Assembly: GCA_016937155.1 (NCBI GenBank)
Contig: JAFGWM010000071.1
Location: 1-64,000, forward strand
From: Deltaproteobacteria bacterium
Lineage (GTDB): Bacteria > Myxococcota_A > Polyangia > HGW-17
DNA length: 64,000 nt
Reading direction: 5' to 3'
Of the stretch, positions 1 to 64,000 are shown one piece after another. The translations under genes were made by a program, and so were the position numbers. The notes beneath the pieces were generated by a model. It saw nothing but the letters and a program-made list of their open reading frames with translations. It was not told the origin of the DNA and did not search any database. Position 1 is the stretch's first letter, and each line of letters opens with the position of its first letter.

Positions 1-7
1 ACACACG

Positions 8-145
8 GTGTACGAATAAGCCAGTTGGCCATAGAGCGACTAAATATGGAAGCCTGAAGCGGTAAAGTACTGAAAAGAAGGACTCAGGAGGCAAAATCGA
101 TAGGAGAACTGTAATCTGAAACGGCAAATCCTAGTTAAAACGATA
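8..145 (+). other. Possibly structured non-coding stretch
   Basis: No convincing coding frame covers bases 1-337 on the plus strand. The first 145 bases contain several short complementary segments that nest well: GCC 20-22 with GGC 27-29, CCTGA 53-57 with TCAGG 84-88, ATCG 96-99 with CGAT 141-144, and TAGGA 101-105 with TCCTA 129-133. The compact, G/A-rich unpaired segments look more like a folded RNA than ordinary AT-rich spacer. A decayed 5' part of a group II intron is one idea, because the stretch begins GTGTACG at base 8, but I cannot confirm it. From 146 to 286 I see only AT-rich spacer. Confidence 0.2.
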
Positions 146-286
146 CAAAATAAGCGCGAGAAACCACAAAAATCCACAAATTATACTTAAAATCAGCAAA
201 TATTCAGCAACAGAAACAGGTGGTAAAAAAACAGAGAGGAAAATTAAGATACTATAAAAACTAACCCGGGTGGGTAATTTGAAAAC

Positions 287-320
287 AAAAAAAAAGCCAT
301 CCACAGGGGATGGCTCTTTT
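287..320 (-). terminator. Rho-independent terminator of the small lipoprotein gene
   Basis: On the minus strand the 8-bp stem AGCCATCC/GGATGGCT (arms 308-315 and 295-302) is followed by a run of T residues (A-run 284-294 on the plus strand). It lies 18 bases past the stop codon of the minus-strand gene at 338-568, as expected for its terminator. Confidence 0.85.
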
Positions 321-337
321 CTAAATCGTAACCAAAA

Positions 338-568
338 TTATTTGGTAGCTGGTTTTTCTTCGGCTTTGGGAGCTTCAGTTGTAGCAGCAGGGGTAGCATC
401 CTTTGTAGGAGCTGGTGTTGTGTCAGCTGGCTTTGCATCATCAGCAGGTTTTGTGTCAGCTGGTGCATTGTCTGTGCTGGGGGTTGTTTCTTCGCCTTTA
501 TCTTTTTTGCATGCTGCAAAAGACATGGCAAGTAATGCTACTGCGAGAATTGCGAATAATTTCTTCAT
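338..568 (-). CDS. Small Ala/Pro/Thr-rich lipoprotein
   Basis: A 76-residue protein. The N-terminal signal peptide (MKKLFAILAVALLAMSFAAC) ends in a lipobox-like FAAC with Cys20, so it is probably lipidated and held in the envelope. The mature part is low-complexity: KKDKGEE, then repeated PADxKPAD/TPA units rich in Ala, Pro, Thr, Asp and Lys, ending in KPATK. It has no fold that I recognise. An AAAGGA ribosome binding site sits about 8 bases before the ATG, and a strong terminator follows the gene, so it is probably monocistronic. Similar tails act as flexible spacers in small bacterial lipoproteins, but no specific role can be assigned. Confidence 0.75.
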   Translation of the reverse strand: MKKLFAILAVALLAMSFAACKKDKGEETTPSTDNAPADTKPADDAKPADTTPAPTKDATPAATTEAPKAEEKPATK

Positions 569-701
569 TTCAATAGTCCTTTCTGTTCATCTGAAACAAA
601 TGGATTTCAGTTCAAAATTAGCGTTATCTTTGGTACAACATCTTAAAATTTTTGTCAATAAAACTTAATCTCTTTTTTTTCATGAATTTAAACTGATAAA
701 A

Positions 702-713
702 TCCAGTACTGGA
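702..713. promoter_or_regulatory. 12-bp perfect palindrome, possible operator
   Basis: TCCAGTACTGGA is a perfect 12-bp inverted repeat in the spacer between the divergent lipoprotein gene and nqrA, about 155 bases before the nqrA start codon. Its place suits a dimeric regulator, but a single site of this length can occur by chance. The rest of 569-867 is AT-rich, and I see no clear promoter in it. Confidence 0.25.
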
Positions 714-867
714 CGGGGCTTATGCAGAGTATTTAAAATTAAATGAATTGAGTGTATTCACTAAAATTGATCTACTTTCTGAAGACATTTTTTTTTATTT
801 TTCTTTGGTGAAATTTTTCTTGATTAGATCAGGTTATATGACATTACTTGTATCAGGAGCTAAGAGA

Positions 868-2205
868 ATGAGACAAAATAAATGTATATTATTTTCTGGA
901 GGAAAAAAATATAACATAAATATATCAAAGAGATCAGATGTTGAAAAACAAATCGTTATGAGCAAAGGCTTGTTAGAACTGAGCAGTAGATATTATGAGT
1001 TTAAGCGTATTTTAGTTAAGGAAAATGAAGTAATTGAGCCATTCACAGGTATTGCCAGAACAGATATTTTTTCCGAAACTTTTGAATTTGTTCTGCCTTG
1101 CAGAGTAAGAATCAATAGAATTGATTATCGAAAAAAGACTGTTGAATTTACTGTGCTGGAAGATCCTGTTAGCCCAAGTGCTGATCTCCTGATTTCTGAA
1201 AAAATGAGAAGATCCGGAATCTGGATGGAAATATTTGATCCTGTAAGAGGCTCCTGTGCGGATCCCTTTATAACCCCATTTGAAATATTTATTTCGCTTT
1301 CAAATAACGAGCCTCCATACTCCGGAAATGAAGAAAATTGTCTCGAGCATGCATATCAGTATATATCAGAAATAATTGATGTAACACCAGAATTTAGAGG
1401 AGTAAAAATTAATTTTCTATTTCCTGAATCATGGAGAAAAATACCAGAAACTCAAGGTAATTTCACATTTCACTGTATAGAGGATAAATATCCGGCCTTC
1501 TTCCCAGGTGTCCTATTTACACAGAAGAAGTATCTCTACGGATTCAGTGATAACTCTGTCAGGTATTGGCATTTTGATTTCATTACTCTTGAGAAAATTC
1601 ATCAACTGGTTGTAAAAAATGAGTTTAATTATCTAACCCCGGTGGATGTTTTTAACTGTAATGATTATGGAAAATTGAATATCAGGCCATGGACATTGAT
1701 TAGTGATCTTGTGGAAAATGATTTGGACAACAGGGTTATTCGTGGAGGTCTTCTTACTGGTTTGGAAGGTATAAACTCTAATTCTGTACGTCCTCATGAT
1801 CGTTCGCTTACGTTTATATCAAATCCTAAAACCAGAGAAATGCTTCAGTTTCTGAGACCGGGGTTTGATCGTGACAGTTATTCCCCTTTGGTTGCATCCT
1901 GGTATTTTCCATCCCGAAAATCAGAAGTAAATGCTGGATTAAGGGGTGAAAAACGGATGTGTATAGAATGCGGTTATTGTGAAACAATTTGTCCCGCAAG
2001 GCTGGAACCCTCCATATTATGGAAACTTACAAAAGATCGTGATGAAAGGTTTTATCAGGAGGCTATAGAACTGGGTTTACGACGATGTATGGAATGTAAT
2101 CTTTGTAGTTATGTGTGTCCTTCAAAAATCGAACTGGGGCATACAATAACAGCAGCAAAACATAATTATTTTATTGAACAGGAACATTGCAGGAAGGAAA
2201 AATAA
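868..2205 (+). CDS. nqrA: NqrA-like subunit with two [4Fe-4S] motifs
   Basis: A 445-residue protein, first gene of a six-gene Na+-translocating NADH:quinone oxidoreductase-like operon. I start it at ATG 868 because AGGAG lies 9 bases upstream. An in-frame TTG at 748 has no such site and would add an unconvincing extension. NqrA-like traits are the block around residues 290-300 (RVIRGGLLTG) and the EMLQFLRPGFDRDS segment near 324-337. The C-terminus has two full ferredoxin-like motifs: Cys365/368/371/375 (CIECGYCETICP) and Cys407/410/413/417 (CMECNLCSYVCP). As I know the family, classic Vibrio NqrA lacks the first motif, while RnfC, its ancestor, has both. The protein may therefore bind two [4Fe-4S] clusters. 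No rnfB follows and the last gene is nqrF, so an Nqr-type complex is favoured. Confidence 0.8.
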   Translation: MRQNKCILFSGGKKYNINISKRSDVEKQIVMSKGLLELSSRYYEFKRILVKENEVIEPFTGIARTDIFSETFEFVLPCRVRINRIDYRKKTVEFTVLEDPVSPSADLLISEKMRRSGIWMEIFDPVRGSCADPFITPFEIFISLSNNEPPYSGNEENCLEHAYQYISEIIDVTPEFRGVKINFLFPESWRKIPETQGNFTFHCIEDKYPAFFPGVLFTQKKYLYGFSDNSVRYWHFDFITLEKIHQLVVKNEFNYLTPVDVFNCNDYGKLNIRPWTLISDLVENDLDNRVIRGGLLTGLEGINSNSVRPHDRSLTFISNPKTREMLQFLRPGFDRDSYSPLVASWYFPSRKSEVNAGLRGEKRMCIECGYCETICPARLEPSILWKLTKDRDERFYQEAIELGLRRCMECNLCSYVCPSKIELGHTITAAKHNYFIEQEHCRKEK

Positions 2206-3278
2206 TGAAATTCATTAGGAAATTCCTTGATAAAATCACAGAAAAGACTACTTCCGGACCTGCGAGGTTTATTAATCCACTTTTTGAAGCTGTAAATACT
2301 GCCCTGTTTGATCCGGATATTCCAGTCGACAGATCTCCGTATATAAGGGATGCCCTGAATGCAAAGAGATACGTTTTTTCAGTAGTTATTGCATTAACCC
2401 CGGTGCTTATGATGAGCACATGGTATTACGGTTACAAAGTGCTGCTGATGCTTTTGCTGGCTTATGGTATTGGAGGATTCATTGAGGCTCTATTTGCATA
2501 TTTCCGGAAAGAGACCATTTCAGAAGGTTTTCTCGTTACCGGGTTACTGTTTGTACTGATATTTCCAGTTACAATTCCTCTTGGGGTTTTTGCTGTTGCT
2601 GTAGTTTTCGGAATAATTTTTGGAAAAGAGGTTTTTGGTGGTGTTGGACACAATGTTTTTAATCCGGCTCTTGTTGGAAGATTATTTGTGTTTTTATCCT
2701 GGCCTAGAGCAGTCAGCCCCCCGGTTTATTTAAAACCAACTGAAAGACTATTCGAATATGCTTCGTCAACGATTGATGCTGTTTCACAGGCTTCCCCGCT
2801 TGCTCTTTTTAAGGGTACTGGTGTAAGTTCATCTTTTTCCACTCTTTTTCTTGGACCAAAACCAGGATGTATTGGAGAAATAAGCAGCTTACTTATTATT
2901 GCAGGTGGTATTTATCTCATTCTTATGAGGGTGGTTAATCTCAGGATACTTATTTCAATTTTAACTGCTGTTGTGTTGACACATTTTATTTTGTCACTTT
3001 TTAATACATCGATGATGCCCCTCTCATTGCAGATTACAGGAGGTGGCCTTTTGCTTGGTGCATTTTTTATGTCAAGTGATCCTGTAACCAGTCCCCGAAG
3101 TAATTCCGGGAAATATATTTATGGGGCTTTTATAGGTACCGGGGTTGTTATTTTCAGGCATTTTACACCTCTCATTGAAAGTATGATGTTCTCGATACTT
3201 CTGGGAAATGCGTTTTCCCCTCTTATGGATGAAGCAGCCATACATTTCCGTAAGAAAAAGGAGAGCAGTTATGAATAA
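2205..3278 (+). CDS. nqrB: Na+-NQR subunit B (membrane, FMN-binding)
   Basis: A 357-residue polytopic inner-membrane protein of the NqrB/RnfD family. Its ATG shares the last A of the nqrA stop (TAATG), with AGGAAGGA upstream. The conserved GHNVFNPALVGR stretch is at residues 148-159, and hydrophobic helices cover most of the chain. NqrB normally carries FMN bound covalently to a Thr in a (S/T)xAT motif by the flavin transferase ApbE. Here the matching segment is DAVSQASPLA (191-200), with Ser197 where Thr is expected. At 357 residues it is shorter than the roughly 410 of Vibrio NqrB and nearer to RnfD. It overlaps nqrC by 8 bases. The subunit should take part in Na+-coupled electron transfer to quinone. 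Confidence 0.88.
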   Translation: MKFIRKFLDKITEKTTSGPARFINPLFEAVNTALFDPDIPVDRSPYIRDALNAKRYVFSVVIALTPVLMMSTWYYGYKVLLMLLLAYGIGGFIEALFAYFRKETISEGFLVTGLLFVLIFPVTIPLGVFAVAVVFGIIFGKEVFGGVGHNVFNPALVGRLFVFLSWPRAVSPPVYLKPTERLFEYASSTIDAVSQASPLALFKGTGVSSSFSTLFLGPKPGCIGEISSLLIIAGGIYLILMRVVNLRILISILTAVVLTHFILSLFNTSMMPLSLQITGGGLLLGAFFMSSDPVTSPRSNSGKYIYGAFIGTGVVIFRHFTPLIESMMFSILLGNAFSPLMDEAAIHFRKKKESSYE

Positions 3279-3888
3279 AGGAATGGGTAAGGCTCTGCTT
3301 GTGACAATTATTATTGCTACTGTATGTGCTCTGGGTCTGGCATTTACAGAAAAAATGCTTCGAAAAAGGATTATTGATAATCAGGCTCTAGCTGAATCCA
3401 AATCACTGCTGAAAGTTCTTGGATTTAAGGATGTTAAACCATCTGAAATTAATGATATTATGAAAAATTCTGTTAAAAAGATACAGTTTGGAACATCTTT
3501 TTACCACAAGGCAACTAATGTTCAGGGGAAAATAATTCTGGCTTTTCCAATGAAAGGGAAAGGACTGTGGGGACCAATAAATGGGTATATAAGCACCGAT
3601 GAAACCCGAAGAACCATAGTTGATTTAATCATTACACGCCAGGAGGAGACACCTGGACTTGGAGCAGAAATTGAGAGTGAATCATTTTACTCTCAGTTTC
3701 GTGGAAGGAAAATTTTTGCAGATGACAATCCATCTGTGGTTAAAATTTCAGTTGCTCCGGGACGACGGTCTTCAGGAGAATATGAAGTTGACGGTATCAG
3801 CGGTGCCACTGAAACCTGTAAGGGTGTAAATAACATGATCAGAAATACTCTGACAAAAGCCATGGAGTACAGTCATGTCCAAAATTAA
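3271..3888 (+). CDS. nqrC: Na+-NQR subunit C (periplasmic FMN subunit)
   Basis: A 205-residue protein with one N-terminal membrane helix (about 8-25) and a periplasmic FMN-binding domain. The signature GKGLWGPINGYI is typical of NqrC and differs from RnfG. The flavin attachment motif DGISGATETC near residues 170-179 has the canonical SGAT threonine, and ETPGLG precedes it, as in the family. It starts at ATG 3271 with AAGGAGA upstream, inside the end of nqrB, and overlaps nqrD by 14 bases. FMN attachment would need ApbE, which is not in this window. Confidence 0.92.
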   Translation: MNKGMGKALLVTIIIATVCALGLAFTEKMLRKRIIDNQALAESKSLLKVLGFKDVKPSEINDIMKNSVKKIQFGTSFYHKATNVQGKIILAFPMKGKGLWGPINGYISTDETRRTIVDLIITRQEETPGLGAEIESESFYSQFRGRKIFADDNPSVVKISVAPGRRSSGEYEVDGISGATETCKGVNNMIRNTLTKAMEYSHVQN

Positions 3889-4480
3889 AAAGATATTTCT
3901 TAACGGAATATGGCTGGAAAACCCTGTATTTCACCAGGTTCTGGGAGTTTGCAGTGCACTGGCTGTAACTACCCGGGTTAAAAATGCAGTGGTAATGAGT
4001 GCCGCAGTTATCATTGTCGCTGCTCTGACAAATTTTACAGTAAGTGTTCTTCGAAAGATTATTCCTTTCAACCTGAGACTTATTATTGAAATGATCATCA
4101 TTTCAACGTTTGTGGTTATTTTCGATATAATTTTGAAAGCCTGGTTTTTCGATATGTCCAGACAATTGGGTCCCTATGTTAGTCTCATTATTACAAACTG
4201 TATTATACTTGGTCGAAGTGAAGCTTTTGCACTTAAAGAAGGGCCTGGACTGAGTTTTCTGGATGGAATTGCTTCAGGTCTTGGATATACCTTAATACTG
4301 TTGAGTGTCGCAACTGTCAGGGAAATACTTGGAACCGGTAGTTTCTGGGGTTATAAACTGATTTCCGATGCAGATATCCCGGCTAGAGGTTTATCCATGG
4401 CAGGTGGTGCATTCATTGTGATGGGAGTTCTTATCTGGGTGATGAATTCAATAAAGCTCTCCGGTAATAAGGAGGTTTGA
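3875..4480 (+). CDS. nqrD: Na+-NQR subunit D (membrane)
   Basis: A 201-residue integral membrane protein of the NqrD/RnfE family with about six helices. Family hallmarks are ENPVFHQVLGVCSALAVTT near the start and the inverted-topology mate ITNCIILGR. The Cys in each of these segments corresponds to the residues that hold an iron centre between NqrD and NqrE inside the membrane. It starts at ATG 3875 within the 3' end of nqrC, and nqrE begins 2 bases after its stop, so translation is coupled. The length matches the family. Confidence 0.93.
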   Translation: MSKIKKIFLNGIWLENPVFHQVLGVCSALAVTTRVKNAVVMSAAVIIVAALTNFTVSVLRKIIPFNLRLIIEMIIISTFVVIFDIILKAWFFDMSRQLGPYVSLIITNCIILGRSEAFALKEGPGLSFLDGIASGLGYTLILLSVATVREILGTGSFWGYKLISDADIPARGLSMAGGAFIVMGVLIWVMNSIKLSGNKEV

Positions 4481-4481
4481 A

Positions 4482-5102
4482 ATGGAACATTCACCTGTTC
4501 TTATTCTTATTGCGGCAGTTCTTACCAATAATATAGTATTTTCAGGTTTTTTGGGAATGTGCAGTTTTATAGCACTTTCCAGAAGAATTGATACAGCGGT
4601 GGGGATGGGTTTTGCAGTGACTTTTGTCAGTACCTTCACCACAGCCCTGAACTGGCTTATATATCATTATGTTCTTAAACATGGTGCACTTTCAGGGGTT
4701 TCTTTTCTGGATGGTGTCAATCTTGAACCATTTACAATGATAGTATTTATTGCTGTAATCGCATCATTTGTTCAGGTAGTGGAACTGATTATTCAGAGAA
4801 TATCTCACTCTCTTTATCAGGCACTTGGTATCTTTCTTCCTTTGATCACAGTAAACTGTGCGATACTGGGGGTTTCTCTTTTTATGGTAATTCGAGGATA
4901 CGGTTTTATTTCTTCAGTTGCTTTTGGTTTTGGTAGTGGTCTTGGATGGATGCTGGCAATTGTCTTGATGGCCGGTCTGCGTAGAAAAATGAGATTTTCA
5001 AAGATACCACCCGGGCTTGAGGGCATCGGAATCACCATGATTACAACGGGGATTCTTGCAATGATATTTATGGTTTTCAACGGTATGGTCAGGATAAACT
5101 GA
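4482..5102 (+). CDS. nqrE: Na+-NQR subunit E (membrane)
   Basis: A 206-residue integral membrane protein homologous to NqrD and RnfA. It shows TNNIVFSGFLGMCSF near residues 15-29 and ITVNCAILGVSLF further on. The two cysteines are the expected iron ligands shared with NqrD. GGAGG lies just before the ATG. Its stop overlaps the nqrF start as ATGA. Length and helix pattern fit NqrE well. Confidence 0.93.
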   Translation: MEHSPVLILIAAVLTNNIVFSGFLGMCSFIALSRRIDTAVGMGFAVTFVSTFTTALNWLIYHYVLKHGALSGVSFLDGVNLEPFTMIVFIAVIASFVQVVELIIQRISHSLYQALGIFLPLITVNCAILGVSLFMVIRGYGFISSVAFGFGSGLGWMLAIVLMAGLRRKMRFSKIPPGLEGIGITMITTGILAMIFMVFNGMVRIN

Positions 5103-6184
5103 TGTCTTTTTTACTAAGTGTACTTATTTTCATACTGATTATTACCACGTTAAGTGGTGGTGTTCTTGTTTTTACCAGACTTCTTACTCCGAAGGGTCAG
5201 ATAAAATTGAACATCAATAACTCTCAAAAGATTTTTTCTGTAAACAGGGGAGAAACTCTCCTGAATCTGCTTTATTCGAACTCTATCTTTATTCCATCAG
5301 GTTGTGGAGGAAAAGGTAGTTGCGGCCTCTGTAAGGTTAAAATCATAAGTGGAGAAAAAACACCACATCCCCATGAACAGGAATTTCTTTCTGCATCTGA
5401 TATGAAAAATGGGGTCAGATTAAGCTGCCAGATGAAATTGTTCGCCGATACAAGTGTTGAAATAAGTAAGGATTTTCTTGATGCTAAATTGAGAATAGCT
5501 GTTTTGGAGAAGACTACAATGGTGACTGGTGATATCCGCGAGATTATCTTCAGTTTGCCTGAACCTCTGTATTTCAACTGTGGTCAGTATATTCAGGTGC
5601 TTATCCCAGGTGATGATCAGGATAAAAACTTTAGGGCATACTCTATTGCTTCTCCCTCAGAGGAAACTTTGAGATTTGCCCTAAATGTAAAACTTATCCA
5701 GGGAGGAATGGGTAGCACCTATCTGCATTCACTCAAGGAAGGGGAACAGATTCAGTTTACAGGGCCTTATGGTGAATGGATGGTCGATGCATCTGAGACA
5801 ACCGATCTGCTTCTTGTTGGTGGAGGGGTTGGAATGGCACCAATGAGAAGTATTGTACAGACTGTGCTTTCTACTAACCCCAGGAAAAAAGTAACATTCT
5901 TCTTTGGCGGGTGTACCTTGAATGATCTTCTTTTCAGAGATGATTTTGAACGTCTGGCCAGTGAATATAAAAATTTTACTTATATATGTGCGGTCAGTGA
6001 TGAACTAAAGGAATGCACTGAAAGAAAGGGTTTTATTCATAAAGCAATTTCAGATGAGTATTCTCCTCCTTCCTCGGATTGCCAAGTTTTTCTGTGTGGT
6101 CCCCCGGTAATGATAGATGCTGTTAATGATGTTCTGATTGATAAAGGTATTGAAGAAAAAGATATTTTTTACGACAAATTCTAG
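5102..6184 (+). CDS. nqrF: Na+-NQR subunit F (NADH entry: FAD, 2Fe-2S)
   Basis: A 360-residue NADH-oxidising subunit. It has an N-terminal membrane anchor (about 3-25), then a plant-type [2Fe-2S] domain with Cys68, Cys74, Cys77 and Cys109 (CGGKGSCGLC ... SCQM), then a ferredoxin-reductase module. The latter has RAYSIASPS for FAD, GGGVGMAPMRS for NADH, FLCGPPVM, and the C-terminal YDKF. It accepts hydride from NADH and passes electrons on to the membrane subunits. It is shorter than the roughly 407 residues of Vibrio NqrF but keeps every functional motif. This gene is the main argument for Nqr over Rnf, since Rnf complexes have no NqrF. It is the last gene of the operon, and I see no strong terminator in 6185-6356. 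Confidence 0.93.
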   Translation: MSFLLSVLIFILIITTLSGGVLVFTRLLTPKGQIKLNINNSQKIFSVNRGETLLNLLYSNSIFIPSGCGGKGSCGLCKVKIISGEKTPHPHEQEFLSASDMKNGVRLSCQMKLFADTSVEISKDFLDAKLRIAVLEKTTMVTGDIREIIFSLPEPLYFNCGQYIQVLIPGDDQDKNFRAYSIASPSEETLRFALNVKLIQGGMGSTYLHSLKEGEQIQFTGPYGEWMVDASETTDLLLVGGGVGMAPMRSIVQTVLSTNPRKKVTFFFGGCTLNDLLFRDDFERLASEYKNFTYICAVSDELKECTERKGFIHKAISDEYSPPSSDCQVFLCGPPVMIDAVNDVLIDKGIEEKDIFYDKF

Positions 6185-6356
6185 TTTTCTTTAAGGTGTT
6201 TTAACATCACGTTAATACATGTGATTTGAAAAAAATTAATCAGGGGCAAAATAAAAAATGCTGAAAATTTGATTGCAACTGATCTTGGCATTAATATCTC
6301 CAGCATGTTGGATGTGTGTCTGCACACTACCAATTGAAGTCTGAAAGGAGTTATCC

Positions 6357-6890
6357 ATGAGTATTCTTGCTTCTGGAACAATTGAACATCATATATGCGA
6401 GGTTTGCGGTGCCAAAGTTACCCAGTTGAGAAGGGGGAGATGTATAAGCTGTTATAATAAATGGGTTGAGAGCCAGCCTGTTCCTGTGGGTGCCAGTTGC
6501 AGGATATGTGGAGAAAGAAGAAGAGAGAATATTCAGCGTACAGAGCTTTTAGGGAGATGGTATAATCTTTGTCACACCTGTGCATACCGTTCCACAAGGC
6601 TTTCTCCAATGCCTCATCATATTGAAGGAATAAAAATGGCACTGGAGAGAAACAGAAGATTTGGTGATAGGCGTCTGGGAGATGAGGATGAGCGCAGGAT
6701 AAAGAGAGAAAGAAGAGTGGGAGAGAGAAGGGTGATATTTCTTGAGGAATCGGATCTCCTTTGGGATGACGATGATCTGTATCTGGATTATGATGAGCCA
6801 ATTGAAGGAGAGGTTACAGGTGTTTTTCAGAAATTTGATCGAAAAAGCCTTGAAACGGACTCTCCTGAAGACCTACAGTTGGAGATCTGA
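6357..6890 (+). CDS. Four-CxxC putative zinc-binding protein
   Basis: A 177-residue cytoplasmic protein of unknown function. The first half has four CxxC pairs: Cys14/17, Cys29/32, Cys48/51 and Cys72/75, spaced as two zinc ribbons. The second half is strongly charged, with an Arg-rich region around 97-125 (RRFGDRRLGDEDERRIKRER) followed by an acidic stretch (DDDDLYLDYDE). AAAGGAG precedes the ATG. The stop is 2 bases before the SDR gene start, so the two are probably co-transcribed. Zinc ribbons plus a basic tail suggest nucleic-acid or protein binding, which is inference only. Confidence 0.7.
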   Translation: MSILASGTIEHHICEVCGAKVTQLRRGRCISCYNKWVESQPVPVGASCRICGERRRENIQRTELLGRWYNLCHTCAYRSTRLSPMPHHIEGIKMALERNRRFGDRRLGDEDERRIKRERRVGERRVIFLEESDLLWDDDDLYLDYDEPIEGEVTGVFQKFDRKSLETDSPEDLQLEI

Positions 6891-6892
6891 TA

Positions 6893-7540
6893 TTGTCAGG
6901 TAACGTATTAATCGCCGGAAGTACTTCCCGTATAGGAAACCATCTGATTTCATATTTCAAAACCAAGGATTACAAAAGGGTATTTGGGGCATCAAGAAGA
7001 TTTGATTCTGCTGTTTCCACAGAAAATTACATTCAGATTAGCTCTGAAGGACTTATTTTTATTCCGGAGCATATCGAACTTGCAATAATTACTATTGGAG
7101 ATCATATCCCATCTCCTGTGGGGACATCACCGGATGTGATTCAGAAAATTATTAATTCAAATCTCACCACGGTGATAAGTATTGTCCATCAACTTTCTGA
7201 TTCCATGAAAAATGGAAATATTATTGTATTCAGTGATGCTCTTGTTTCCAGAGTTGTGAGAGAATACAGCGCATATTATGCAGCAAAAGCAGGTCTGGAA
7301 ACATTTGTAAGGGCGATTGCAAGAGAGATGGCTCCTGAAATACGGATTAACTGTATTGCTCCTGGAATTATGAATCTGAAAAATTCAGCTAAAGAGGATG
7401 CTTTAGAGAGATGGTCCGCAAAAGTACCCCTTGGAACCCTCGGTGGTATGCAGTCCGTGGTGACTGCTGTTGAATTTATAGTTGAATCTGAATACATGAC
7501 AGGGAGTATCGTGAAGATTGATGGCGGAATTTCCTGTTAA
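6893..7540 (+). CDS. Short-chain dehydrogenase/reductase
   Basis: A 215-residue SDR-family oxidoreductase. The Rossmann cofactor motif GSTSRIG is at residues 9-15. The catalytic Ser is probably Ser114, and the YxxxK pair is Tyr128 and Lys132 in YYAAK. NCIAPGI and the C-terminal MTGSIVKIDGG are typical of the family. The start is TTG 6893, backed by GGAG 10 bases upstream and the 2-base gap from the preceding gene. The N-terminus lacks the usual TGxxxGxG glycine pattern, so it is a divergent member. The substrate cannot be told; fatty-acyl, sugar or pterin reduction are all possible. It overlaps the next, convergent gene by 4 bases. Confidence 0.82.
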   Translation: MSGNVLIAGSTSRIGNHLISYFKTKDYKRVFGASRRFDSAVSTENYIQISSEGLIFIPEHIELAIITIGDHIPSPVGTSPDVIQKIINSNLTTVISIVHQLSDSMKNGNIIVFSDALVSRVVREYSAYYAAKAGLETFVRAIAREMAPEIRINCIAPGIMNLKNSAKEDALERWSAKVPLGTLGGMQSVVTAVEFIVESEYMTGSIVKIDGGISC

Positions 7541-7809
7541 TTGCAAACGCTGTCACAGTCTCTGTCTTCACAGTCGGTGAAACCATCGAGATCATCATCA
7601 ATTCCGTTGGTACAATTTTCCGGACGAATACACACTGAATCACAATCTCTGTCTTCACAGTCTGTAAAACCATCAAAATCATCATCAATTCCATTGGTGC
7701 AATTTTCAGTCTCTATTTGAGGTCCGCTTGGATCAAAGGTACAGCAGGTCAAAGAAGTTGCTAAAACCAAAAGAAAAAGGAATAATGGCCACCGCATGAC
7801 ACGCATCAT
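7537..7809 (-). CDS. Minimal MopE-type repeat lipoprotein
   Basis: A 90-residue lipoprotein. A signal peptide ending in a cysteine (TSLTCC) is followed by two nearly identical units of the form ENCTNGIDDD(F/L)DGFTDC plus EDRDCDSVC. The acidic, cysteine-bearing units are of the same type as the CDGxDNDCDGxxDE repeats in the two giant proteins at 53223-59809. Such repeats are thought to bind metal, probably calcium, and to be disulfide-stabilised. Nothing else is in the mature protein. The start is ATG 7809 (another ATG is at 7800). The gene is convergent with the SDR gene and overlaps its stop. Confidence 0.75.
   Translation of the reverse strand: MMRVMRWPLFLFLLVLATSLTCCTFDPSGPQIETENCTNGIDDDFDGFTDCEDRDCDSVCIRPENCTNGIDDDLDGFTDCEDRDCDSVCN
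7554..7707. repeat. Two 67-bp direct repeats within the lipoprotein gene
   Basis: Bases 7554-7620 and 7641-7707 are near-identical copies at an 87-base period (29 codons). They encode the two metal-binding-type units. Most differences lie at third codon positions, which suggests a tandem duplication kept under protein-level selection. Confidence 0.85.
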
Positions 7810-7938
7810 ATCCTACACCTTCTTTTTTACAAGATGTGAAAAGACGCGTGGATTTGTGCACTGGTTAAAGTTTAAAACATTGTTTAGATAATTAATTCTT
7901 GTTTAAACAGACTCTTTTTTCATTCAGGTTTTTTTAAG

Positions 7939-8604
7939 ATGGTGCTTAGTCAGAAAATTGATAATGCAATAAATTTTACCAAGTGGCCGGTGGCTCTTGT
8001 ATGTGTTTTTCTAACAATTCCTTCAGGTATCGCTTTTGCAAAAATAACCTGGGTAACAATCAGGATGTTCAGTGTGACCTGGCCATTTTGGGCTGGTCTT
8101 GCCGGTTATTTTATTCTCTGGAGAATATTTTTTCGAAAAAGAATTTTTGGAAGTGCCTTTTCTACTTTTGAGCATGAATTAACACACGCTATATTTGCAT
8201 GGTTAACTATACACAGGGTTTCAGGATTGAGAATTAGCTGGAACAATGGAGGAAGTGTAAGTTTTACACCTCCAGGAAACTGGCTCATATATCTTGGACC
8301 ATATTTCTTCCCAACTTTTGCTATTGCAGTCATTCCTTTTGTGTTGTCTGGTGGTGGGAAAACTGCCCTGATTATACTGGGGATACTGACCTCATATCAC
8401 TTAACCTCAACTTGGGTTGAAACTCATCTGGGACAATCAGACCTGCAAAGAGCAGGGTTTATTTTCAGTTTCATTTTAATCCCGTTTTCTCATTTTTTCT
8501 GGTATGGGCTGATTATGGGGATAGTTTCAAACAAAAGCAACGGAGCGGTATTCTTCTTTGAAATACTGACTGATTCAGTTCAACTGATGTACAGTTTTTT
8601 ATGA
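7939..8604 (+). CDS. M50B-like membrane protein with HExxH motif
   Basis: A 221-residue protein with several membrane helices (about 17-37, 48-63, 117-137, 142-155, 172-195). HELTH at residues 79-83 fits the HExxH zinc motif of M50-type intramembrane metallopeptidases. NWLIYLGPYFFP (114-125) and GQSDL (165-169) resemble the later conserved segments, the Asp being a possible third ligand. The first helices differ from S2P proteins, so it fits the M50B-like group, whose activity is often unproven. The ribosome binding site is weak. It is convergent with serA, with 4 bases between the stops. Confidence 0.65.
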   Translation: MVLSQKIDNAINFTKWPVALVCVFLTIPSGIAFAKITWVTIRMFSVTWPFWAGLAGYFILWRIFFRKRIFGSAFSTFEHELTHAIFAWLTIHRVSGLRISWNNGGSVSFTPPGNWLIYLGPYFFPTFAIAVIPFVLSGGGKTALIILGILTSYHLTSTWVETHLGQSDLQRAGFIFSFILIPFSHFFWYGLIMGIVSNKSNGAVFFFEILTDSVQLMYSFL

Positions 8605-8608
8605 TTGC

Positions 8609-9535
8609 CTATTTATTAACCTGAAATGTCGTATCATTATTTACAAAGAAATTAACAATCTGTCGTGCAGCAGCCGCACCGGCATTAATATTTGCTTCAG
8701 CAGTCTGAGCTCCCATTTTCTTTGCTGTTGCATGATATCTTTGTGCAAATTTTTCATTCATTTCAGTGTGATTTGTTGGAGCTACATCTGTGGCATACAT
8801 GAGATCAGTTCTTTCGGTCATAATTTTTACAAGATCAGACTCATTAATAACTTCTTTTCTTGCAGTATTGATGAGGCAGCCACCATTTTTCATCCTGGAT
8901 AAAAGACTGTAGTTTATGCTTTCCCTGGTCTCACTGTTTGCTGGTATGTGAAGTGAGACGTAATCACTGTTCATATATAAATCCTCAACGGTTTCTGCAA
9001 CTTCAATGCCTTCGGCTTCCATTTTTTCCCTTGGAACATAGGGATCAAAAGCGACAATCTTCATTCCGAATCCTCGTGCTATCATTGCCACAAATCTGCC
9101 AACATTGCCATAAGCGTGAATACCCAGTGTCTTTCCCCTGAGTTCTGTTCCGCTGCCCTGAACGAATTTTTTTCTGGCAAGGAAAAGCATCATACCAAAA
9201 GCCAGTTCTGCAACTGCATTACTGTTCTGACCGGGAGTATTCATCGCACATATACCTTTGGCTGTTGATGCATCAAGATCGATGTTGTCATAACCAGCTC
9301 CGGCTCTAACAATAATTTTTAATTTTTCCGATGCGTTGATAACATCTGCATTTGCCTTGTCGCTTCGAATAATCATTGCATCAACATTTCTGACTGCCTG
9401 AATCAATTCTTTGGGATCCGTATAATTTTCAAGTTTAATGAGTTCATATCCCGCAGTATTGAAAATCTCTTCGATTTCATTCACAGCTACCTGAGCAAAA
9501 GGTTTTTCAGTTGCAAGTAAAACTATTTTTGACAT
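8609..9535 (-). CDS. serA: D-3-phosphoglycerate dehydrogenase-like
   Basis: A 308-residue D-2-hydroxyacid dehydrogenase of the short SerA type without ACT domain. Visible are the substrate-binding VRAGAGYDNID, NTPGQNSNAVAE, the NAD site GIHAYGNVG, LHIPANSETR, and INTARKEVINE with the catalytic arginine. Short SerA proteins with this NTPGQNSNAVAELAFG segment are common in Bacteroidota. After DVAP the usual catalytic Glu of the DVFxxEP motif is not obvious. The catalytic His may be in RYHATAKKMGAQTAEA. The expected reaction is 3-phosphoglycerate to 3-phosphohydroxypyruvate, the first step of serine synthesis. No serC or serB is nearby. AGGAGAG precedes the ATG. Confidence 0.82.
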   Translation of the reverse strand: MSKIVLLATEKPFAQVAVNEIEEIFNTAGYELIKLENYTDPKELIQAVRNVDAMIIRSDKANADVINASEKLKIIVRAGAGYDNIDLDASTAKGICAMNTPGQNSNAVAELAFGMMLFLARKKFVQGSGTELRGKTLGIHAYGNVGRFVAMIARGFGMKIVAFDPYVPREKMEAEGIEVAETVEDLYMNSDYVSLHIPANSETRESINYSLLSRMKNGGCLINTARKEVINESDLVKIMTERTDLMYATDVAPTNHTEMNEKFAQRYHATAKKMGAQTAEANINAGAAAARQIVNFFVNNDTTFQVNK

Positions 9536-9559
9536 GAATGCTCTCCTGAACTTTTATGT

Positions 9560-9581
9560 GGGGGTTAATTCCCCCTTTTTT
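9560..9581 (+). terminator. Terminator-like hairpin facing the plus strand
   Basis: A 5-bp GGGGG/CCCCC stem with a TTAATT loop is followed by six T on the plus strand. Both neighbours (serA and the sigma-54 activator) are on the minus strand, so it would stop antisense transcription. On the minus strand it lies in the serA leader without a T-run, where it could only be a leader hairpin. Confidence 0.4.
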
Positions 9582-9625
9582 ATTGGAAACACAATGCCAG
9601 ATCATTTATTCATTTACAAACTATT

Positions 9626-12448
9626 TCAGGAAGTTTTATCTGGAGCTTCTTCTATTCCAAGTTCCTTTATGAGCTTATGAAGGTATGGTCTTCTAAGTCC
9701 TATTATTCTAGCGGCCTCGCTGCGGTTACCCTGTACTTTTCTCAACATGGATTCAATGTATTCACGCTTGAAAGCGTCCATTGCTTCTCTATAGGGGAGT
9801 TCACTGAAACGATCGATGGATGCTATTGGATTATTGTCAGAATCATTATCAGGTATGGATTCCTGAGTTTTTAACTCCCTGATATTAGGAAGCATTATCT
9901 CATTATCAAGCAATTGTGATGAGGATAGAGCAACGGCCCTTTCTATAACATTTGCCAGCTCTCTTACATTTCCGGGCCAGGGGTATTCAAAAAGTCTTTT
10001 GGATGCATATTTACTCATTCCAGTGATTTTTTTACCCATTCTCCTGGAATGATGTTCAATGAAGTGAGAGGCCAGTTCAAGTATATCCGTGGCACGTTCA
10101 CGTAAAGGAGGCAGTATTACCGGAACCACATTTATACGATAATAAAGATCTTCTCTGAATTTCCCTTTTTTAACCATTTCTTCAAGGTTTCGGTTTGTTG
10201 CGGTGATTACTCTTATATCAATTTTTACAGTCCGTTCACTACCCAGAGGGTTTATTTCTCCCTCCTGCAGTGCACGAAGAATTTTGGGCTGCAGAGACAG
10301 TGGAAGTTCACCGATTTCGTCAAGAAAAATAGTTCCGCCATCCGCAAGTTCCATCTGACCGGATTTTTTCCTTACAGCTCCGGTGAATGCTCCCTTTTCA
10401 TGTCCGAAAAGTTCGGATTCCAGAAGATTTTCAGGTATTGCTGCACAGTTTACTGTTATTAGAGGCTTTTTATTTCTATTGGACAGTTTATGGATAGTTC
10501 GGGCAATAAGTTCCTTTCCTGTACCGCTTTCTCCCAGAATCAAGGTACTTGTGTTCATTGGCGCAATTTTTTGTACCAACTGATGAATTTCCCTCATTTT
10601 TTCAGAAGAACCAATAATCTCACCGAATCCTGCACTGACTTCTTTTTTAAGCCAGGTATTTTCAATTTCCAGCCTGGACTTTAGTTTTTCGATTTCATCC
10701 TTTCGTCTTGTCAGGTTTTCATTCAGACGGAGAATCGTAGTGAATGAAACTGCATTTTTCAATGCCAGAGCACTCTGTTTCGCAATGGTATTAAGGAGTT
10801 CCATATCATCTCTTGTATACATGGAATCTTCATTTTTTTCAGGAAGTACTATTATGCCGACTATTTCCGTTTGGAATGAAAGTAGCACGACTGCTCCATT
10901 TCCACATGCATCATATTTGATGATTTCCTTCATGGTGTTTGAGCGCATTGTGAATACAGTTCCGTTCCAGGCAGCTCTCAATATAGACGCTGCAGTGCTG
11001 CGAGAGATATGGAAATCATCTGGAAGATCAATTAATCCTTCGGTTTTATAAAGTCTGAAAACACCTCTGTGGCTTTCAGGCAGAAGAGCAGCAGCACCAC
11101 TCAGATCCATTGATCTTATAATTATTCTGAGAATTTCACCAATAAGCCTTGGAACCTCCATTACTGTTGAAATCTGTTCACCGATATCAGAAATTGTCTC
11201 ACTGTATCTGTATCTTGTTCTGAAAAACATACGATCAATGTAATGCTGAACCATATCCCTGAATGAAAACAGGCCTGCTGTTGATACTACTGCAGTTATG
11301 ATTGTAACGGTCCGGGAGGTGAATCCAAAAAACTGTGTTAACACCAGACCGGCACTGATACTTAGAATCAGATAAAGCACGATAATTCCAATGGTGATAA
11401 TTCCATATGCTAAAGACCGGCTGAAAAGCCCTTCAATTTTTACAGTAAGCTGCCTTGAAGTGGACATCACCAGAAAGACAACCATCACTGAAAAAAGGAG
11501 AAAAATAAGATCCGGACCACCGCGGAGTTGGGCAATGGCATTTTCTCTTGAATATAGAAAAACCCAGGATGTCAGGATCAGTAGCATTAGAAAGAGACCA
11601 TAGATGATCATCATAACTTTTCTACGATCCATTGCTTTGGTGTTGAAAAAACTCCATCCCAGAGCAAAAATGGTACCTGTGCCGTACAAAAGATTAGTTC
11701 CGGGAACAAGAAGTCTTCCAAGCATCAACAGTGTATTCTGGTTTGATACGTCAGGTGTAGAATATACTTTAAGGTAATAAAAGCCGGTAATCACGAATGC
11801 AAACAGTGATGGAATGAAGATAAAACCAGCCAGAGGAAGCTTGCCGGCTTTTCTAATAACCGGGTATCTAAGGAAAAATAATAGAAGGGCAACAGGAGCC
11901 AGAAGATTCCATCCCAGAAAAGGCAATAACAGCGATGGTGATGGACTGACTGTATCCAGATTGTTGAATGCAAGAATAAGTACGTAAGTGGCACTTATCG
12001 TGAGCAGCATAAAAAGATTTATGTCTTCAGATTTTCTTCTGAAAATCAAAAAACCTGCTGCCGCCAGAACGATTAGTCCAGCTGTTATACTGAATCCGAA
12101 CTTAGGCCACAATGGTAGTCTTTTTATAGTGTGTTCGATTTTAAATAATTTATTTTTCTCCCGGAAATGAAGGTTTACCTTACCGGTTCCATTTTTCCTG
12201 AGAATTTTCATCCAGTGAAAGGTACTTCTTATTTTTACATAATCACCTGATTTCTCAATTCCTTCCAGTTTCATGCCCCTGTGGATAGATTTTATGGAAG
12301 GTTCAACATTGAGTACTGTATTTTCAGTATCAAGGGAAAAACCGGCGTATGGTTGACGATAAATACTGATATGTAAAACAACTCCGTAAACTATTGCAGT
12401 AATTGATAGAAAAAAGGTTCCGGCGCTGTAGAATTTATTCAGTTTCAA
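9626..12448 (-). CDS. Membrane-bound sigma-54-dependent activator
   Basis: A 940-residue enhancer-binding protein. The N-terminus has one helix (7-29), a periplasmic region of about 80 residues, then about seven more helices up to residue 400, like the sensor half of 7TM kinases. A GAF-like domain follows (about 420-570), then a short coiled coil. The AAA+ domain has Walker A GESGTGKELIA, the sigma-54 contact loop GAFTGA, and Walker B GGTIFLDEIGELP. The C-terminal Fis-type helix-turn-helix ends in NRSEAARIIGLRRPYLHKLI. The combination implies a membrane sensor that activates sigma-54 promoters directly, without a kinase. It begins with TTG 12448 after a GGGGGA site. The hybrid kinase gene lies 121 bases upstream in the same direction. 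Its targets are unknown. Confidence 0.9.
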   Translation of the reverse strand: MKLNKFYSAGTFFLSITAIVYGVVLHISIYRQPYAGFSLDTENTVLNVEPSIKSIHRGMKLEGIEKSGDYVKIRSTFHWMKILRKNGTGKVNLHFREKNKLFKIEHTIKRLPLWPKFGFSITAGLIVLAAAGFLIFRRKSEDINLFMLLTISATYVLILAFNNLDTVSPSPSLLLPFLGWNLLAPVALLLFFLRYPVIRKAGKLPLAGFIFIPSLFAFVITGFYYLKVYSTPDVSNQNTLLMLGRLLVPGTNLLYGTGTIFALGWSFFNTKAMDRRKVMMIIYGLFLMLLILTSWVFLYSRENAIAQLRGGPDLIFLLFSVMVVFLVMSTSRQLTVKIEGLFSRSLAYGIITIGIIVLYLILSISAGLVLTQFFGFTSRTVTIITAVVSTAGLFSFRDMVQHYIDRMFFRTRYRYSETISDIGEQISTVMEVPRLIGEILRIIIRSMDLSGAAALLPESHRGVFRLYKTEGLIDLPDDFHISRSTAASILRAAWNGTVFTMRSNTMKEIIKYDACGNGAVVLLSFQTEIVGIIVLPEKNEDSMYTRDDMELLNTIAKQSALALKNAVSFTTILRLNENLTRRKDEIEKLKSRLEIENTWLKKEVSAGFGEIIGSSEKMREIHQLVQKIAPMNTSTLILGESGTGKELIARTIHKLSNRNKKPLITVNCAAIPENLLESELFGHEKGAFTGAVRKKSGQMELADGGTIFLDEIGELPLSLQPKILRALQEGEINPLGSERTVKIDIRVITATNRNLEEMVKKGKFREDLYYRINVVPVILPPLRERATDILELASHFIEHHSRRMGKKITGMSKYASKRLFEYPWPGNVRELANVIERAVALSSSQLLDNEIMLPNIRELKTQESIPDNDSDNNPIASIDRFSELPYREAMDAFKREYIESMLRKVQGNRSEAARIIGLRRPYLHKLIKELGIEEAPDKTS

Positions 12449-12569
12449 ACTTTATTTCCCCCTTCATGAGCAGTAAATCAGTTTTACCCAGTAGTAAAAA
12501 CCTGATTACTCCTTACCTTAAGGGATTCATATCTGTACTGAATATACTATTTTTCCCGAAGTTTCCAGT

Positions 12570-15449
12570 TTATTCCCATTCATTGGAACTGATTAGAACG
12601 TATTCCCTTAGAATCTGGATTTCCCTGTGAAGGCTCTTAATAAGTTCTGACTTAACTGGAATTTTCTGTTTTGACAGTATCTCTATTTCACGTGCAGAAT
12701 TACTCAGTGGTAATGCACAGACAGTTAAAGCACCGCCCTTTATACTATGGGCTATTAATGAAACCTGAGATGAATTTTTTTCATTTAAACTGATTGCAAG
12801 TTCATCAAACTGTGACTCCAGTTTTTCAGTAAAACCGTTTATTATCTTTGATGCTGCAGCCTTGTTGCCTCCCACTTTATCAAGAAACGCCATAAAATTT
12901 AAAGGTAGATCAGAACCCTGTGATTCTGGATCTGTTGGCAGGGTAACCGGCTTGTTTTGGTTAATTCTGATTTTCGGCAAATATCTGCTTATGATATTAA
13001 TAAGTTGAATTGAAGAGAAGGGCTTTGTGAGGACATCATTCATACCACACTTCAGACAGTCATCAATATCCTTCTGAAAAGCATTAGCTGTCAGACCGAT
13101 TATAGGTAATTCATCTATCCTGTATTTTTCTCTTAGTTTAATTGTTGTTCCAAAACCATCCAGTTCCGGCATTTGAATATCCATGAGAACTATATCAAAA
13201 TTTTTTATATTTTCTATAGCTTCAAGTGCTTTAATTCCTGTATCAACTATGGTTAGATTTCCATTGTGCTGATGGATAAAATGCCGAACTATCTCCTGAT
13301 TGGTTATATAATCTTCAGCATATAATATATTTACATCACTGAGATCTGTGAATTCAGTTTTCATTGATCTTAATCTGGATGTTTCCATGGCTGATTTTTC
13401 AACTGTTTTAAAAGGAAGCAGAAACCAGAATTTACTTCCTTTTCCTTCTTCACTTGAAAATTCAAGTTCGCCGCCCATCAGATTAACGAATTTTCTTGAT
13501 AATGAAATTCCAAGACCTGTACCTCCGAATTTCCGTGTTATAGAAGAATCAAGTTGAACGAAATCTTCAAAAATTCTGTCAATTCCATCAGTTGGAATAC
13601 CAATTCCAGTATCTTCAACAATAAAGGAAATTGTCAGTATATCCTCATGAATCTCAACGGGCTTGACTTCCAGAGAAATGTGTCCTGTTTCCGTGAATTT
13701 AACAGCATTTCCCAGGAGATTAACAAGAACCTGATGAAGTTTCATGCTATCCCCTGAAAGAAACACCGGCATGTTTTCTGAATAATTGAATTTAAAATCA
13801 AGGTGTTTTTTATCACAAAGAACACGGAAGGTTTTCACTGTATTATCAAGAAGTTCTTTTAATGAAAAATCAGAAAGATCAATCTCCATTTTACCGGCTT
13901 CTATTTTGGATAAATCCAGTAGTTGATTTATCAGTTTCAGCAGCCGATTACTTTCTTTTTTTATTGTATGAGCATAATCTCCCGATTGAATGGCATTCGA
14001 TGAATTCTCGATTATTTCAGCAAATCCAATGATTCCATTCAATGGAGTTCTCATCTCATGGCTCATATTAGCCAGGAATCGACTTTTTATTTCACTTACT
14101 GAGCGTAGCTTTTCCATAGCCTCCATCAACTGACTGTTAATTCCCCTGAGTTCCGATGTTCTTTCTATAACTCTAAGTTCCAGTTCACTTTTTATGTTTT
14201 CAAGAGCCTTTCTGGAATTACGCTGTTCCAGGTATGTGGTTATAATCATAACTATTTCGGTAGCTATAACTGTTACCTCCTGGAAAAAGATTTCACCGAA
14301 TAATTTGTGACAATCCTCAAAAGAAAACCACCCCTTCATTTTACCATCGATTATAAGGGGTATAATCACAGCACTTTCCAGTTTTTCAGTATTTTGAAAC
14401 TCACCTAACACAGTGTTTGAGGCACTGTCATTTAAAATAAGTTCGGGATGGTTTATACTGTGATTGTTTTCTTTGAGATATATAGCGATATTCGGTGGAA
14501 AATATCTGCCAAGCACTGAACTTCTGGTTGAATCACACCACTCACTTACACATTCAGAGCTTAAGTCAGAGTTAATCAGAGAGTATATAATACGGCCGGT
14601 TTTAAAAGATGAGCCCGCCTTCATTATTATGCTGTTTATTAACTCGGATTCCTTGAGATCCGACAATTGTCCGGTTCTCCATATATTGGCCCGAAGATTT
14701 GCAATCTCACTTCTGATTTTAAGCTTATTCTCGACTTCAATTTTGGATTTAAGAATAGACTCAAAATCCTGCATCAGCAGGTATAAGGACATGTAAACCG
14801 GAAAAAACGGATGATTTTCAGGGAAATCAACTTTTTTATTTTTGCTGCTGATCGCCTTCCAACTTATTGATGTAATGAATGAAAAAAGTTCAGAAATGTC
14901 CTGTTCAGATATGGTGTCAGCCCCGATCTGTTTATTCTGGAACAAATTTACTGCTGTATTAACAATTTCAGGAATCATTGCTTTTATTTTATGCGGTAGA
15001 GTCATTCTTTTATTTTTTGAAAGTGAAACAGCCATATTCCATGCTTTATCTCTGGTTGAAACACACTGTATCGGTACCACGGGGTTCATTAGAAGAACGC
15101 CGGCTTTAAACAAAAAGCCCACATAAAAAGGTGTATCATAAGCAAAAAAACCTTTCAGATTTCCGGATTCTGTTTCTGTTTTTAAATGGTCTGAAAAAAT
15201 AGTTCTTAGTTCTCTGTTGATGCTGGAAATTGTTTTACCATAACATTTTATTTCAATGATCGGTTTTTCTGCCATACCTGAAATAAGCAGAAAGTGTTTT
15301 CTTTTTTCAATAAAATGGAGAAATGCTTCGCGATCCGGAACACCTTCTGGAATAGTTTCAAGTATTCCATTGGTATAGGAAATAAATGTACAACTGTAGT
15401 CAGGTGAGAGTTGAACAACTTCTTTTTGGATTATTTTCCCGGATTTCAT
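12570..15449 (-). CDS. Hybrid histidine kinase with REC and Hpt domains
   Basis: A 959-residue, apparently soluble sensor. The first 400 residues have no transmembrane segment I can see; residues 250-400 look GAF-like. A coiled coil (about 405-455) leads to HisKA with His464 in NMSHEMRTPLNG. The ATPase domain has an N-box near 581, DTGIGIP and GGTGLGISL. A receiver follows with Asp757 in LMDIQMPELDG and a C-terminal Hpt domain with His901 in AHSIKGGAL. All phosphorelay residues are present, so a complete His-Asp-His relay in one chain is expected. The final acceptor is likely the receiver encoded 23 bases upstream. It is similar in plan to the larger kinase at 23050-28305. Confidence 0.92.
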   Translation of the reverse strand: MKSGKIIQKEVVQLSPDYSCTFISYTNGILETIPEGVPDREAFLHFIEKRKHFLLISGMAEKPIIEIKCYGKTISSINRELRTIFSDHLKTETESGNLKGFFAYDTPFYVGFLFKAGVLLMNPVVPIQCVSTRDKAWNMAVSLSKNKRMTLPHKIKAMIPEIVNTAVNLFQNKQIGADTISEQDISELFSFITSISWKAISSKNKKVDFPENHPFFPVYMSLYLLMQDFESILKSKIEVENKLKIRSEIANLRANIWRTGQLSDLKESELINSIIMKAGSSFKTGRIIYSLINSDLSSECVSEWCDSTRSSVLGRYFPPNIAIYLKENNHSINHPELILNDSASNTVLGEFQNTEKLESAVIIPLIIDGKMKGWFSFEDCHKLFGEIFFQEVTVIATEIVMIITTYLEQRNSRKALENIKSELELRVIERTSELRGINSQLMEAMEKLRSVSEIKSRFLANMSHEMRTPLNGIIGFAEIIENSSNAIQSGDYAHTIKKESNRLLKLINQLLDLSKIEAGKMEIDLSDFSLKELLDNTVKTFRVLCDKKHLDFKFNYSENMPVFLSGDSMKLHQVLVNLLGNAVKFTETGHISLEVKPVEIHEDILTISFIVEDTGIGIPTDGIDRIFEDFVQLDSSITRKFGGTGLGISLSRKFVNLMGGELEFSSEEGKGSKFWFLLPFKTVEKSAMETSRLRSMKTEFTDLSDVNILYAEDYITNQEIVRHFIHQHNGNLTIVDTGIKALEAIENIKNFDIVLMDIQMPELDGFGTTIKLREKYRIDELPIIGLTANAFQKDIDDCLKCGMNDVLTKPFSSIQLINIISRYLPKIRINQNKPVTLPTDPESQGSDLPLNFMAFLDKVGGNKAAASKIINGFTEKLESQFDELAISLNEKNSSQVSLIAHSIKGGALTVCALPLSNSAREIEILSKQKIPVKSELIKSLHREIQILREYVLISSNEWE

Positions 15450-15472
15450 CTAAAGGCGATCCATCCACCACT

Positions 15473-15865
15473 TTATATCAGATGATAAGTAGAAAGCAGT
15501 CTGTCCAGTTCATCTTTTTTAACTGGTTTTGACAGATACTCATCACAAAGGTTATAAAATGCTTTACTTACAGTCTTTGGATCCTCCAGCGCACTGGTCA
15601 TAAAAATCACAGATCTTAACTCTCTGGGAATATTGTATTTTTCTTCCATTTTTTTAATTGATGTCAGGATAGAATGTCCATCAGTGTCAGGGAGTTTTAT
15701 ATCCAGACATATCAGATCATATCTGGAATTACTCTTCAGAGATTTCTCAAAAAGACTTATTGCTGTTTTCCCGTTCTCCGATATGTCAACTTTCCCATGA
15801 TTTCCCATGAAAAATTCAAGCATAGCCCTTGCAGCATACTCATCCTCAACTATAAGTGTTTTCAT
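15473..15865 (-). CDS. Single-domain response regulator
   Basis: A 130-residue CheY-like receiver with no output domain. Acidic pocket residues are in LIVEDEY, the phospho-acceptor Asp is in LICLDIKLPDTDG, the switch Thr/Ser is in FMTSALE, and the conserved Lys is in YLSKPVKK. A longer loop before beta-4 (MEEKYNIPRELRSVIF) sets it apart from standard CheY. The same loop type occurs in the receiver at 28302-28694, so the two are paralogues. It is first in an operon with the hybrid kinase, with AGGT/GGAGG upstream of its ATG. It probably takes phosphate from the kinase Hpt domain and acts by protein contact. Confidence 0.9.
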   Translation of the reverse strand: MKTLIVEDEYAARAMLEFFMGNHGKVDISENGKTAISLFEKSLKSNSRYDLICLDIKLPDTDGHSILTSIKKMEEKYNIPRELRSVIFMTSALEDPKTVSKAFYNLCDEYLSKPVKKDELDRLLSTYHLI

Positions 15866-15939
15866 TCCTGACCTCCGATATGGTTACCATCGTCAGAAAT
15901 TTCCTGTAGTTTAGTAAAGTTTTTTTATATCCGGAATAT

Positions 15940-17850
15940 TTACTCCACGTTGATTCTTCTCATATCCATTCCACCAACATATCCATAGGACACATGTTTA
16001 TCAAATCCGCTGATAATAAGGCCCACAGGAGTACTGGATCTGATTACATGATAACCGTCATTTTGTATTCCATCCTCAATATTTTCACCTGGTGGAAGTC
16101 CGGGATGAAGTACTGGAAATGATAACTGGCAGTGAACAATTTCATAGTTGAACCCCTGATCAATCTGAGAGGCACACTGTGCTTTTTGTCTTGTACAGTT
16201 GAATCTGCTTATATCAAGATAATCCAGAGATACCGATGTCCCGTAGGGAATAATTATGCTTATAAAATCAAAAGCGTATTTATCCGGTGTTAGAAAAACA
16301 TAGTAATCACGCCACTGCTCCACAGGTGGCACCATTATGAAACTGGGATCACCTCCGGGAAGATCCAGTGGAATTCCTGTGGTGTCCTGGCCTCTGGGAA
16401 ACTGTCCGATAAAAAGGGGTTTATCAGATTCCACCACTGCATCGCAGTATGGATCAATCGTTAAAAACTCTCCTTTTTGAAGATAGAGATAATCCATGGG
16501 TTCTCCAAGGGTTGTAAAAACAGTAGTGTCATCATAAAGTGCAAGTATTTTAAATACATCACTCTCAGTAATAACACTGCACTGACCTCCGGCATCACTT
16601 ACAGCTGGAGTTCTCGGAGGGGTTCTGGCCAATACAAATCTGGTTCCTGCGCTTGAAAAAGGGAAAAGTTGATGTTCCAGATGATCTGCACAGCATTGTC
16701 TGTCTGCAAATGTCTGCCAGACCGGCACATCGCTTGCCTCACTTCCGGTGAAAACACTAACGGGTTTGTCAGATGTAACCAGAGAACCGGTAAAATCTGC
16801 CCCAAAAGCATTTGTTTCAAGATTGAGAACATCAAATTCATCAAGATTGAATCTGATGGTTTCACCAGCTGATGCTGCCGGGATTGTATTTGAATCTCCT
16901 AAAATATCTGTACTGAGAGTAACAGTTACATCAGTGCCAGGTTCTGTTGCAACTATTGTAAGAAATGCCCTCAGGTGATTTCCAAAATCGTTCTCAGCAG
17001 TATCGGTATCAGCTATTGTCTGGGGCCATGAGAGGACGGTATAACTGTTATCAAGAGCACTTTTAGGAAACAGTATTGAAGCATCATTCGAAAATACACC
17101 TGCATTTTCCAGCGGATTAAACTGATAGGCTGCAACGGGTGAACTTGACGAAATTTTATATGCATTAGGCGTAATAGCGCTGTGTGTGGATGTGTTGAAA
17201 TATCCAAAATAACTACCGTCGACTTCTGCACTTGGAAGATTAATAACTCTGAGTCCTTCCGGAGGAACATCAATTTCATCCAGTATTTCGGTTTCAACAG
17301 GCCACATGTATGGAGAAATTTTTCTTTCCACCACTACATGAGCATTTATATTGAGAGGATTGGAAACAACAACTGCAAACTGCTGCGCTGCGGCATTACC
17401 ACTTGATACCACAGCATTATCAAGGTCAACAGCCCAGTATTCACAGCCAAGATAACTCCTGTTTTCAAGAGCTTCACTGCAACTGTCGATGCATCTTCCT
17501 TCACTACATGAATACCCGGATTCAACATCACATGTATGAAGAGTTTCACCGGGAACTCCTTCGTCTGTACATAATTTTACATCCTGATCAGAACAGACAG
17601 GAGTATTTGGTGTACAGCTTCGGCAGCCAAGTCCTGGAACACACACTGCCGATTTTGCTGTACAGTCGGAATATGCGTATTCACCTGATGGTTCAAGGCA
17701 CTGTCTTGCAATGTTTTCCTCACAATAAATCCGTCCCCGTTCACATTCACCCTCCACTGCTTTTTCACCACATCCATAAAAAAACGGTAAAAAAATAAAA
17801 AGCACTGGTGCCATTGATAAACTTATCTGTTTACGGGGTATTTTTATCAT
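15940..17850 (-). CDS. IgGFc-binding-type surface lipoprotein
   Basis: A 636-residue protein. I start it at ATG 17850, one base after the stop of the upstream gene (TAA-A-ATG), giving a clean signal peptide ending in FFYGC. A longer in-frame reading from 18030 would run back into that gene and is unlikely. A Cys-rich stretch (about 20-130) is followed by a long beta-rich region with repeated phrases such as SSPVAAYQFNPL, TSDKPVSVFTGSE and SDKPLFIGQFPRG. These resemble the IgGFc-binding N-terminal domain (PF17517) common in large secreted myxobacterial proteins. It probably sits on the outer membrane and binds glycan or protein, which is inference. It is coupled to the IPT-domain gene. Confidence 0.78.
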   Translation of the reverse strand: MIKIPRKQISLSMAPVLFIFLPFFYGCGEKAVEGECERGRIYCEENIARQCLEPSGEYAYSDCTAKSAVCVPGLGCRSCTPNTPVCSDQDVKLCTDEGVPGETLHTCDVESGYSCSEGRCIDSCSEALENRSYLGCEYWAVDLDNAVVSSGNAAAQQFAVVVSNPLNINAHVVVERKISPYMWPVETEILDEIDVPPEGLRVINLPSAEVDGSYFGYFNTSTHSAITPNAYKISSSSPVAAYQFNPLENAGVFSNDASILFPKSALDNSYTVLSWPQTIADTDTAENDFGNHLRAFLTIVATEPGTDVTVTLSTDILGDSNTIPAASAGETIRFNLDEFDVLNLETNAFGADFTGSLVTSDKPVSVFTGSEASDVPVWQTFADRQCCADHLEHQLFPFSSAGTRFVLARTPPRTPAVSDAGGQCSVITESDVFKILALYDDTTVFTTLGEPMDYLYLQKGEFLTIDPYCDAVVESDKPLFIGQFPRGQDTTGIPLDLPGGDPSFIMVPPVEQWRDYYVFLTPDKYAFDFISIIIPYGTSVSLDYLDISRFNCTRQKAQCASQIDQGFNYEIVHCQLSFPVLHPGLPPGENIEDGIQNDGYHVIRSSTPVGLIISGFDKHVSYGYVGGMDMRRINVE

Positions 17851-17851
17851 T

Positions 17852-19876
17852 TTAGTAAGAAAATCCTGCACCGTCAGCACTGTTTGATATCCAGTAGCGC
17901 TTGTTGAGATATCGGTAAGAAAAATTATTAAAATCAAGGGAAGGCACCAGAATACTCTGTAAATTCCAGTAAATATCAGAAGGTGGAGTGTGCTCAAGTT
18001 GAGGTATCTGATCAAGATCAGGTAAAACAAAACTGTTCATCTCCCCGTTTATATATACTGACCACCACATATTGCCCTCGGGAAGAGTTCTGAACTTTAT
18101 GACAGTAAAAGTGGGTTTGTTTTCACCGGACTCAAAAGTGAAACGATTTGACAGGGGTGCTTCATCCACCGGAGTTACCGGCGTGGGGAGAGGTAGAAAA
18201 GTATCTATATTTACAACATTTTCACTTGTGTTCTGAATAAAAATCTTACTGAAGGGATAAGTTCCGTTATTATGTGATTCAGCAAATACGCTGTAGGTGG
18301 CATCTTCAAGCGGACCGTTAAGTTCCATCATTTTTTCAAATGTGAACGATGGGTTTTCATCCGTTGAAGACTGAATATGGTCCTCTCTGAGAATAAATCC
18401 GTCACTTCCAAGATTCATAATCAGTTTCGCACGGTGGGAAACCGGACCGGCAGTCTCATCAAGTGGCACAGGATTGAGAAGATTAACAGACAGGAATCCA
18501 CCGAGGGTATATTCAACTGCAAGTTTAAAGGCAAGGGTTTCACCCGGACCAATCATAATGTTTCGGATTATACCGTATGAAACAGGAAGGAAGGTTTTTC
18601 CATCCAGACTTTCATATCCTCCCAGAGCATACATTGCAAAAACACTGGGCCATAAGGTGAGATTGAATGGATAACCATAGCCATCCACACACAAACTGGT
18701 CTCGTATATTCTCAGAATGTCGGCGCTTGCATAATCATACCATGATAATGACTGATAGATTCTTACAACCTTTACAAATCCTTCAGGTACCGGATCCGGA
18801 ATCATTGTATGAAACTGGCATGAATAACTGAATTCACCTTCTTTGAGAACAAGTCCACCGTTTATGTGGGCGTAAACACTGTCAGGAATATGGGGAATTC
18901 CTCCTCCACTTGAAGGGGGATCTTCCAGAGGCTGAAGAAAAATAGTAATTTCAGAAGCATCGAAACCAATAAAACTGGTATTTTCAAAACCCTCAGCTGC
19001 AGCGGTTACCATCTGGTAGCCTGCAAGATCAGGGGAGGCGAATGTTATTTGTCCTGTAGATGTTGTATATCCTTTCCATGGAGTTTCGATATTTGAACCT
19101 AAAATAACAAAAGCATCTTCCACAGGTTCTTTGGTGTAGTAATTTAGAACTGTTACAGTGAGATTTCCGTTGATGGCAATGCCATTCATTCCACCATAGC
19201 CGGGATCACTACTGTCGTAGTAGAGCCAGGCATCTTCCGTAATAAGTTTATCTCCATTTTCTTTTTCAACGGTAAAATCCACCGTTCCAGGATAGCCTGA
19301 AGGTGTCTTTCCGGTAATCAGTCCGGAACTTATGTAATTAACTTCCACCAGTTCACTTTCACCAATGAAAAATCTGTCAGATGGATCAAATTCATTTGCC
19401 GGACTATAGATCCTTACAAGAGTTCCTCCTGCGGCATTTCCTCCGTCAGGATCAAGTTTGAAGCTGTCGTATACATATCCATTTTCCAGTGAAGTTGTAG
19501 TGCCGTCACCCCTCATGGCGGTGACAGTGACAGAACCGGCTTCCCCTGCTGGAACGGTGCAGAGCATTCTTGACGGATCAACATAATAGGTTTCGTTGGG
19601 ATCAGCCCAGGTCTCACCAAAAAAAATACGGGTGACATCATCAAAACCGAAACCTCTTATTTCAACCTGATTTCCACCAAGGGAAGAACCATGACCCGGA
19701 TCAACAAGCGTGACTCTGAAGGACGAATCAATTCCAGCATCATTATTGAAATTATTCATGGATGTGTTGTTGTATGTGTGATTGTCTGTAACTGTGTCAC
19801 ATGAAACAGTCACTGTGGAAAAAATTCCTGAAATCAGTATAAAAAGCAGATATTTCAATCTATTTTTCTTAAACAT
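17852..19876 (-). CDS. IPT/TIG-domain surface lipoprotein
   Basis: A 674-residue lipoprotein with a signal peptide ending in VTVSC. An Asn/Thr linker leads into two IPT/TIG immunoglobulin-like domains: residues about 54-135, opening VTLVDPGHGSSLGGNQVEI, and about 138-220, with PDGGNAAGGTLVRIYSP. A carboxypeptidase-regulatory-like segment follows (about 235-310, LTVTVLNYYTKEPVEDAFVI). The rest is beta-rich with no family I recognise. IPT domains of this kind occur in bacterial surface proteins and adhesins. The gene is first in an operon with the IgGFc-binding-type gene, whose start is one base after its stop, so the two products probably work together on the cell surface. Confidence 0.78.
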   Translation of the reverse strand: MFKKNRLKYLLFILISGIFSTVTVSCDTVTDNHTYNNTSMNNFNNDAGIDSSFRVTLVDPGHGSSLGGNQVEIRGFGFDDVTRIFFGETWADPNETYYVDPSRMLCTVPAGEAGSVTVTAMRGDGTTTSLENGYVYDSFKLDPDGGNAAGGTLVRIYSPANEFDPSDRFFIGESELVEVNYISSGLITGKTPSGYPGTVDFTVEKENGDKLITEDAWLYYDSSDPGYGGMNGIAINGNLTVTVLNYYTKEPVEDAFVILGSNIETPWKGYTTSTGQITFASPDLAGYQMVTAAAEGFENTSFIGFDASEITIFLQPLEDPPSSGGGIPHIPDSVYAHINGGLVLKEGEFSYSCQFHTMIPDPVPEGFVKVVRIYQSLSWYDYASADILRIYETSLCVDGYGYPFNLTLWPSVFAMYALGGYESLDGKTFLPVSYGIIRNIMIGPGETLAFKLAVEYTLGGFLSVNLLNPVPLDETAGPVSHRAKLIMNLGSDGFILREDHIQSSTDENPSFTFEKMMELNGPLEDATYSVFAESHNNGTYPFSKIFIQNTSENVVNIDTFLPLPTPVTPVDEAPLSNRFTFESGENKPTFTVIKFRTLPEGNMWWSVYINGEMNSFVLPDLDQIPQLEHTPPSDIYWNLQSILVPSLDFNNFSYRYLNKRYWISNSADGAGFSY

Positions 19877-19980
19877 AACCTCACCTGATAAATTCGCTCA
19901 GGAAGTATACCCTAATTTTGATACAATAACACACATGAGAGAAAAAAAGTTGTGACTGTTTGGTCTCCGGAACTATTTTC

Positions 19981-20009
19981 TTGACATGTAATCCGAGAAG
20001 ATCTAAACG
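19981..20009 (+). promoter_or_regulatory. Putative sigma-70 promoter for the ferredoxin gene
   Basis: A perfect -35 box TTGACA (19981-19986), a 17-base spacer, and a weak -10 TAAACG (20004-20009) lie about 40 bases before the ferredoxin start. The -10 matches the consensus at only three positions. Confidence 0.45.
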
Positions 20010-20028
20010 AATTTTGTGTGAGAACTAA

Positions 20029-20220
<192 letters not shown>

Positions 20221-20223
20221 TTT

Positions 20224-22080
20224 TTAATCTGTACAGTCAAAGGGACACACTGAAGCTGTTTCACCGGCATTCTCTTCACATACGCCATCCCCACAATAAC
20301 AGTCCAGAGGGCAACTGAATGAGTTTTCATTATCGCTCGTGTGGCAGATTCCATCTCCGCAATAGCAATCGCTGCTGCAGCTTTCTCTTGTTTCCCCTAT
20401 GGCATATTCACAGTAGCCGTTTCCACAACTGAAGCACTGACCGCAGTCTTCAGGGCACATATCGCATGTTTCACCACGGTCGAGATCGCAGGTGCCATCT
20501 CCACAGTATGAGCATGTGCCACAGTCCGAAGGACAGTTTATGCAGTTTTCATATTCGGAACATACACTGTCACCACATATGGTACATTTTCCACAATCAG
20601 AGGGACAGGTGGCACAATTTTCAGTTTCATCGCATTCACCATCGGGGCAGTTTGGCAAATTACAACTATATGCGCACCATGATGTGGCAAGTGAAATGCA
20701 GCTCAGATCCCATTGAACAGAGCAGCAGTGAGGGTCCAGTGCACATACGCAGTTTTGTATTTCTGTAATTTCGGATCCAGGTGCATGAATTTCGCATACT
20801 GGCCCTCCCTCACATTCACCGCAGTCAGAAGCGCAACTGAAGCAGTTTTCTCCATGACCACTTTCACAGAGACCATTTCCGCACTGCTCAGGAACTGATC
20901 CGCAGTCATATCCACACTGCTCGATACTCTCAAGGCATATTCCGTCACCGCAGCTTCCGCAGGGAAGACAGTCTGAGGGGCATGTTCGGCAGTTTTCCCC
21001 CAGATTTATTTCACAGATGCTGTTTCCGCAGTGATCCTCACATGATTCTCCACAGTCAATACATCGGTTGACACATGTTTCATCCCAGCTGCCTGTACAG
21101 CACCATGGATCTTCATCACAAACACAATCAATACAGCTGCAGTTTGTACATCCTGGATTTGCATCCACTGTGCATCCGTTAGAAGTGGAGCATTCTCCAC
21201 AGTCCTCACTACAGTTATTGCAGTGCTCTTCTCCTCTGCAAATTCCATCACCACAAAACTCAGGACACTGACCACAATCCATTGGGCATGTTTCACAACT
21301 TTCAGACTCACTGCAGATTTCATCACCACACCAGTCAGCGCATGTTCCTCCACAACTTTCCATGCAGAGTCTTACACAATGCTGATCCCATGATGCAAAA
21401 CAACAATTGGCATCAAGAGCACATACACAATTTCCGCATTCACAGTTTTTGCATCCATTGTCTGCTGATGGCACGCACTGTTCTTCATTGGAGCACTCAC
21501 CACAATCCTCACTACAGTTTGCACAATGTTCATTTTGCTCCATGGCACAGTATCCATCCCCGCATCCCGCAGGACAGGAGCCACACTCAGCAGGGCATGA
21601 ATGACAGTCTTCCTCTGCATCACAGTATCCATTTCCACAACTGGCAAGGCATTCACCACAATCCTCACTACAGTTGTTACAGTTTTCATCATTGCTGCAG
21701 TAACCATCACCACATCCCACCGGGCAAATTCCGCAATCAGCATGGCATGAATGACAGTCCTCTTCACCATTGAAGCATATTCCATCTCCGCAATCAGAAC
21801 AGTTACCACAGTCCTGTGGGCAGTTTTCACAATCCTCTGTAGCAAAGTTGCATACCTGATCTCCACATATTCCACAGCTTCCACAGTCGGTCTCGCAGTT
21901 AGTGCAATCCTCAAGTTCTGTTGTGCATTTGTGATCTCCACAAAGTGCACAGTTTCCACTTTCGTCACAAATACAGTTGGGATTGTCAGGGCAGTCCGTC
22001 GGTTCGGATTTTTTTGCGGACACGCATCCCTGAAGAAGTAATGAAAAAATCAGTAAGGCAGTATAATATCGGAAAATCAT
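20224..22080 (-). CDS. Extremely cysteine-rich repeat lipoprotein
   Basis: A 618-residue lipoprotein (signal peptide ending LLQGC). Nearly all of it is made of about 17 copies of a 20-25 residue module, CGDGxCxxxEDCxxCPxDCGxC. Three longer inserts of another type interrupt them, each with a core like CxCALDxxCCxxxWDxxC (around residues 205-250, 300-345 and 430-480). Cysteine makes up an unusual share of the chain, so it must be secreted and fully disulfide-bonded or metal-loaded. The modules recall short Cys-rich repeats of myxobacterial surface proteins. Its ATG overlaps the stop of the upstream beta-barrel gene (TAATG), so the two are translated together. I cannot assign a function. Confidence 0.82.
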   Translation of the reverse strand: MIFRYYTALLIFSLLLQGCVSAKKSEPTDCPDNPNCICDESGNCALCGDHKCTTELEDCTNCETDCGSCGICGDQVCNFATEDCENCPQDCGNCSDCGDGICFNGEEDCHSCHADCGICPVGCGDGYCSNDENCNNCSEDCGECLASCGNGYCDAEEDCHSCPAECGSCPAGCGDGYCAMEQNEHCANCSEDCGECSNEEQCVPSADNGCKNCECGNCVCALDANCCFASWDQHCVRLCMESCGGTCADWCGDEICSESESCETCPMDCGQCPEFCGDGICRGEEHCNNCSEDCGECSTSNGCTVDANPGCTNCSCIDCVCDEDPWCCTGSWDETCVNRCIDCGESCEDHCGNSICEINLGENCRTCPSDCLPCGSCGDGICLESIEQCGYDCGSVPEQCGNGLCESGHGENCFSCASDCGECEGGPVCEIHAPGSEITEIQNCVCALDPHCCSVQWDLSCISLATSWCAYSCNLPNCPDGECDETENCATCPSDCGKCTICGDSVCSEYENCINCPSDCGTCSYCGDGTCDLDRGETCDMCPEDCGQCFSCGNGYCEYAIGETRESCSSDCYCGDGICHTSDNENSFSCPLDCYCGDGVCEENAGETASVCPFDCTD

Positions 22081-22853
22081 TATTTTGTGCTGGGAGTACT
22101 TGAAGTTGCAGATGATTGTAAAACAGATGATTTTTCCACAGTCTTTTGGGGAGTAACATCGGTTTTAACAGGTGGAAGAGCATCTTCAGATCCTGGTTTT
22201 TCATCATCACTTTTCCCACCGAAAACATCAAATACCAGTCTGAGTCCACCCTTGAAATAAAAGTGAACACCACTGGACTGAGAGTCATCCTGATTTGCGG
22301 CTTTCTGGGATAACTGCAGTATATGTGCTCCTATTCCCGCATCAAAAGCAAACCGTATTACCTCTGTGATTTTGTACTCATACCTGAATCCTGCATCAAG
22401 GAAAAGAATCTGCGAATACAGATCATCATGGGAAACCTGTGCTTCTTCGGCCCATGCATCATCAATGGTGGCCAGAGCGGCTCCAGCCATAAGGTATATT
22501 GTACCCACACTTGATTCACCCAATTCAAAGTCAGCATCAAGCCCAAGTTTGAAAGCGAAATAAGTTGATTTTCGTTCACTTTGAAGCTGCTGATTTACTT
22601 CTAAAACAGCATCAATCAGCATAAATTCCAGTCCGACGCTTACTCCTGCAAACGGTCCTGCATGGGTTTTATAATAGTCCTCTTCAGTGTTCAGTGTTCT
22701 TTCGGTATCTCCCCAGGGTAGTTTTGACTGGCTGAAAAGACCACCGAGATAACCGGTCTGTGGCTGAACGAATAGTTCAAGAATTTTGGCTTCACTCATG
22801 GAAGGTACTATGAAAACAAGGGAAAATAATATTAAAGTAAACAGTTTTTTCAT
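22080..22853 (-). CDS. Outer-membrane beta-barrel-like protein
   Basis: A 257-residue protein with a cleavable signal peptide (about 1-22, ending SEA). Residues 24-210 alternate polar and hydrophobic residues in amphipathic strands with many Gly and Tyr, as in small 8- to 10-strand barrels. The last 45 residues are a Lys/Asp/Ser/Thr/Pro-rich tail (SDDEKPGSEDALPPVKTD). The tail is unusual, since barrels generally end in an aromatic residue after a strand. It may extend into the periplasm or to the surface. AAAGGGG precedes the ATG. It is first in a two-gene operon with the Cys-rich lipoprotein, which suggests a shared surface task. Confidence 0.6.
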   Translation of the reverse strand: MKKLFTLILFSLVFIVPSMSEAKILELFVQPQTGYLGGLFSQSKLPWGDTERTLNTEEDYYKTHAGPFAGVSVGLEFMLIDAVLEVNQQLQSERKSTYFAFKLGLDADFELGESSVGTIYLMAGAALATIDDAWAEEAQVSHDDLYSQILFLDAGFRYEYKITEVIRFAFDAGIGAHILQLSQKAANQDDSQSSGVHFYFKGGLRLVFDVFGGKSDDEKPGSEDALPPVKTDVTPQKTVEKSSVLQSSATSSTPSTK

Positions 22854-23049
22854 TTTTACCCCTTTCGGATTAAGACTATAGCATATGAATACAACTTGTG
22901 TTCCCCGGAAAATAATACAGTGAGAAAAAACCCATGTTTTGTAGCTATGATTTCTCTCTCAAAGCAATTCAGCGGTAAGGGTTTAGGATCTTTATTGTTA
23001 AAGAAGTTCAATTATATGCCGAAAATGTGAAGGTATGGAGAAAACATGA

Positions 23050-26000
23050 ATGATGAATTTTTTTTATGAGTTTATAGAAATTTCCTTTGGAATAAAGCTC
23101 ATTTTGGCTGCAGTGGTTTTTTTTCTAAACGTTTTTTTTCTTTTATTCACTCTCCGGAAAAATTCCGAAATATCACGTAGAACTGGAATGATAAAAATCC
23201 TCAGATATCGCAAACTTCAGGCGTTATCTGTTTTTTTTGCAGGATTTTCAGTATCGCTGCTGCTTCTTTTTTATGTAATTCATCTGGAATACAGGAAAAT
23301 TAAACATAATTTTGATGACAAGATTGGGTACTCTCAGCACACTTTGGAGTCCTCTATAGAAAAAACACTGAATGAAGTATCTTTTGGGGCGAAACTGTTT
23401 CATGCATATCCGGATACCACCGTGGAGAATTTCCAGATTCTGTTCAGGCATCTAAATAACCGTTCTCTTCAGGCAATAGAATGGGCTCCAAGGGTTTATT
23501 TTTCTCAAAAGAATTCCTTTGAAAATGAAATGAAAAAAAAGATTCTGGGTGCATATCGGATCACCGAAAAATCTGAAAAAGGTATTATAATTGATGCAGG
23601 GGTGCGAGATGAGTATTTTCCTGTAACCTATATTGAACCCTTTTCTGGCAATGAACTGGCTTTGGGTTTTGACCTCGGTACAGAAGATAATCGAAAAAAT
23701 GCACTGGAACACAGTAGGGATACGGGGAAAGTAATATTTTCACGACCGATTCGTCTGGTTCAGACTGATAGTTCAAAAACAGGTATATTACTTTTTCATC
23801 CGGTATATATTGGCGGGAAAGTTCCCGCTTCCTTAAATGAGAAAAGAATAAGACTCAAGGGTTTTGTTGTTGGTGTATACCTGATAAAAAAATTTGTTGA
23901 ATCTTTGATAGGTAATTATCTGGAAAACGATTTTTGCATTGACATTAAAGATGTTTCTTCCGGTTTCAATGAAACGCTATTGTACAGTGACAAAGGTGGT
24001 AAAAATAATGTGATTAAAAGATCCGGTAATCTTCCACCTGTTACCAGAGAAATTAATATGGGGGGCAGAATATGGAAAATCACCTATTATCCCCTGAAAA
24101 GTTTTGTGGAAAATCAGCAAAGTATTTTTACTTACCTGGTTTTTCCTGCAGGTGTGCTTATATCACTTCTTCTTGCACTGATAATTGATCTTGTTACTAA
24201 AAATAAAATGCAACTGGAAGGAGAGATAAAGAAAAGAACCCAGCAACTAGAATCTGAAAGACACAGACTTATCACAACACTGCAGAGCACAGTTGATGGA
24301 GTTTTTGTGACTGACTCATCAGGGAAAATAACTATTGCAAATCAGGGAATTGAAGAGATGGTCGGCAGGGGTCAGAATGAATTGAAAGGGCATTATGTCT
24401 GCGATGTTCTTATGGCTTCGGGTTTTGATCGTGAATCTTCCCTTGTCAGGGGTTTTTCTGACATTGATAAGGGCTTTTCCACTCTCCTTGGTAATTCTGT
24501 CATTAAAACGGCTGTCACCAATGAAGAGCGGTATATTCAGTACACTGTATCACCGGTTTTTAATAAGTATTCAAAAGTGATGGGAACAATAACCATAATC
24601 AGGGATCTGACAGAGGAGCATCATCTTCATCGAGAGATAAACACCAATCGAACAAGGATGAATAACGCCATTTCCGGTGCCAGAATAGGTCTCTGGGAGT
24701 GGGAAATAAAAACCGGAGATCTGATTATAAATGAAATATGGGCTCAGTTGCTTGGATATGAACTGGAGGAACTGGGAAAAGTCACAATTGATACATTTGA
24801 AGAGTTATTACATCCTGATGATGCTGTGACAATGTATGAGATTCTGGAAAATCATATAAAAGGAGATACCGGGTTTTATGAGACTGAATTCAGGATGAGA
24901 CATAAGGATGAAAAATGGGTATGGATCCTCTCCCGAGGGGAAATTATCTCAAGAGATAGTGATGGAAATCCTAAAAGGATGTTTGGTGTTCATCTGGATA
25001 TCACCGCCACAAAAAATCTGAAGAAAGAACTTTCAGATAACATCAGGAAAACAGAACTGGTGCTTGAATCGATTGCTACTGGTGTTTTACTGATTGATGC
25101 TGAAAGCTATATGATTTCACAGGCAAATCCGGCAGCCTGCGAAATTCTCGGGATGGATGAAAAAGATATTGAAAACGAATACTGCCAGAATCTGATTTGT
25201 GCGAGTGATCTTTGTCCACTACAGAATGCTGAAAGTAAAAGTACAGCAGGAGAAATGAAAATAATAAAACCCGATGGTAGTGAGGTATGGGTTTATAAAA
25301 CTGTCAGCCCTGTTTATTTCGATGAACATAAATATTTTGTTGAATCTTTTGTAGATATATCAGATCTAAGAAAAGCTCAGGAGCAGGTAAGAGAGAGTGA
25401 TGAAAATTTCAGGAATTTCTTTGAATCGATGACTGATTTTATTTTTGTTGCAAAACCTGATGGTGAAACACAGTACATAAATCCTGCGGTAACAGAAAAG
25501 TTGGAATATTCTCTGGATGAACTGAAGAAAATTCATCTCCTTGATCTGCATGAAAAGGATCGCAGAAAGGATGCAGAGGAAATTTTTTCAGCTATGCTTG
25601 CAGGTGAAAGGGAAAACTGCCCTCTTCCTCTGATGAGTGCATCGGGCAAGAGAATTCCAGTTGAGACAAGGGCATGGGTCGGTAAATGGAATGGGGATGT
25701 TTCACTTTTTGGAATTTCCAAGGATCTCAGTATTCAGGTCAGTGCACTGGAAAAATTTGAAGCCATGTTCAATCTTAATCCTGCTCCCATGGCAATTTCG
25801 AGAATTAAGGGTAATGAACGAAAGTTTGTGGACGTCAACAGGGCATTTTTAGAAAAACTGGGCTATAAAAAGGAAGAGGTACTTGGGTATTCAAGTGGTG
25901 AACTGAATGTTTTTGTAGGAGCCAGCGAAATGCAGATAGTCAGTGCTGAAATTGGTTCCGATGGATTTGTGAAACCAACTGAACTTAAAATCAGAACAAA

Positions 26001-28305
26001 AACCGGAGATATTCTCAACGGTCTGTTTGCAGGAGTAGTGGTTCATACTCAAAATGATGTTCTTTTCCTCAGTGTAATGACAGATATTACGAAATTGAAA
26101 CAGGCTGAAACTGAACTGGAAAAAGCACTTTCAGAAAGTAAAGCACTTAATCAAGGTCTGGAGGAAGCCACAACATTTGCCAATGAACTTGCAATTAAAG
26201 CTGAACTGGCATCCCAGGCGAAAAGCGAATTCCTTGCCAACATGAGTCACGAGATTCGTACTCCTTTAAACGGTGTAATAGGAATGATTGGACTTTTAAA
26301 CGATACCCGCCTTGATGGAAGTCAGAAAAGGTTTCTGAAAGCAGCTAAATCCAGCGCTGATTCCCTATTAATCGTGATTAATGATATTTTGGACTTTTCC
26401 AAAATTGAAGCCGGAAAAATTGAGATAGAGAATATTTCATTTAATCTTTCCTCCCTTCTTCATGAAACAGGCGAAACTGTGTTTTTCAGATGCAGAGAAA
26501 AGGGTCTGGATTTCGTATACGGTCTGGAGGATCCTGTTCCGGACAAACTTATTGGGGATCCGGGGAGAATAAAGCAAATCCTTAATAATCTTACTGGAAA
26601 TGCAGTAAAATTTACGTCTTCAGGAACGGTGAGTCTTTTTGTAAATGTTGAAAATGAGGATGATGAGAGTCTGAAAATAAAATTCAGAGTCAGGGATACT
26701 GGAATTGGTATTTCTCCCGAAAAAAGAGATAGACTGTTCCAGAAATTCACACAACTTGACAGTTCAACCACTAGAAATTATGGCGGAACAGGACTGGGGT
26801 TGGCTATTTCAAAACAGTTATCAGAAATGATGGAGGGTGAGATTGGGGTTGAAAGTTCCCACGGTGAAGGTTCATGTTTCTGGTTTACTCTGAAATTGCA
26901 GAAAGATTTATCCGTTAGGGAAAAACTTGACACCGCAAAATGGCTGCGGGGAAAAACACTCCTTGTTGTTGACTCAAACCCTGAGCGATTGAGAGTTTTT
27001 AAACAGTATTTTTCAAAAAGACATATGGTGATTATTGGTGCATCTGACTTTTCTGAAATGGAGAATGTTATTGAGGATTGTGAAAATACCGGAACGAAGC
27101 TGGATTTCGTTGTCTACAACGGAAAAGAGAGTGGTGGGAATCTAACTGACAGAGAAAATCATTTAAGCAGTGTTCTGGAAAGTATCACATCCGGTCTTGT
27201 TCATTCCGGAAATAATGTTGAATTCTTCAGGCCACCTGCAAACCAGGCTATTAAGTACTACTCAATTCCCGGTATATGTGATTCATATGCGGTGGAAAGA
27301 GCACTGGCTTTTCTCGCCAGTAAAAATGTAGATTTTATCAGGGGACAGACCTATTCAGATGAAAAAGTTGCTTTATCACTTTTCCCAAAAGGATATAGAG
27401 TCCTCTTAGCAGAGGATAATGCTACCAATCAGATAATTGCAGTAAGTGCCATACGAAAATTAGGGATTGCTACAGACTGTGTTTCAAATGGTAAACAGGC
27501 TGTTGAAGCACTGGAAAAGAAAAAATATGATCTTGTGTTTATGGATATACAGATGCCTGAAATGGATGGTCTTGCAGCCACAAAGCATATAAGAAGCGTG
27601 AGATCCAGTGTTTTAAATCATGAGATTCCTATTATCGCAATGACAGCACATGCGATGCCCAGGGAAAAAAAGAAAAGTCTTGATGCAGGGATGGATGATT
27701 TTCTCACAAAGCCTTTCAGGGTTGATGAAGTACGTGATATGCTTGAAAAATGGCTATTGACTACTGATGAGGAAAAGAAAAAAATCTCAGGACATGGAAA
27801 AGAAGAAAAAATAAAGGAAGAAAAAAAATCCAATGGCGTCGATGAGTTTGATACTGATATTGAACTGTCTGATGAAGTTGAACTGTGGGTTGATATTCCA
27901 TCCGGGGAGGAAATTTTAACTGAATCTTCAAACTGGGGTGAAGTGGAAACCAGTCCGGTGATATTTGACGAAAAAGGCCTAATGAAAAGGCTGATGGGTG
28001 ATGTAATACTGAGAAATCTTGTGCTTGAGACATTTGTAGAGGATATTCCGGGAAAAATTATGGAACTTAAAGAGGCATGTAGTGATAGAGAATATTCTGA
28101 CATAAAGAGAATTGCACATCTGATCAAAGGAGCAGGATTGAATGTTGGAGCACTGTCTCTGGCGGAAACAGCGTATGATATTGAATCAGGTTTATGGGAA
28201 GAACACTCAGTTGAGTTAAATGAGTATTTGCACACGCTGCAGTTGAAAATGTCTGAATTTATATCTGCAGTGAAAATAGAGGAACTGGGAACAGGTGAAA
28301 AATGA
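23050..28305 (+). CDS. CHASE/multi-PAS hybrid histidine kinase
   Basis: A 1751-residue membrane sensor. Helices lie at about 9-31 and 58-82. A periplasmic CHASE domain follows, with the typical ALEWAPRV-like signature ([13 protein letters not shown] near 143), and a further helix at about 356-382. Then come about five PAS domains (400-1010), a coiled coil, HisKA with His1067 in [12 protein letters not shown], and an ATPase domain with DTGIGIS and [11 protein letters not shown] degenerate receiver (about 1300-1450) lacks the acceptor Asp (DFVVYNG). A full receiver has Asp1499 in [11 protein letters not shown], and an Hpt domain has His1690 in [14 protein letters not shown] domains bind small extracellular ligands. 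The receiver at 28302 overlaps its stop and is the likely output. Confidence 0.92.
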
Positions 28306-28694
28306 AAACTCTTGTTGTTGAGGACGATTTTACAAGCAGATTACTTTTACAGGAAATACTTAAAAGATATGGAGATGTTCATATCGCAGTAAATGGGACA
28401 GAGGCAATTGAGGCCGTAAAGGTTTCTCTTGAAAGTATGGAACCCTATAATCTGATATGCCTTGACATAATGATGCCTGAAATGGATGGGCAGCAGGCTC
28501 TCGAAAAAATACGAAAACTTGAGGAGGATATGAAAATTACTGCTGATAAGTGGTCAAAAATAATAATGACAACCGCCCTTTCTGATTTTTCAAATATTAA
28601 AACTGCATTCGGATCGCTTTGTGATGCATATCTTATAAAACCTATTGATGTTGCAAAACTCAAAAAGACTATTGAGGAAGCTGGTCTTATCTGA
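28302..28694 (+). CDS. Single-domain response regulator
   Basis: A 130-residue receiver with no output domain, overlapping the hybrid kinase gene as ATGA. The acidic pair is in VVEDDF, the phospho-acceptor in LICLDIMMPEMDG, the switch residue in MTTALSD, and the Lys in YLIKPID. It has the same extended loop (LEEDMKITADKWSKII) and the same length as the receiver at 15473-15865, and is clearly its paralogue. It probably accepts phosphate from the Hpt domain of the kinase and acts through protein contact. Confidence 0.92.
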   Translation: MKTLVVEDDFTSRLLLQEILKRYGDVHIAVNGTEAIEAVKVSLESMEPYNLICLDIMMPEMDGQQALEKIRKLEEDMKITADKWSKIIMTTALSDFSNIKTAFGSLCDAYLIKPIDVAKLKKTIEEAGLI

Positions 28695-28786
28695 AAAAGT
28701 TAAAATTTATGTTTTTTGTTCTGGGAAGAATTCAGTAACTGTTGAAAATTCTGGACTTAACTGTTCTTTGTCTATACACTGCCGGT

Positions 28787-28821
28787 CCCTGCCGAAACAG
28801 GATGGCATTTAACGGGCAGGG
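28787..28821 (+). other. 7-bp hairpin after the kinase-receiver operon
   Basis: CCCTGCC (28787-28793) pairs with GGCAGGG (28815-28821) across a 21-base loop, between the receiver gene and the next lipoprotein. There is no clear T-run behind it, so it is a weak terminator at best, or a leader hairpin of the following gene. Confidence 0.35.
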
Positions 28822-28846
28822 GTAACTTATTTTCGGAGGTATTATT

Positions 28847-29503
28847 ATGAAAAGAACAGTTTTATTTTTTATGATTATTATGGCATCAGTTTTTGGTGGT
28901 TGTGATGATGACTCATCTTCTTCTGATTGTACTGATACAGGTTGTGATGCATGGGAAGCATGCTCAGATACAGGTGACTGTATACTTTCTGAAGGTCGCT
29001 GTTACACCGAGTCAGATTGTGAAGATGGTGTCGAGACATGTTCTGAGGATCATTACTGTGAAGTCATTCCTGAATGTACTGATAATGAAGACTGTCTTGA
29101 CAGTGCATTTCCAGTCTGTGATGAAAACGGTCAGTGTATAGCTGAAGAAGTTTCCTGTAACACTGAAAAAACTCCCAGTGATATTATTCTGAGTGCAGAC
29201 GAATGTGGTGAGTACACAGATTGTATCGACAGTAATGACTGTGCGGATGGCCAGAGATGTGAGAATCTTCCTGTGGACGGTGAGGATTTCTCCAGGGCAT
29301 GCTGTGTTGATGGTCCAAGAGGTTGTATGGCCGATAGTGAGATTTGCGGAGATGAATTTGACTGTGACAGCGGACTCTGTATCGCAAGATTTGATACATA
29401 CTACTGTACAAGCCAGTGCGTGGATGAAAATGACTGTGAAAGTCCGATCTCTGAATGCTATGACATGTTTGTTATGACAGTTTGTGTTGAGCCTGGAGAG
29501 TAA
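28847..29503 (+). CDS. Cysteine-rich lipoprotein
   Basis: A 218-residue lipoprotein with a signal peptide ending in VFGGC and an Asp/Ser linker (DDDSSSS). The mature protein has many spaced cysteines in short units like CTDTGCDAWEACSDTGDC and CxxDxDCxxxxPVCDENGQC. These resemble the TIL/EGF-like and dickkopf-like Cys patterns found in myxobacterial secreted proteins. GGAGG precedes the ATG. It stands alone on the plus strand and is convergent with the TonB-dependent receptor gene. A specific role cannot be named. Confidence 0.78.
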   Translation: MKRTVLFFMIIMASVFGGCDDDSSSSDCTDTGCDAWEACSDTGDCILSEGRCYTESDCEDGVETCSEDHYCEVIPECTDNEDCLDSAFPVCDENGQCIAEEVSCNTEKTPSDIILSADECGEYTDCIDSNDCADGQRCENLPVDGEDFSRACCVDGPRGCMADSEICGDEFDCDSGLCIARFDTYYCTSQCVDENDCESPISECYDMFVMTVCVEPGE

Positions 29504-29512
29504 AAACGTCTC

Positions 29513-31681
29513 TTAAATAGCTGCTTCGGCAAACAGAATAAAATTTCTGCCGGGGCTGTATACACCACTTCCGTGATACTTGTATTCCTCATCAAGAATA
29601 TTTTCAAAGTTGATTCCAAAATTAAGTTTTTCCATAAAACTGCCGGGATTGTTAACGGTGAAATAGGTTCGTAGATTGAATGTATACCAGGATGGAGTTC
29701 CTCCTTCAGGAATTCTTACGTCGTTTTCATCCTCCGGTGAAAGTCTGGACTGTTTTGCAGCATATCTGAAATATCCTTCCATAAAACCGCTTATTCCTGA
29801 AAAGACAGGAATTTTGAAAATAATTCCAGCATGGAGGAAAAATGGTGGAATTCTTGTCATTGGGGTAGTTACACTATTATCATCGGTCTGTTCTCCCCAG
29901 GTCCAGCTCATATGAGTTCTGAACTGTAAAATTCCTCTGGGATTAATGTGCATTACACCCTGAGCTCCGTATAGAATTCCAAGCTCTCCATTGTAACTGG
30001 ACATCACCGGTTTCCCGTCAACTTCCGTCATGTTTTCATATGTTGATGCTTTTCTTCCGATGATATCATGTATTCTGGAATGCCATGCAGTGAGTTCGAA
30101 AGTAAAATAATTAAAACGTCCCTTCAAAATTATTTCAAAATTATCACTGTATTCCGGGGTTAAATTTTCTCCAGGAATTTCAAAACTTTTGCCTGCATCT
30201 CCGATAAAAACTGCCTCCTGAAGATTTGGCGCTCTCATTCCCTGACTGAATACACTGCTGATGTTAATTTTTTTATTCCATATGTATGACAGGGCACTGA
30301 AAAATGTTAATCCCTCATTTGAAAAATTTATTTCAGGAAGTGTCGCGGCTGCATTTGCATGACCCCTTACAAAACTGAACCTTGCACCAGCGTTGACTTC
30401 TATTTTATGAGTTGAAGTTTTATAAACATCATATTCAGTCAACAGAAAACTTCCTCCATGTGAATAGGTTGAATTGTCAGGATAAACACCGCTGGGAAAT
30501 GATTCCCACACTCCGGTTGTTTCGTAATCAACACTGTATTTATCCGCATTCACCATATCCATATAAAAAAGAATGCCACTTCTGATTCTAAGGGAATTTT
30601 CCATTAGTTTAAGATTGTATTTCAGATCCATTCCCAGAGTGGAAACTCTGGTTTCATTGCGGGAAATTTTAAGAATTTCAATATTATCCAAGTTCAGGGA
30701 ATGATCATCTTTTCTTTCAAAAAACTTCTGCCATGAAAGTACAAGCTCCAGATCACTGGCAATGGAAGGTAATGGTACATGTATCGTGGACCATGCGAGA
30801 TGCATTGTATTATCATACCAACTGACCTGATTTTTTGTCACAAGTTTGTCTGTTCTGCCTGCGTCAAGCATGGCACTGTAAAGATAGTTAGCCCGAACTG
30901 AAATATCACGGAAAATTCCATAATTAAGTTTTGTAAATCCACTTACAAGACTGTTTCCCTGATGGTATGAAGTGTAGATTTGTTCTCCGATGGTTCCTCC
31001 AGCTCTCAGATTATCAAAATACCTCAGTGAAAAGGCTCCTAAAAATCCATTGGTGGAGTTTCCTGAAACAAGACTTCCGTTCACAATTCTTCCGTTATCT
31101 GCACTTTGAAATCTTGAACTGAGACTGGAATGAAATGATATTCCTGTTTTGTTTTTAAGTTTTTCAAATCCAATTGGTATGGAATGTATGACACCACCCA
31201 TTGCATCTGAACCGTAAAGAACACTCCCAGCTCCACTCAGAACTTCTATTTTATGGAGAGACGTCTGATCAAGAGCATTCAGATACTGCAACGGACCCGT
31301 TCTGTAAACGCTGTTATTTAATCTTACCCCATCATACATAAGGAGAATTCTGGGACCGATCATTCCTCTGATGATTGGTGCACCACCTCCATGGTTGGTT
31401 TTCTGCAGAAAAATTCCTGGGAGATCCAAAAGTGCTTCAGGGGTGCTTCGAGGACTTAATTTTGAAATATCAGATTTTTTCAGCAGTGAAATATTTCGGT
31501 TGGATTCAAAAGGTGTTTCAGGGATCCTTCTTGCGGTAACAACTATTTCTTCATCATTTTTGTCAGTTAGGATTTTTAAACCGGATTTTTTTTTCTCCGG
31601 TTTTGATGTGTCGGATTTAGCTTGAGTTTGGAATGTGTTTGAAAATATAAATAAAAACAAGATAAAAGATTTGATAAGCAT
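29513..31681 (-). CDS. TonB-dependent outer-membrane receptor
   Basis: A 722-residue outer-membrane transporter. I start it at ATG 31681 (MLIKSFILFLFIF...) because GGAG lies 6 bases upstream and it opens the signal peptide directly. A longer reading would begin 11 codons earlier. Residues DEEIVVTARRIPE form the TonB box region. The plug domain shows LLDLPGIFLQK, PIIRGMIGPRILLMYDGVRL and VLSGAGSVLYGSDAMGGVI. The rest is a 22-strand barrel, with NLTPEYSDNFEIILKG and ILDEEYKYHGSGVYSPGRNF near the end. The ligand may be a siderophore, vitamin or metal. No TonB, ABC transporter or regulator is adjacent, so the substrate cannot be inferred. Confidence 0.92.
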   Translation of the reverse strand: MLIKSFILFLFIFSNTFQTQAKSDTSKPEKKKSGLKILTDKNDEEIVVTARRIPETPFESNRNISLLKKSDISKLSPRSTPEALLDLPGIFLQKTNHGGGAPIIRGMIGPRILLMYDGVRLNNSVYRTGPLQYLNALDQTSLHKIEVLSGAGSVLYGSDAMGGVIHSIPIGFEKLKNKTGISFHSSLSSRFQSADNGRIVNGSLVSGNSTNGFLGAFSLRYFDNLRAGGTIGEQIYTSYHQGNSLVSGFTKLNYGIFRDISVRANYLYSAMLDAGRTDKLVTKNQVSWYDNTMHLAWSTIHVPLPSIASDLELVLSWQKFFERKDDHSLNLDNIEILKISRNETRVSTLGMDLKYNLKLMENSLRIRSGILFYMDMVNADKYSVDYETTGVWESFPSGVYPDNSTYSHGGSFLLTEYDVYKTSTHKIEVNAGARFSFVRGHANAAATLPEINFSNEGLTFFSALSYIWNKKINISSVFSQGMRAPNLQEAVFIGDAGKSFEIPGENLTPEYSDNFEIILKGRFNYFTFELTAWHSRIHDIIGRKASTYENMTEVDGKPVMSSYNGELGILYGAQGVMHINPRGILQFRTHMSWTWGEQTDDNSVTTPMTRIPPFFLHAGIIFKIPVFSGISGFMEGYFRYAAKQSRLSPEDENDVRIPEGGTPSWYTFNLRTYFTVNNPGSFMEKLNFGINFENILDEEYKYHGSGVYSPGRNFILFAEAAI

Positions 31682-31843
31682 GACAACTCCACAGGTTGTC
31701 ACTGAATCTACCAAAAAATATTAATTTTCAAAGAAATTCATTCAATATTTGCGGGTTTTAACTTTTTGATGAGAATAAAAACAGATTCCCGAAGTGGGTT
31801 TAATGTTTGATTGCTCCCCTCGAGTGGAAAGATGGAGGATTCC

Positions 31844-32860
31844 ATGAAAGTTTGCGTTTTAATGGGTGGTAAAAGTTCTGAATACGATGTGAGTATTGTT
31901 TCAGGTACCATGGTTGCCCGGACTTTAGTATGTCGCGAACACAGTGTCATGATAACTGTGGTGGATAAAAAGGGAAACTGGAAATTTTCCAGGGGTTTTG
32001 TGAAGGAGGTTGAAGAAATAGAAAAAATTATCGATGGAAGTCTGTGCTCATCAGGATATCCCGAAGATGCTCTGAGGCAGATGAGGGAAAGTTCCATTGA
32101 AGTGGTTTTTCCCGCACTTCACGGACCCTGGGGAGAGGATGGAAAAATTCAGGGATTTCTTGAAATATGTTCTCTTCCATATGTAGGCAGTTCCACTGCT
32201 GGCAGTGCTGTATCAAACGACAAACTTCTGACTAAGTATATATTGAGAGCCCATGCTCTCCCTGTTCCGGATTATACAGTCATCAATGAGGGGTATGTTG
32301 AGAAACATCTGGAATATATTGAAACTCCCTGTGTAATTAAAAGTCCATGTCAGGGTTCCAGTTTTGGTCTTGCAGTAGCCAAAACCACGGATGAACTGAA
32401 AAAGTATGTTAAAGAAATAATTGAAATGGAGCATCACGTGATGGTGGAAAAATTTATAAAGGGCAGGGAGTTGACATGTGGTGTGCTGCAGACAGGAAAA
32501 AATGAAATTTCTGCACTTTCACCCACAGAGATAATTCCTAGGGTAAGTGATTATTTTGATTTTAAAGCCAAATATGAGGTTGGTGGCAGTGATGAAATAA
32601 CACCGGCTGAGGTTAGTGAAGAAATTTCCTTGCAGGTACAGCAGCTTGCCATCAGAGTCCATAGGGCACTGGGTATGGGCCATTTAAGCAGAACAGATTT
32701 TATTCTGGATGAAAATGATGAGCTTCATATTCTGGAGTCAAATGCACTTCCCGGTTTTACAGGAACAAGTCTTTTCCCTCAGGCGGCAGCACATGCCGGA
32801 TATTCTTTTGGGGAACTTATCGAGCTTTTACTTAATAATGCTGTTAATGATATAAAATAA
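31844..32860 (+). CDS. ddl: D-alanine--D-alanine ligase
   Basis: A 338-residue ATP-grasp ligase that joins two D-alanines for peptidoglycan precursor synthesis. I start it at ATG 31844, with GGAGG 5 bases upstream. Motifs are LMGGKSSEYDVSIVSG (N-terminal), FPALHGPWGEDGKIQGFLEI, the ATP-binding VIKSPCQGSSFGLAVAKT, VEKFIKGRELTCGVL, and HILESNALPGFTGTSLFP with the Mg-binding residues. All catalytic regions are present and the length is normal. It stands alone, not within a mur cluster, and is followed by a large hairpin. Confidence 0.94.
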   Translation: MKVCVLMGGKSSEYDVSIVSGTMVARTLVCREHSVMITVVDKKGNWKFSRGFVKEVEEIEKIIDGSLCSSGYPEDALRQMRESSIEVVFPALHGPWGEDGKIQGFLEICSLPYVGSSTAGSAVSNDKLLTKYILRAHALPVPDYTVINEGYVEKHLEYIETPCVIKSPCQGSSFGLAVAKTTDELKKYVKEIIEMEHHVMVEKFIKGRELTCGVLQTGKNEISALSPTEIIPRVSDYFDFKAKYEVGGSDEITPAEVSEEISLQVQQLAIRVHRALGMGHLSRTDFILDENDELHILESNALPGFTGTSLFPQAAAHAGYSFGELIELLLNNAVNDIK

Positions 32861-32862
32861 AG

Positions 32863-32932
32863 GGACCGTATCCTGGTTTATGTTCTGATGAGCTGTTCAA
32901 CATATTCTGAGGGAAGAACCAGGAAACGGTCC
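32863..32932. terminator. Long nested hairpin between convergent genes
   Basis: Bases 32863-32878 (GGACCGTATCCTGGTT) pair with 32917-32932 (AACCAGGAAACGGTCC) with one mismatch. TATGTT 32879-32884 pairs with AACATA 32899-32904 inside the loop. It lies between ddl (plus) and the phosphatase gene (minus), so it suits a bidirectional terminator. The minus-strand side is followed by a T-rich stretch, and the plus side is less so. Confidence 0.6.
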
Positions 32933-32962
32933 ACTTATATCTATCATCTGAAATAGAAGTTG

Positions 32963-33892
32963 TCATTGATTATTTTGTATTCCAGAACTTTTTTTAGTAA
33001 TACCGGATCTTGTAATTTCAAGATATTCAAGGTTTCTGGACCCATAGTATTTTGACATTCCTACATCAATTCTCCAAACCAGACCATTACATTTACTGTT
33101 AATTCCATTTTTCTGAATAGAATGTCCAATAATTAGAGTACCACTTTTTGTCAGTTCTAAAATTTTTTGAAGATTCCTGCAGTCTCTGGAATCCGGATTT
33201 TTTCCATAAGTTCTGTTCCAGAAGGGGGAGTTTTTTTTTCTTAAAATCGCCGGCAGTGAAGTATTATTATCAGTGAGCCACTTTGAGATATCTGAATTTA
33301 TTTTTTCGATACCGTATTCAGCCTGTTTTATGGTGAGTCCACCGTGTGTGAAGAGCAGACTGCCTACTTTTGTAACAACTGGAAATTTGCTGAATTCCAA
33401 TGCAAGATATTCCCCTCGCTTGAATGATGATTCACGATCTGTTGAAAGAAGTTTACTGTTTTTCCAGTTTTTACGGGAATTCTGACTAACATATCTGAAA
33501 TCTCCGGCAAAATTCATAATTTCATGATTTCCGTTTATCAGAATCAGTTGACTTTTTTTCATTGGGGCTTCTTTTTTAAGTCTGAAAAGTAATTCAATTA
33601 TCTGAAGTTCATTATCACCACGATCTAAAATATCCCCTGTCTGGACAACAATCATATTGGTTCCAATCCAGTGAAGATTTTTTGATATTGCATGTGAGTC
33701 TATTAAAATTGATTTCAATGCATTTATATCACCATGAATATCTCCGATGGCAATGACAGTATTTACAGTGTCAGGGAGAATAATCCGATTGTTATCGACA
33801 ACAGGTGAATTATTTTTATCACTGCACATTGTTAAAAATAGTAAAGAAATAGAAAAAACGGCAGTTGAAAAAAAGTTTCTATTTTTTATCAA
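32963..33892 (-). CDS. Calcineurin-like (Shelph-type) phosphatase lipoprotein
   Basis: A 309-residue metallophosphatase. The N-terminal signal peptide ends in LFLTMC, so it is probably a lipoprotein in the periplasm. Metal-binding and catalytic motifs are all present: GDIHGD, GDILDRGD, GNHEI, FTHGGL and IIGHSI. This set, with a DRGDNE-like loop, matches the Shewanella-like protein phosphatases, which act on phospho-Ser/Thr/Tyr. It starts with TTG 33892, sharing bases with the stop of the upstream gene (TTGA). It is the last gene of the four-gene DM9 operon. The substrate is unknown. Confidence 0.85.
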   Translation of the reverse strand: MIKNRNFFSTAVFSISLLFLTMCSDKNNSPVVDNNRIILPDTVNTVIAIGDIHGDINALKSILIDSHAISKNLHWIGTNMIVVQTGDILDRGDNELQIIELLFRLKKEAPMKKSQLILINGNHEIMNFAGDFRYVSQNSRKNWKNSKLLSTDRESSFKRGEYLALEFSKFPVVTKVGSLLFTHGGLTIKQAEYGIEKINSDISKWLTDNNTSLPAILRKKNSPFWNRTYGKNPDSRDCRNLQKILELTKSGTLIIGHSIQKNGINSKCNGLVWRIDVGMSKYYGSRNLEYLEITRSGITKKSSGIQNNQ

Positions 33893-34260
33893 AATTCTAT
33901 GTCCTCAAGTGAAGTCCAGTTGGGTTCATCGGAGTCCGAATCAGATCCAAGAGGAATGATCAGTTGAAAAAAAGTTTCATTGATACTAAAAAATTTTTCA
34001 TATTGTCTCATATTGGATGGATTTCGTTTTTTTGATAATTTCATATCAATAGCAAATTGAAGTTCAAAATGATTCCGGGAAATGTAATTGTGTCTCATCT
34101 GGGAGAGAATATTAAGAAACACCAGAAACATTTCTTTTTCTTTTTTATGAATGTACAGTATTTGTCCGGATTTTGTTTTTATTTCAAGCTGCTTCTCTAC
34201 TTTTATGATTAGTTTCTCAAGAAGTTTATCGGGAGAATAAAGCAACTGGTATAGATTCAT
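33889..34260 (-). CDS. Unrecognised 123-residue acidic-tailed protein
   Basis: A 123-residue protein with no family I know. There is no signal peptide. It looks cytoplasmic, with helices in the first half (LLEKLIIKVEKQLEIK, MFLVFLNILSQMRHNYI) and an acidic end (GSDSDSDEPNWTSLEDIEF). AAGGAT precedes the ATG. Its stop overlaps the TTG start of the phosphatase gene by 4 bases, and the DM9 gene is 13 bases upstream, so it is part of that operon. Its unsignalled product beside two exported ones is odd. Confidence 0.65.
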   Translation of the reverse strand: MNLYQLLYSPDKLLEKLIIKVEKQLEIKTKSGQILYIHKKEKEMFLVFLNILSQMRHNYISRNHFELQFAIDMKLSKKRNPSNMRQYEKFFSINETFFQLIIPLGSDSDSDEPNWTSLEDIEF

Positions 34261-34273
34261 CTGAATTTATCCT

Positions 34274-35128
34274 TCAGGGAACAATAAACAATTCAAAAGC
34301 AGTAAATACTTTTTGTTGTCCGGACAGATACACTGTGCATCCATGTCCGTTGAAATTACCCGAATATTTTCCTGATGCCCTGCATACATAACCGCTTCCG
34401 GATGGCAGTGAATAAGGCAGAATTCTTGTATAGGATGATTTCTTCCATTCATTCACCCCATCATATGACAGTATCTGAAAAGAAGGAAGCAATGCGGATT
34501 TACCATTTATTGCCACTGCACATTTTTTCATTGTTACATAACCGCTGATCCATAATCCACTGTATTTAGCGCGGCATACAGCCTTTCCTGAAGTGGAATA
34601 AACTGTATGTGGAGGCAGAGAGGATGAATAAGTAATCCACTGGCTTTTTTTCCCTTTCATAAGTAGGTACTGAGGTTTTACAGCAAGGGTTTTCCCCGCG
34701 ACAACGATATAGCATTTTCCACGGTAGAAGTTTCCGGTGTATTTCCCCTGACCGTATATCCCTTGGCATAAAAAGCTTTCTTTGGTGTTAACTCTAAGAG
34801 CTTTTGACGCAAATTCCAACCCGATAATTTTTGCCCATCTGTAGTTACCGCTTATTGTCAATACATCGTAGTTCATTCCCTTAAGGAATTTTCCATTAGC
34901 ATTTGCGTTGCATTGACGGCCTCTAACGTATCCAGCACTATAGGAGGATCCACTTTTCACTCTGCAAACATACACCGGACGAGCGTTGTGAACCCCGCCC
35001 ACAACCTGTCCGGAAATGTTCTGTCCAGCACTGGTACGTACCCATCTGGATGAGGGAGGTGTGATGTTTCCGGATAAAATCTGAAGCGGATTTGTCATAA
35101 TAACGAGTGAAATTAGAATACTGAACAT
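34274..35128 (-). CDS. Exported DM9-repeat (DUF3421) protein
   Basis: A 284-residue exported protein with a signal-like N-terminus of about 20 residues. Three to four copies of a DM9-like unit follow: GQVVGGVHNARPVYVCRVKS, then GYVRGRQCNANANGKFLKGM and YDVLTISG, then AVCRAKYSGLWISGYVTMKK and a last copy with YVCRASGKYSGNFNGHGC. The pattern of aromatic, glycine and cysteine residues matches DM9/DUF3421, best known from insect and mollusc lectin-like proteins and seen in some bacteria. AAGGA precedes the ATG. It is 22 bases after a small gene and 13 before another in a four-gene operon. A carbohydrate-binding role is inference from the animal relatives. Confidence 0.75.
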   Translation of the reverse strand: MFSILISLVIMTNPLQILSGNITPPSSRWVRTSAGQNISGQVVGGVHNARPVYVCRVKSGSSYSAGYVRGRQCNANANGKFLKGMNYDVLTISGNYRWAKIIGLEFASKALRVNTKESFLCQGIYGQGKYTGNFYRGKCYIVVAGKTLAVKPQYLLMKGKKSQWITYSSSLPPHTVYSTSGKAVCRAKYSGLWISGYVTMKKCAVAINGKSALLPSFQILSYDGVNEWKKSSYTRILPYSLPSGSGYVCRASGKYSGNFNGHGCTVYLSGQQKVFTAFELFIVP

Positions 35129-35150
35129 AGTTATCCTTCCTCAAAACATA

Positions 35151-35444
35151 CTATTTACTGCTGTCGTCATCGGACCAGAACTGGTCATTTACCTCAATAA
35201 CTCCTGTTTTTTCATCAATCTGCAGCAGTTTTTTATCAGATCTCAGGGAAGTTATAACATGAAGCGCCCGCTCTGAATCAACTTTTCTTTTCTGATGGAT
35301 TTTTTCAATAATATCCTCTGCAGTGATTTCAACATTCTCAGTTTTAGCCTGACGAATAATATCCCTGATGTCTTTTTCAATGTCCTTTTCAGTAACGTTT
35401 CCGGTCATGAAACTGATCAGTGGAATTTTTTTATCTTTTTCCAT
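35151..35444 (-). CDS. Unrecognised small helical protein
   Basis: A 97-residue, charged and mostly helical protein with no signal peptide. The middle part (ITAEDIIEKIHQKRKVDSER then LHVITSLRSDKKLL) resembles a winged-helix arrangement, with a short beta end (IDEKTGVIEVND), so DNA binding is possible but unproven. AAAGGA precedes the ATG. It is first in the four-gene DM9-phosphatase operon, 22 bases before the DM9 gene, and so could be a regulator of it. Confidence 0.65.
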   Translation of the reverse strand: MEKDKKIPLISFMTGNVTEKDIEKDIRDIIRQAKTENVEITAEDIIEKIHQKRKVDSERALHVITSLRSDKKLLQIDEKTGVIEVNDQFWSDDDSSK

Positions 35445-35557
35445 TTAAAGTCCTTTCAAACGTCCCTCATAAGTGGACAATGAGAAGAATTAGCAGAAAT
35501 GTCACTGGATTTCCTCATTTTTTCCATTAATTTTTTATGAAAAATAAACGCGATGAA

Positions 35558-37984
35558 TTATTTGGAACATTTTGAATCAAAGGGTTCGACACTAATCCAT
35601 GGAGCACTGGTTTTCAGGGCTTCCCATCCTTTGCAACTCACTCGAGTGTATGTAAGATTTACTTTTCTGAGTTTTTTGAGGTTAACCAAAACACCCAGTC
35701 CTGAATCAGAGACTCTTGTTCCAGTGAGGTCCAACTCTCTCAGTTCCTTCAATGGCGTAAGGTTGCCTAAATCCTCATCCTTCAACTTGATTCTGGATAT
35801 GTTCAGACTCAGCAGAGAACTCATATTACTCAGATTGGAAAGGGACTGACCATCAACCTTGGTGTTTGAGAGATCCAGTTCTCTGAGATTTTTTAAATTT
35901 TTCAGGTTATTAAGACCTGGACCGGATATTTTTCTGTTTCCTGAAAGGTTAAGATATTTAAGTCCGGTCATTTTTGAAAGATTACTTAAGCCAACATCAG
36001 TGACTTTTGTTTTTGCAATATTAAGAGAAGTCAGTCCGGATAGTTCTTTGACATAGCTCATACCTCTGTCATCAATCCTTGTGAGTGATACGTCCAGATA
36101 CTTAAGGGATTTAAGCCCTGAAAGTTCTCCAAGGCCCTGTCCTTTGAGAGCAGTATCACGGAAACTCAGATGAGTAAGATTTTTCAGAGTTTTAATATTA
36201 CCAAGACCTGCATCCTTAAGTTTGCCGCTGTTTGTATAAAACTGTTCAAGGTTTTTGAGATCTCTGAGTTTAAGTAGACCAAGACCGGAAATTTTTGCTC
36301 TGTACAGCCAGAGCTTTTTAAGATTCTTAAGTTTTCCAATGCTTCTTAAACCACTGTCAGATACCCTGCGTGCATCAATATGAAGGGCAGTGAGGCTCTG
36401 AATGGCTTGAAGATTTGCCAGTCCATCATTTTTAAGGGAACTTGAAGATATGGACAGGTATTTCAGGTTTTTCAAACCCTTGAAATATACAAGACCCTCA
36501 CCCTTGATTCTGGTGTAAAGTCTCAGATGCTCAAGGGCAGTGAGGTTTTCCAGATAAACAAGACCATTGTCAGTAATCCTGGTGTCATAAAGTTCCAGAT
36601 ATTTTAGTCCCTTCATTTTTTTGAGGAACATCATGCCGTTATCGGTGATGCGGTAGCCACCCACACTGAGGGATTCCAGTTTGTTCATGGATCTGAGATT
36701 TTCAAGACCTCCATCTGTAATCGAGCGAGAACCAAGATACAGGTGTCTCAGGTTTTTAAGGCCGGTGAGATATGCCAGTCCGGCGTCTTTTATCCGGTTT
36801 GAAAGGATATATAGTGATTCCAGTTTAGAAAAATCCTTTATGTGAACAAGACCATTGTCTGTGAGGTTTCTGGAGTAAACATAAAGACTTCTCATGTCCT
36901 TCATTCCTGCAATATTTGAAATTCCATCATCAGTTATTCTTGTACCGCTGAGATGAAGGGTTCTGATTTTAGTAAGGTCCTTCAGGTGTTCCATTCCTTT
37001 ATCAGAAATGTCATAAAGTATTAGACCTTCGGTATTCTTAAGTCCGGAAATTGTGGCAACCATTTCATCTTTTTCAAACCTTCTCAGATTGAGTGCCAGT
37101 CGGTGGTTTGAAAGATTATTAAGACATGTGAGATTTTCTGATTTCAGAGAACCATCTGTAAGAGTCAGATAGAGCAGATTCTTTCCATCAAACTTTTTCA
37201 ACTCTGCTATCACAGGAGCACTGCAGATAATTCTTGACTGAGCACGAACAGAGGAAATTTTTTCGATATTGCTGCTTAAAAGAGCTGCTGCTTTGTTGGA
37301 ATCCATATTGGAAAGATCAACGCCAATGATTTCTCCACCAAGTGAGAAAATATTACCGGATTCTCTGAAAACTGCTTTATGGGCTTTTGAATAGTTTTCT
37401 ATTCCAACTGCGAAACCCAGACATCTTCCCTCAACCGTGCATCTGCTGATATGTCTCCAGGCACTTCCAAGTTTTGAAAATCCTGATTTTTTAACGGAAA
37501 CAGCTTTGTTCCCATTATCTTTTTTCTCAGGATCCTTTTTTTCATCTTTTTTTACTATTTTTTCATCCTTTTTTTCATCGTCAGATGATTTTTTCTTGGA
37601 TGTCATCGCAAGAATTATTACTACTACGATAATCACCGCCAAACCGGCACCACTGGCAATAAGAAACACCTTGTTCTTCCAGATTGGTATTTCTTCAGGA
37701 GGAGGAGGGGGAAAACCCTGTGGAGGAACACCTGAAGACTGGTGAAAACCTCCAAATCCACCCGGAGGAGGTGGAGCATCCGGTGGAGGAGGAAAACCTG
37801 CCTGCGGAGGAGGTGGAGCATCCGGTGGGGGGAAACCTGCCTGTGGAGGAGGTGGAGCGTCAGGAGGAGGAAAACCACCCTGAGGAGGCGGAGGCTGATT
37901 ACCAAATGACTGGGCACCTGAATTGGATGGAAAAATCGGCTGTCTTGAAGGCGGTGGGGGAAACTTTCCGTTATAATCACTCAT
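35558..37984 (-). CDS. Leucine-rich-repeat protein, proline-rich tail
   Basis: An 808-residue protein in an unusual order. Residues 1-100 are Pro/Gly-rich with repeats of PPPPQAGFPPPDAP. One helix follows at 106-127 with no signal peptide before it. Then comes a Lys/Asp/Glu-rich linker (about 129-165), a short Cys-bearing segment, and from about 270 to the end roughly 20 leucine-rich repeats of about 24 residues of the type GLxxLxxLKNLRxLxLSxTRITD. Positive residues follow the helix (TSKKK), and the topology is not certain. The simplest reading is a type II protein with a cytoplasmic Pro-rich tail and periplasmic LRRs. AAGGTG precedes the ATG. It may be a ligand or scaffold protein. Confidence 0.82.
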   Translation of the reverse strand: MSDYNGKFPPPPSRQPIFPSNSGAQSFGNQPPPPQGGFPPPDAPPPPQAGFPPPDAPPPPQAGFPPPPDAPPPPGGFGGFHQSSGVPPQGFPPPPPEEIPIWKNKVFLIASGAGLAVIIVVVIILAMTSKKKSSDDEKKDEKIVKKDEKKDPEKKDNGNKAVSVKKSGFSKLGSAWRHISRCTVEGRCLGFAVGIENYSKAHKAVFRESGNIFSLGGEIIGVDLSNMDSNKAAALLSSNIEKISSVRAQSRIICSAPVIAELKKFDGKNLLYLTLTDGSLKSENLTCLNNLSNHRLALNLRRFEKDEMVATISGLKNTEGLILYDISDKGMEHLKDLTKIRTLHLSGTRITDDGISNIAGMKDMRSLYVYSRNLTDNGLVHIKDFSKLESLYILSNRIKDAGLAYLTGLKNLRHLYLGSRSITDGGLENLRSMNKLESLSVGGYRITDNGMMFLKKMKGLKYLELYDTRITDNGLVYLENLTALEHLRLYTRIKGEGLVYFKGLKNLKYLSISSSSLKNDGLANLQAIQSLTALHIDARRVSDSGLRSIGKLKNLKKLWLYRAKISGLGLLKLRDLKNLEQFYTNSGKLKDAGLGNIKTLKNLTHLSFRDTALKGQGLGELSGLKSLKYLDVSLTRIDDRGMSYVKELSGLTSLNIAKTKVTDVGLSNLSKMTGLKYLNLSGNRKISGPGLNNLKNLKNLRELDLSNTKVDGQSLSNLSNMSSLLSLNISRIKLKDEDLGNLTPLKELRELDLTGTRVSDSGLGVLVNLKKLRKVNLTYTRVSCKGWEALKTSAPWISVEPFDSKCSK
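37764..37873 (-). repeat. Proline-codon tandem repeats
   Basis: Three imperfect copies of a GGAGGAGGTGGAGC-containing unit (about 40 bases apart on the plus strand) encode the PPPPQAGFPPPDA units near the N-terminus of the LRR protein. Such repeats readily change in number by slippage. Confidence 0.7.
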
Positions 37985-38111
37985 TTTATCACCTTGGGGT
38001 ATAGCTGTTCAATTTCAATGGAACCATAGATCAGATGTGCTTAATTCGCAAGGTAATATAGATTTATAGAAGGAGCAAGGATGGTAAAAGAATATTAGAA
38101 AAGAGTGGGGG

Positions 38112-38858
38112 CTAGTAGTATGCTTCAATAGCAAAAGTGAACTGCATCATTCCAGGAAGGAAAAATCCTGTTTCAAATTTTATGCTGAACATATCCATAA
38201 GGTCGTATCTCAGGCCGATTACACCTTCCAAAGCACCCATTGCTCTTGGAATATCCTCTTTTTCACGACCATCATTACCTGCCACAGTACATGTACCGCT
38301 CATATCCTGATAATTATCTTCATTACAGCCATAAGTGGGAGTAGTATAAATGTCACCTAAAACAGCTCCGCCACCTATGCCAAAGCCATATATGAAATAG
38401 AGGTCCTTTATCAGTTCCAGCTTCCATGTGACTGCGATTTCCCCATAAAGAAACTTGAAATCTTCAAACTCAGTTAATTCTGCATCTGCCCAGTCATGAT
38501 TAAGACCCAGCCACACAGCATCAGGTGGATTAATGCTCCAGTATTTCAGTTTCAATGAAACATCTGCATTCAGTGTGCGGTAGATAAATCTGAGCCCATA
38601 GGATGGGCCCTTTACATCATGGGCTCCCTTCATGAACATGTGAAGCCAGAATTCAGGGATATAATTGTAAGTGAAATCCATTCCGATACCGAAACGCTTG
38701 TTTTTAAGGTTCAGTTCAGAATTCTGTGCAGGAATTAAATTTTCAGTAGCCCTGTACATTCCCGTGGAGAATGGTGTCACCGAGGTCTCCTGAGCAAAAG
38801 CAGCAGTAGAAATTGAAATTAAAACAGCAAACCCAATAAAAGCCAGTTTTTTCATCAT
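38112..38858 (-). CDS. Outer-membrane beta-barrel-like protein
   Basis: A 248-residue exported protein with a signal peptide ending in AFAQE. The rest alternates as amphipathic beta strands rich in Gly, Tyr and Phe, such as RFGIGMDFTYNYI and YGEIAVTWKLELIKDLYFIY. The last residues (MMQFTFAIEAYY) form a strand ending in aromatics, as expected for the C-terminal strand that signals barrel insertion. Two cysteines in an extracellular-type loop (YGCNEDNYQDMSGTCTV) may form a disulfide. GGGAG precedes the ATG. It lies 17 bases after the CxxC gene, so the two may be co-transcribed. Confidence 0.7.
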   Translation of the reverse strand: MMKKLAFIGFAVLISISTAAFAQETSVTPFSTGMYRATENLIPAQNSELNLKNKRFGIGMDFTYNYIPEFWLHMFMKGAHDVKGPSYGLRFIYRTLNADVSLKLKYWSINPPDAVWLGLNHDWADAELTEFEDFKFLYGEIAVTWKLELIKDLYFIYGFGIGGGAVLGDIYTTPTYGCNEDNYQDMSGTCTVAGNDGREKEDIPRAMGALEGVIGLRYDLMDMFSIKFETGFFLPGMMQFTFAIEAYY

Positions 38859-38875
38859 ATTACTCCCTAATCAGG

Positions 38876-39367
38876 TCAAGAGTTTTCCCACTCATCATCA
38901 ATGAATTCAGAGAACAGGTCATTATCATCAATGACTCTGGATAAATAGCATCCCCACTGATCACAGACAGCAATCATATGTGTCTCACTTAATTTTTCGG
39001 TCAGATAAATTGTATGAAGGTGTCCTTTCTGACAGTTACATTTTCCAAGCACAGGAAATTCAGATTCACATTCAGGACACATTATTTTTACTTTTTCCCC
39101 ATTTTCAAAGCTTACACCATGTCTTCTGTGGTCCCCGTGAAAAGGACTGACTTCAAGATACCCTTCAGTGGAATCGGATGAAACTTTAAGTTTTATTCCC
39201 GGGTAGCCATCGAAAGTATGACCACCGTTTCCGATGAGATTATGTCCATTGGGACAAAATGCTTTCGTAACGATTATATAGACATCCTCGGAAACCATTA
39301 TGTTACCCTCATTGGATGGTTCTTCTTTATGAATTTTAACATCGTTTACAGAAATGTCTTTCTCCAT
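38876..39367 (-). CDS. Putative zinc-binding cytoplasmic protein
   Basis: A 163-residue protein without a signal peptide. FCPNGHNLIG begins a CxxxH-like element, IMCPECESEFP is a CxxC, and KCNCQKGHLHT and VCDQWGCYLS are further Cys pairs, suggesting one or two zinc sites of rubredoxin-like or ribbon type. AAAGGAG precedes the ATG. The beta-barrel gene follows after 17 bases. I do not recognise the family. It is unlike the four-CxxC protein at 6357-6890 in sequence. Confidence 0.65.
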   Translation of the reverse strand: MEKDISVNDVKIHKEEPSNEGNIMVSEDVYIIVTKAFCPNGHNLIGNGGHTFDGYPGIKLKVSSDSTEGYLEVSPFHGDHRRHGVSFENGEKVKIMCPECESEFPVLGKCNCQKGHLHTIYLTEKLSETHMIAVCDQWGCYLSRVIDDNDLFSEFIDDEWENS

Positions 39368-39433
39368 GGGACTCCTTTATCCGTCAGTATTTCAACCGCT
39401 GCAAGTGCGACAAATCTTAGATAGTGACTATTT

Positions 39434-39868
39434 TTATAACTTTCCAGCAGTTTTTTGCAGACATTGATCCATTTCCTTACATTCCATTTTCAGACACTTG
39501 TCAACCTCTTTCTTATCAAGGTTTTTTGTGGCTTTTTCACAATGAGAAATATATTTATCCATATTAGAGCCGAATTTCTGTCTGATTCCTGTACTGATGC
39601 TCTTTTTGAAAGCCACATCAGTTTTTTTATCGTTTGTGATTTTCTCCAGATGGCAGTCCATCAGTTTTCTGGATAGTCTCCCGCACAGTGTATCAGGGAA
39701 TTTTAATTCCACGGACAGTTTATTTGTGTCCTTCTTGTTTCTTCTGAACGTTTTTGTATTTCCTTCCATATGTGGGGGAACAACGCTGTTTTTTTCTGAT
39801 TTTTTATCACCACAGCCTGCAAGTGACAGAACAGAAAAAATAATGGCAACTGGAAAAATTGATTTCAT
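39434..39868 (-). CDS. Helical lipoprotein with conserved cysteines
   Basis: A 144-residue lipoprotein with a signal peptide ending in LAGC. The mature part is basic and helical, with several cysteines (TLCGRLSRKLMDCHL, ISHCEKATKNLDKKEVDKC and MECKEMDQC) whose regular spacing suggests a disulfide-linked helical hairpin. Similar small proteins with CxxxC...C patterns occur in myxobacteria. AGGAT precedes the ATG. It lies 33 bases downstream of kamA, so it may be read from the same transcript, but its role is unknown. Confidence 0.65.
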   Translation of the reverse strand: MKSIFPVAIIFSVLSLAGCGDKKSEKNSVVPPHMEGNTKTFRRNKKDTNKLSVELKFPDTLCGRLSRKLMDCHLEKITNDKKTDVAFKKSISTGIRQKFGSNMDKYISHCEKATKNLDKKEVDKCLKMECKEMDQCLQKTAGKL

Positions 39869-39901
39869 TTGAATGCATATCCTATAGATAAAGTATGAAA
39901 A

Positions 39902-41146
39902 TCAGGAAAGTTTACGCGGTTTTTGTGAAGGCTCGATTATTTCCTCAGGGTGGGTAAATATCCTCGCAACTCCCTTTTCAATGGCGTATTTCGGGTCATT
40001 ACATGCTTCGTCATGTCCACAAACACTCCCGGGCATTGTGTTTTCATGATAAACACTTATAACTCCTTCCCAGTTTCTCAGTATGGAAAGATGATCATTT
40101 CTTGAAATGAGATACTGTGGACCCACAGGAATTTTTCCACCGCCCCCGGGTGCGTCAACGACAAAGGTAGGAACTGCATAACCTGAGGTATGACCACGAA
40201 GACTTTCAATAATTTCAATTCCTCTTCCAAGAGTAGTTCTGAAATGACTTATTCCACGGGACAAATCACACTGATAGAGATAATAAGGTTTAACTCTGAT
40301 TTTTACCAGCTCGTGCATGAGCTTTTTGATAACGTGGGGACAGTCATTTACATTTCTGAGCAGAACGGTCTGGTTCCCAAGGGGAATTCCTGCATCTGCC
40401 AGTTTTTCACACGCTCTTTTACTGTCTGGAGTGATCTCATTGGGATGATTGAAATGTGTATTAATATATATCGGATGATATTTTTTGAGCATATTTACAA
40501 GATCATCTGTAATTCTCTGTGGGAGAACAACAGGCATCCTTGTTCCTATCCTGATAATTTCCACTGATGGAATATCCCTCAAGCGGCTTATTATTTCTTC
40601 AAGTTTTTTTGTGGAATACATAAGTGGATCACCACCTGAAACAAGAACATCTCTCACTGCAGGATGTGATTTAATGTATTCAATCTGTGCATCGATAACA
40701 TCCTTGTTCAGGTGTCTGTCGATTTCTCCCACCATTCTTCTTCTGGTGCAGTGCCTGCAGTACATGGAACAGACATTTGTGATAAGCATTAAAACCCTGT
40801 CAGGATACCTGTGGGTAAGCCCGTGAACAGGTGAATCTGCTTCCTCATCCAGAGGATCAAGGAGATCTCCCATATGAACATGTGTTTCCAAAATAGTGGG
40901 AATGGACTGAGCCCTCACCGGATCACTCTTGTTATCGGGATCTATAAGTGACATGTAATATGGTGTGACTGACATATCAAAAGTTTTAAGCGTGCCACGA
41001 ATTTCCCGTTCATCATCGGGAGAAAGATTCATAACCTGCTTAAGGTCCTCAACATTTCTAATTGCATTTTTTAGTTGCCATTTCCAGTCATTCCACTGTT
41101 CATCTGTAACATTTTTCCAAATGGGAATACTTCTGAAATCACGCAT
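39902..41146 (-). CDS. kamA: L-lysine 2,3-aminomutase (radical SAM)
   Basis: A 414-residue radical SAM enzyme, the same size as the clostridial lysine 2,3-aminomutase. The [4Fe-4S] motif is CSMYCRHC, and the following SGGDPL segment is standard. The PLP-binding Lys is in GGGGKIPVGP. It converts L-lysine to L-beta-lysine with PLP, SAM and a radical. The products can enter lysine fermentation or, after acetylation, serve as compatible solutes. kdd lies directly upstream, which favours fermentation. GGAGGT precedes the ATG. No activating partner or 5,6-aminomutase (kamDE) is nearby. The enzyme is very oxygen-sensitive, which bears on lifestyle. Confidence 0.93.
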   Translation of the reverse strand: MRDFRSIPIWKNVTDEQWNDWKWQLKNAIRNVEDLKQVMNLSPDDEREIRGTLKTFDMSVTPYYMSLIDPDNKSDPVRAQSIPTILETHVHMGDLLDPLDEEADSPVHGLTHRYPDRVLMLITNVCSMYCRHCTRRRMVGEIDRHLNKDVIDAQIEYIKSHPAVRDVLVSGGDPLMYSTKKLEEIISRLRDIPSVEIIRIGTRMPVVLPQRITDDLVNMLKKYHPIYINTHFNHPNEITPDSKRACEKLADAGIPLGNQTVLLRNVNDCPHVIKKLMHELVKIRVKPYYLYQCDLSRGISHFRTTLGRGIEIIESLRGHTSGYAVPTFVVDAPGGGGKIPVGPQYLISRNDHLSILRNWEGVISVYHENTMPGSVCGHDEACNDPKYAIEKGVARIFTHPEEIIEPSQKPRKLS

Positions 41147-41262
41147 TAAAAGACCTCCTCAAAAAGTTATCTCCCTTTTACTAAATACTGAACCTTTTGT
41201 CAGCGCAAAACCCCAAAATATTTTTCTTAAAAAGTGTATGGGTGAAAAGATGAAGGAAGTGG

Positions 41263-42312
41263 TTATTTCACGTAGCGTTCTTCATAAATTTTACGCAGGA
41301 CATCGCTTTCTCTGACAAATTCCAGCGCGATTTTTGCATGGTCTCTGGTGTATCCATTACCAATAAGCATTGTTACATCCATTCCGACACCTTCAGCTCC
41401 AAGTGCGGCCTTGGTAAAACTGGTGGCCATTGAAAAGAAGTATACTGTTCCATCTTCACGACAGGGCAGTATGGCTCCCATTTCACAGTCAGGTCTGCTT
41501 ACACATGAAATTACCACATCCACAAGGTTGCCGTCAGTAAGCTCCTGAACCTTCTCATACATTTCAACAGCATTGGATGCATCAATTTTGAAAGCATCAT
41601 CAATGAATGGAAGTCCGTTGAGGAAAGACAGTCCGCCATCTGATGTTGTCGTACCGATAATCTGTCCTGTTACGCCTGCATATCTTTTTGCAACATATGA
41701 ACAGAGAAGTCCGCTTTTGCCGCTTGCTCCTATAATTAGAACTCTCTGACCCGGTTTAACGAGACGGGCTGTCTGTGCGGGAGCACCGGCAACATCAAGA
41801 ATTGCCAGAGCCAGTTTGTCATCCATATCATCGGGAAGTTTTGCCCAGATTCCACTTTCAAACAGTATGGCCTGTCCGTCAATATCCACCTGATCTGTGT
41901 CTTTATGCACTTTAAGAATTTTATTTATTTTCAATGGAGTAAGACTCAAGGAAACCAGAGATGCAATGCGGTCTCCCTCTTTAATGTCCACCTTGTCCTT
42001 TATGGCGCTGCCTACACGTTTAACAACGCCAATAAACATTCCACCACTACCTGTAACAGGATTTTTATGCTTACCGAATCTGTCAACGATTGAAAGCATT
42101 ATTTCCTGGATCTTATCAATGTTTCCTTCAGCTTCATCTTTGATCTGTGTGAAGGATGCACTGTCAACATTTAATGTGATCACATCACACAGAATTTCGT
42201 TGTCATATAATTTTGTCATATCGTTATCCACACGGAGTGCCGGTTGAGGCAGCACGCCCTGGGGCTCAATTACTCTGTGTGTTCCAAAACGGTTTCCTTT
42301 TAATTCCTGCAT
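41263..42312 (-). CDS. kdd: L-erythro-3,5-diaminohexanoate dehydrogenase
   Basis: A 349-residue protein of the medium-chain-like dehydrogenase fold. Residues about 170-200 hold the nucleotide-binding GASGKSGLLCS, and the N-terminus has the family start GNRFGTHRVIEPQGVLPQPA. It catalyses NAD-dependent oxidative deamination of (3S,5S)-3,5-diaminohexanoate, the third step of the anaerobic lysine pathway. Its substrate is made by KamA and then lysine 5,6-aminomutase. AAGGAG precedes the ATG. kamA follows after 116 bases. The other pathway genes (kamD, kamE, kce, kal) are not in the window. Confidence 0.9.
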   Translation of the reverse strand: MQELKGNRFGTHRVIEPQGVLPQPALRVDNDMTKLYDNEILCDVITLNVDSASFTQIKDEAEGNIDKIQEIMLSIVDRFGKHKNPVTGSGGMFIGVVKRVGSAIKDKVDIKEGDRIASLVSLSLTPLKINKILKVHKDTDQVDIDGQAILFESGIWAKLPDDMDDKLALAILDVAGAPAQTARLVKPGQRVLIIGASGKSGLLCSYVAKRYAGVTGQIIGTTTSDGGLSFLNGLPFIDDAFKIDASNAVEMYEKVQELTDGNLVDVVISCVSRPDCEMGAILPCREDGTVYFFSMATSFTKAALGAEGVGMDVTMLIGNGYTRDHAKIALEFVRESDVLRKIYEERYVK

Positions 42313-42475
42313 GAAAACTCCTTATGATAACAAAATGTTAAAGTTCCTGTTTCTAAAAAAGGAACTGTTAAAAATTATCGTTAAAAATATAACAGATTGC
42401 CAGATTTTCAACATAAAAGTTGAGAAAATTTTGTTTTACTGAAATGGAGCATCGAACTGATGATTCTGAACAGTA

Positions 42476-42694
42476 TTATCTGGGGCGATAAATAATTCTG
42501 CCTCTGGTGGGATCGTATGGAGAAACCCCCACTGTAACCCTGTCACCAAGGACCACTCTGATTCTGTACCGTCTCATTTTTCCAGCCAGATGTGCAAGAA
42601 CAACAAGACCGTTATCTGTTTTTACTCTGAACTGTCCCCCCGCGAGAACCTCCACTACTTCACCTTCAAGTTCTATTTGATCATCTTTTGACAT
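42476..42694 (-). CDS. infA: Translation initiation factor IF-1
   Basis: A 72-residue OB-fold protein. It has the typical IELEGEVVEVLAGGQFRVKT opening, then LAHLAGKMRRYRIRVVLGDRV and the C-terminal YDPTRGRIIYRPR. It is the standard length. IF-1 binds the ribosomal A site during initiation. AGGAT precedes the ATG. It lies 163 bases from kdd and is not in a ribosomal-protein cluster, which would be the usual place, so it may be an extra copy. Confidence 0.96.
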   Translation of the reverse strand: MSKDDQIELEGEVVEVLAGGQFRVKTDNGLVVLAHLAGKMRRYRIRVVLGDRVTVGVSPYDPTRGRIIYRPR

Positions 42695-42913
42695 ACGTTC
42701 AATCCTGAAAAGTTAAAAATAATAAAAACAATAAGTTAAAAAGCTTTTTTCACCAAAGTATGATGACCTCAGCTCCAACGCGCACTGAATCTATCAGGGT
42801 ATTTTTATTCGTCAAGGTGAAACATTATATTTATCAAAACCGGACCATTTCAGGAGTGAAGGGACGTATGAAATCCATGGTAAATATGCTTCAGATATAT
42901 TTAAACCCTCAGC

Positions 42914-42942
42914 TTGACAGCATTACCATTATTTTCAATAAT
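42914..42942 (+). promoter_or_regulatory. Strong sigma-70-type promoter
   Basis: TTGACA (42914-42919), a 17-base spacer, and AATAAT (42937-42942), which matches the TATAAT consensus at five of six positions. Transcription would start near 42949, about 33 bases before the diguanylate cyclase ATG. The rest of 42695-42913 shows no gene I trust. Confidence 0.7.
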
Positions 42943-42981
42943 TGTACGTTGGATTTCTCTTTTTACCAGAAGGATAAATAA

Positions 42982-45039
42982 ATGGTTCATAAACCTCAAA
43001 AAACACTCACAACCATTGTTGCGGGAGTACTGGTGGCAATTACACTCACATCCAATATCGCTCTTTTTTTCTTTGTCTACAAGGATGTGCACAAACAGGT
43101 TAAAAAGAATCTGAGTGCGAAAACACTTTCAACTCTTTATGCTGTTGCACCGGTAATTGATCTTGTGAAGTACTCCGGACTGGTATCCACAAAAGATTCA
43201 AAGGATCCTTACTATGAAACTCTCAGGAAATATCTGGAGTTTGTCAGACAAAAAGGTAATTTCAGATATCTGTACACAATAGCTGAAGATCAGAAAGGAA
43301 AACTGATTTATGTGGTTGATGGATATGATCCTAATGATGAGGGATTCAGTAGGCTCGGAGATATCACAACTGATGATGAGACACCGGGTTTCAGGAAAGT
43401 CAAACAGTCACTTAAACCTGTAATGGAGGTTTCTGACAGTGAAAAATGGGGAAAGATGATGACAGTTTACATTCCCCTCATGGATCCTTCAGGAAAACTT
43501 GTTGGCGTGCTGTGTGCGGATCATGAAATGTCTGCCGTTACAAATGCAATAAATCATAGAAGCAGGTTTTTTGGCTTTCTTATAACCATAATAACTATTC
43601 TCGGACTTACTGCTACGATTCTCAGTTCATTTATAATAAGAAGAACAGAGCAGAGCAGACTGGAAACACACCACAATCTGCAGCAGTCTTACAGGGAACT
43701 GGATGAAAGTCAGAAAGCTCTTAAGGCAAGTGAAGAAACTAAGCGGGTTCTTTTAAATGCTGCGACAGAATCAATTCTTCTCATGGATGCATCAGGAAAA
43801 ATTCAGGATGCCAATACTGCCATGGCAGCTCAGTGGAAATTAACTCCACACGAAATTCGTGGAAAATCACTTTTTGATCTTTCCGGTGATGAGAGTAATG
43901 AACTTATGACTCATAGAAATGAAGTTCTTGAGAGCCGTATGGTTGAACATTTTGAAAGGGATGAAGGTGATCGTCATCTTACATACAGCCTGTATCCGGT
44001 GGGGGAAGAAACATATGTTTCAAGTGTTGCTGTTTTCTCGCAGGATATTTCATGGAGGAGAAAACTTGAAAATGCCCTTAAGGAAAGTGAGGAACGTTTC
44101 AGAAGTGCATTTGAAAATGCAGCAGTGGGAATTGCTCTAACTGATATAAACGGAAAGCTTATCAAAGTGAACCGTTCATTTTGTGAAATGCTGGAACTTG
44201 GTGAGGGACAGGCTATTGGTGAAAGTCTGGATGCAATAACCCATCCGGAGGATAAGGATAAGGATGTTACGCTGAAGGAAAGACTTCTTGCTGGAGAAAT
44301 TTCCTACTACCATGTCGAAAAGAGATACATTGGAACAAGTGGCAAAACCCTCTGGGGGATACTGAGCGCCAGTGTCGTGGCGGGTGAAGATGGAAAACCT
44401 CTTTATGCCATAGGTATGATACAGGATATTACTCAGAGAAAACTTGTGGAATATGAACTTAAACTGGCAAAGATGGATGCTGAAACAGCCCGTGAGAATG
44501 CTGAGTTTCTGGCACGCACAGATTTTCTTACTCAGCTTTTAAACAGAAGAGCTTTTATGGAACGATTTGATTCTGAAATTTCCAGAGCATCAAGAGAGTC
44601 AAGGCCCATAGGTATTATCATTGCCGATATAGATCATTTCAAAAAAGTGAATGATACATGGGGTCATGAATCTGGAGATCGTGTTCTGAAGGCTTTTGCT
44701 CAGGCGCTGGAAAGGAACTGCAGAAAATACGATTTCGTCGGCAGACACGGAGGAGAAGAGTTTATTGTCTGTCTTCCTGAATCAAATATGGAACAGACCA
44801 TACACATAGCTGAACGGATCAGGCAGAATGTGGAAGATATGTGCACTCCCATTGGAGATGGCAGCCATGAACTTAAAATCACTGCAAGCTTCGGAGCAAC
44901 TGTAATGTTCCCGGGAAGGGGTGATACTTCTGACTCCACAATAATAAGAGCAGATCATGCCCTTTATGATGCAAAAACAAAAGGTCGAAACAGAGTTTGC
45001 TCTATGGAAACTGATCCTGATCAGCACATCCCCCTGTAA
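42982..45039 (+). CDS. Membrane diguanylate cyclase with two PAS domains
   Basis: A 685-residue c-di-GMP synthase. Helices at about 10-32 and 198-220 bound a periplasmic sensor domain of double-Cache type. A coiled coil leads into two PAS domains (about 255-360 and 370-490), with PAC-like ends. The GGDEF domain at about 505-670 has the catalytic GGEEF at residues 590-594 and, just before it, RKYD, which fits the product-inhibition I-site (RxxD). It should therefore make c-di-GMP from two GTP in response to a signal and be feedback-limited. AAGGA precedes the ATG. A strong promoter lies just upstream. The PilZ protein at 52003 is a candidate receptor. Confidence 0.93.
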   Translation: MVHKPQKTLTTIVAGVLVAITLTSNIALFFFVYKDVHKQVKKNLSAKTLSTLYAVAPVIDLVKYSGLVSTKDSKDPYYETLRKYLEFVRQKGNFRYLYTIAEDQKGKLIYVVDGYDPNDEGFSRLGDITTDDETPGFRKVKQSLKPVMEVSDSEKWGKMMTVYIPLMDPSGKLVGVLCADHEMSAVTNAINHRSRFFGFLITIITILGLTATILSSFIIRRTEQSRLETHHNLQQSYRELDESQKALKASEETKRVLLNAATESILLMDASGKIQDANTAMAAQWKLTPHEIRGKSLFDLSGDESNELMTHRNEVLESRMVEHFERDEGDRHLTYSLYPVGEETYVSSVAVFSQDISWRRKLENALKESEERFRSAFENAAVGIALTDINGKLIKVNRSFCEMLELGEGQAIGESLDAITHPEDKDKDVTLKERLLAGEISYYHVEKRYIGTSGKTLWGILSASVVAGEDGKPLYAIGMIQDITQRKLVEYELKLAKMDAETARENAEFLARTDFLTQLLNRRAFMERFDSEISRASRESRPIGIIIADIDHFKKVNDTWGHESGDRVLKAFAQALERNCRKYDFVGRHGGEEFIVCLPESNMEQTIHIAERIRQNVEDMCTPIGDGSHELKITASFGATVMFPGRGDTSDSTIIRADHALYDAKTKGRNRVCSMETDPDQHIPL

Positions 45040-45139
45040 ATTTATGTTGTTTAAAAAGACAATCAATTTTTCCAACTGCATTTGAGATTTTAAGCTGTCA
45101 ATTTTAGTGGTGTATTGGAATTATTTATTAGTTAAAGCT

Positions 45140-45892
45140 TTAATTGCTATTTATACATGTGTTTCTTGAATCACAAAGACTGTATCCCGCAAGAATACAC
45201 TCTTCATCAGTTTCACATAACACTGTTTTGACACAATCTCCCGGATACAGCCAGACTTTTTCAGGTACAGGTGGCCAGCTTTCCAGAAGTCCTGCTGTAG
45301 AACCGGAAACACATTGATGGGAATGTGCGCAGATGCTGTGAAAGCCTACAATATCGGGTCTGAAATTACAGAAAATGCTTTTGCAGTGTCCATCAGTTTC
45401 GTCACAGATTTCCCACGGAGCACAGTTATTACCTGCTGAGCAATCCACTGGATATATTTGTGCAAGCATTAACTGGGGAGAAACATCTTCACAGCCCTCT
45501 GCAGTACAGAGTCTGGGTGTTTCTACACATTTCTGATTATTACAGATAAACCATGGAGGGCATTCATTCTGTGATGAACATGGAATAATTGCAGGATAAC
45601 AAATGCTTTCAGTACACACTGCACCAGATTCCAGTCCTCTCGTTTCGCAGAAATTATCCCCACCTTCTTTTTCACAGTCCACACCGTCGGGTCCTGCTTT
45701 GATGCATTCCGGGACACTACTTGCACTGCTTACAGTATCGCAAATGATGTTACAGCCACCACCATGTGTGCAGTGACCGGGATAAATACCTTTTTGTGGA
45801 ATACTGTAGGAAAGAATCCATCCTTCGTAGGATGATTCAACTGTACAGCCTGAGAAAACTGTGATCAGCACAGGAATAAAGTAACGGAACAT
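45140..45892 (-). CDS. Cysteine-rich lipoprotein
   Basis: A 250-residue lipoprotein with a signal peptide ending in VFSGC. The mature part contains about 26 cysteines in irregular short loops (for example CSSQNECPPWFICNNQKC and CSAGNNCAPWEICDETDGHC). These repeat the CPPW/CAPW plus IC motif, so two copies of a small Cys-rich module are clear. This relates it in style to the lipoprotein at 28847-29503. The ribosome binding site is weak. It is convergent with the diguanylate cyclase gene. Function unknown. Confidence 0.75.
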   Translation of the reverse strand: MFRYFIPVLITVFSGCTVESSYEGWILSYSIPQKGIYPGHCTHGGGCNIICDTVSSASSVPECIKAGPDGVDCEKEGGDNFCETRGLESGAVCTESICYPAIIPCSSQNECPPWFICNNQKCVETPRLCTAEGCEDVSPQLMLAQIYPVDCSAGNNCAPWEICDETDGHCKSIFCNFRPDIVGFHSICAHSHQCVSGSTAGLLESWPPVPEKVWLYPGDCVKTVLCETDEECILAGYSLCDSRNTCINSN

Positions 45893-45967
45893 AAAAAAAC
45901 CGCCAGATGTGATATGTTAAACTATATTTTTCCTGAAAACTGCCGAAATTCACAAGTTGGCAGATCC

Positions 45968-45997
45968 AGTATGCCTTGTGTCATATGAAAGTATGCC
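45968..45997. promoter_or_regulatory. Direct repeat upstream of csrA
   Basis: AGTATGCC occurs at 45968-45975 and 45990-45997, exactly 22 bases apart, close to two helical turns. This is about 100 bases before csrA. It could be a tandem operator, but the 8-bp match may be chance. The rest of 45893-46100 shows no gene and no clear promoter. Confidence 0.25.
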
Positions 45998-46100
45998 ACA
46001 ACTGACATCTATTTGCTTTGTGGAAAGATGAAAAATTTTTCAATCTTTTCACGGTGTGATAGTTTCACCACTGGTGCATGAAATGAAAAGGTGAAAACAT

Positions 46101-46427
46101 ATGCTTACTTTAACCAGAAGGCCTGGGCAGGAGATCCGGATAGGTGATGGAATCAGGATTCTTGTCAAGGAAATCAGAGGCAAACAGGTCAGATTGGGAA
46201 TTGAAGCTCCACCAGGAGTTCCAATCTATCGGGAAGAAATTTATCAGGAAATAGTCAAGGAAATGGGTCAGGCTGCTCAGGGAGAATTTGATCTCCTCGA
46301 TATTATTACCGGTTCGGAACCGCTCCCGGGTGCAAAGCCGGTACAGGTAGCCCAACTGAAAAAATCCAAACCCAAACCGGAGCAAGAGGAAGGGGCTGAG
46401 AGCAGGGAGGATAAAGATGATAATTGA
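46101..46427 (+). CDS. csrA: Carbon storage regulator CsrA, long form
   Basis: A 108-residue CsrA, an RNA-binding dimer that represses translation at GGA sites. Residues 1-58 follow the family: MLTLTRRPGQEIRIGDGI, VRLGIEAPPGVPIYREEIY, with the RNA-contacting Leu4 and the Arg of YREE. The tail of about 45 residues is unusually long and Lys/Pro/Glu-rich (KKSKPKPEQEEGAESREDKD). Typical CsrA is 60-75 residues. AAAGGTG precedes the ATG. The end overlaps the fliW start by 11 bases. FliW is the known antagonist of CsrA. Confidence 0.95.
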   Translation: MLTLTRRPGQEIRIGDGIRILVKEIRGKQVRLGIEAPPGVPIYREEIYQEIVKEMGQAAQGEFDLLDIITGSEPLPGAKPVQVAQLKKSKPKPEQEEGAESREDKDDN

Positions 46428-46923
46428 TACCACTAGATTTGGCGGAATTGAAATTGACGAAAATATGATTCTCACCCTGAAAGGTGGACTTCTTGGTTTT
46501 ACTGAAGCCACCAGTTTTATTCTCATAGATCATGCTCCGGGTAGTCCCTTCAGATGGCTGCAGAGTGCTCAGATACCGGAACTTGCTTTTGTGGTTATTG
46601 ATCCTTTTGAGGCTCTCGAAAATTATCCAGTTGAGCCTCTTACCAACGCACTGAAGGAGGTAGGAATACCTGAGGGTGAGGAAATGGCGGTTGGTGTGAT
46701 AGTAACATTCAGAAAAGGACCTCCTGGAAACACGGTTAATCTTCTGGCACCTTTGGCTTTTGCGGTGGATTCCCGGATAGGTGTTCAGACTGTTTTGCAT
46801 AACCTGAAATATGGAACACAGCACCCTCTTTCTATAATAAACCCTGGTACATCACCAGGTGATGAGAGCACTCAGAATCAGGGAAGACTGCTTATTGCCC
46901 CGGACAGTATATCTCAAGTGTAA
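46417..46923 (+). CDS. fliW: Flagellar assembly factor FliW
   Basis: A 168-residue FliW. FGGIEIDENMILTLKGGLLG and ITFRKGPPGNTVNLLAPLAF-like segments fit the family. FliW binds CsrA and relieves its repression, normally of flagellin translation, and flagellin frees CsrA by binding FliW. AGGGAGG precedes the ATG inside csrA. The csrA-fliW pair is common, but no flagellar gene lies in this window, so its partner protein is uncertain here. Confidence 0.93.
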   Translation: MIIDTTRFGGIEIDENMILTLKGGLLGFTEATSFILIDHAPGSPFRWLQSAQIPELAFVVIDPFEALENYPVEPLTNALKEVGIPEGEEMAVGVIVTFRKGPPGNTVNLLAPLAFAVDSRIGVQTVLHNLKYGTQHPLSIINPGTSPGDESTQNQGRLLIAPDSISQV

Positions 46924-46976
46924 ATTCACGCACTCTCAGAAATCTTAAGTTTAAAACCTATGGACAGAATTTTCGC

Positions 46977-46993
46977 AGGGAAAATCCCTCTTT
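46977..46993 (+). terminator. Short terminator-like hairpin after fliW
   Basis: AGGGA (46977-46981) pairs with TCCCT (46985-46989) across a 3-base loop, followed by CTTTTC. The stem is short, so this is a weak candidate for the end of the csrA-fliW transcript. Confidence 0.4.
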
Positions 46994-47044
46994 TCATATT
47001 AAAATTTGTGGTTTGACTTATATAAATCTGGAGATGGTTTTAAA

Positions 47045-47860
47045 TCAGAAGCAAAGCGGATCACCCGGACGACATTTCATACCGGGTTTCATGGTGGTTT
47101 TCATTCCACTTGGAATATATTTTCTTGGTGGTCTGCGACCATTGTTATTTGTCTTTTTACCCTTGCCGTTATCAGCTACCTGTTCTTCTCTGAGTTTTTT
47201 GTTCTCATCCTGAGATTCCTTCAACTGTTTCTGAAGAGCACCGAGTTGTTCAGTTTTCTTTTTGGCATCTTTTCGGGCATCATCAAGTTGATCATTTATC
47301 TTGGAAAGTTGAGCAGTAATCTTGGAAAGCTCTTTCTTTGATTCAGACCTTGCACTGTCAGCTTTCTTTCTTTCAGCTTCAGCCTTGTTGTTACCGTTAA
47401 TAAAAGCAAATACAGCAAAAATAAGAACTGCAGCCATGCCAACACTCAGACCAATGATTGTACCCTTGGAGCTTTTTGGTGGTGGAGGAGCCAATTCCGG
47501 GGATGCAAGTGCCTGCTGTTCTCCACTGGCCATCTGAGCCTGAAGTCTCTGTTGCTCAGCCTGAAGTTGACGCTGGAATTCCATCTGAAGACGCTGTTTT
47601 TCCATCTCCATCTGGGACTGGATCTCCTGCTGTTTTGCTGCAAGGCTTCTTGCTTCTTCATCACGGCGTCTGGCATCCTCTTCAGCTCTGATTCTTGCCT
47701 GTTCTTCAGCCTGTCTGGCCCTTTCGGCCTCTTCCCTAGCTCTTTGTTCTTCTTGTTCCTTGAATTTCTCTTCTTCCTCAGCTTTCTGAACCCTGTCATT
47801 TTCAATTTTTCGGAGTTCCTTGAGGGAAAAAAGTACTGAATTTTCTCTTTTGTCAGTCAT
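47045..47860 (-). CDS. Coiled-coil single-pass membrane protein
   Basis: A 271-residue protein. Residues 1-115 form an almost unbroken charged coiled coil rich in Glu, Arg, Gln and Ala. A Pro-rich hinge (APPPPKSSKG) leads to one helix at 134-154. A second coiled coil (about 160-225, with ITAQLSKINDQLDDARKDAK) follows, then a basic tail ending in CRPGDPLCF. GAGAGGTAG precedes the ATG. The N-terminal half lacks a signal peptide and is probably cytoplasmic, with the second coil in the periplasm. The two cysteines at the end could form a disulfide there. It is unlike any family I recognise. Confidence 0.75.
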   Translation of the reverse strand: MTDKRENSVLFSLKELRKIENDRVQKAEEEEKFKEQEEQRAREEAERARQAEEQARIRAEEDARRRDEEARSLAAKQQEIQSQMEMEKQRLQMEFQRQLQAEQQRLQAQMASGEQQALASPELAPPPPKSSKGTIIGLSVGMAAVLIFAVFAFINGNNKAEAERKKADSARSESKKELSKITAQLSKINDQLDDARKDAKKKTEQLGALQKQLKESQDENKKLREEQVADNGKGKKTNNNGRRPPRKYIPSGMKTTMKPGMKCRPGDPLCF

Positions 47861-48063
47861 TTGCTGCTACCTCTCACACAAAACAGGTTAAATACAACAA
47901 CCGAATCTATTATTTTCAGATGTATTTTTCAAATAAAAATTCCAGTTACAGTTAAATAATCTAATTTTCATGGTGTGTCGATTACAAAAAACTCCTGTTA
48001 ATTGCAAAAATAACATGACTTTTTATAGTACTGATGGAATATGAATACTTTACCGCCGATTTT

Positions 48064-49491
48064 TTATTTTTTGAATTTATAAAACTGGCAGCAAGGATCT
48101 GAGGGGGAACATCTGCACTCGGTATTAACCGCTCCGCAGCAGGTTTCAGTGTTACTTGAGCAATCGTATCGGAGACATCTCAGTATCATTCTTGACTGGA
48201 TATAATCAATTGTAAAGTCAAAGAAAGACAGGAAACTGTGACTTAGAATCATATCAATCTGAGGAACGTCAGGAGTGGTTTCCGCCCAGAGTCCCTGCCA
48301 GTAATCTGTTGTTGCCGGAATTCCCAGTAAATTAAAATCATCCCAAAACCCTCGTTCCAGATCCACCTCCAGTACAGCAGCCCCACTGAGCATGGAATCC
48401 TCATAATAGGGATCATCCAGTAGTGGATATCTCCTTCCATATTCCTGTCCTCTTCTTCTGGCCAGTTCGCCACATGGACCCAGTTCGGAACTTACACCCC
48501 CGATAAGTGCAATTCTTGTGAGCCCTGACATTCTGAGTGCTTCGACTGCTCCTTCGGGCATTTGAAAACTTTCAGTGGTAAGATTTACGGTTCCACCTGT
48601 TCTTTCAATGGCATTTGTCATACGTTCCACTCCAGCCAGTGTTGAAATGAGTGGTACTGTACCGGTGGCTACCAGAGCCAGCATATCGACTCCTGAAACC
48701 GGGTAATGACCAGGACTTCCACTTGCTGGTGGCGGCGCATATTCAGGATTTTCAGGATCCACTGGAAATGGGTCAGGCTGGGCACATATCCTCACTACCA
48801 CCCTTGTGGCGGAAAAGTCCCTCTCAGCGTTGTTGAAGTAATATGAACCACCTCCTGACAGTTCATAATTGACAACTCCGAAACCATCATCTGCCAGTTC
48901 CTGACTATCAGCAGGCTGTTCCTTAAGAAACAGCACATTTGGCCATCGTCTTTCTTCTTCATCCCATAAAAAACTGCACTGACGATCGTTCTCATAGTGA
49001 AACTTTACCGCAAAGTTTCTGAGAAGATCTCCTCCGATGAGGCCACTGGTGGTCTGAACACCACCTGGTATAAATGAAGAAACATTATTTACAGCAAACA
49101 CATCCACTTGTGGAAATGCAACTCTAGCTGCAACATTTTCATCCTGAGAAGTGGAAAGATTATCTACAATTGCAATATCCTCAGTTCGACAGTCCATGGA
49201 ATCAATTGTAGAGTCTTCGATTATCGTAACGGGAATTTCGGAGGCGATTACAAAAGGTTTAATGGCATCACTTCCCGTCAGGGGTGCACTCTCATATGCA
49301 GTGTAATCAAGAACTACACCAACACTTGGACTTTTCTGTCCGTCCACAGGGGTTTCATAAGGGGAGGTGACTGAAACTGGTATGCAGTATTCAAGATAAA
49401 GAACACCAGAGTCAGTGGTGCAGCCTGCAAACAGAAGTATTGCAGTACCCAGAATCAGTATAATTGGGAATATGAAATAATTATTTCGCAT
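48064..49491 (-). CDS. Retropepsin-like lipoprotein, catalytic Asp absent
   Basis: A 475-residue lipoprotein (signal peptide ending LLFAGC, Cys24). Two segments recall the second half of aspartic protease lobes: GLIGGDLLRNFAVKFHY (150-166) and ILSHSFLSFFDFTIDYIQSR (415-434), both with the (I/L)xG/S-x-x-(L/F)LxxFxVxxDY pattern. The matching loop before the second, LALVATGTVPLIS (271-283), has Ala where catalytic Asp of DTG would be. It may therefore be a binding protein with a protease fold. The C-terminus has Cys pairs. It overlaps the mlaC end by 11 bases, so it is co-translated with mlaC. The fold assignment is inference. Confidence 0.55.
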   Translation of the reverse strand: MRNNYFIFPIILILGTAILLFAGCTTDSGVLYLEYCIPVSVTSPYETPVDGQKSPSVGVVLDYTAYESAPLTGSDAIKPFVIASEIPVTIIEDSTIDSMDCRTEDIAIVDNLSTSQDENVAARVAFPQVDVFAVNNVSSFIPGGVQTTSGLIGGDLLRNFAVKFHYENDRQCSFLWDEEERRWPNVLFLKEQPADSQELADDGFGVVNYELSGGGSYYFNNAERDFSATRVVVRICAQPDPFPVDPENPEYAPPPASGSPGHYPVSGVDMLALVATGTVPLISTLAGVERMTNAIERTGGTVNLTTESFQMPEGAVEALRMSGLTRIALIGGVSSELGPCGELARRRGQEYGRRYPLLDDPYYEDSMLSGAAVLEVDLERGFWDDFNLLGIPATTDYWQGLWAETTPDVPQIDMILSHSFLSFFDFTIDYIQSRMILRCLRYDCSSNTETCCGAVNTECRCSPSDPCCQFYKFKK

Positions 49492-50107
49492 TATTCTGGA
49501 GATGCTTTTTCAGGCCGTTGAAACCACCTTTTTTATATATGGATATAAAAGAAGACCTGTAATTTTTAACAAGGCTTACTTCATCCGTTATGACATCATA
49601 AATTTTCCACGAACCACTGCCATTATGCAGTCTGTATTCCACCTCAATAGGAGTGGATTTTCCTTTTTTCTTCACAAGGCTTGTTTTTACTCTGGCTTTT
49701 GTTTTGTTTGATTTCTCTTTACCCATAATCACACTGAAGGATGTGTGCTTTATCAGTTTTTTCAGATAACTGTTCTGTATCATTTGAGTAAATAAAACAG
49801 AAAATTCAGATTGTTCGGAAGTTGAAAAATTTTTCCATTCAGCACCCATGCTTGCCTGTGCCATTAAATTAAAATCAAAATATTTTTTCATGAGAGTTTT
49901 AAAAATATTTTTGGCAGCCGGACTCATATTTCCTGAGATATTTTTTTCAACAAGTTTCCTGAAGTTTTTTATTGAATCACTCGGGGTTGACACTCCTGGA
50001 ATTTTGCAGCCTTCATTTTTTGAAGTTTCAGGACAGGATGCTATTGAAAAATCGGGAACAATAAGTAAACATATTATTGATATTAAAGGGAAAAGTTGTT
50101 TTGACAT
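49481..50107 (-). CDS. mlaC: MlaC/Ttg2D-type phospholipid-binding protein
   Basis: A 208-residue periplasmic protein with a cleavable signal peptide. The family pattern is clear: FDFNLMAQASMGAEWKNFS, then TSEQSEFSVLFTQMIQNSYL, the IPVEYRL-like strand (TPIEVEYRLHNGSGSWKIYD) and SLVKNYRSSFISIYKKGG. MlaC carries phospholipids between membranes in the Mla system. No mlaA, mlaD, mlaE or mlaF is adjacent, so this is an orphan. AGGAGGT precedes the ATG. It overlaps the retropepsin-like lipoprotein gene. Confidence 0.85.
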   Translation of the reverse strand: MSKQLFPLISIICLLIVPDFSIASCPETSKNEGCKIPGVSTPSDSIKNFRKLVEKNISGNMSPAAKNIFKTLMKKYFDFNLMAQASMGAEWKNFSTSEQSEFSVLFTQMIQNSYLKKLIKHTSFSVIMGKEKSNKTKARVKTSLVKKKGKSTPIEVEYRLHNGSGSWKIYDVITDEVSLVKNYRSSFISIYKKGGFNGLKKHLQNNAK

Positions 50108-50225
50108 ATTTACCTCCTGCAGGTATGAACAAGTGATATAAACTCTTTACGAACCAAAAGTCATCTTATTCAGCTTGCATGGACAGATGATTTTTACTTA
50201 TATTAATATACTCAGGAGAAGTCAT

Positions 50226-50963
50226 ATGAAAAGAAAATTTCCTGTCCTTATCCTCCATGGTTTCACTTCAAGTCTGAAATGTATTGAGAAACCTGGAGAA
50301 AAGCTTTTAGAGATGGGCTTTGAAGTTTCCATGCCAATTCTGGCCGGTCATGGCAAAACTCCAGAAGCACTGATTGGGGTAAAATCCTCTGACTGGTATG
50401 AAGATGCAGAAAAGGAACTTCTGAGACTTCATAGCTCCACTGGCCATCGGGTGGGTGTTGTGGGCCTTAGTATGGGTGGTCTTGCTGGTCTGAATCTAAG
50501 TATCAGACATCCGGATAAAATACATTTTTTCGCCGGAGCCGCACCTGCTTTAATATTTAAAAATCCTCTGACTCCACTTTCCAGAATTCTTGCAAAATTT
50601 GTTAAATTCTGGCCCTCTCCAAACAGCTTTGTGGATTCTCAACTTAAGAAAAAATATAATGAGAATTATTCCAGATTTCCAACATCTTCTTTCGTTGAAC
50701 TTTATGAGTGGTCTTTGAAAACCATAGAAAATCTGGAAAAAGTTACTGTACCTGTTTTTCTCCAGCATTCTCTCAGGGATCAGGTGATCAGTATTGCCGG
50801 AAGCCGTTTAATCATGGAAAAAATTAATTCTCCCGATAGATACTTCAAAGAGTATAAAACCAGTGGCCATGAGATGTTTCTGGACCTTGAATCTGATAAG
50901 ATTGTTCAGGATCTGGCGGATTTTATTGATAACTTTGAAAAGAGTGTTGAGGAACAGAAGTGA
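50226..50963 (+). CDS. Alpha/beta-hydrolase, carboxylesterase-like
   Basis: A 245-residue hydrolase. I start it at ATG 50226 because AGGAG lies 7 bases upstream. HGFTSS (11-16) gives the oxyanion hole. The nucleophile Ser82 is in GLSMGG, and the acid and histidine are in SLRDQVIS and SGHEMF. The size, HGF start and GHG loop fit thermostable carboxylesterases/monoacylglycerol lipases of the Est30 type. There is no signal peptide, so it is cytoplasmic. The next gene starts at GTG overlapping its stop, so they are coupled. Substrate unknown, probably short-chain esters. Confidence 0.88.
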   Translation: MKRKFPVLILHGFTSSLKCIEKPGEKLLEMGFEVSMPILAGHGKTPEALIGVKSSDWYEDAEKELLRLHSSTGHRVGVVGLSMGGLAGLNLSIRHPDKIHFFAGAAPALIFKNPLTPLSRILAKFVKFWPSPNSFVDSQLKKKYNENYSRFPTSSFVELYEWSLKTIENLEKVTVPVFLQHSLRDQVISIAGSRLIMEKINSPDRYFKEYKTSGHEMFLDLESDKIVQDLADFIDNFEKSVEEQK

Positions 50964-51946
50964 ATTTATTAATAGTTTTTGTGTCATTGATCAATATTAT
51001 TCCAGCAAATAAAAAATCCCTCTATTATTATTATCACTACAATCATAAGAAAAAAAATGCTGAAGTTCCATTGAGGACTGATGTGGAAAAAAATCGACTG
51101 GGAGCATTCGCTGGAAGTGGTGATGGTGTTCTTAATTCTTTTGAACTTCAGATGAAACTCAGAGCGAGAATTCTTTCAGGAGACAGATCTATTTCCATGT
51201 CCGAGGTAAACACTCTTTATAATCTCGATCCGGAGAGTCTTAACGGTAATTTTTTTCAACTGCTGTTCAAGAGTATTAAGGGATTGACTTCAGGTAATGA
51301 AAAATTTGATCTTTCTGATTTCAGGTATTCATATCTGAAGCTTCTTTCAAGCTTTATGGCAAAGGATTACAGGTCCACTTACCATATTCTTCTGAACAGC
51401 AATTCAAGCTATACGGAAGATCTGCTGCTCAGTTTTCATATTGGAAAACGCTTTCTGGCGAACTCGATGCTGTATCGTGCCTATAATGCAATGCGAAAAT
51501 CTCTCCGCAATCTGGAAAACAGTTATTATAGTACTGGTCTGAATCGGAAGGAGAAAGTTTTATTGTATACAGAAACAGTACTTTATCTTGCTCAGATTTC
51601 CATCATTGAAGGCAACTACAGGAGAGCTTTCGGAATTCTCAGATGGCTGAAAGTCAATACGATGAAAAGCCCTGGATTTTTGAGAATAAAATGCGAATGG
51701 GCAGAAGAATTTTCAGGAAGCTGCAAAGAGGAAAAAACCGTTGAGAGGAATGAAATTCTGTTTCTGACTGAAAAATCACAGGAAGATTCAGATTTTCATC
51801 GTTGCCTGAGGCAGTGGTCTCTGGACTGGAACAGCGGAGTTCACGTGTGGAAAGCCTTTCTATCAAGGAATTCCGGATACAGATATAAAAGCTTTGTTGA
51901 AAAATTCATTTTTTGGTTAAAGCATAATCCTGCAACTGCCGATTAA
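50960..51946 (+). CDS. Unrecognised exported protein
   Basis: A 328-residue protein starting with GTG 50960 that overlaps the esterase stop (GTGA), with GAGGA upstream. A hydrophobic N-terminus (MNLLIVFVSLINIIPA) is probably a signal peptide. The mature part has a Tyr-rich stretch (YYYYHYNHKKK) and then helices with TPR-like spacing around 190-230 (YLAQISIIEGNYRRAFGILR). A TPR-type scaffold is possible. I recognise no family. Confidence 0.6.
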   Translation: MNLLIVFVSLINIIPANKKSLYYYYHYNHKKKNAEVPLRTDVEKNRLGAFAGSGDGVLNSFELQMKLRARILSGDRSISMSEVNTLYNLDPESLNGNFFQLLFKSIKGLTSGNEKFDLSDFRYSYLKLLSSFMAKDYRSTYHILLNSNSSYTEDLLLSFHIGKRFLANSMLYRAYNAMRKSLRNLENSYYSTGLNRKEKVLLYTETVLYLAQISIIEGNYRRAFGILRWLKVNTMKSPGFLRIKCEWAEEFSGSCKEEKTVERNEILFLTEKSQEDSDFHRCLRQWSLDWNSGVHVWKAFLSRNSGYRYKSFVEKFIFWLKHNPATAD

Positions 51947-52002
51947 ATTTTCAGTAGGACTTATAGAAACAGTAGTGCTAACTTTGCTTTAAGAGGAAAA
52001 AA

Positions 52003-52398
52003 ATGAGTGAATTAACAAAAAAACCTCCGGAAATTGACATTAACTGGGAGGAAAAGCGAACTCATAAACGCATTAAATGGGTGGTGGAAGTAAATATAAA
52101 AAGTTCCCATACGTTTTTCACCGGGTTGACAAATGACATCAGTGAAGGGGGGCTTTTTGTCAACACATATGATCTTCAGGAACTGGGATCTATTCTCGAT
52201 GTGGATATTATTCTTCCGGGGATGGAGGAATCTGTCAGGCTGAGAACCGAAGTGGTATGGGTCAAACCCCCAAGAGAAATGGGTGGAAGTGATCTGCAGG
52301 TGGGAATGGGACTTAAGCTTATCGATCCCAGTCCCGAACTCAGCAGGGCAATCAAAAAATATATCAGACGACATGAACCCATGTTTTATGATCTTTAG
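52003..52398 (+). CDS. PilZ-domain c-di-GMP receptor
   Basis: A 131-residue cytoplasmic protein of the single PilZ domain type common in Myxococcus. The Arg motif is in EKRTHKRIKW and the DxSxxG motif in DISEGGLF, both present, so c-di-GMP binding is expected. LRTEVVWVKPP and GMGLKLIDPSP complete the fold. AGAGGAA precedes the ATG. It stands alone, convergent with a methyltransferase gene (4-base gap). The diguanylate cyclase at 42982 could feed it. Confidence 0.9.
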   Translation: MSELTKKPPEIDINWEEKRTHKRIKWVVEVNIKSSHTFFTGLTNDISEGGLFVNTYDLQELGSILDVDIILPGMEESVRLRTEVVWVKPPREMGGSDLQVGMGLKLIDPSPELSRAIKKYIRRHEPMFYDL

Positions 52399-52402
52399 AT
52401 TA

Positions 52403-53026
52403 TTATTTTTTTCCTACCCACATTCTGATGTGGTACTCTCCGGAAACTTTTGATTTGTCCTTTCTTTCTCTGATAACAGTTTTAATTCTTGAATCATGAA
52501 CAGGGGTAAGCCCCAGTTTCCCCATCATTGATTTTATTTCATCAGAGTCAAATCCGAATTTATGCACTGAAAAATTATCTGAATGAAAGTTTCCATTCTC
52601 GGTTTCAAGATCAACTATTATCAGATATCCGTTTTTATCAAGAAGACTGGAAAGAAATCTCAGGGTTTCTTTCCAGTCTTCACTGTGATGCAGTGCCATC
52701 GAAATTATAGCAGCATCAAATACTTCACCGGATATTTCTTCAATAACTGTAGTGGTATGAATTTTAATTTCTTCAGAAAGATTTTTCAGTTTCTGGTTTA
52801 GTACATCCATCATCTTCTCTGATGTATCATAGCACCAGAGTCTGGCTCCTTTATGAGCCAATGGAACAGCAATAAGTCCGGTACCTGATCCGAAATCAAG
52901 TATTTTTCTTCCACGTACTCCTTCTTCCTGGAAAAAGTAAAGAATGTTATTAAGGGAATTTTCCGCCATTTCAATTCTTCCGGGATTTTCGTCCCATGTA
53001 AATGCTGCATTGTCAAATTCAGTCAT
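52403..53026 (-). CDS. Class I SAM-dependent methyltransferase
   Basis: A 207-residue methyltransferase. I start it at ATG 53026 because AAGGAG lies 8 bases upstream. An in-frame codon at 53074 gives a worse site. Motif I is DFGSGTGLIA (44-53), motif II is WCYDTSEKMM, and VFDAAIISMALHH is motif IV. This is the UbiE/type-11 pattern, whose substrates range widely and cannot be named. A long hydrophobic insertion is absent. It is not in an operon that I can define. Confidence 0.85.
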   Translation of the reverse strand: MTEFDNAAFTWDENPGRIEMAENSLNNILYFFQEEGVRGRKILDFGSGTGLIAVPLAHKGARLWCYDTSEKMMDVLNQKLKNLSEEIKIHTTTVIEEISGEVFDAAIISMALHHSEDWKETLRFLSSLLDKNGYLIIVDLETENGNFHSDNFSVHKFGFDSDEIKSMMGKLGLTPVHDSRIKTVIRERKDKSKVSGEYHIRMWVGKK

Positions 53027-53222
53027 TTTGAATCTCCTTAAGGAAAAATCAGTGCAGATCTCACCTTTTTTCAAAAGGCAATGTAAACACTAAGTGAAGC
53101 ATTTCAACTGAAACAGCAAAATCAGTTTTTTTATTAATGAAATAAAGCATCTTTTCAGGTTGAAATACCATCAACTATTCTTTATACTACTATAATGCTG
53201 AAAATCCCCGGAGGATCCCAAA

Positions 53223-56200
53223 ATGAAAAGACGAGATAGTGTAAAATCAAAGAAATCGAGATATCTTGAAACGTCCTTAAAATATTTTCTGTTTTTTGCT
53301 GTATGTCTTAGTATGCCCGCAGCATCTGTTATTACTGGTGCTTCAAATGTATACGCAGCTGAACCTTCTGAGTGTCTCAGTATGAATCCTGCCGACTGGC
53401 CACAGCCTGCCAAACCTTACTTTATCATTCTTGTCGATACTTCAGGATCAATGACAGCCTGTACTACCCCCGCAACAAATTACCCTTATGAGTGTCCAAG
53501 CAGTTACACACCAAACTCCTGTAATATGGTTCCCTCAAGGTTGAACGATGCAAAATGTGCACTCAGACAGGCAGTGATGGCTTATGGCGGACAGGTTAAC
53601 TTTGGTCTGGCGACATTTGCTCAAAAACTTTCAGGATGTCCTGCCGGAGCCTGTGTATCAGGATGCGGAGCAGTAAACGGTGGTACATGCAGTTATGAAT
53701 TTTATGGGTGCAATGTGCCATCATCTTTTAGTGGAGGTAATTACTGTGGTAATGAGCCTGCTTGTTCGTCCTCTCTGACTTACCCGGTGCCTCCTAATCT
53801 TGCGGAGAACTCATGGTATAACGGTGCCAGAATTGTTGTTCCTCTGGTTCAGGATCCATGGGATGGCTCCAGTGCATCTTCAAACAATGTTGATGAGATG
53901 CTGAAATGGTTTGATGGTGACTGTACAGACAATAAAGAACTTTTTGCATACTGGGGGACACCAACAGCACCAGCTTTAAACGCTGTGGGGCAATATCTCA
54001 GGGCAGGATGGCGTGAATGGAGTGAAACTAATTATTGCACAAATTACCCGTACACTTATTCCACCCCTCTTGACAGTAATGACAGGGCATGTCGAAGTGT
54101 GAATATAATTCTCGTTACAGATGGTGATCCCAGCCCCTGTGAGACCACTTCAACCTCAGGAGATCAGGCAAGAGCCGTTGCTCATGCAAGTGATCTTTAC
54201 AATAACGGTGTTGTTCTTGGTTCTCAGACATTCAGAGTAAAAACATACGTAATCAATTTTGCAGGTGGTAACCAGACATACACCAACCAGATAGCTTCTG
54301 CCGGTGGTACAGGAACTTCACTGCAGGCAGATAATGAAGTTGAACTCGCTATAAGTCTTTCCAATATCATCGCCGGGGCGATTGAACCAGAAAGTTGCGA
54401 TAATGAGGATAACAACTGTAACGGATGTACCGATGAGGGTTTTGGTCATTACTGTAACGTTGATCTCTCCTGCTGTGCGTGGGTAACTGAGGAAGAAAGA
54501 GATGACTGCCTTGCCCTTTATGAAGATTCCATTGCTTTAAATCCACCTGATGGAAACATTGATCTTCTTCCATGTACAGATGCCGGAGAAGCTGCTGATC
54601 CTGCCACCTGGCTTTGTTACGATCCCACTGAAATCTGTGATGAAATAGATAACAACTGTGATGGCCAGATTGATGAGGGAATGCTCAAATGTGGTTCTCC
54701 TTTGCACTGTCCTCAAATAGAGGTGTGCAATGGTCTGGATGATGACTGTGACGGCCTGATTGATGAAGGTGTTTGTGGCAGCTGTGTTCCACAACCTGAA
54801 ACATGTAACGGCTGTGATGATGACTGTGACGGAGTGGTCGATAATCCACCTGTTGGTGGTTTTCCAACACTTGCTTGTGGTCTTCCCTCTCCTGCAAACT
54901 GTGTAGGAACCAAGACATGTCAGGCTCCCCAGAGTGTTGCTGTGGGTCAGTGTCTTGGTGGAGCAGGCTACGGAACATGTACAAACAGTCCGGAATCTGA
55001 AGTGTGTGATGGAGTGGATAATAACTGTGACGGAAGTATTGATAACGGCCTTACAGGTGGTACCTGCATTCCTTCATCTCACACCCCAGGTCTTACATAC
55101 GGTGGAACAAGCCAGTGCACTTATGGCACTGAAGTCTGTCAGGGAACAAGTGGATGGGTATGTACCGGTGGAACAGGCCCTTCTGATGAGATATGTGATG
55201 GTATAGACAATGACTGTAACGGTATTGTGGATGATAATGTTGCCGGTGTTGGAACATCGTGCGGAGTGAATACTCCCCCGTGTTCTCCAGGGACACTGCA
55301 GTGTGTATCAGGTTCCATGGTATGTGTCGGGGGAACTTTGCCTCAACAGGAAGTATGTGATGGAATTGATAATGACTGCAATGGAACCATTGATGATTCT
55401 CCTCTTGCAGATGCTCCAGCTCCTGGAACCGGAGGATGCTGGAATGAACCTGGAACTTGCTGCACATTGAATGGAGTCTCCTGGTGTCCCCCTGCAGGAG
55501 CAAACTGCAGTGATTCAGGGACTCTGCTGACACCATGCAGAACAGGCAATCTGGTTTGCGGAGGTGCCATTGGCTGGATATGCAGTGGTGATGTGACACC
55601 GTCTCCTGAGGTATGTGATGGAGTTGATAACGATTGTGATGGAGATGTTGACCTGATTGGTGGCGTGGAGATGAGCAATGAGTGTTACACTCCTGGGTTT
55701 GGTGCGGACACAGGTTGCGTTGCTCCCGGAAACTGCACAGGACTTTGCAGCAGTGGTGTGGAGACATGCGGTGCTGTCAATCCCGGTCAATGGACTGAAT
55801 GTGTAGGCGAGGTAACTCCTGAAAACGAGATATGTGACGGTTATGACAATGACTGTGATGGTGATACTGATGAAGAAAGTGATATGCCATGGATTGGTCA
55901 GCCCTGCACCGAAGCCTGTAATGGACACTGGGAATGTAATGACGGTGTGAAGGAATGTGTTGGGGGAACCATGTCTGAAGGTCGCTGTAACGGTGTTGAT
56001 GATGACTGTGACGGTATAGCTGACGAACAGGATGAACTTGAGCAGGATCCCATGTACGGCCAGAGTTGTGGGGAGGGAGAAGGTGAGTGTCAGGAGGGTA
56101 CTTATGAGTGTATCGGAGGTACCTGGATTTGTGTGGGTGAAGTTGGACCATCTGAGGAAGTATGTGATGGCAAGGATAATGATTGCGACGGAGTAATTGA

Positions 56201-57119
56201 TTATCAGGCTGAATGTCCCAGCGTAAATGAACTGGATTATTACTGTATTGAAGGTGACTGCCGTCCTGAATGCGATCCCGGTATAGAGTTCCCCTGTCCA
56301 GGCGGCATGGAATGCAGAGCTGCAACGGTTGAGGGTGTAGAACACTATGTATGTTTGCCTCAGACCGGAGGTGAATGCGGTGGAACAACCTGTCCCGTAG
56401 GATGGGAATGCATAGATGATGTCTGCGTCGATCCTTGTGAATCTGTAATATGCGATTCCTGGGAGGAATGCAGAATGGGGCAGTGTTTTGACATAAGCTG
56501 CAGCGGTAATGAGACTCTATGTTCTGAAACACAGTTCTGTATTGATCATGAGTGTGTTGATGATCCATGCTGGGAGCTTAACTGTGGTGCAGACGGTGAG
56601 TACTGCCAGAGAAATTGTGATGAAACCGGTTGTACAGCGGATTGTGAGCCACTGTGTCTCTGTGATTCCGGTGAATATTGTAATGCAGATGGTCAGTGTG
56701 AAGTTGATCTTTGCCTTGATGTTACATGTGATCCGGGTGATGTATGCAATCCGGTGGATGGAAGCTGCATGACGGACAGCTGCTATCAGGTTTCATGCAG
56801 TGCTGATCAGGTATGTCTGGATGGCGGCTGTATTGATGATCCCTGTACCTCTGTTATGTGCCCCAACGGACTCTACTGTGAAGTGAGAAATGATTATGTC
56901 TCCGGAACAGTCTATGCAGTATGCGAGCCTGACAGTTCACTCTGGGTTCCGGGTGAGGGTGGTGGAACAATTACAAGTGGTGCTTCCGATACAGTATTTG
57001 GTTGTTCCTCTGAACCGGCAGGAAATAAAAAATCAGGAAATCTGTTTTTCTCGATGATTTTACTTCTTATGGGAGTATTTATCGGACGCAGATGGAGACT
57101 TAGTGGAGGTAACCGATGA
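53223..57119 (+). CDS. Giant VWA/MopE-repeat protein, MYXO-CTERM-like tail
   Basis: A 1298-residue surface protein. A signal peptide (about 20-46, ending in YAA) leads to a von Willebrand A domain whose MIDAS motif is VDTSGSM (Asp72, Ser74, Ser76), with the later IILVTDGDPSP. Next come about 11 units of the form E(V/I)CDGxDNDCDGxxDE between 385 and 1000, each followed by Cys-rich linkers. A long Cys-rich, EGF-like region runs from about 1010 to 1240. The end is Cys1261-containing GCSSEP, then a hydrophobic helix (FFSMILLLMGVFIG) and RRWR. This Gly-Cys plus helix plus Arg tail fits the MYXO-CTERM signal processed by myxosortase. GGAGGA precedes the ATG. The next gene overlaps by 4 bases. Confidence 0.85.
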   Translation: MKRRDSVKSKKSRYLETSLKYFLFFAVCLSMPAASVITGASNVYAAEPSECLSMNPADWPQPAKPYFIILVDTSGSMTACTTPATNYPYECPSSYTPNSCNMVPSRLNDAKCALRQAVMAYGGQVNFGLATFAQKLSGCPAGACVSGCGAVNGGTCSYEFYGCNVPSSFSGGNYCGNEPACSSSLTYPVPPNLAENSWYNGARIVVPLVQDPWDGSSASSNNVDEMLKWFDGDCTDNKELFAYWGTPTAPALNAVGQYLRAGWREWSETNYCTNYPYTYSTPLDSNDRACRSVNIILVTDGDPSPCETTSTSGDQARAVAHASDLYNNGVVLGSQTFRVKTYVINFAGGNQTYTNQIASAGGTGTSLQADNEVELAISLSNIIAGAIEPESCDNEDNNCNGCTDEGFGHYCNVDLSCCAWVTEEERDDCLALYEDSIALNPPDGNIDLLPCTDAGEAADPATWLCYDPTEICDEIDNNCDGQIDEGMLKCGSPLHCPQIEVCNGLDDDCDGLIDEGVCGSCVPQPETCNGCDDDCDGVVDNPPVGGFPTLACGLPSPANCVGTKTCQAPQSVAVGQCLGGAGYGTCTNSPESEVCDGVDNNCDGSIDNGLTGGTCIPSSHTPGLTYGGTSQCTYGTEVCQGTSGWVCTGGTGPSDEICDGIDNDCNGIVDDNVAGVGTSCGVNTPPCSPGTLQCVSGSMVCVGGTLPQQEVCDGIDNDCNGTIDDSPLADAPAPGTGGCWNEPGTCCTLNGVSWCPPAGANCSDSGTLLTPCRTGNLVCGGAIGWICSGDVTPSPEVCDGVDNDCDGDVDLIGGVEMSNECYTPGFGADTGCVAPGNCTGLCSSGVETCGAVNPGQWTECVGEVTPENEICDGYDNDCDGDTDEESDMPWIGQPCTEACNGHWECNDGVKECVGGTMSEGRCNGVDDDCDGIADEQDELEQDPMYGQSCGEGEGECQEGTYECIGGTWICVGEVGPSEEVCDGKDNDCDGVIDYQAECPSVNELDYYCIEGDCRPECDPGIEFPCPGGMECRAATVEGVEHYVCLPQTGGECGGTTCPVGWECIDDVCVDPCESVICDSWEECRMGQCFDISCSGNETLCSETQFCIDHECVDDPCWELNCGADGEYCQRNCDETGCTADCEPLCLCDSGEYCNADGQCEVDLCLDVTCDPGDVCNPVDGSCMTDSCYQVSCSADQVCLDGGCIDDPCTSVMCPNGLYCEVRNDYVSGTVYAVCEPDSSLWVPGEGGGTITSGASDTVFGCSSEPAGNKKSGNLFFSMILLLMGVFIGRRWRLSGGNR

Positions 57120-59809
57120 GAAGGAGCCTACTTTTTTCACTAGCGGCAGTTTTATTTGTATTAAGTCCGGGGTGTGATTTTCAGGAGTATAATTTTGGTG
57201 ATAAAGGCCACTGGGAGCTTCCTGACGGTTCTCTCCCTGACATTGTAGTTGATCCGGATGCTGATGTCATAGAATGTGAGCCCACAGATGAGATTTGTGA
57301 TGGCAAGGATAATGACTGTGATGACGTGATTGATAATGGGTTTGATCTGCAAAATGATCCTGCAAACTGTGGTGAATGCAACCATATATGCAATTTTCCA
57401 TATGCAGTAACAAGCTGTGTTGAAGGTGAGTGCGTGATGGGGGACTGTTATCCCGGGCATTTCGACAACAATGGAAGTGATGTTGATGGCTGTGAGTATG
57501 GTTGTTTTGTTTCCAATGAAGGTGTTGAACTGTGTGATGGTATTGATAACGACTGTAATGGAGAAATTGATGAAGATTTCGATCTTGAAACTGACCCCAC
57601 CAACTGTGGTGCATGTTCCAATACATGTGTTTTTCTCAATGGAAACGGAGCATGTGAAGGAGGCGAATGTAAAATAGGTTATTGCGTTGGCGGATACGTT
57701 GATGCTGATGGTAGTCCTGATAATGGCTGTGAATGTCATCTGGATCTTACGGAAGGTACAGTGACAGAATGTATTCAGGGTGAAACTACTGTCTGTGCAT
57801 CTGACGAAGTGTGTGCAGATGTTGATGGTGACAGTATTTCTCACTGTAGTGCAATTCCACTTGAGATTTGTGATGGTAAGGATAATGACTGTGATGGGCT
57901 GGTGGATGGAGCTGATGATCTGGTTGCAGATACCAGGGTTGGTATCACCTGCTTTGGCGATCCTGATGGAATTTGCGGCTCTATAGATCACAGTGGGGCA
58001 ACAGAATGTATTGATGGACTTGTGGTCTGTGCCGGTCCTAACCTTCTTTACGCCAATGATGTCCCTGAAACATGTAACGGTCTGGATGATGACTGTGATG
58101 GAGTGATTGATGATTCACCCGTGGATGCGGGGGCAAGCTGTGGAACCTCGTCCAATTATCCATGTTCCTTGGGTACGATGCTATGCACGGGTGGTGTTCT
58201 ATCATGTGTGGGAGCAATAGAACCCGGTGTTGAAACATGTAATCTCATTGATGATGACTGCAACGGAAACATTGATGATAATCTCACTGATGTGGGTGGT
58301 GCGTGTAATGTTCCGGTAGATCCTCCTGTTGGAGCGACAAGTCCATGTCAGGCGGGAACACTTCAGTGTGTAGCAGGGGGTGTTCAGTGTGTTGGAAGTG
58401 TAGGCCCTACAAGTACAACGGACAGTTGCGGTGATGACTCAAACTGTGATGGTATTTTGACTAATCAGCCGGATTTAAACAGCAATCCTTATAACTGTGG
58501 TTCATGCGGACATAACTGCTATGCCGGAACAGAACATTCTATATGGACCTGTGAAAGTGGTACCTGTGTTTATCAGGGATGTGAAGCCGGTTATTATGAT
58601 CTGGATCCTGTGGATAACAGTTGCGAATATCCATGTCTTTATAACGGAACCGAAACATGCAATGGCATTGATGATGACTGTAACGGTATTGTGGATGATG
58701 GTCTTACTGCACCATCTCCGGTTGATGTCTGTGGGGTTTCTCCTGCTGCTACAGCACCGGAATGTACTACAAATGTCAGTGTGCAGTGTACCGGAGGAAC
58801 ATGGCAGTGTACCTTCCCTGCAAATGTTTGTAACCCGACATGCTCAACGGCAACAGATATATGCGACACCCTTGATAATAACTGTAACGGAAACGTTAAT
58901 GAGACATTCCCCAATTATGGGAAGGAATGTAAAAGTGACGACGGACTTCCTTATCCCGGCCACGGAGCATGTCAAACAAGTGGTACATTTGTCTGTGATG
59001 GTACGAGTGCAGTTGTCTGCAGTGCCACCAAGGGATCATGTGAACCCAACTGTGAAGAGTTGTGTGATGGCATAGATAATGACTGTGATGGTCTTGTGGA
59101 TGAGTATAAAAATACAAACTCCGGGGATTCATACTACGTTAAACCTCAAGTTGCACTGGTGAATGGAGTTTACATCATGTCATATGAGGCAAGCAGAAAC
59201 AATGCCAGTGATGTCAGTGCAGGAATAGGAAACGGGTACACCTGTGCCAGTGGATGTTCCACTCCGCATAATGCTCCTGCAGGTGTTCCTCTTGATTCCA
59301 CTGTCGCATGTAGTGTGCCGGATAGACTTCCCTGGTTCAATGTTTCTCCTGTTGAGGTTGAGCAGACCTGTGAACTTATCGGTGGCAGGATCTGCACAAC
59401 AGATGAGTGGATTGATACATGTGAAGCCGGTTCGGGATGTGACTGGGGTTATGCCTCTTCATGTACTTCTCCCTCAAATTCCAGCAGATACTGTAATCTT
59501 GGTAATTATGATTTTGATGATGGGTTGGAGTACGATCAGGATGGTCTTCTGACCACAGCAAGTCCTGATCTGCTTCAGTGCAGGGCAGAACTTGGAACCT
59601 ATGATGCATATGATATCACCGGAAATCTTAGAGAAATAACATATGCCGGGATAGTTGAAAGTGAATATACCTATTCACTGATGGGGGGCAGCTTCATGAC
59701 ACAGGATGAGGATGGAGCGATGTGCACATTTGATTTCTATGTTGTGGATGAAGAATTCCAGTTATGGGATACAGGTTTCAGATGCTGTTTTGATACGGAT
59801 CCCAGATAA
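57116..59809 (+). CDS. MopE-repeat lipoprotein with FGE-like domain
   Basis: An 897-residue lipoprotein: signal peptide ending LSPGC. About nine MopE-type units (CDGxDNDC(D/N)GxxDE) run from about 55 to 650, interrupted by spacers with AGTLQC and CNxxDNNCNG. The last 200 residues form a domain like formylglycine-generating enzyme/sulfatase-modifying factor: GGRICTTDEWIDTC, YDAYDITGNLREITYA, then YSLMGGSF and WDTGFRCC. Its active-site cysteines are not evident, so it may be non-catalytic. GGAGG precedes the ATG, which overlaps the stop of the VWA gene (ATGA), so the two are translated together and presumably act together at the cell surface. Confidence 0.85.
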   Translation: MRRSLLFSLAAVLFVLSPGCDFQEYNFGDKGHWELPDGSLPDIVVDPDADVIECEPTDEICDGKDNDCDDVIDNGFDLQNDPANCGECNHICNFPYAVTSCVEGECVMGDCYPGHFDNNGSDVDGCEYGCFVSNEGVELCDGIDNDCNGEIDEDFDLETDPTNCGACSNTCVFLNGNGACEGGECKIGYCVGGYVDADGSPDNGCECHLDLTEGTVTECIQGETTVCASDEVCADVDGDSISHCSAIPLEICDGKDNDCDGLVDGADDLVADTRVGITCFGDPDGICGSIDHSGATECIDGLVVCAGPNLLYANDVPETCNGLDDDCDGVIDDSPVDAGASCGTSSNYPCSLGTMLCTGGVLSCVGAIEPGVETCNLIDDDCNGNIDDNLTDVGGACNVPVDPPVGATSPCQAGTLQCVAGGVQCVGSVGPTSTTDSCGDDSNCDGILTNQPDLNSNPYNCGSCGHNCYAGTEHSIWTCESGTCVYQGCEAGYYDLDPVDNSCEYPCLYNGTETCNGIDDDCNGIVDDGLTAPSPVDVCGVSPAATAPECTTNVSVQCTGGTWQCTFPANVCNPTCSTATDICDTLDNNCNGNVNETFPNYGKECKSDDGLPYPGHGACQTSGTFVCDGTSAVVCSATKGSCEPNCEELCDGIDNDCDGLVDEYKNTNSGDSYYVKPQVALVNGVYIMSYEASRNNASDVSAGIGNGYTCASGCSTPHNAPAGVPLDSTVACSVPDRLPWFNVSPVEVEQTCELIGGRICTTDEWIDTCEAGSGCDWGYASSCTSPSNSSRYCNLGNYDFDDGLEYDQDGLLTTASPDLLQCRAELGTYDAYDITGNLREITYAGIVESEYTYSLMGGSFMTQDEDGAMCTFDFYVVDEEFQLWDTGFRCCFDTDPR

Positions 59810-59977
59810 AACATTCAGTTTTAAGTGTTTAATAAATTGAAATTGATATAAATGGGGAAATTGAGCAATATTTGTGTTTTCAGAGCATAAAATAGTTTAT
59901 AATTAAATTTTTCTGACTTTATGCCGTAGGCTTTAAATGATTTTGTTAAAAATATAACAAGAAGGAGAGAAATTATT

Positions 59978-60769
59978 ATGAAAAAATTTGGAATTGCAGC
60001 GATTTTTTTAAGTCTGGCTCTTTTCAGTATGACGTCAGCAGCAAATCCCTTTCTTGGAGTGTGGAAGTTTAACAGACACACTCTTTCGATTCACCGCAAC
60101 ACTTATATAACATTTACTCAGTCAAAGGGATGGGTATATGGAACACTGAGCGGGGGGAAGTATTCCAACTGGAACTCTTTTGTGGGAAGATACAATCATC
60201 ACACCAGAAAGCTTGAGGGAAACTGGAAAACACACAATCCGCGTTTTCGTTCAAAACTTCCGGGAAGTTTCTATTTTGTCAACTCCAGAAACATTGGGGG
60301 TGTTTTTTCCAATTACAAGGAAAGGGTTAATATCAGTGCGGTATTGATTCGTTCCACTTATGTTCCTGCATGTAAAGGCGGCAGTAAGTGGAATGGCTCA
60401 AAATGTGTCTGCACTGGTGGGGCTTTATGGGATGGAAAAAGATGCGTTTGCACAGGTGGAAGCTACTGGAACGTGAATAAATGTGTATGTGCTCCCGGAC
60501 GTCACTGGAACGGTTCAAGGTGTAAAAAGGATAAATGTCATGTTGAAAGAGTGTGCAGAACTGAAAAGGTTAAACGATGTCGAAATAAAAAAATAGGTGA
60601 GACATGTGAATATAAAAAAATATGTAAAGTAAGACACGGCAAGAAATGGTGCACCAGAGAAAAAGAATGCCGTCCGGATTATAAACCCCGTTGTCGTTAC
60701 GTGGATGAGCAGGTATGCAAAAATGAGACGGTGTGCAGAGGACGCAGACACCATAAAAGATATCACTAA
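59978..60769 (+). CDS. Exported cationic cysteine-rich protein
   Basis: A 263-residue protein with a cleavable signal peptide (about 1-21). Residues 25-120 are aromatic- and Gly-rich and beta-like (FLGVWKFNRHTLSIH, FVGRYNHHTRKLEGNW). From 130 on, three units like KCVCTGGxxWNGxKC are seen. The final 80 residues are strongly basic with regularly spaced Cys pairs (VCRTEKVKRC, CEYKKIC, CRPDYKPRC, VCKNETVC). AAGGAG precedes the ATG. The cationic, disulfide-rich tail looks like a DNA-, lipid- or cell-wall-binding module, which is inference. It is convergent with the CAP/EGF gene. Confidence 0.75.
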   Translation: MKKFGIAAIFLSLALFSMTSAANPFLGVWKFNRHTLSIHRNTYITFTQSKGWVYGTLSGGKYSNWNSFVGRYNHHTRKLEGNWKTHNPRFRSKLPGSFYFVNSRNIGGVFSNYKERVNISAVLIRSTYVPACKGGSKWNGSKCVCTGGALWDGKRCVCTGGSYWNVNKCVCAPGRHWNGSRCKKDKCHVERVCRTEKVKRCRNKKIGETCEYKKICKVRHGKKWCTREKECRPDYKPRCRYVDEQVCKNETVCRGRRHHKRYH

Positions 60770-60773
60770 AAGC

Positions 60774-61742
60774 CTAAAAAAAGTTTTGAGTATTCCATGT
60801 TCCGCTGAATCCTACACCTACATGGGTAGTATCACATCTCATAATGTTGCAATGATGAGATAATGGCGGGCAGTGTCCTTCATTGGTACCGTTCATGTAC
60901 ATATCCATCTCACACTCAGGTCCGCATCCATAAGCACAGTTTTGTGCATACGGATAATCCTCATGGAAAAGACCCCCGGAATTTTCCATCTGAATACTGT
61001 GGTTTCTTCCATGAGCAGCCCACTCAACACTCCATAATAGGGGTTTGTGACATTCAGGAGTACCTTCTGCATCATGAACAGCTCTTTCAAGATTTATGAG
61101 TTCAAACATTTCACATTCAGTATCAATTGGTTCGAACCAGGTGTCAGGTACGCCATCAAGATCTATGTCATAATTGATTTCGCCTCCGGTACAGACAGTG
61201 GCTGTGGGAACACAGTCAAGACCAAGCCTTGTGGATGGAGTATAACCAGTTTCACATATGCACACTGCTCCATCGGGTTTTACAGTGCACTCTCCATGAC
61301 CGCTGCACTCAATGCCTGAACATTCGTTAGAATCAGTTATACACTCCAGTGAATCAACCCCGGCATTTTCATATCCATCATCACAATTACAGACAGCGAG
61401 TCCATTATTTTCAACACAGTCACCATGACCTGAGCATGTTATTCCCAGACATGGGTCGGTGGTACTTACGCAGCTAAGCAGTTGGGCTTCATATCCATCA
61501 TCGCAGTTGCATACGGGCTGTGAGTCCGAAACTGTGCAGCTTCCGTGTCCACTGCAATCCACACCGGCACACGGGTTGATATTGTTAGTAATGTTGTTTG
61601 TGGTGTTGTTTGACACACTGTTAGTGGAGTTGTTGGTGGTATTATTGGTGGTATTATTGACAGAGTTATTATCACCTGATGATGCATCATCACAGCCTGA
61701 AATCAAAAAAACACCAGTAAGGATAAGTGCCAGTTTTTTCAT
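60774..61742 (-). CDS. Lipoprotein with EGF-like repeats and CAP domain
   Basis: A 322-residue lipoprotein with a signal peptide ending in FLISGC (Cys17). A long Asn/Thr-rich linker (about 20-55) is followed by three EGF-like modules of the form CxGxxCSGHGxCxxxxxxxxC then CNCDDGYE, around 57-160. The C-terminus (about 200-322) is a CAP/SCP domain: FELINLERAVHD, LLWSVEWAAHGRNHSIQMEN, GGLFHEDYPYAQNCAYGC, and HHCNIMRCDTTHVGVGFSG. CAP domains in bacteria are secreted and of mixed function. GGAGG precedes the ATG. The EGF-CAP combination is more common in eukaryotes. It ends within 5 bases of the convergent gene. Confidence 0.85.
   Translation of the reverse strand: MKKLALILTGVFLISGCDDASSGDNNSVNNTTNNTTNNSTNSVSNNTTNNITNNINPCAGVDCSGHGSCTVSDSQPVCNCDDGYEAQLLSCVSTTDPCLGITCSGHGDCVENNGLAVCNCDDGYENAGVDSLECITDSNECSGIECSGHGECTVKPDGAVCICETGYTPSTRLGLDCVPTATVCTGGEINYDIDLDGVPDTWFEPIDTECEMFELINLERAVHDAEGTPECHKPLLWSVEWAAHGRNHSIQMENSGGLFHEDYPYAQNCAYGCGPECEMDMYMNGTNEGHCPPLSHHCNIMRCDTTHVGVGFSGTWNTQNFF
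61577..61672 (-). repeat. Asn/Thr-codon low-complexity repeat
   Basis: Runs of AAC/ACC-type codons on the minus strand (for example NNTTNNTTNNST) encode the linker of the CAP/EGF lipoprotein. The pattern of short repeated triplets can change length by slippage. Confidence 0.7.
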
Positions 61743-61767
61743 ATTGCCTCCGGAAATAATTGAATTA

Positions 61768-62553
61768 TCAGAAATTTACGTTGATACCAAAGCGGAAATT
61801 GAACCCTGAAGCGTTCACAGGTGCAATTCCGTTTCTGAGATGTGAATCGATAGTGCCATAATCATCAGTGTCATCAGGGCTCTGCTCATTTGACATGAAG
61901 GTTCCCTGAACTTCAAGACTGAGCCATGGAATTATCCTCCATTCAATACCGCCACCGATTTCAACTCCGGAAACTGCACTGGTGTAGGAAGATGCATCGG
62001 AATCATTGTACATGGTAATATTACTGAAAATAAACCCGGCTTTCAGAAATGGATTGAAACCACTGTGTTTGATTCTGTTCCAATACCAGTTAGTGGAGAA
62101 ATGAACACGGGAATCCTTGCGGTGAGCCAGAGAATTACAGTTTGTACATGAACTCAGGCTTGCAAATCCAAGCTCAAAACTAAGATTTTCCAGAAACAGA
62201 AAACGACCGAATACCATTGACCCTGCAAGACCGCCTTCGTCGCTGCTTGTTGAATCAAACATAATTCCAACTGTCCAGCGGTTTACATCAGTGATATCAA
62301 GATTATTTAAATCACCAGGAACTGGAACTGTGGTGGCAACTTTGGGCTCCTGTGGAGGAACATTATCATGATGACGTCTGACCACTATAACTCTCTGTGG
62401 AGGAGGCGGTGGAGGAGGGGGTGGGCATGGAACCATGACTCCAACACCGATTGGACCAGCTCCAACAACTACGCCACACGGCTGCTGAGCAAAGGAGGAT
62501 TTTGCGGGGATAAGAATTGCCACAAATAACGTCAGATAAATAATATTTTTCAT
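61768..62553 (-). CDS. Outer-membrane beta-barrel-like protein, poly-Pro N-terminus
   Basis: A 261-residue exported protein. The signal peptide ends in SFAQQ. Then follow CGVVVGAGPIGVGVMVPC and a run of nine prolines, a His/Arg segment (VVRRHHDNVPP), and from about 85 an amphipathic beta-strand barrel with many aromatics. It ends in NFRFGINVNF, the terminal Phe typical of barrel insertion signals. A CTNC pair lies in a loop. GGAG precedes the ATG. It is 25 bases upstream of the CAP/EGF lipoprotein gene in the same direction, so they may form an operon. Confidence 0.7.
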   Translation of the reverse strand: MKNIIYLTLFVAILIPAKSSFAQQPCGVVVGAGPIGVGVMVPCPPPPPPPPPQRVIVVRRHHDNVPPQEPKVATTVPVPGDLNNLDITDVNRWTVGIMFDSTSSDEGGLAGSMVFGRFLFLENLSFELGFASLSSCTNCNSLAHRKDSRVHFSTNWYWNRIKHSGFNPFLKAGFIFSNITMYNDSDASSYTSAVSGVEIGGGIEWRIIPWLSLEVQGTFMSNEQSPDDTDDYGTIDSHLRNGIAPVNASGFNFRFGINVNF

Positions 62554-62618
62554 TTTTCAATCTCCACTGACAATTTTATTGTGTTTTTCAGGAGTATCAA
62601 GGTGGAAGTTAAATTATT

Positions 62619-64000
62619 TCAATTTTTAAAATAATTTTTCCAGAATTTAGGGGTTATAGATCCCTTTACCAGCGTATTAATGGCTTTTTTTCGTTCAGAA
62701 TTCCATGTGTCTTTTAAAAATGATGCGGGAAATTCGGATGGGGCTTCATAGTTTTTGATTGCGGACAGCTTTTTATGGGTTTTTTCATATGAAAGGCGGA
62801 TTTGAGCCTCTGTAATTTGTTCAGACACGGTTAATCCCAGAAGTTTTCTGATATCTCTGGAAATCAGATAAAACATAAAAAGTCTTCTGTTTATGTTTCT
62901 GGCATATCTGAAGTTACTTTTATTGATGGATTCAGGAAATGTCTGTTCCAGACGGGAAATCTCAGAAAGAATAAGTTTTTCAGTGAATTTGAGTTTATCT
63001 TTCGATGTATCCCGGCTTGAGATGGTGTACATAAGAGCAATGTTAAGTTGATGAGATCTTAGTTTTGCTATTTTTCTCATGGAAAAAACTTTCCATATTT
63101 TAAGATCAAGCCTTTTCATGTTTCGTGCAAGTACAAAGTATTTTTGAAGGTTTTCAGGATTTCTGACGTTTGACACTGCTCTTTCCAGAGATATTTCAAG
63201 AAAGTAAGGAGCCCACTCTGGTGCAGTATTCATCCAGGTGGTTACTGCTTTTTGTGCCTTCCAGAAGATAGCGGGATCAGGGCTTTTTAGTCTGTCCAGG
63301 AGAATTCCCAGTGCCTGTGGAGTCTTTATATGTGAAAGATAATCCATAGCTGTCCAACTTGTGTTGAGATCATCTGAATCAAGGGCCAGAAGTATGGAAG
63401 AAACAGACATTGCCGGTGCCCACTTTGCAGATTTTTGCAAATTAGTTCTAAACTTTTTCAGGGTTTTTCCTTTTAATTTTTTCCATTTACCAACTGCCTT
63501 AAGGAATTCACTGCTGCAGACGGATTTGTCAAGTTCACAAATGCTTTCAATTTCAGAAAAGTTAAGATTATGAATACTTTTTTTCAGGAGCTGCTTTAAG
63601 GCATAATTAATGATTTTAGTATCAATTAGGGGATTTTTTGAGATAATTTCCGAGATTTGTTTAATATTTCCAGTGAGCACTGTTTCTGTGTCTATCAGAT
63701 TTTTCAGATACTGTGCGGATTTACCACCGTATTTCGTTCCAGCAAATGCAATTGCGTGCATTCTAAGATGGTTAGGAAGAGGAAATTTTCCCAGTTTTTC
63801 AAACTCAACCCGGGAGAGAATTTCCATGATATTCTGCTTGTAGCTGCTCTGAGGAAAATAATCCAAAAATTTGCGTAACTGTTCAGAATCCATACTGGAC
63901 AAAGCTTTTGAATACCATCGTTTTTCAAGAATGAGTTTTATTTTGGATGCATATTTTGAGTCAGGGTGGAGATGCAGAAATCTGAAAAGTGGCCATAATT
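62619..64000 (-). CDS. HEAT-like helical protein, 5' end outside the window
   Basis: At least 459 codons are visible. The frame stays open to the window edge (64000) and reads sensibly there (LHPDSKYASKIKLILEKRW), so the start is outside. A TTG at 63900-63902 and an ATG at 63891-63893 are internal. The chain is almost all helical, with HEAT-like pairs such as LLALDSDDLNTSWTAMDYLS and LLDRLKSPDPAIFWKAQKAV. No signal peptide is visible because the N-terminus is missing. HEAT arrays bind other proteins. The function is unknown. Confidence 0.6.
   Translation of the reverse strand, partial: LWPLFRFLHLHPDSKYASKIKLILEKRWYSKALSSMDSEQLRKFLDYFPQSSYKQNIMEILSRVEFEKLGKFPLPNHLRMHAIAFAGTKYGGKSAQYLKNLIDTETVLTGNIKQISEIISKNPLIDTKIINYALKQLLKKSIHNLNFSEIESICELDKSVCSSEFLKAVGKWKKLKGKTLKKFRTNLQKSAKWAPAMSVSSILLALDSDDLNTSWTAMDYLSHIKTPQALGILLDRLKSPDPAIFWKAQKAVTTWMNTAPEWAPYFLEISLERAVSNVRNPENLQKYFVLARNMKRLDLKIWKVFSMRKIAKLRSHQLNIALMYTISSRDTSKDKLKFTEKLILSEISRLEQTFPESINKSNFRYARNINRRLFMFYLISRDIRKLLGLTVSEQITEAQIRLSYEKTHKKLSAIKNYEAPSEFPASFLKDTWNSERKKAINTLVKGSITPKFWKNYFKN

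Follow-up and report, generated by a model that had tools for sequence, protein, structure and literature searches.

A complete nqrABCDEF operon in the window (the whole 64,000-nt stretch analysed, from contig JAFGWM010000071.1 of a Deltaproteobacteria bacterium) probably encodes an Na+-NQR of ancestral type. Its NqrA would be redox-active, with two predicted [4Fe-4S] clusters wired to the riboflavin of NqrB as judged by analogy with RnfC. Reviews give the absence of cofactors from NqrA as a trait; alignments and trees of such operons show that it does not define the Nqr clade. The features of the operon are as follows.

868-6184, + strand: complete nqrABCDEF operon (gene order A-B-C-D-E-F, domain and family matches)
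868..2205, + strand: nqrA variant (FeS-NqrA), 445 aa (ATG start at 868, AGGAG just 5')
1960..1992, + strand: first [4Fe-4S] motif, C365xxCxxCxxxC375, then P376 (read from the translation)
2086..2118, + strand: second [4Fe-4S] motif, C407xxCxxCxxxC417, then P418 (read from the translation)
2205..3278, + strand: nqrB, 357 aa, N-terminal quinone-site segment (about residues 1-52) kept (alignment with Vibrio NqrB)
2793..2795, + strand: NqrB Ser197, predicted FMN-attachment position, DAVSQAS (alignment)
3271..3888, + strand: nqrC, FMN-binding subunit with the flavinylation motif DGISGATE (motif, domain/family match)
3875..4480, + strand: nqrD, both conserved intramembrane cluster cysteines (family match, alignment)
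4482..5102, + strand: nqrE, both conserved intramembrane cluster cysteines (family match, alignment)
5102..6184, + strand: nqrF, 360 aa, single N-terminal hydrophobic segment followed by 2Fe-2S, FAD and NADH domains (PF00111, PF00970, PF00175)

The translation of 868-2205 reads C365-IE-C368-GY-C371-ETI-C375-P at the first NqrA motif and C407-ME-C410-NL-C413-SYV-C417-P at the second, and the starts of homologues from nine aligned members of the order coincide with the ATG at 868. The preliminary description had reported two complete CxxCxxCxxxC motifs in the first gene of an ABCDEF operon closed by a genuine nqrF; the motifs were confirmed by translation and domain searches, and 2Fe-2S, FAD and NAD domains were found in NqrF. 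It had also stated that the first motif is gone from NqrA of the Vibrio type, which holds for the motif as a whole and is amended here in that the second motif is also without its first two cysteines. Most canonical NqrA retain only the last two cysteines of motif 2, e.g. LCTFVCP. All eight cysteines are invariant in the nine aligned order members (26-43% identity to the window NqrA). Across 83 aligned FeS-NqrA with identity down to 18%, seven of the eight are invariant (all four in motif 2 and three of four in motif 1) and C368 is altered in one sequence. A chance origin of the cysteines was excluded, as 12 of the 13 invariant columns among the 83 homologues fall within the ferredoxin domain or immediately ahead of it, and seven of them are these cysteines. 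An assembly error was rejected because identical motifs occur in nine genomes of the order.

Among 59 relatives searched, the gene turned up in the genus, family and order to which the window belongs, and in other families of the class there is canonical NqrA without these cysteines. GTDB genomes were then scanned with a pattern made from motif 2, giving at least 80 loci; both motifs are present in 79 of 80 among the loci listed, a proportion that follows by construction because the pattern selects for the motifs. FeS-NqrA operons occur in at least 10 phyla (Thermodesulfobacteriota, Planctomycetota, Myxococcota as labelled, Spirochaetota, Omnitrophota, Elusimicrobiota, Lentisphaerota, Verrucomicrobiota, Eiseniibacteriota, Bipolaricaulota, Cloacimonadota and others), so that an oddity peculiar to the window genome was rejected, and nqrB-F lie downstream of most of the loci. 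In phylum samples unselected for cysteines, and counting the centre genomes, both motifs were present in 5 of 7 NqrA-like loci (phylum of locus L057), 6 of 25 (phylum of Planctomycetes bacterium Pan216) and 3 of 20 (phylum of L128). The Pan216 protein itself (L093) has an intact motif 2 and a first motif of the form CxxSxxCxxxCP, which would make it a form with partial loss or, possibly, one with a [3Fe-4S] site like that of 7Fe ferredoxins. No earlier account of a cluster-bearing NqrA was found in the open literature, subscription papers and preprints being outside the search.

The Nqr model of NCBIfam is the best named family for all six subunits, with each score below the equivalog cut-off, and the complex is therefore a divergent NQR. 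Three FeS-NqrA (L057, L106, L120) exceed the NCBI NqrA cut-off (TIGR01936) and are thus NqrA by the usual rule. The operon resembles Vibrio cholerae Na+-NQR (PDB 7xk3 / 8a1t-8a1y) in gene order, NqrF domains, the NqrB N-terminal quinone-site segment and the NqrD/E cysteines; the latter, which bind the intramembrane 2Fe-2S cluster, are present in every operon aligned. It differs in the eight cysteines of NqrA, of which the cofactor-free Vibrio protein has only the last two. The FMN-attachment residue of NqrB is Ser in the window (SQAS) and in a congener (L035, TTAS) and Thr in nearly all other operons; covalent FMN on NqrB of the window genus is not certain, given Ser at that position. The NqrA structure was modelled using AlphaFold on the 83-sequence alignment (a 9-sequence alignment modelled the ferredoxin domain poorly), giving a confident dicluster-type fold with pLDDT 90.7 (about 89-96 across most of residues 371-420) and pTM 0.91. 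Foldseek searches of solved structures with this model returned Vibrio NqrA as the nearest (TM 0.79-0.81) and RnfC as the next (0.61-0.65). The operon and Rnf have homologous core subunits, and NqrA shares with RnfC (Clostridium tetanomorphum 7zc6, Azotobacter 8ahx, Acetobacterium 9eri) a C-terminal ferredoxin domain that carries two CxxCxxCxxxCP motifs; unlike in Rnf, the FMN/NAD motif GxGGAxFP is missing from NqrA, NqrF replaces RnfB, and NqrB has the quinone-site segment.

In three related FeS-nqr operons (L128:11510-15321, L107:4666-5752 and L103:8609-13113), the protein in the nqrF position has the N-terminal hydrophobic segment and 2Fe-2S domain only, without FAD or NADH domains; in L103 the 2Fe-2S domain is fused to a NuoE-like domain. 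A NuoE-like and/or NuoF-like gene lies 3' of the short nqrF (L107 ends at the contig edge), and the FNR input module seems, from this gene content, to have been replaced by a diaphorase of the complex I/HydABC type. In two Rnf operons from relatives in the class (L043:3643-4905, L044:761-2023), RnfC has both 4Fe-4S motifs and is without the FMN motif, and the RnfB frame is unusually long (589-688 aa).

A tree was built from concatenated NqrB, NqrD and NqrE (748 columns, NqrA excluded) and rooted on RnfD/E/A; the groups sampled for the trees were those outside Bacteroidota, Chlorobi, Chlamydiota and Gammaproteobacteria. Nqr is monophyletic on it (100/100), and the FeS operons form a paraphyletic deep grade with the canonical cofactor-free operons nested at its tip. 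The branching order runs from Bipolaricaulota and others through Omnitrophota with Elusimicrobiota, a Brocadiia MAG and the window's order to Phycisphaerae, Spirochaetes and Lentisphaerae, followed by Desulfobacterales, single MAGs and the canonical operons, with L093 beside the transition to canonical NqrA. Forcing the FeS operons into one clade was rejected (-172 log-likelihood units, p-AU 3e-105). The tree of NqrA and RnfC without the ferredoxin domain has a similar outline, and in it canonical NqrA is one weakly supported group (78/35, recovered in 80% of bootstrap trees). Because both trees nest canonical NqrA in the FeS grade, parsimony points to a single loss, or two at most, inside this grade as the origin of the cofactor-free Vibrio-type NqrA; with the tree unrooted, the loss reading would fail only if the root lay inside the canonical group. 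The window NqrA was thus not placed within ordinary NqrA, though the cysteines are widespread in deep Nqr branches. The "evolutionary intermediate" of the preliminary description stands as a large ancestral grade over many phyla and falls as a peculiarity of the window genome.

Two readings of the operon's origin are at odds with these results. A misannotated Rnf complex, for which the RnfC-like motifs would speak, has a negligible probability: the RnfC model TIGR01945 gives 56 bits of 246 on the window NqrA, in the ferredoxin part only; no match to PF13375 (RnfC_N) was found on it in the domain search; and the FMN motif is missing. The operon contains a genuine NqrF and no RnfB, it groups with Nqr in the tree (100/100), and a separate complete rnf operon lies on another contig of the same genome (L048), its RnfC having the two FeS motifs as well as an FMN motif, GMGGATFP. 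The idea that the NqrA gene is a misannotated rnfC was rejected by the missing FMN motif, the missing RnfB and the tree. Regain of the cysteines in separate lineages, or grafting of an RnfC ferredoxin domain onto NqrA, is very improbable. A few deep A subunits do score higher against RnfC than against NqrA, and the placement of L106 and L093 beside canonical NqrA allows one regain, but eight cysteines would have to be regained in register, repeatedly, and the two trees (NqrA without the domain, and NqrB+D+E) have the same general shape, with the FeS grade next to Rnf; repeated regain was rejected on this agreement.

In the proposed working of the complex, electrons would enter from NADH at NqrF (FAD, 2Fe-2S) and pass by the NqrD/E cluster to the FMN of NqrC, the FMN of NqrB and the NqrB riboflavin, and from there to quinone at NqrB. 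NqrA would be derived from RnfC by loss of the FMN/NAD site, with the C-terminal ferredoxin domain and two predicted [4Fe-4S] clusters retained. In Rnf, the riboflavin lies 11.7 A from the second RnfC cluster and electrons pass from riboflavin to cluster (PMC9588780). By analogy with RnfC, we infer that the NqrA clusters assemble, are in electron-transfer contact with the NqrB riboflavin and carry electrons in turnover, which would make them a side port for single electrons on the cytoplasmic side. There is no known catalytic endpoint for them, because the terminal FMN of RnfC is gone, and the conserved cysteines may be needed for folding alone. The main options are that the port serves a soluble acceptor of more oxidising character or that the clusters play a structural part. 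Neighbour clustering found no conserved soluble partner beside FeS-nqr operons; the neighbours within lineages are response regulators, sensor-like proteins, Fur-type regulators and citrate synthase, with polyprenyl synthases at a few loci. A polyprenyl synthase gene lies directly 5' of FeS-nqr operons in several phyla (L112:5814-6836, L119:5541-6554, L128:6184-7077, L245:8082-8981), which is consistent with a quinone link. The window genome encodes one ApbE and a MenA-like prenyltransferase (weak score) adjoining a polyprenyl synthase gene, and no match to COX1 or cytochrome bd was found in its 95% complete assembly; this gene content is in keeping with anaerobic life and a pool of quinone.

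A serious competitor, if the less likely one, is that the clusters assemble as relict or structural elements which hold the domain that docks NqrA onto NqrB and take no part in electron transfer during turnover, later lineages using a cofactor-free fold instead. No catalytic site remains beside the clusters, canonical NqrA has the same overall fold without them (TM 0.81), and their loss left no visible change elsewhere in the operon. Such a role did not, however, stop complete loss in canonical NqrA; moreover, the cysteines persist at 18-43% identity to the window NqrA while most of the protein drifts, and the homologous clusters of RnfC do take part in redox chemistry and lie close to riboflavin (PMC9588780, PMC11889175). 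It had also been proposed that the complex can use reduced ferredoxin as an electron donor besides NADH; this is unlikely. The domain is of the bacterial 2[4Fe-4S] type and would face the cytoplasm by homology with RnfC, Rnf in the genome implies a ferredoxin economy, and the lack of a COX1 or cytochrome bd match is as expected of an anaerobe. Against this, entry at the riboflavin would come past the Na+-linked steps of NqrD/E and NqrC and leave oxidation by quinone uncoupled, and in the direction of NqrF both electrons and Na+ would run downhill. A coupled ferredoxin pathway is therefore unlikely, since transfer from ferredoxin to quinone would skip the Na+-coupled steps and flow to NqrF would reverse the pump. 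Rnf already serves Fd:NAD+ in this genome, and a ferredoxin gene is not consistently adjacent to the operon. With the NAD/FMN site also gone from NqrA, the proposal received no direct support.

The FeS-Nqr operons also bear on the order of events between Rnf and Nqr. The FMN-site motifs of RnfC (GxGGAxFP and NGxECEP) are absent from all FeS-NqrA of the operon set, with decayed traces in the deepest branches. The N-terminal segment of NqrB, which in Vibrio makes up amphipathic helices that have been taken into the quinone site (PMC10643135), is present in the FeS-Nqr aligned and absent in RnfD. Because FeS-Nqr operons have NqrF, this segment and the loss of the FMN site, yet keep the cluster motifs, the replacement of RnfB by NqrF, the gain of the quinone-site segment and the loss of the FMN/NAD site preceded cluster loss, on the evidence of the sequences and trees. 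In the 2014 model, which links the disappearance of the NqrA cofactors to the exchange of RnfB for NqrF, loss of RnfB made RnfC non-functional, after which the FMN/NAD sites and cysteines were lost (PMC4014512). The same paper calls an early Desulfobacteraceae branch "anomalous" and ascribes it to gene transfer from Chlorobi/Bacteroidetes. An nqr operon of Desulfobacterium autotrophicum is on record (PMC2702500), and the Desulfobacterales operons sampled here, from strains other than those named in PMC4014512, carry FeS-NqrA that is closer to canonical NqrA than the window NqrA is (NqrA tree).

The order of events proposed here runs contrary to the 2014 model (PMC4014512), and the current picture of the pump's evolution has to be revised. 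Reviews and structure papers describe NqrA as having lost every redox cofactor and as having no assignable direct function (PMC12174285, PMC11889175). With natural complexes that have and do not have the cluster motifs, and a partial form (L093) near the transition, the role of NqrA becomes directly testable. It is suggested tentatively, as a possible extension, that FeS-NqrA operons make up a sodium-pump class of wide distribution and separate function, in which NADH feeds in at NqrF and electrons would exit or enter both at quinone on NqrB and at a soluble one-electron partner on the NqrA clusters; the cofactor-free NqrA would then be a simplification of later date, possibly connected with an aerobic way of life. 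These operons may reveal a second electron port on the respiratory Na+ pump of many anaerobes.
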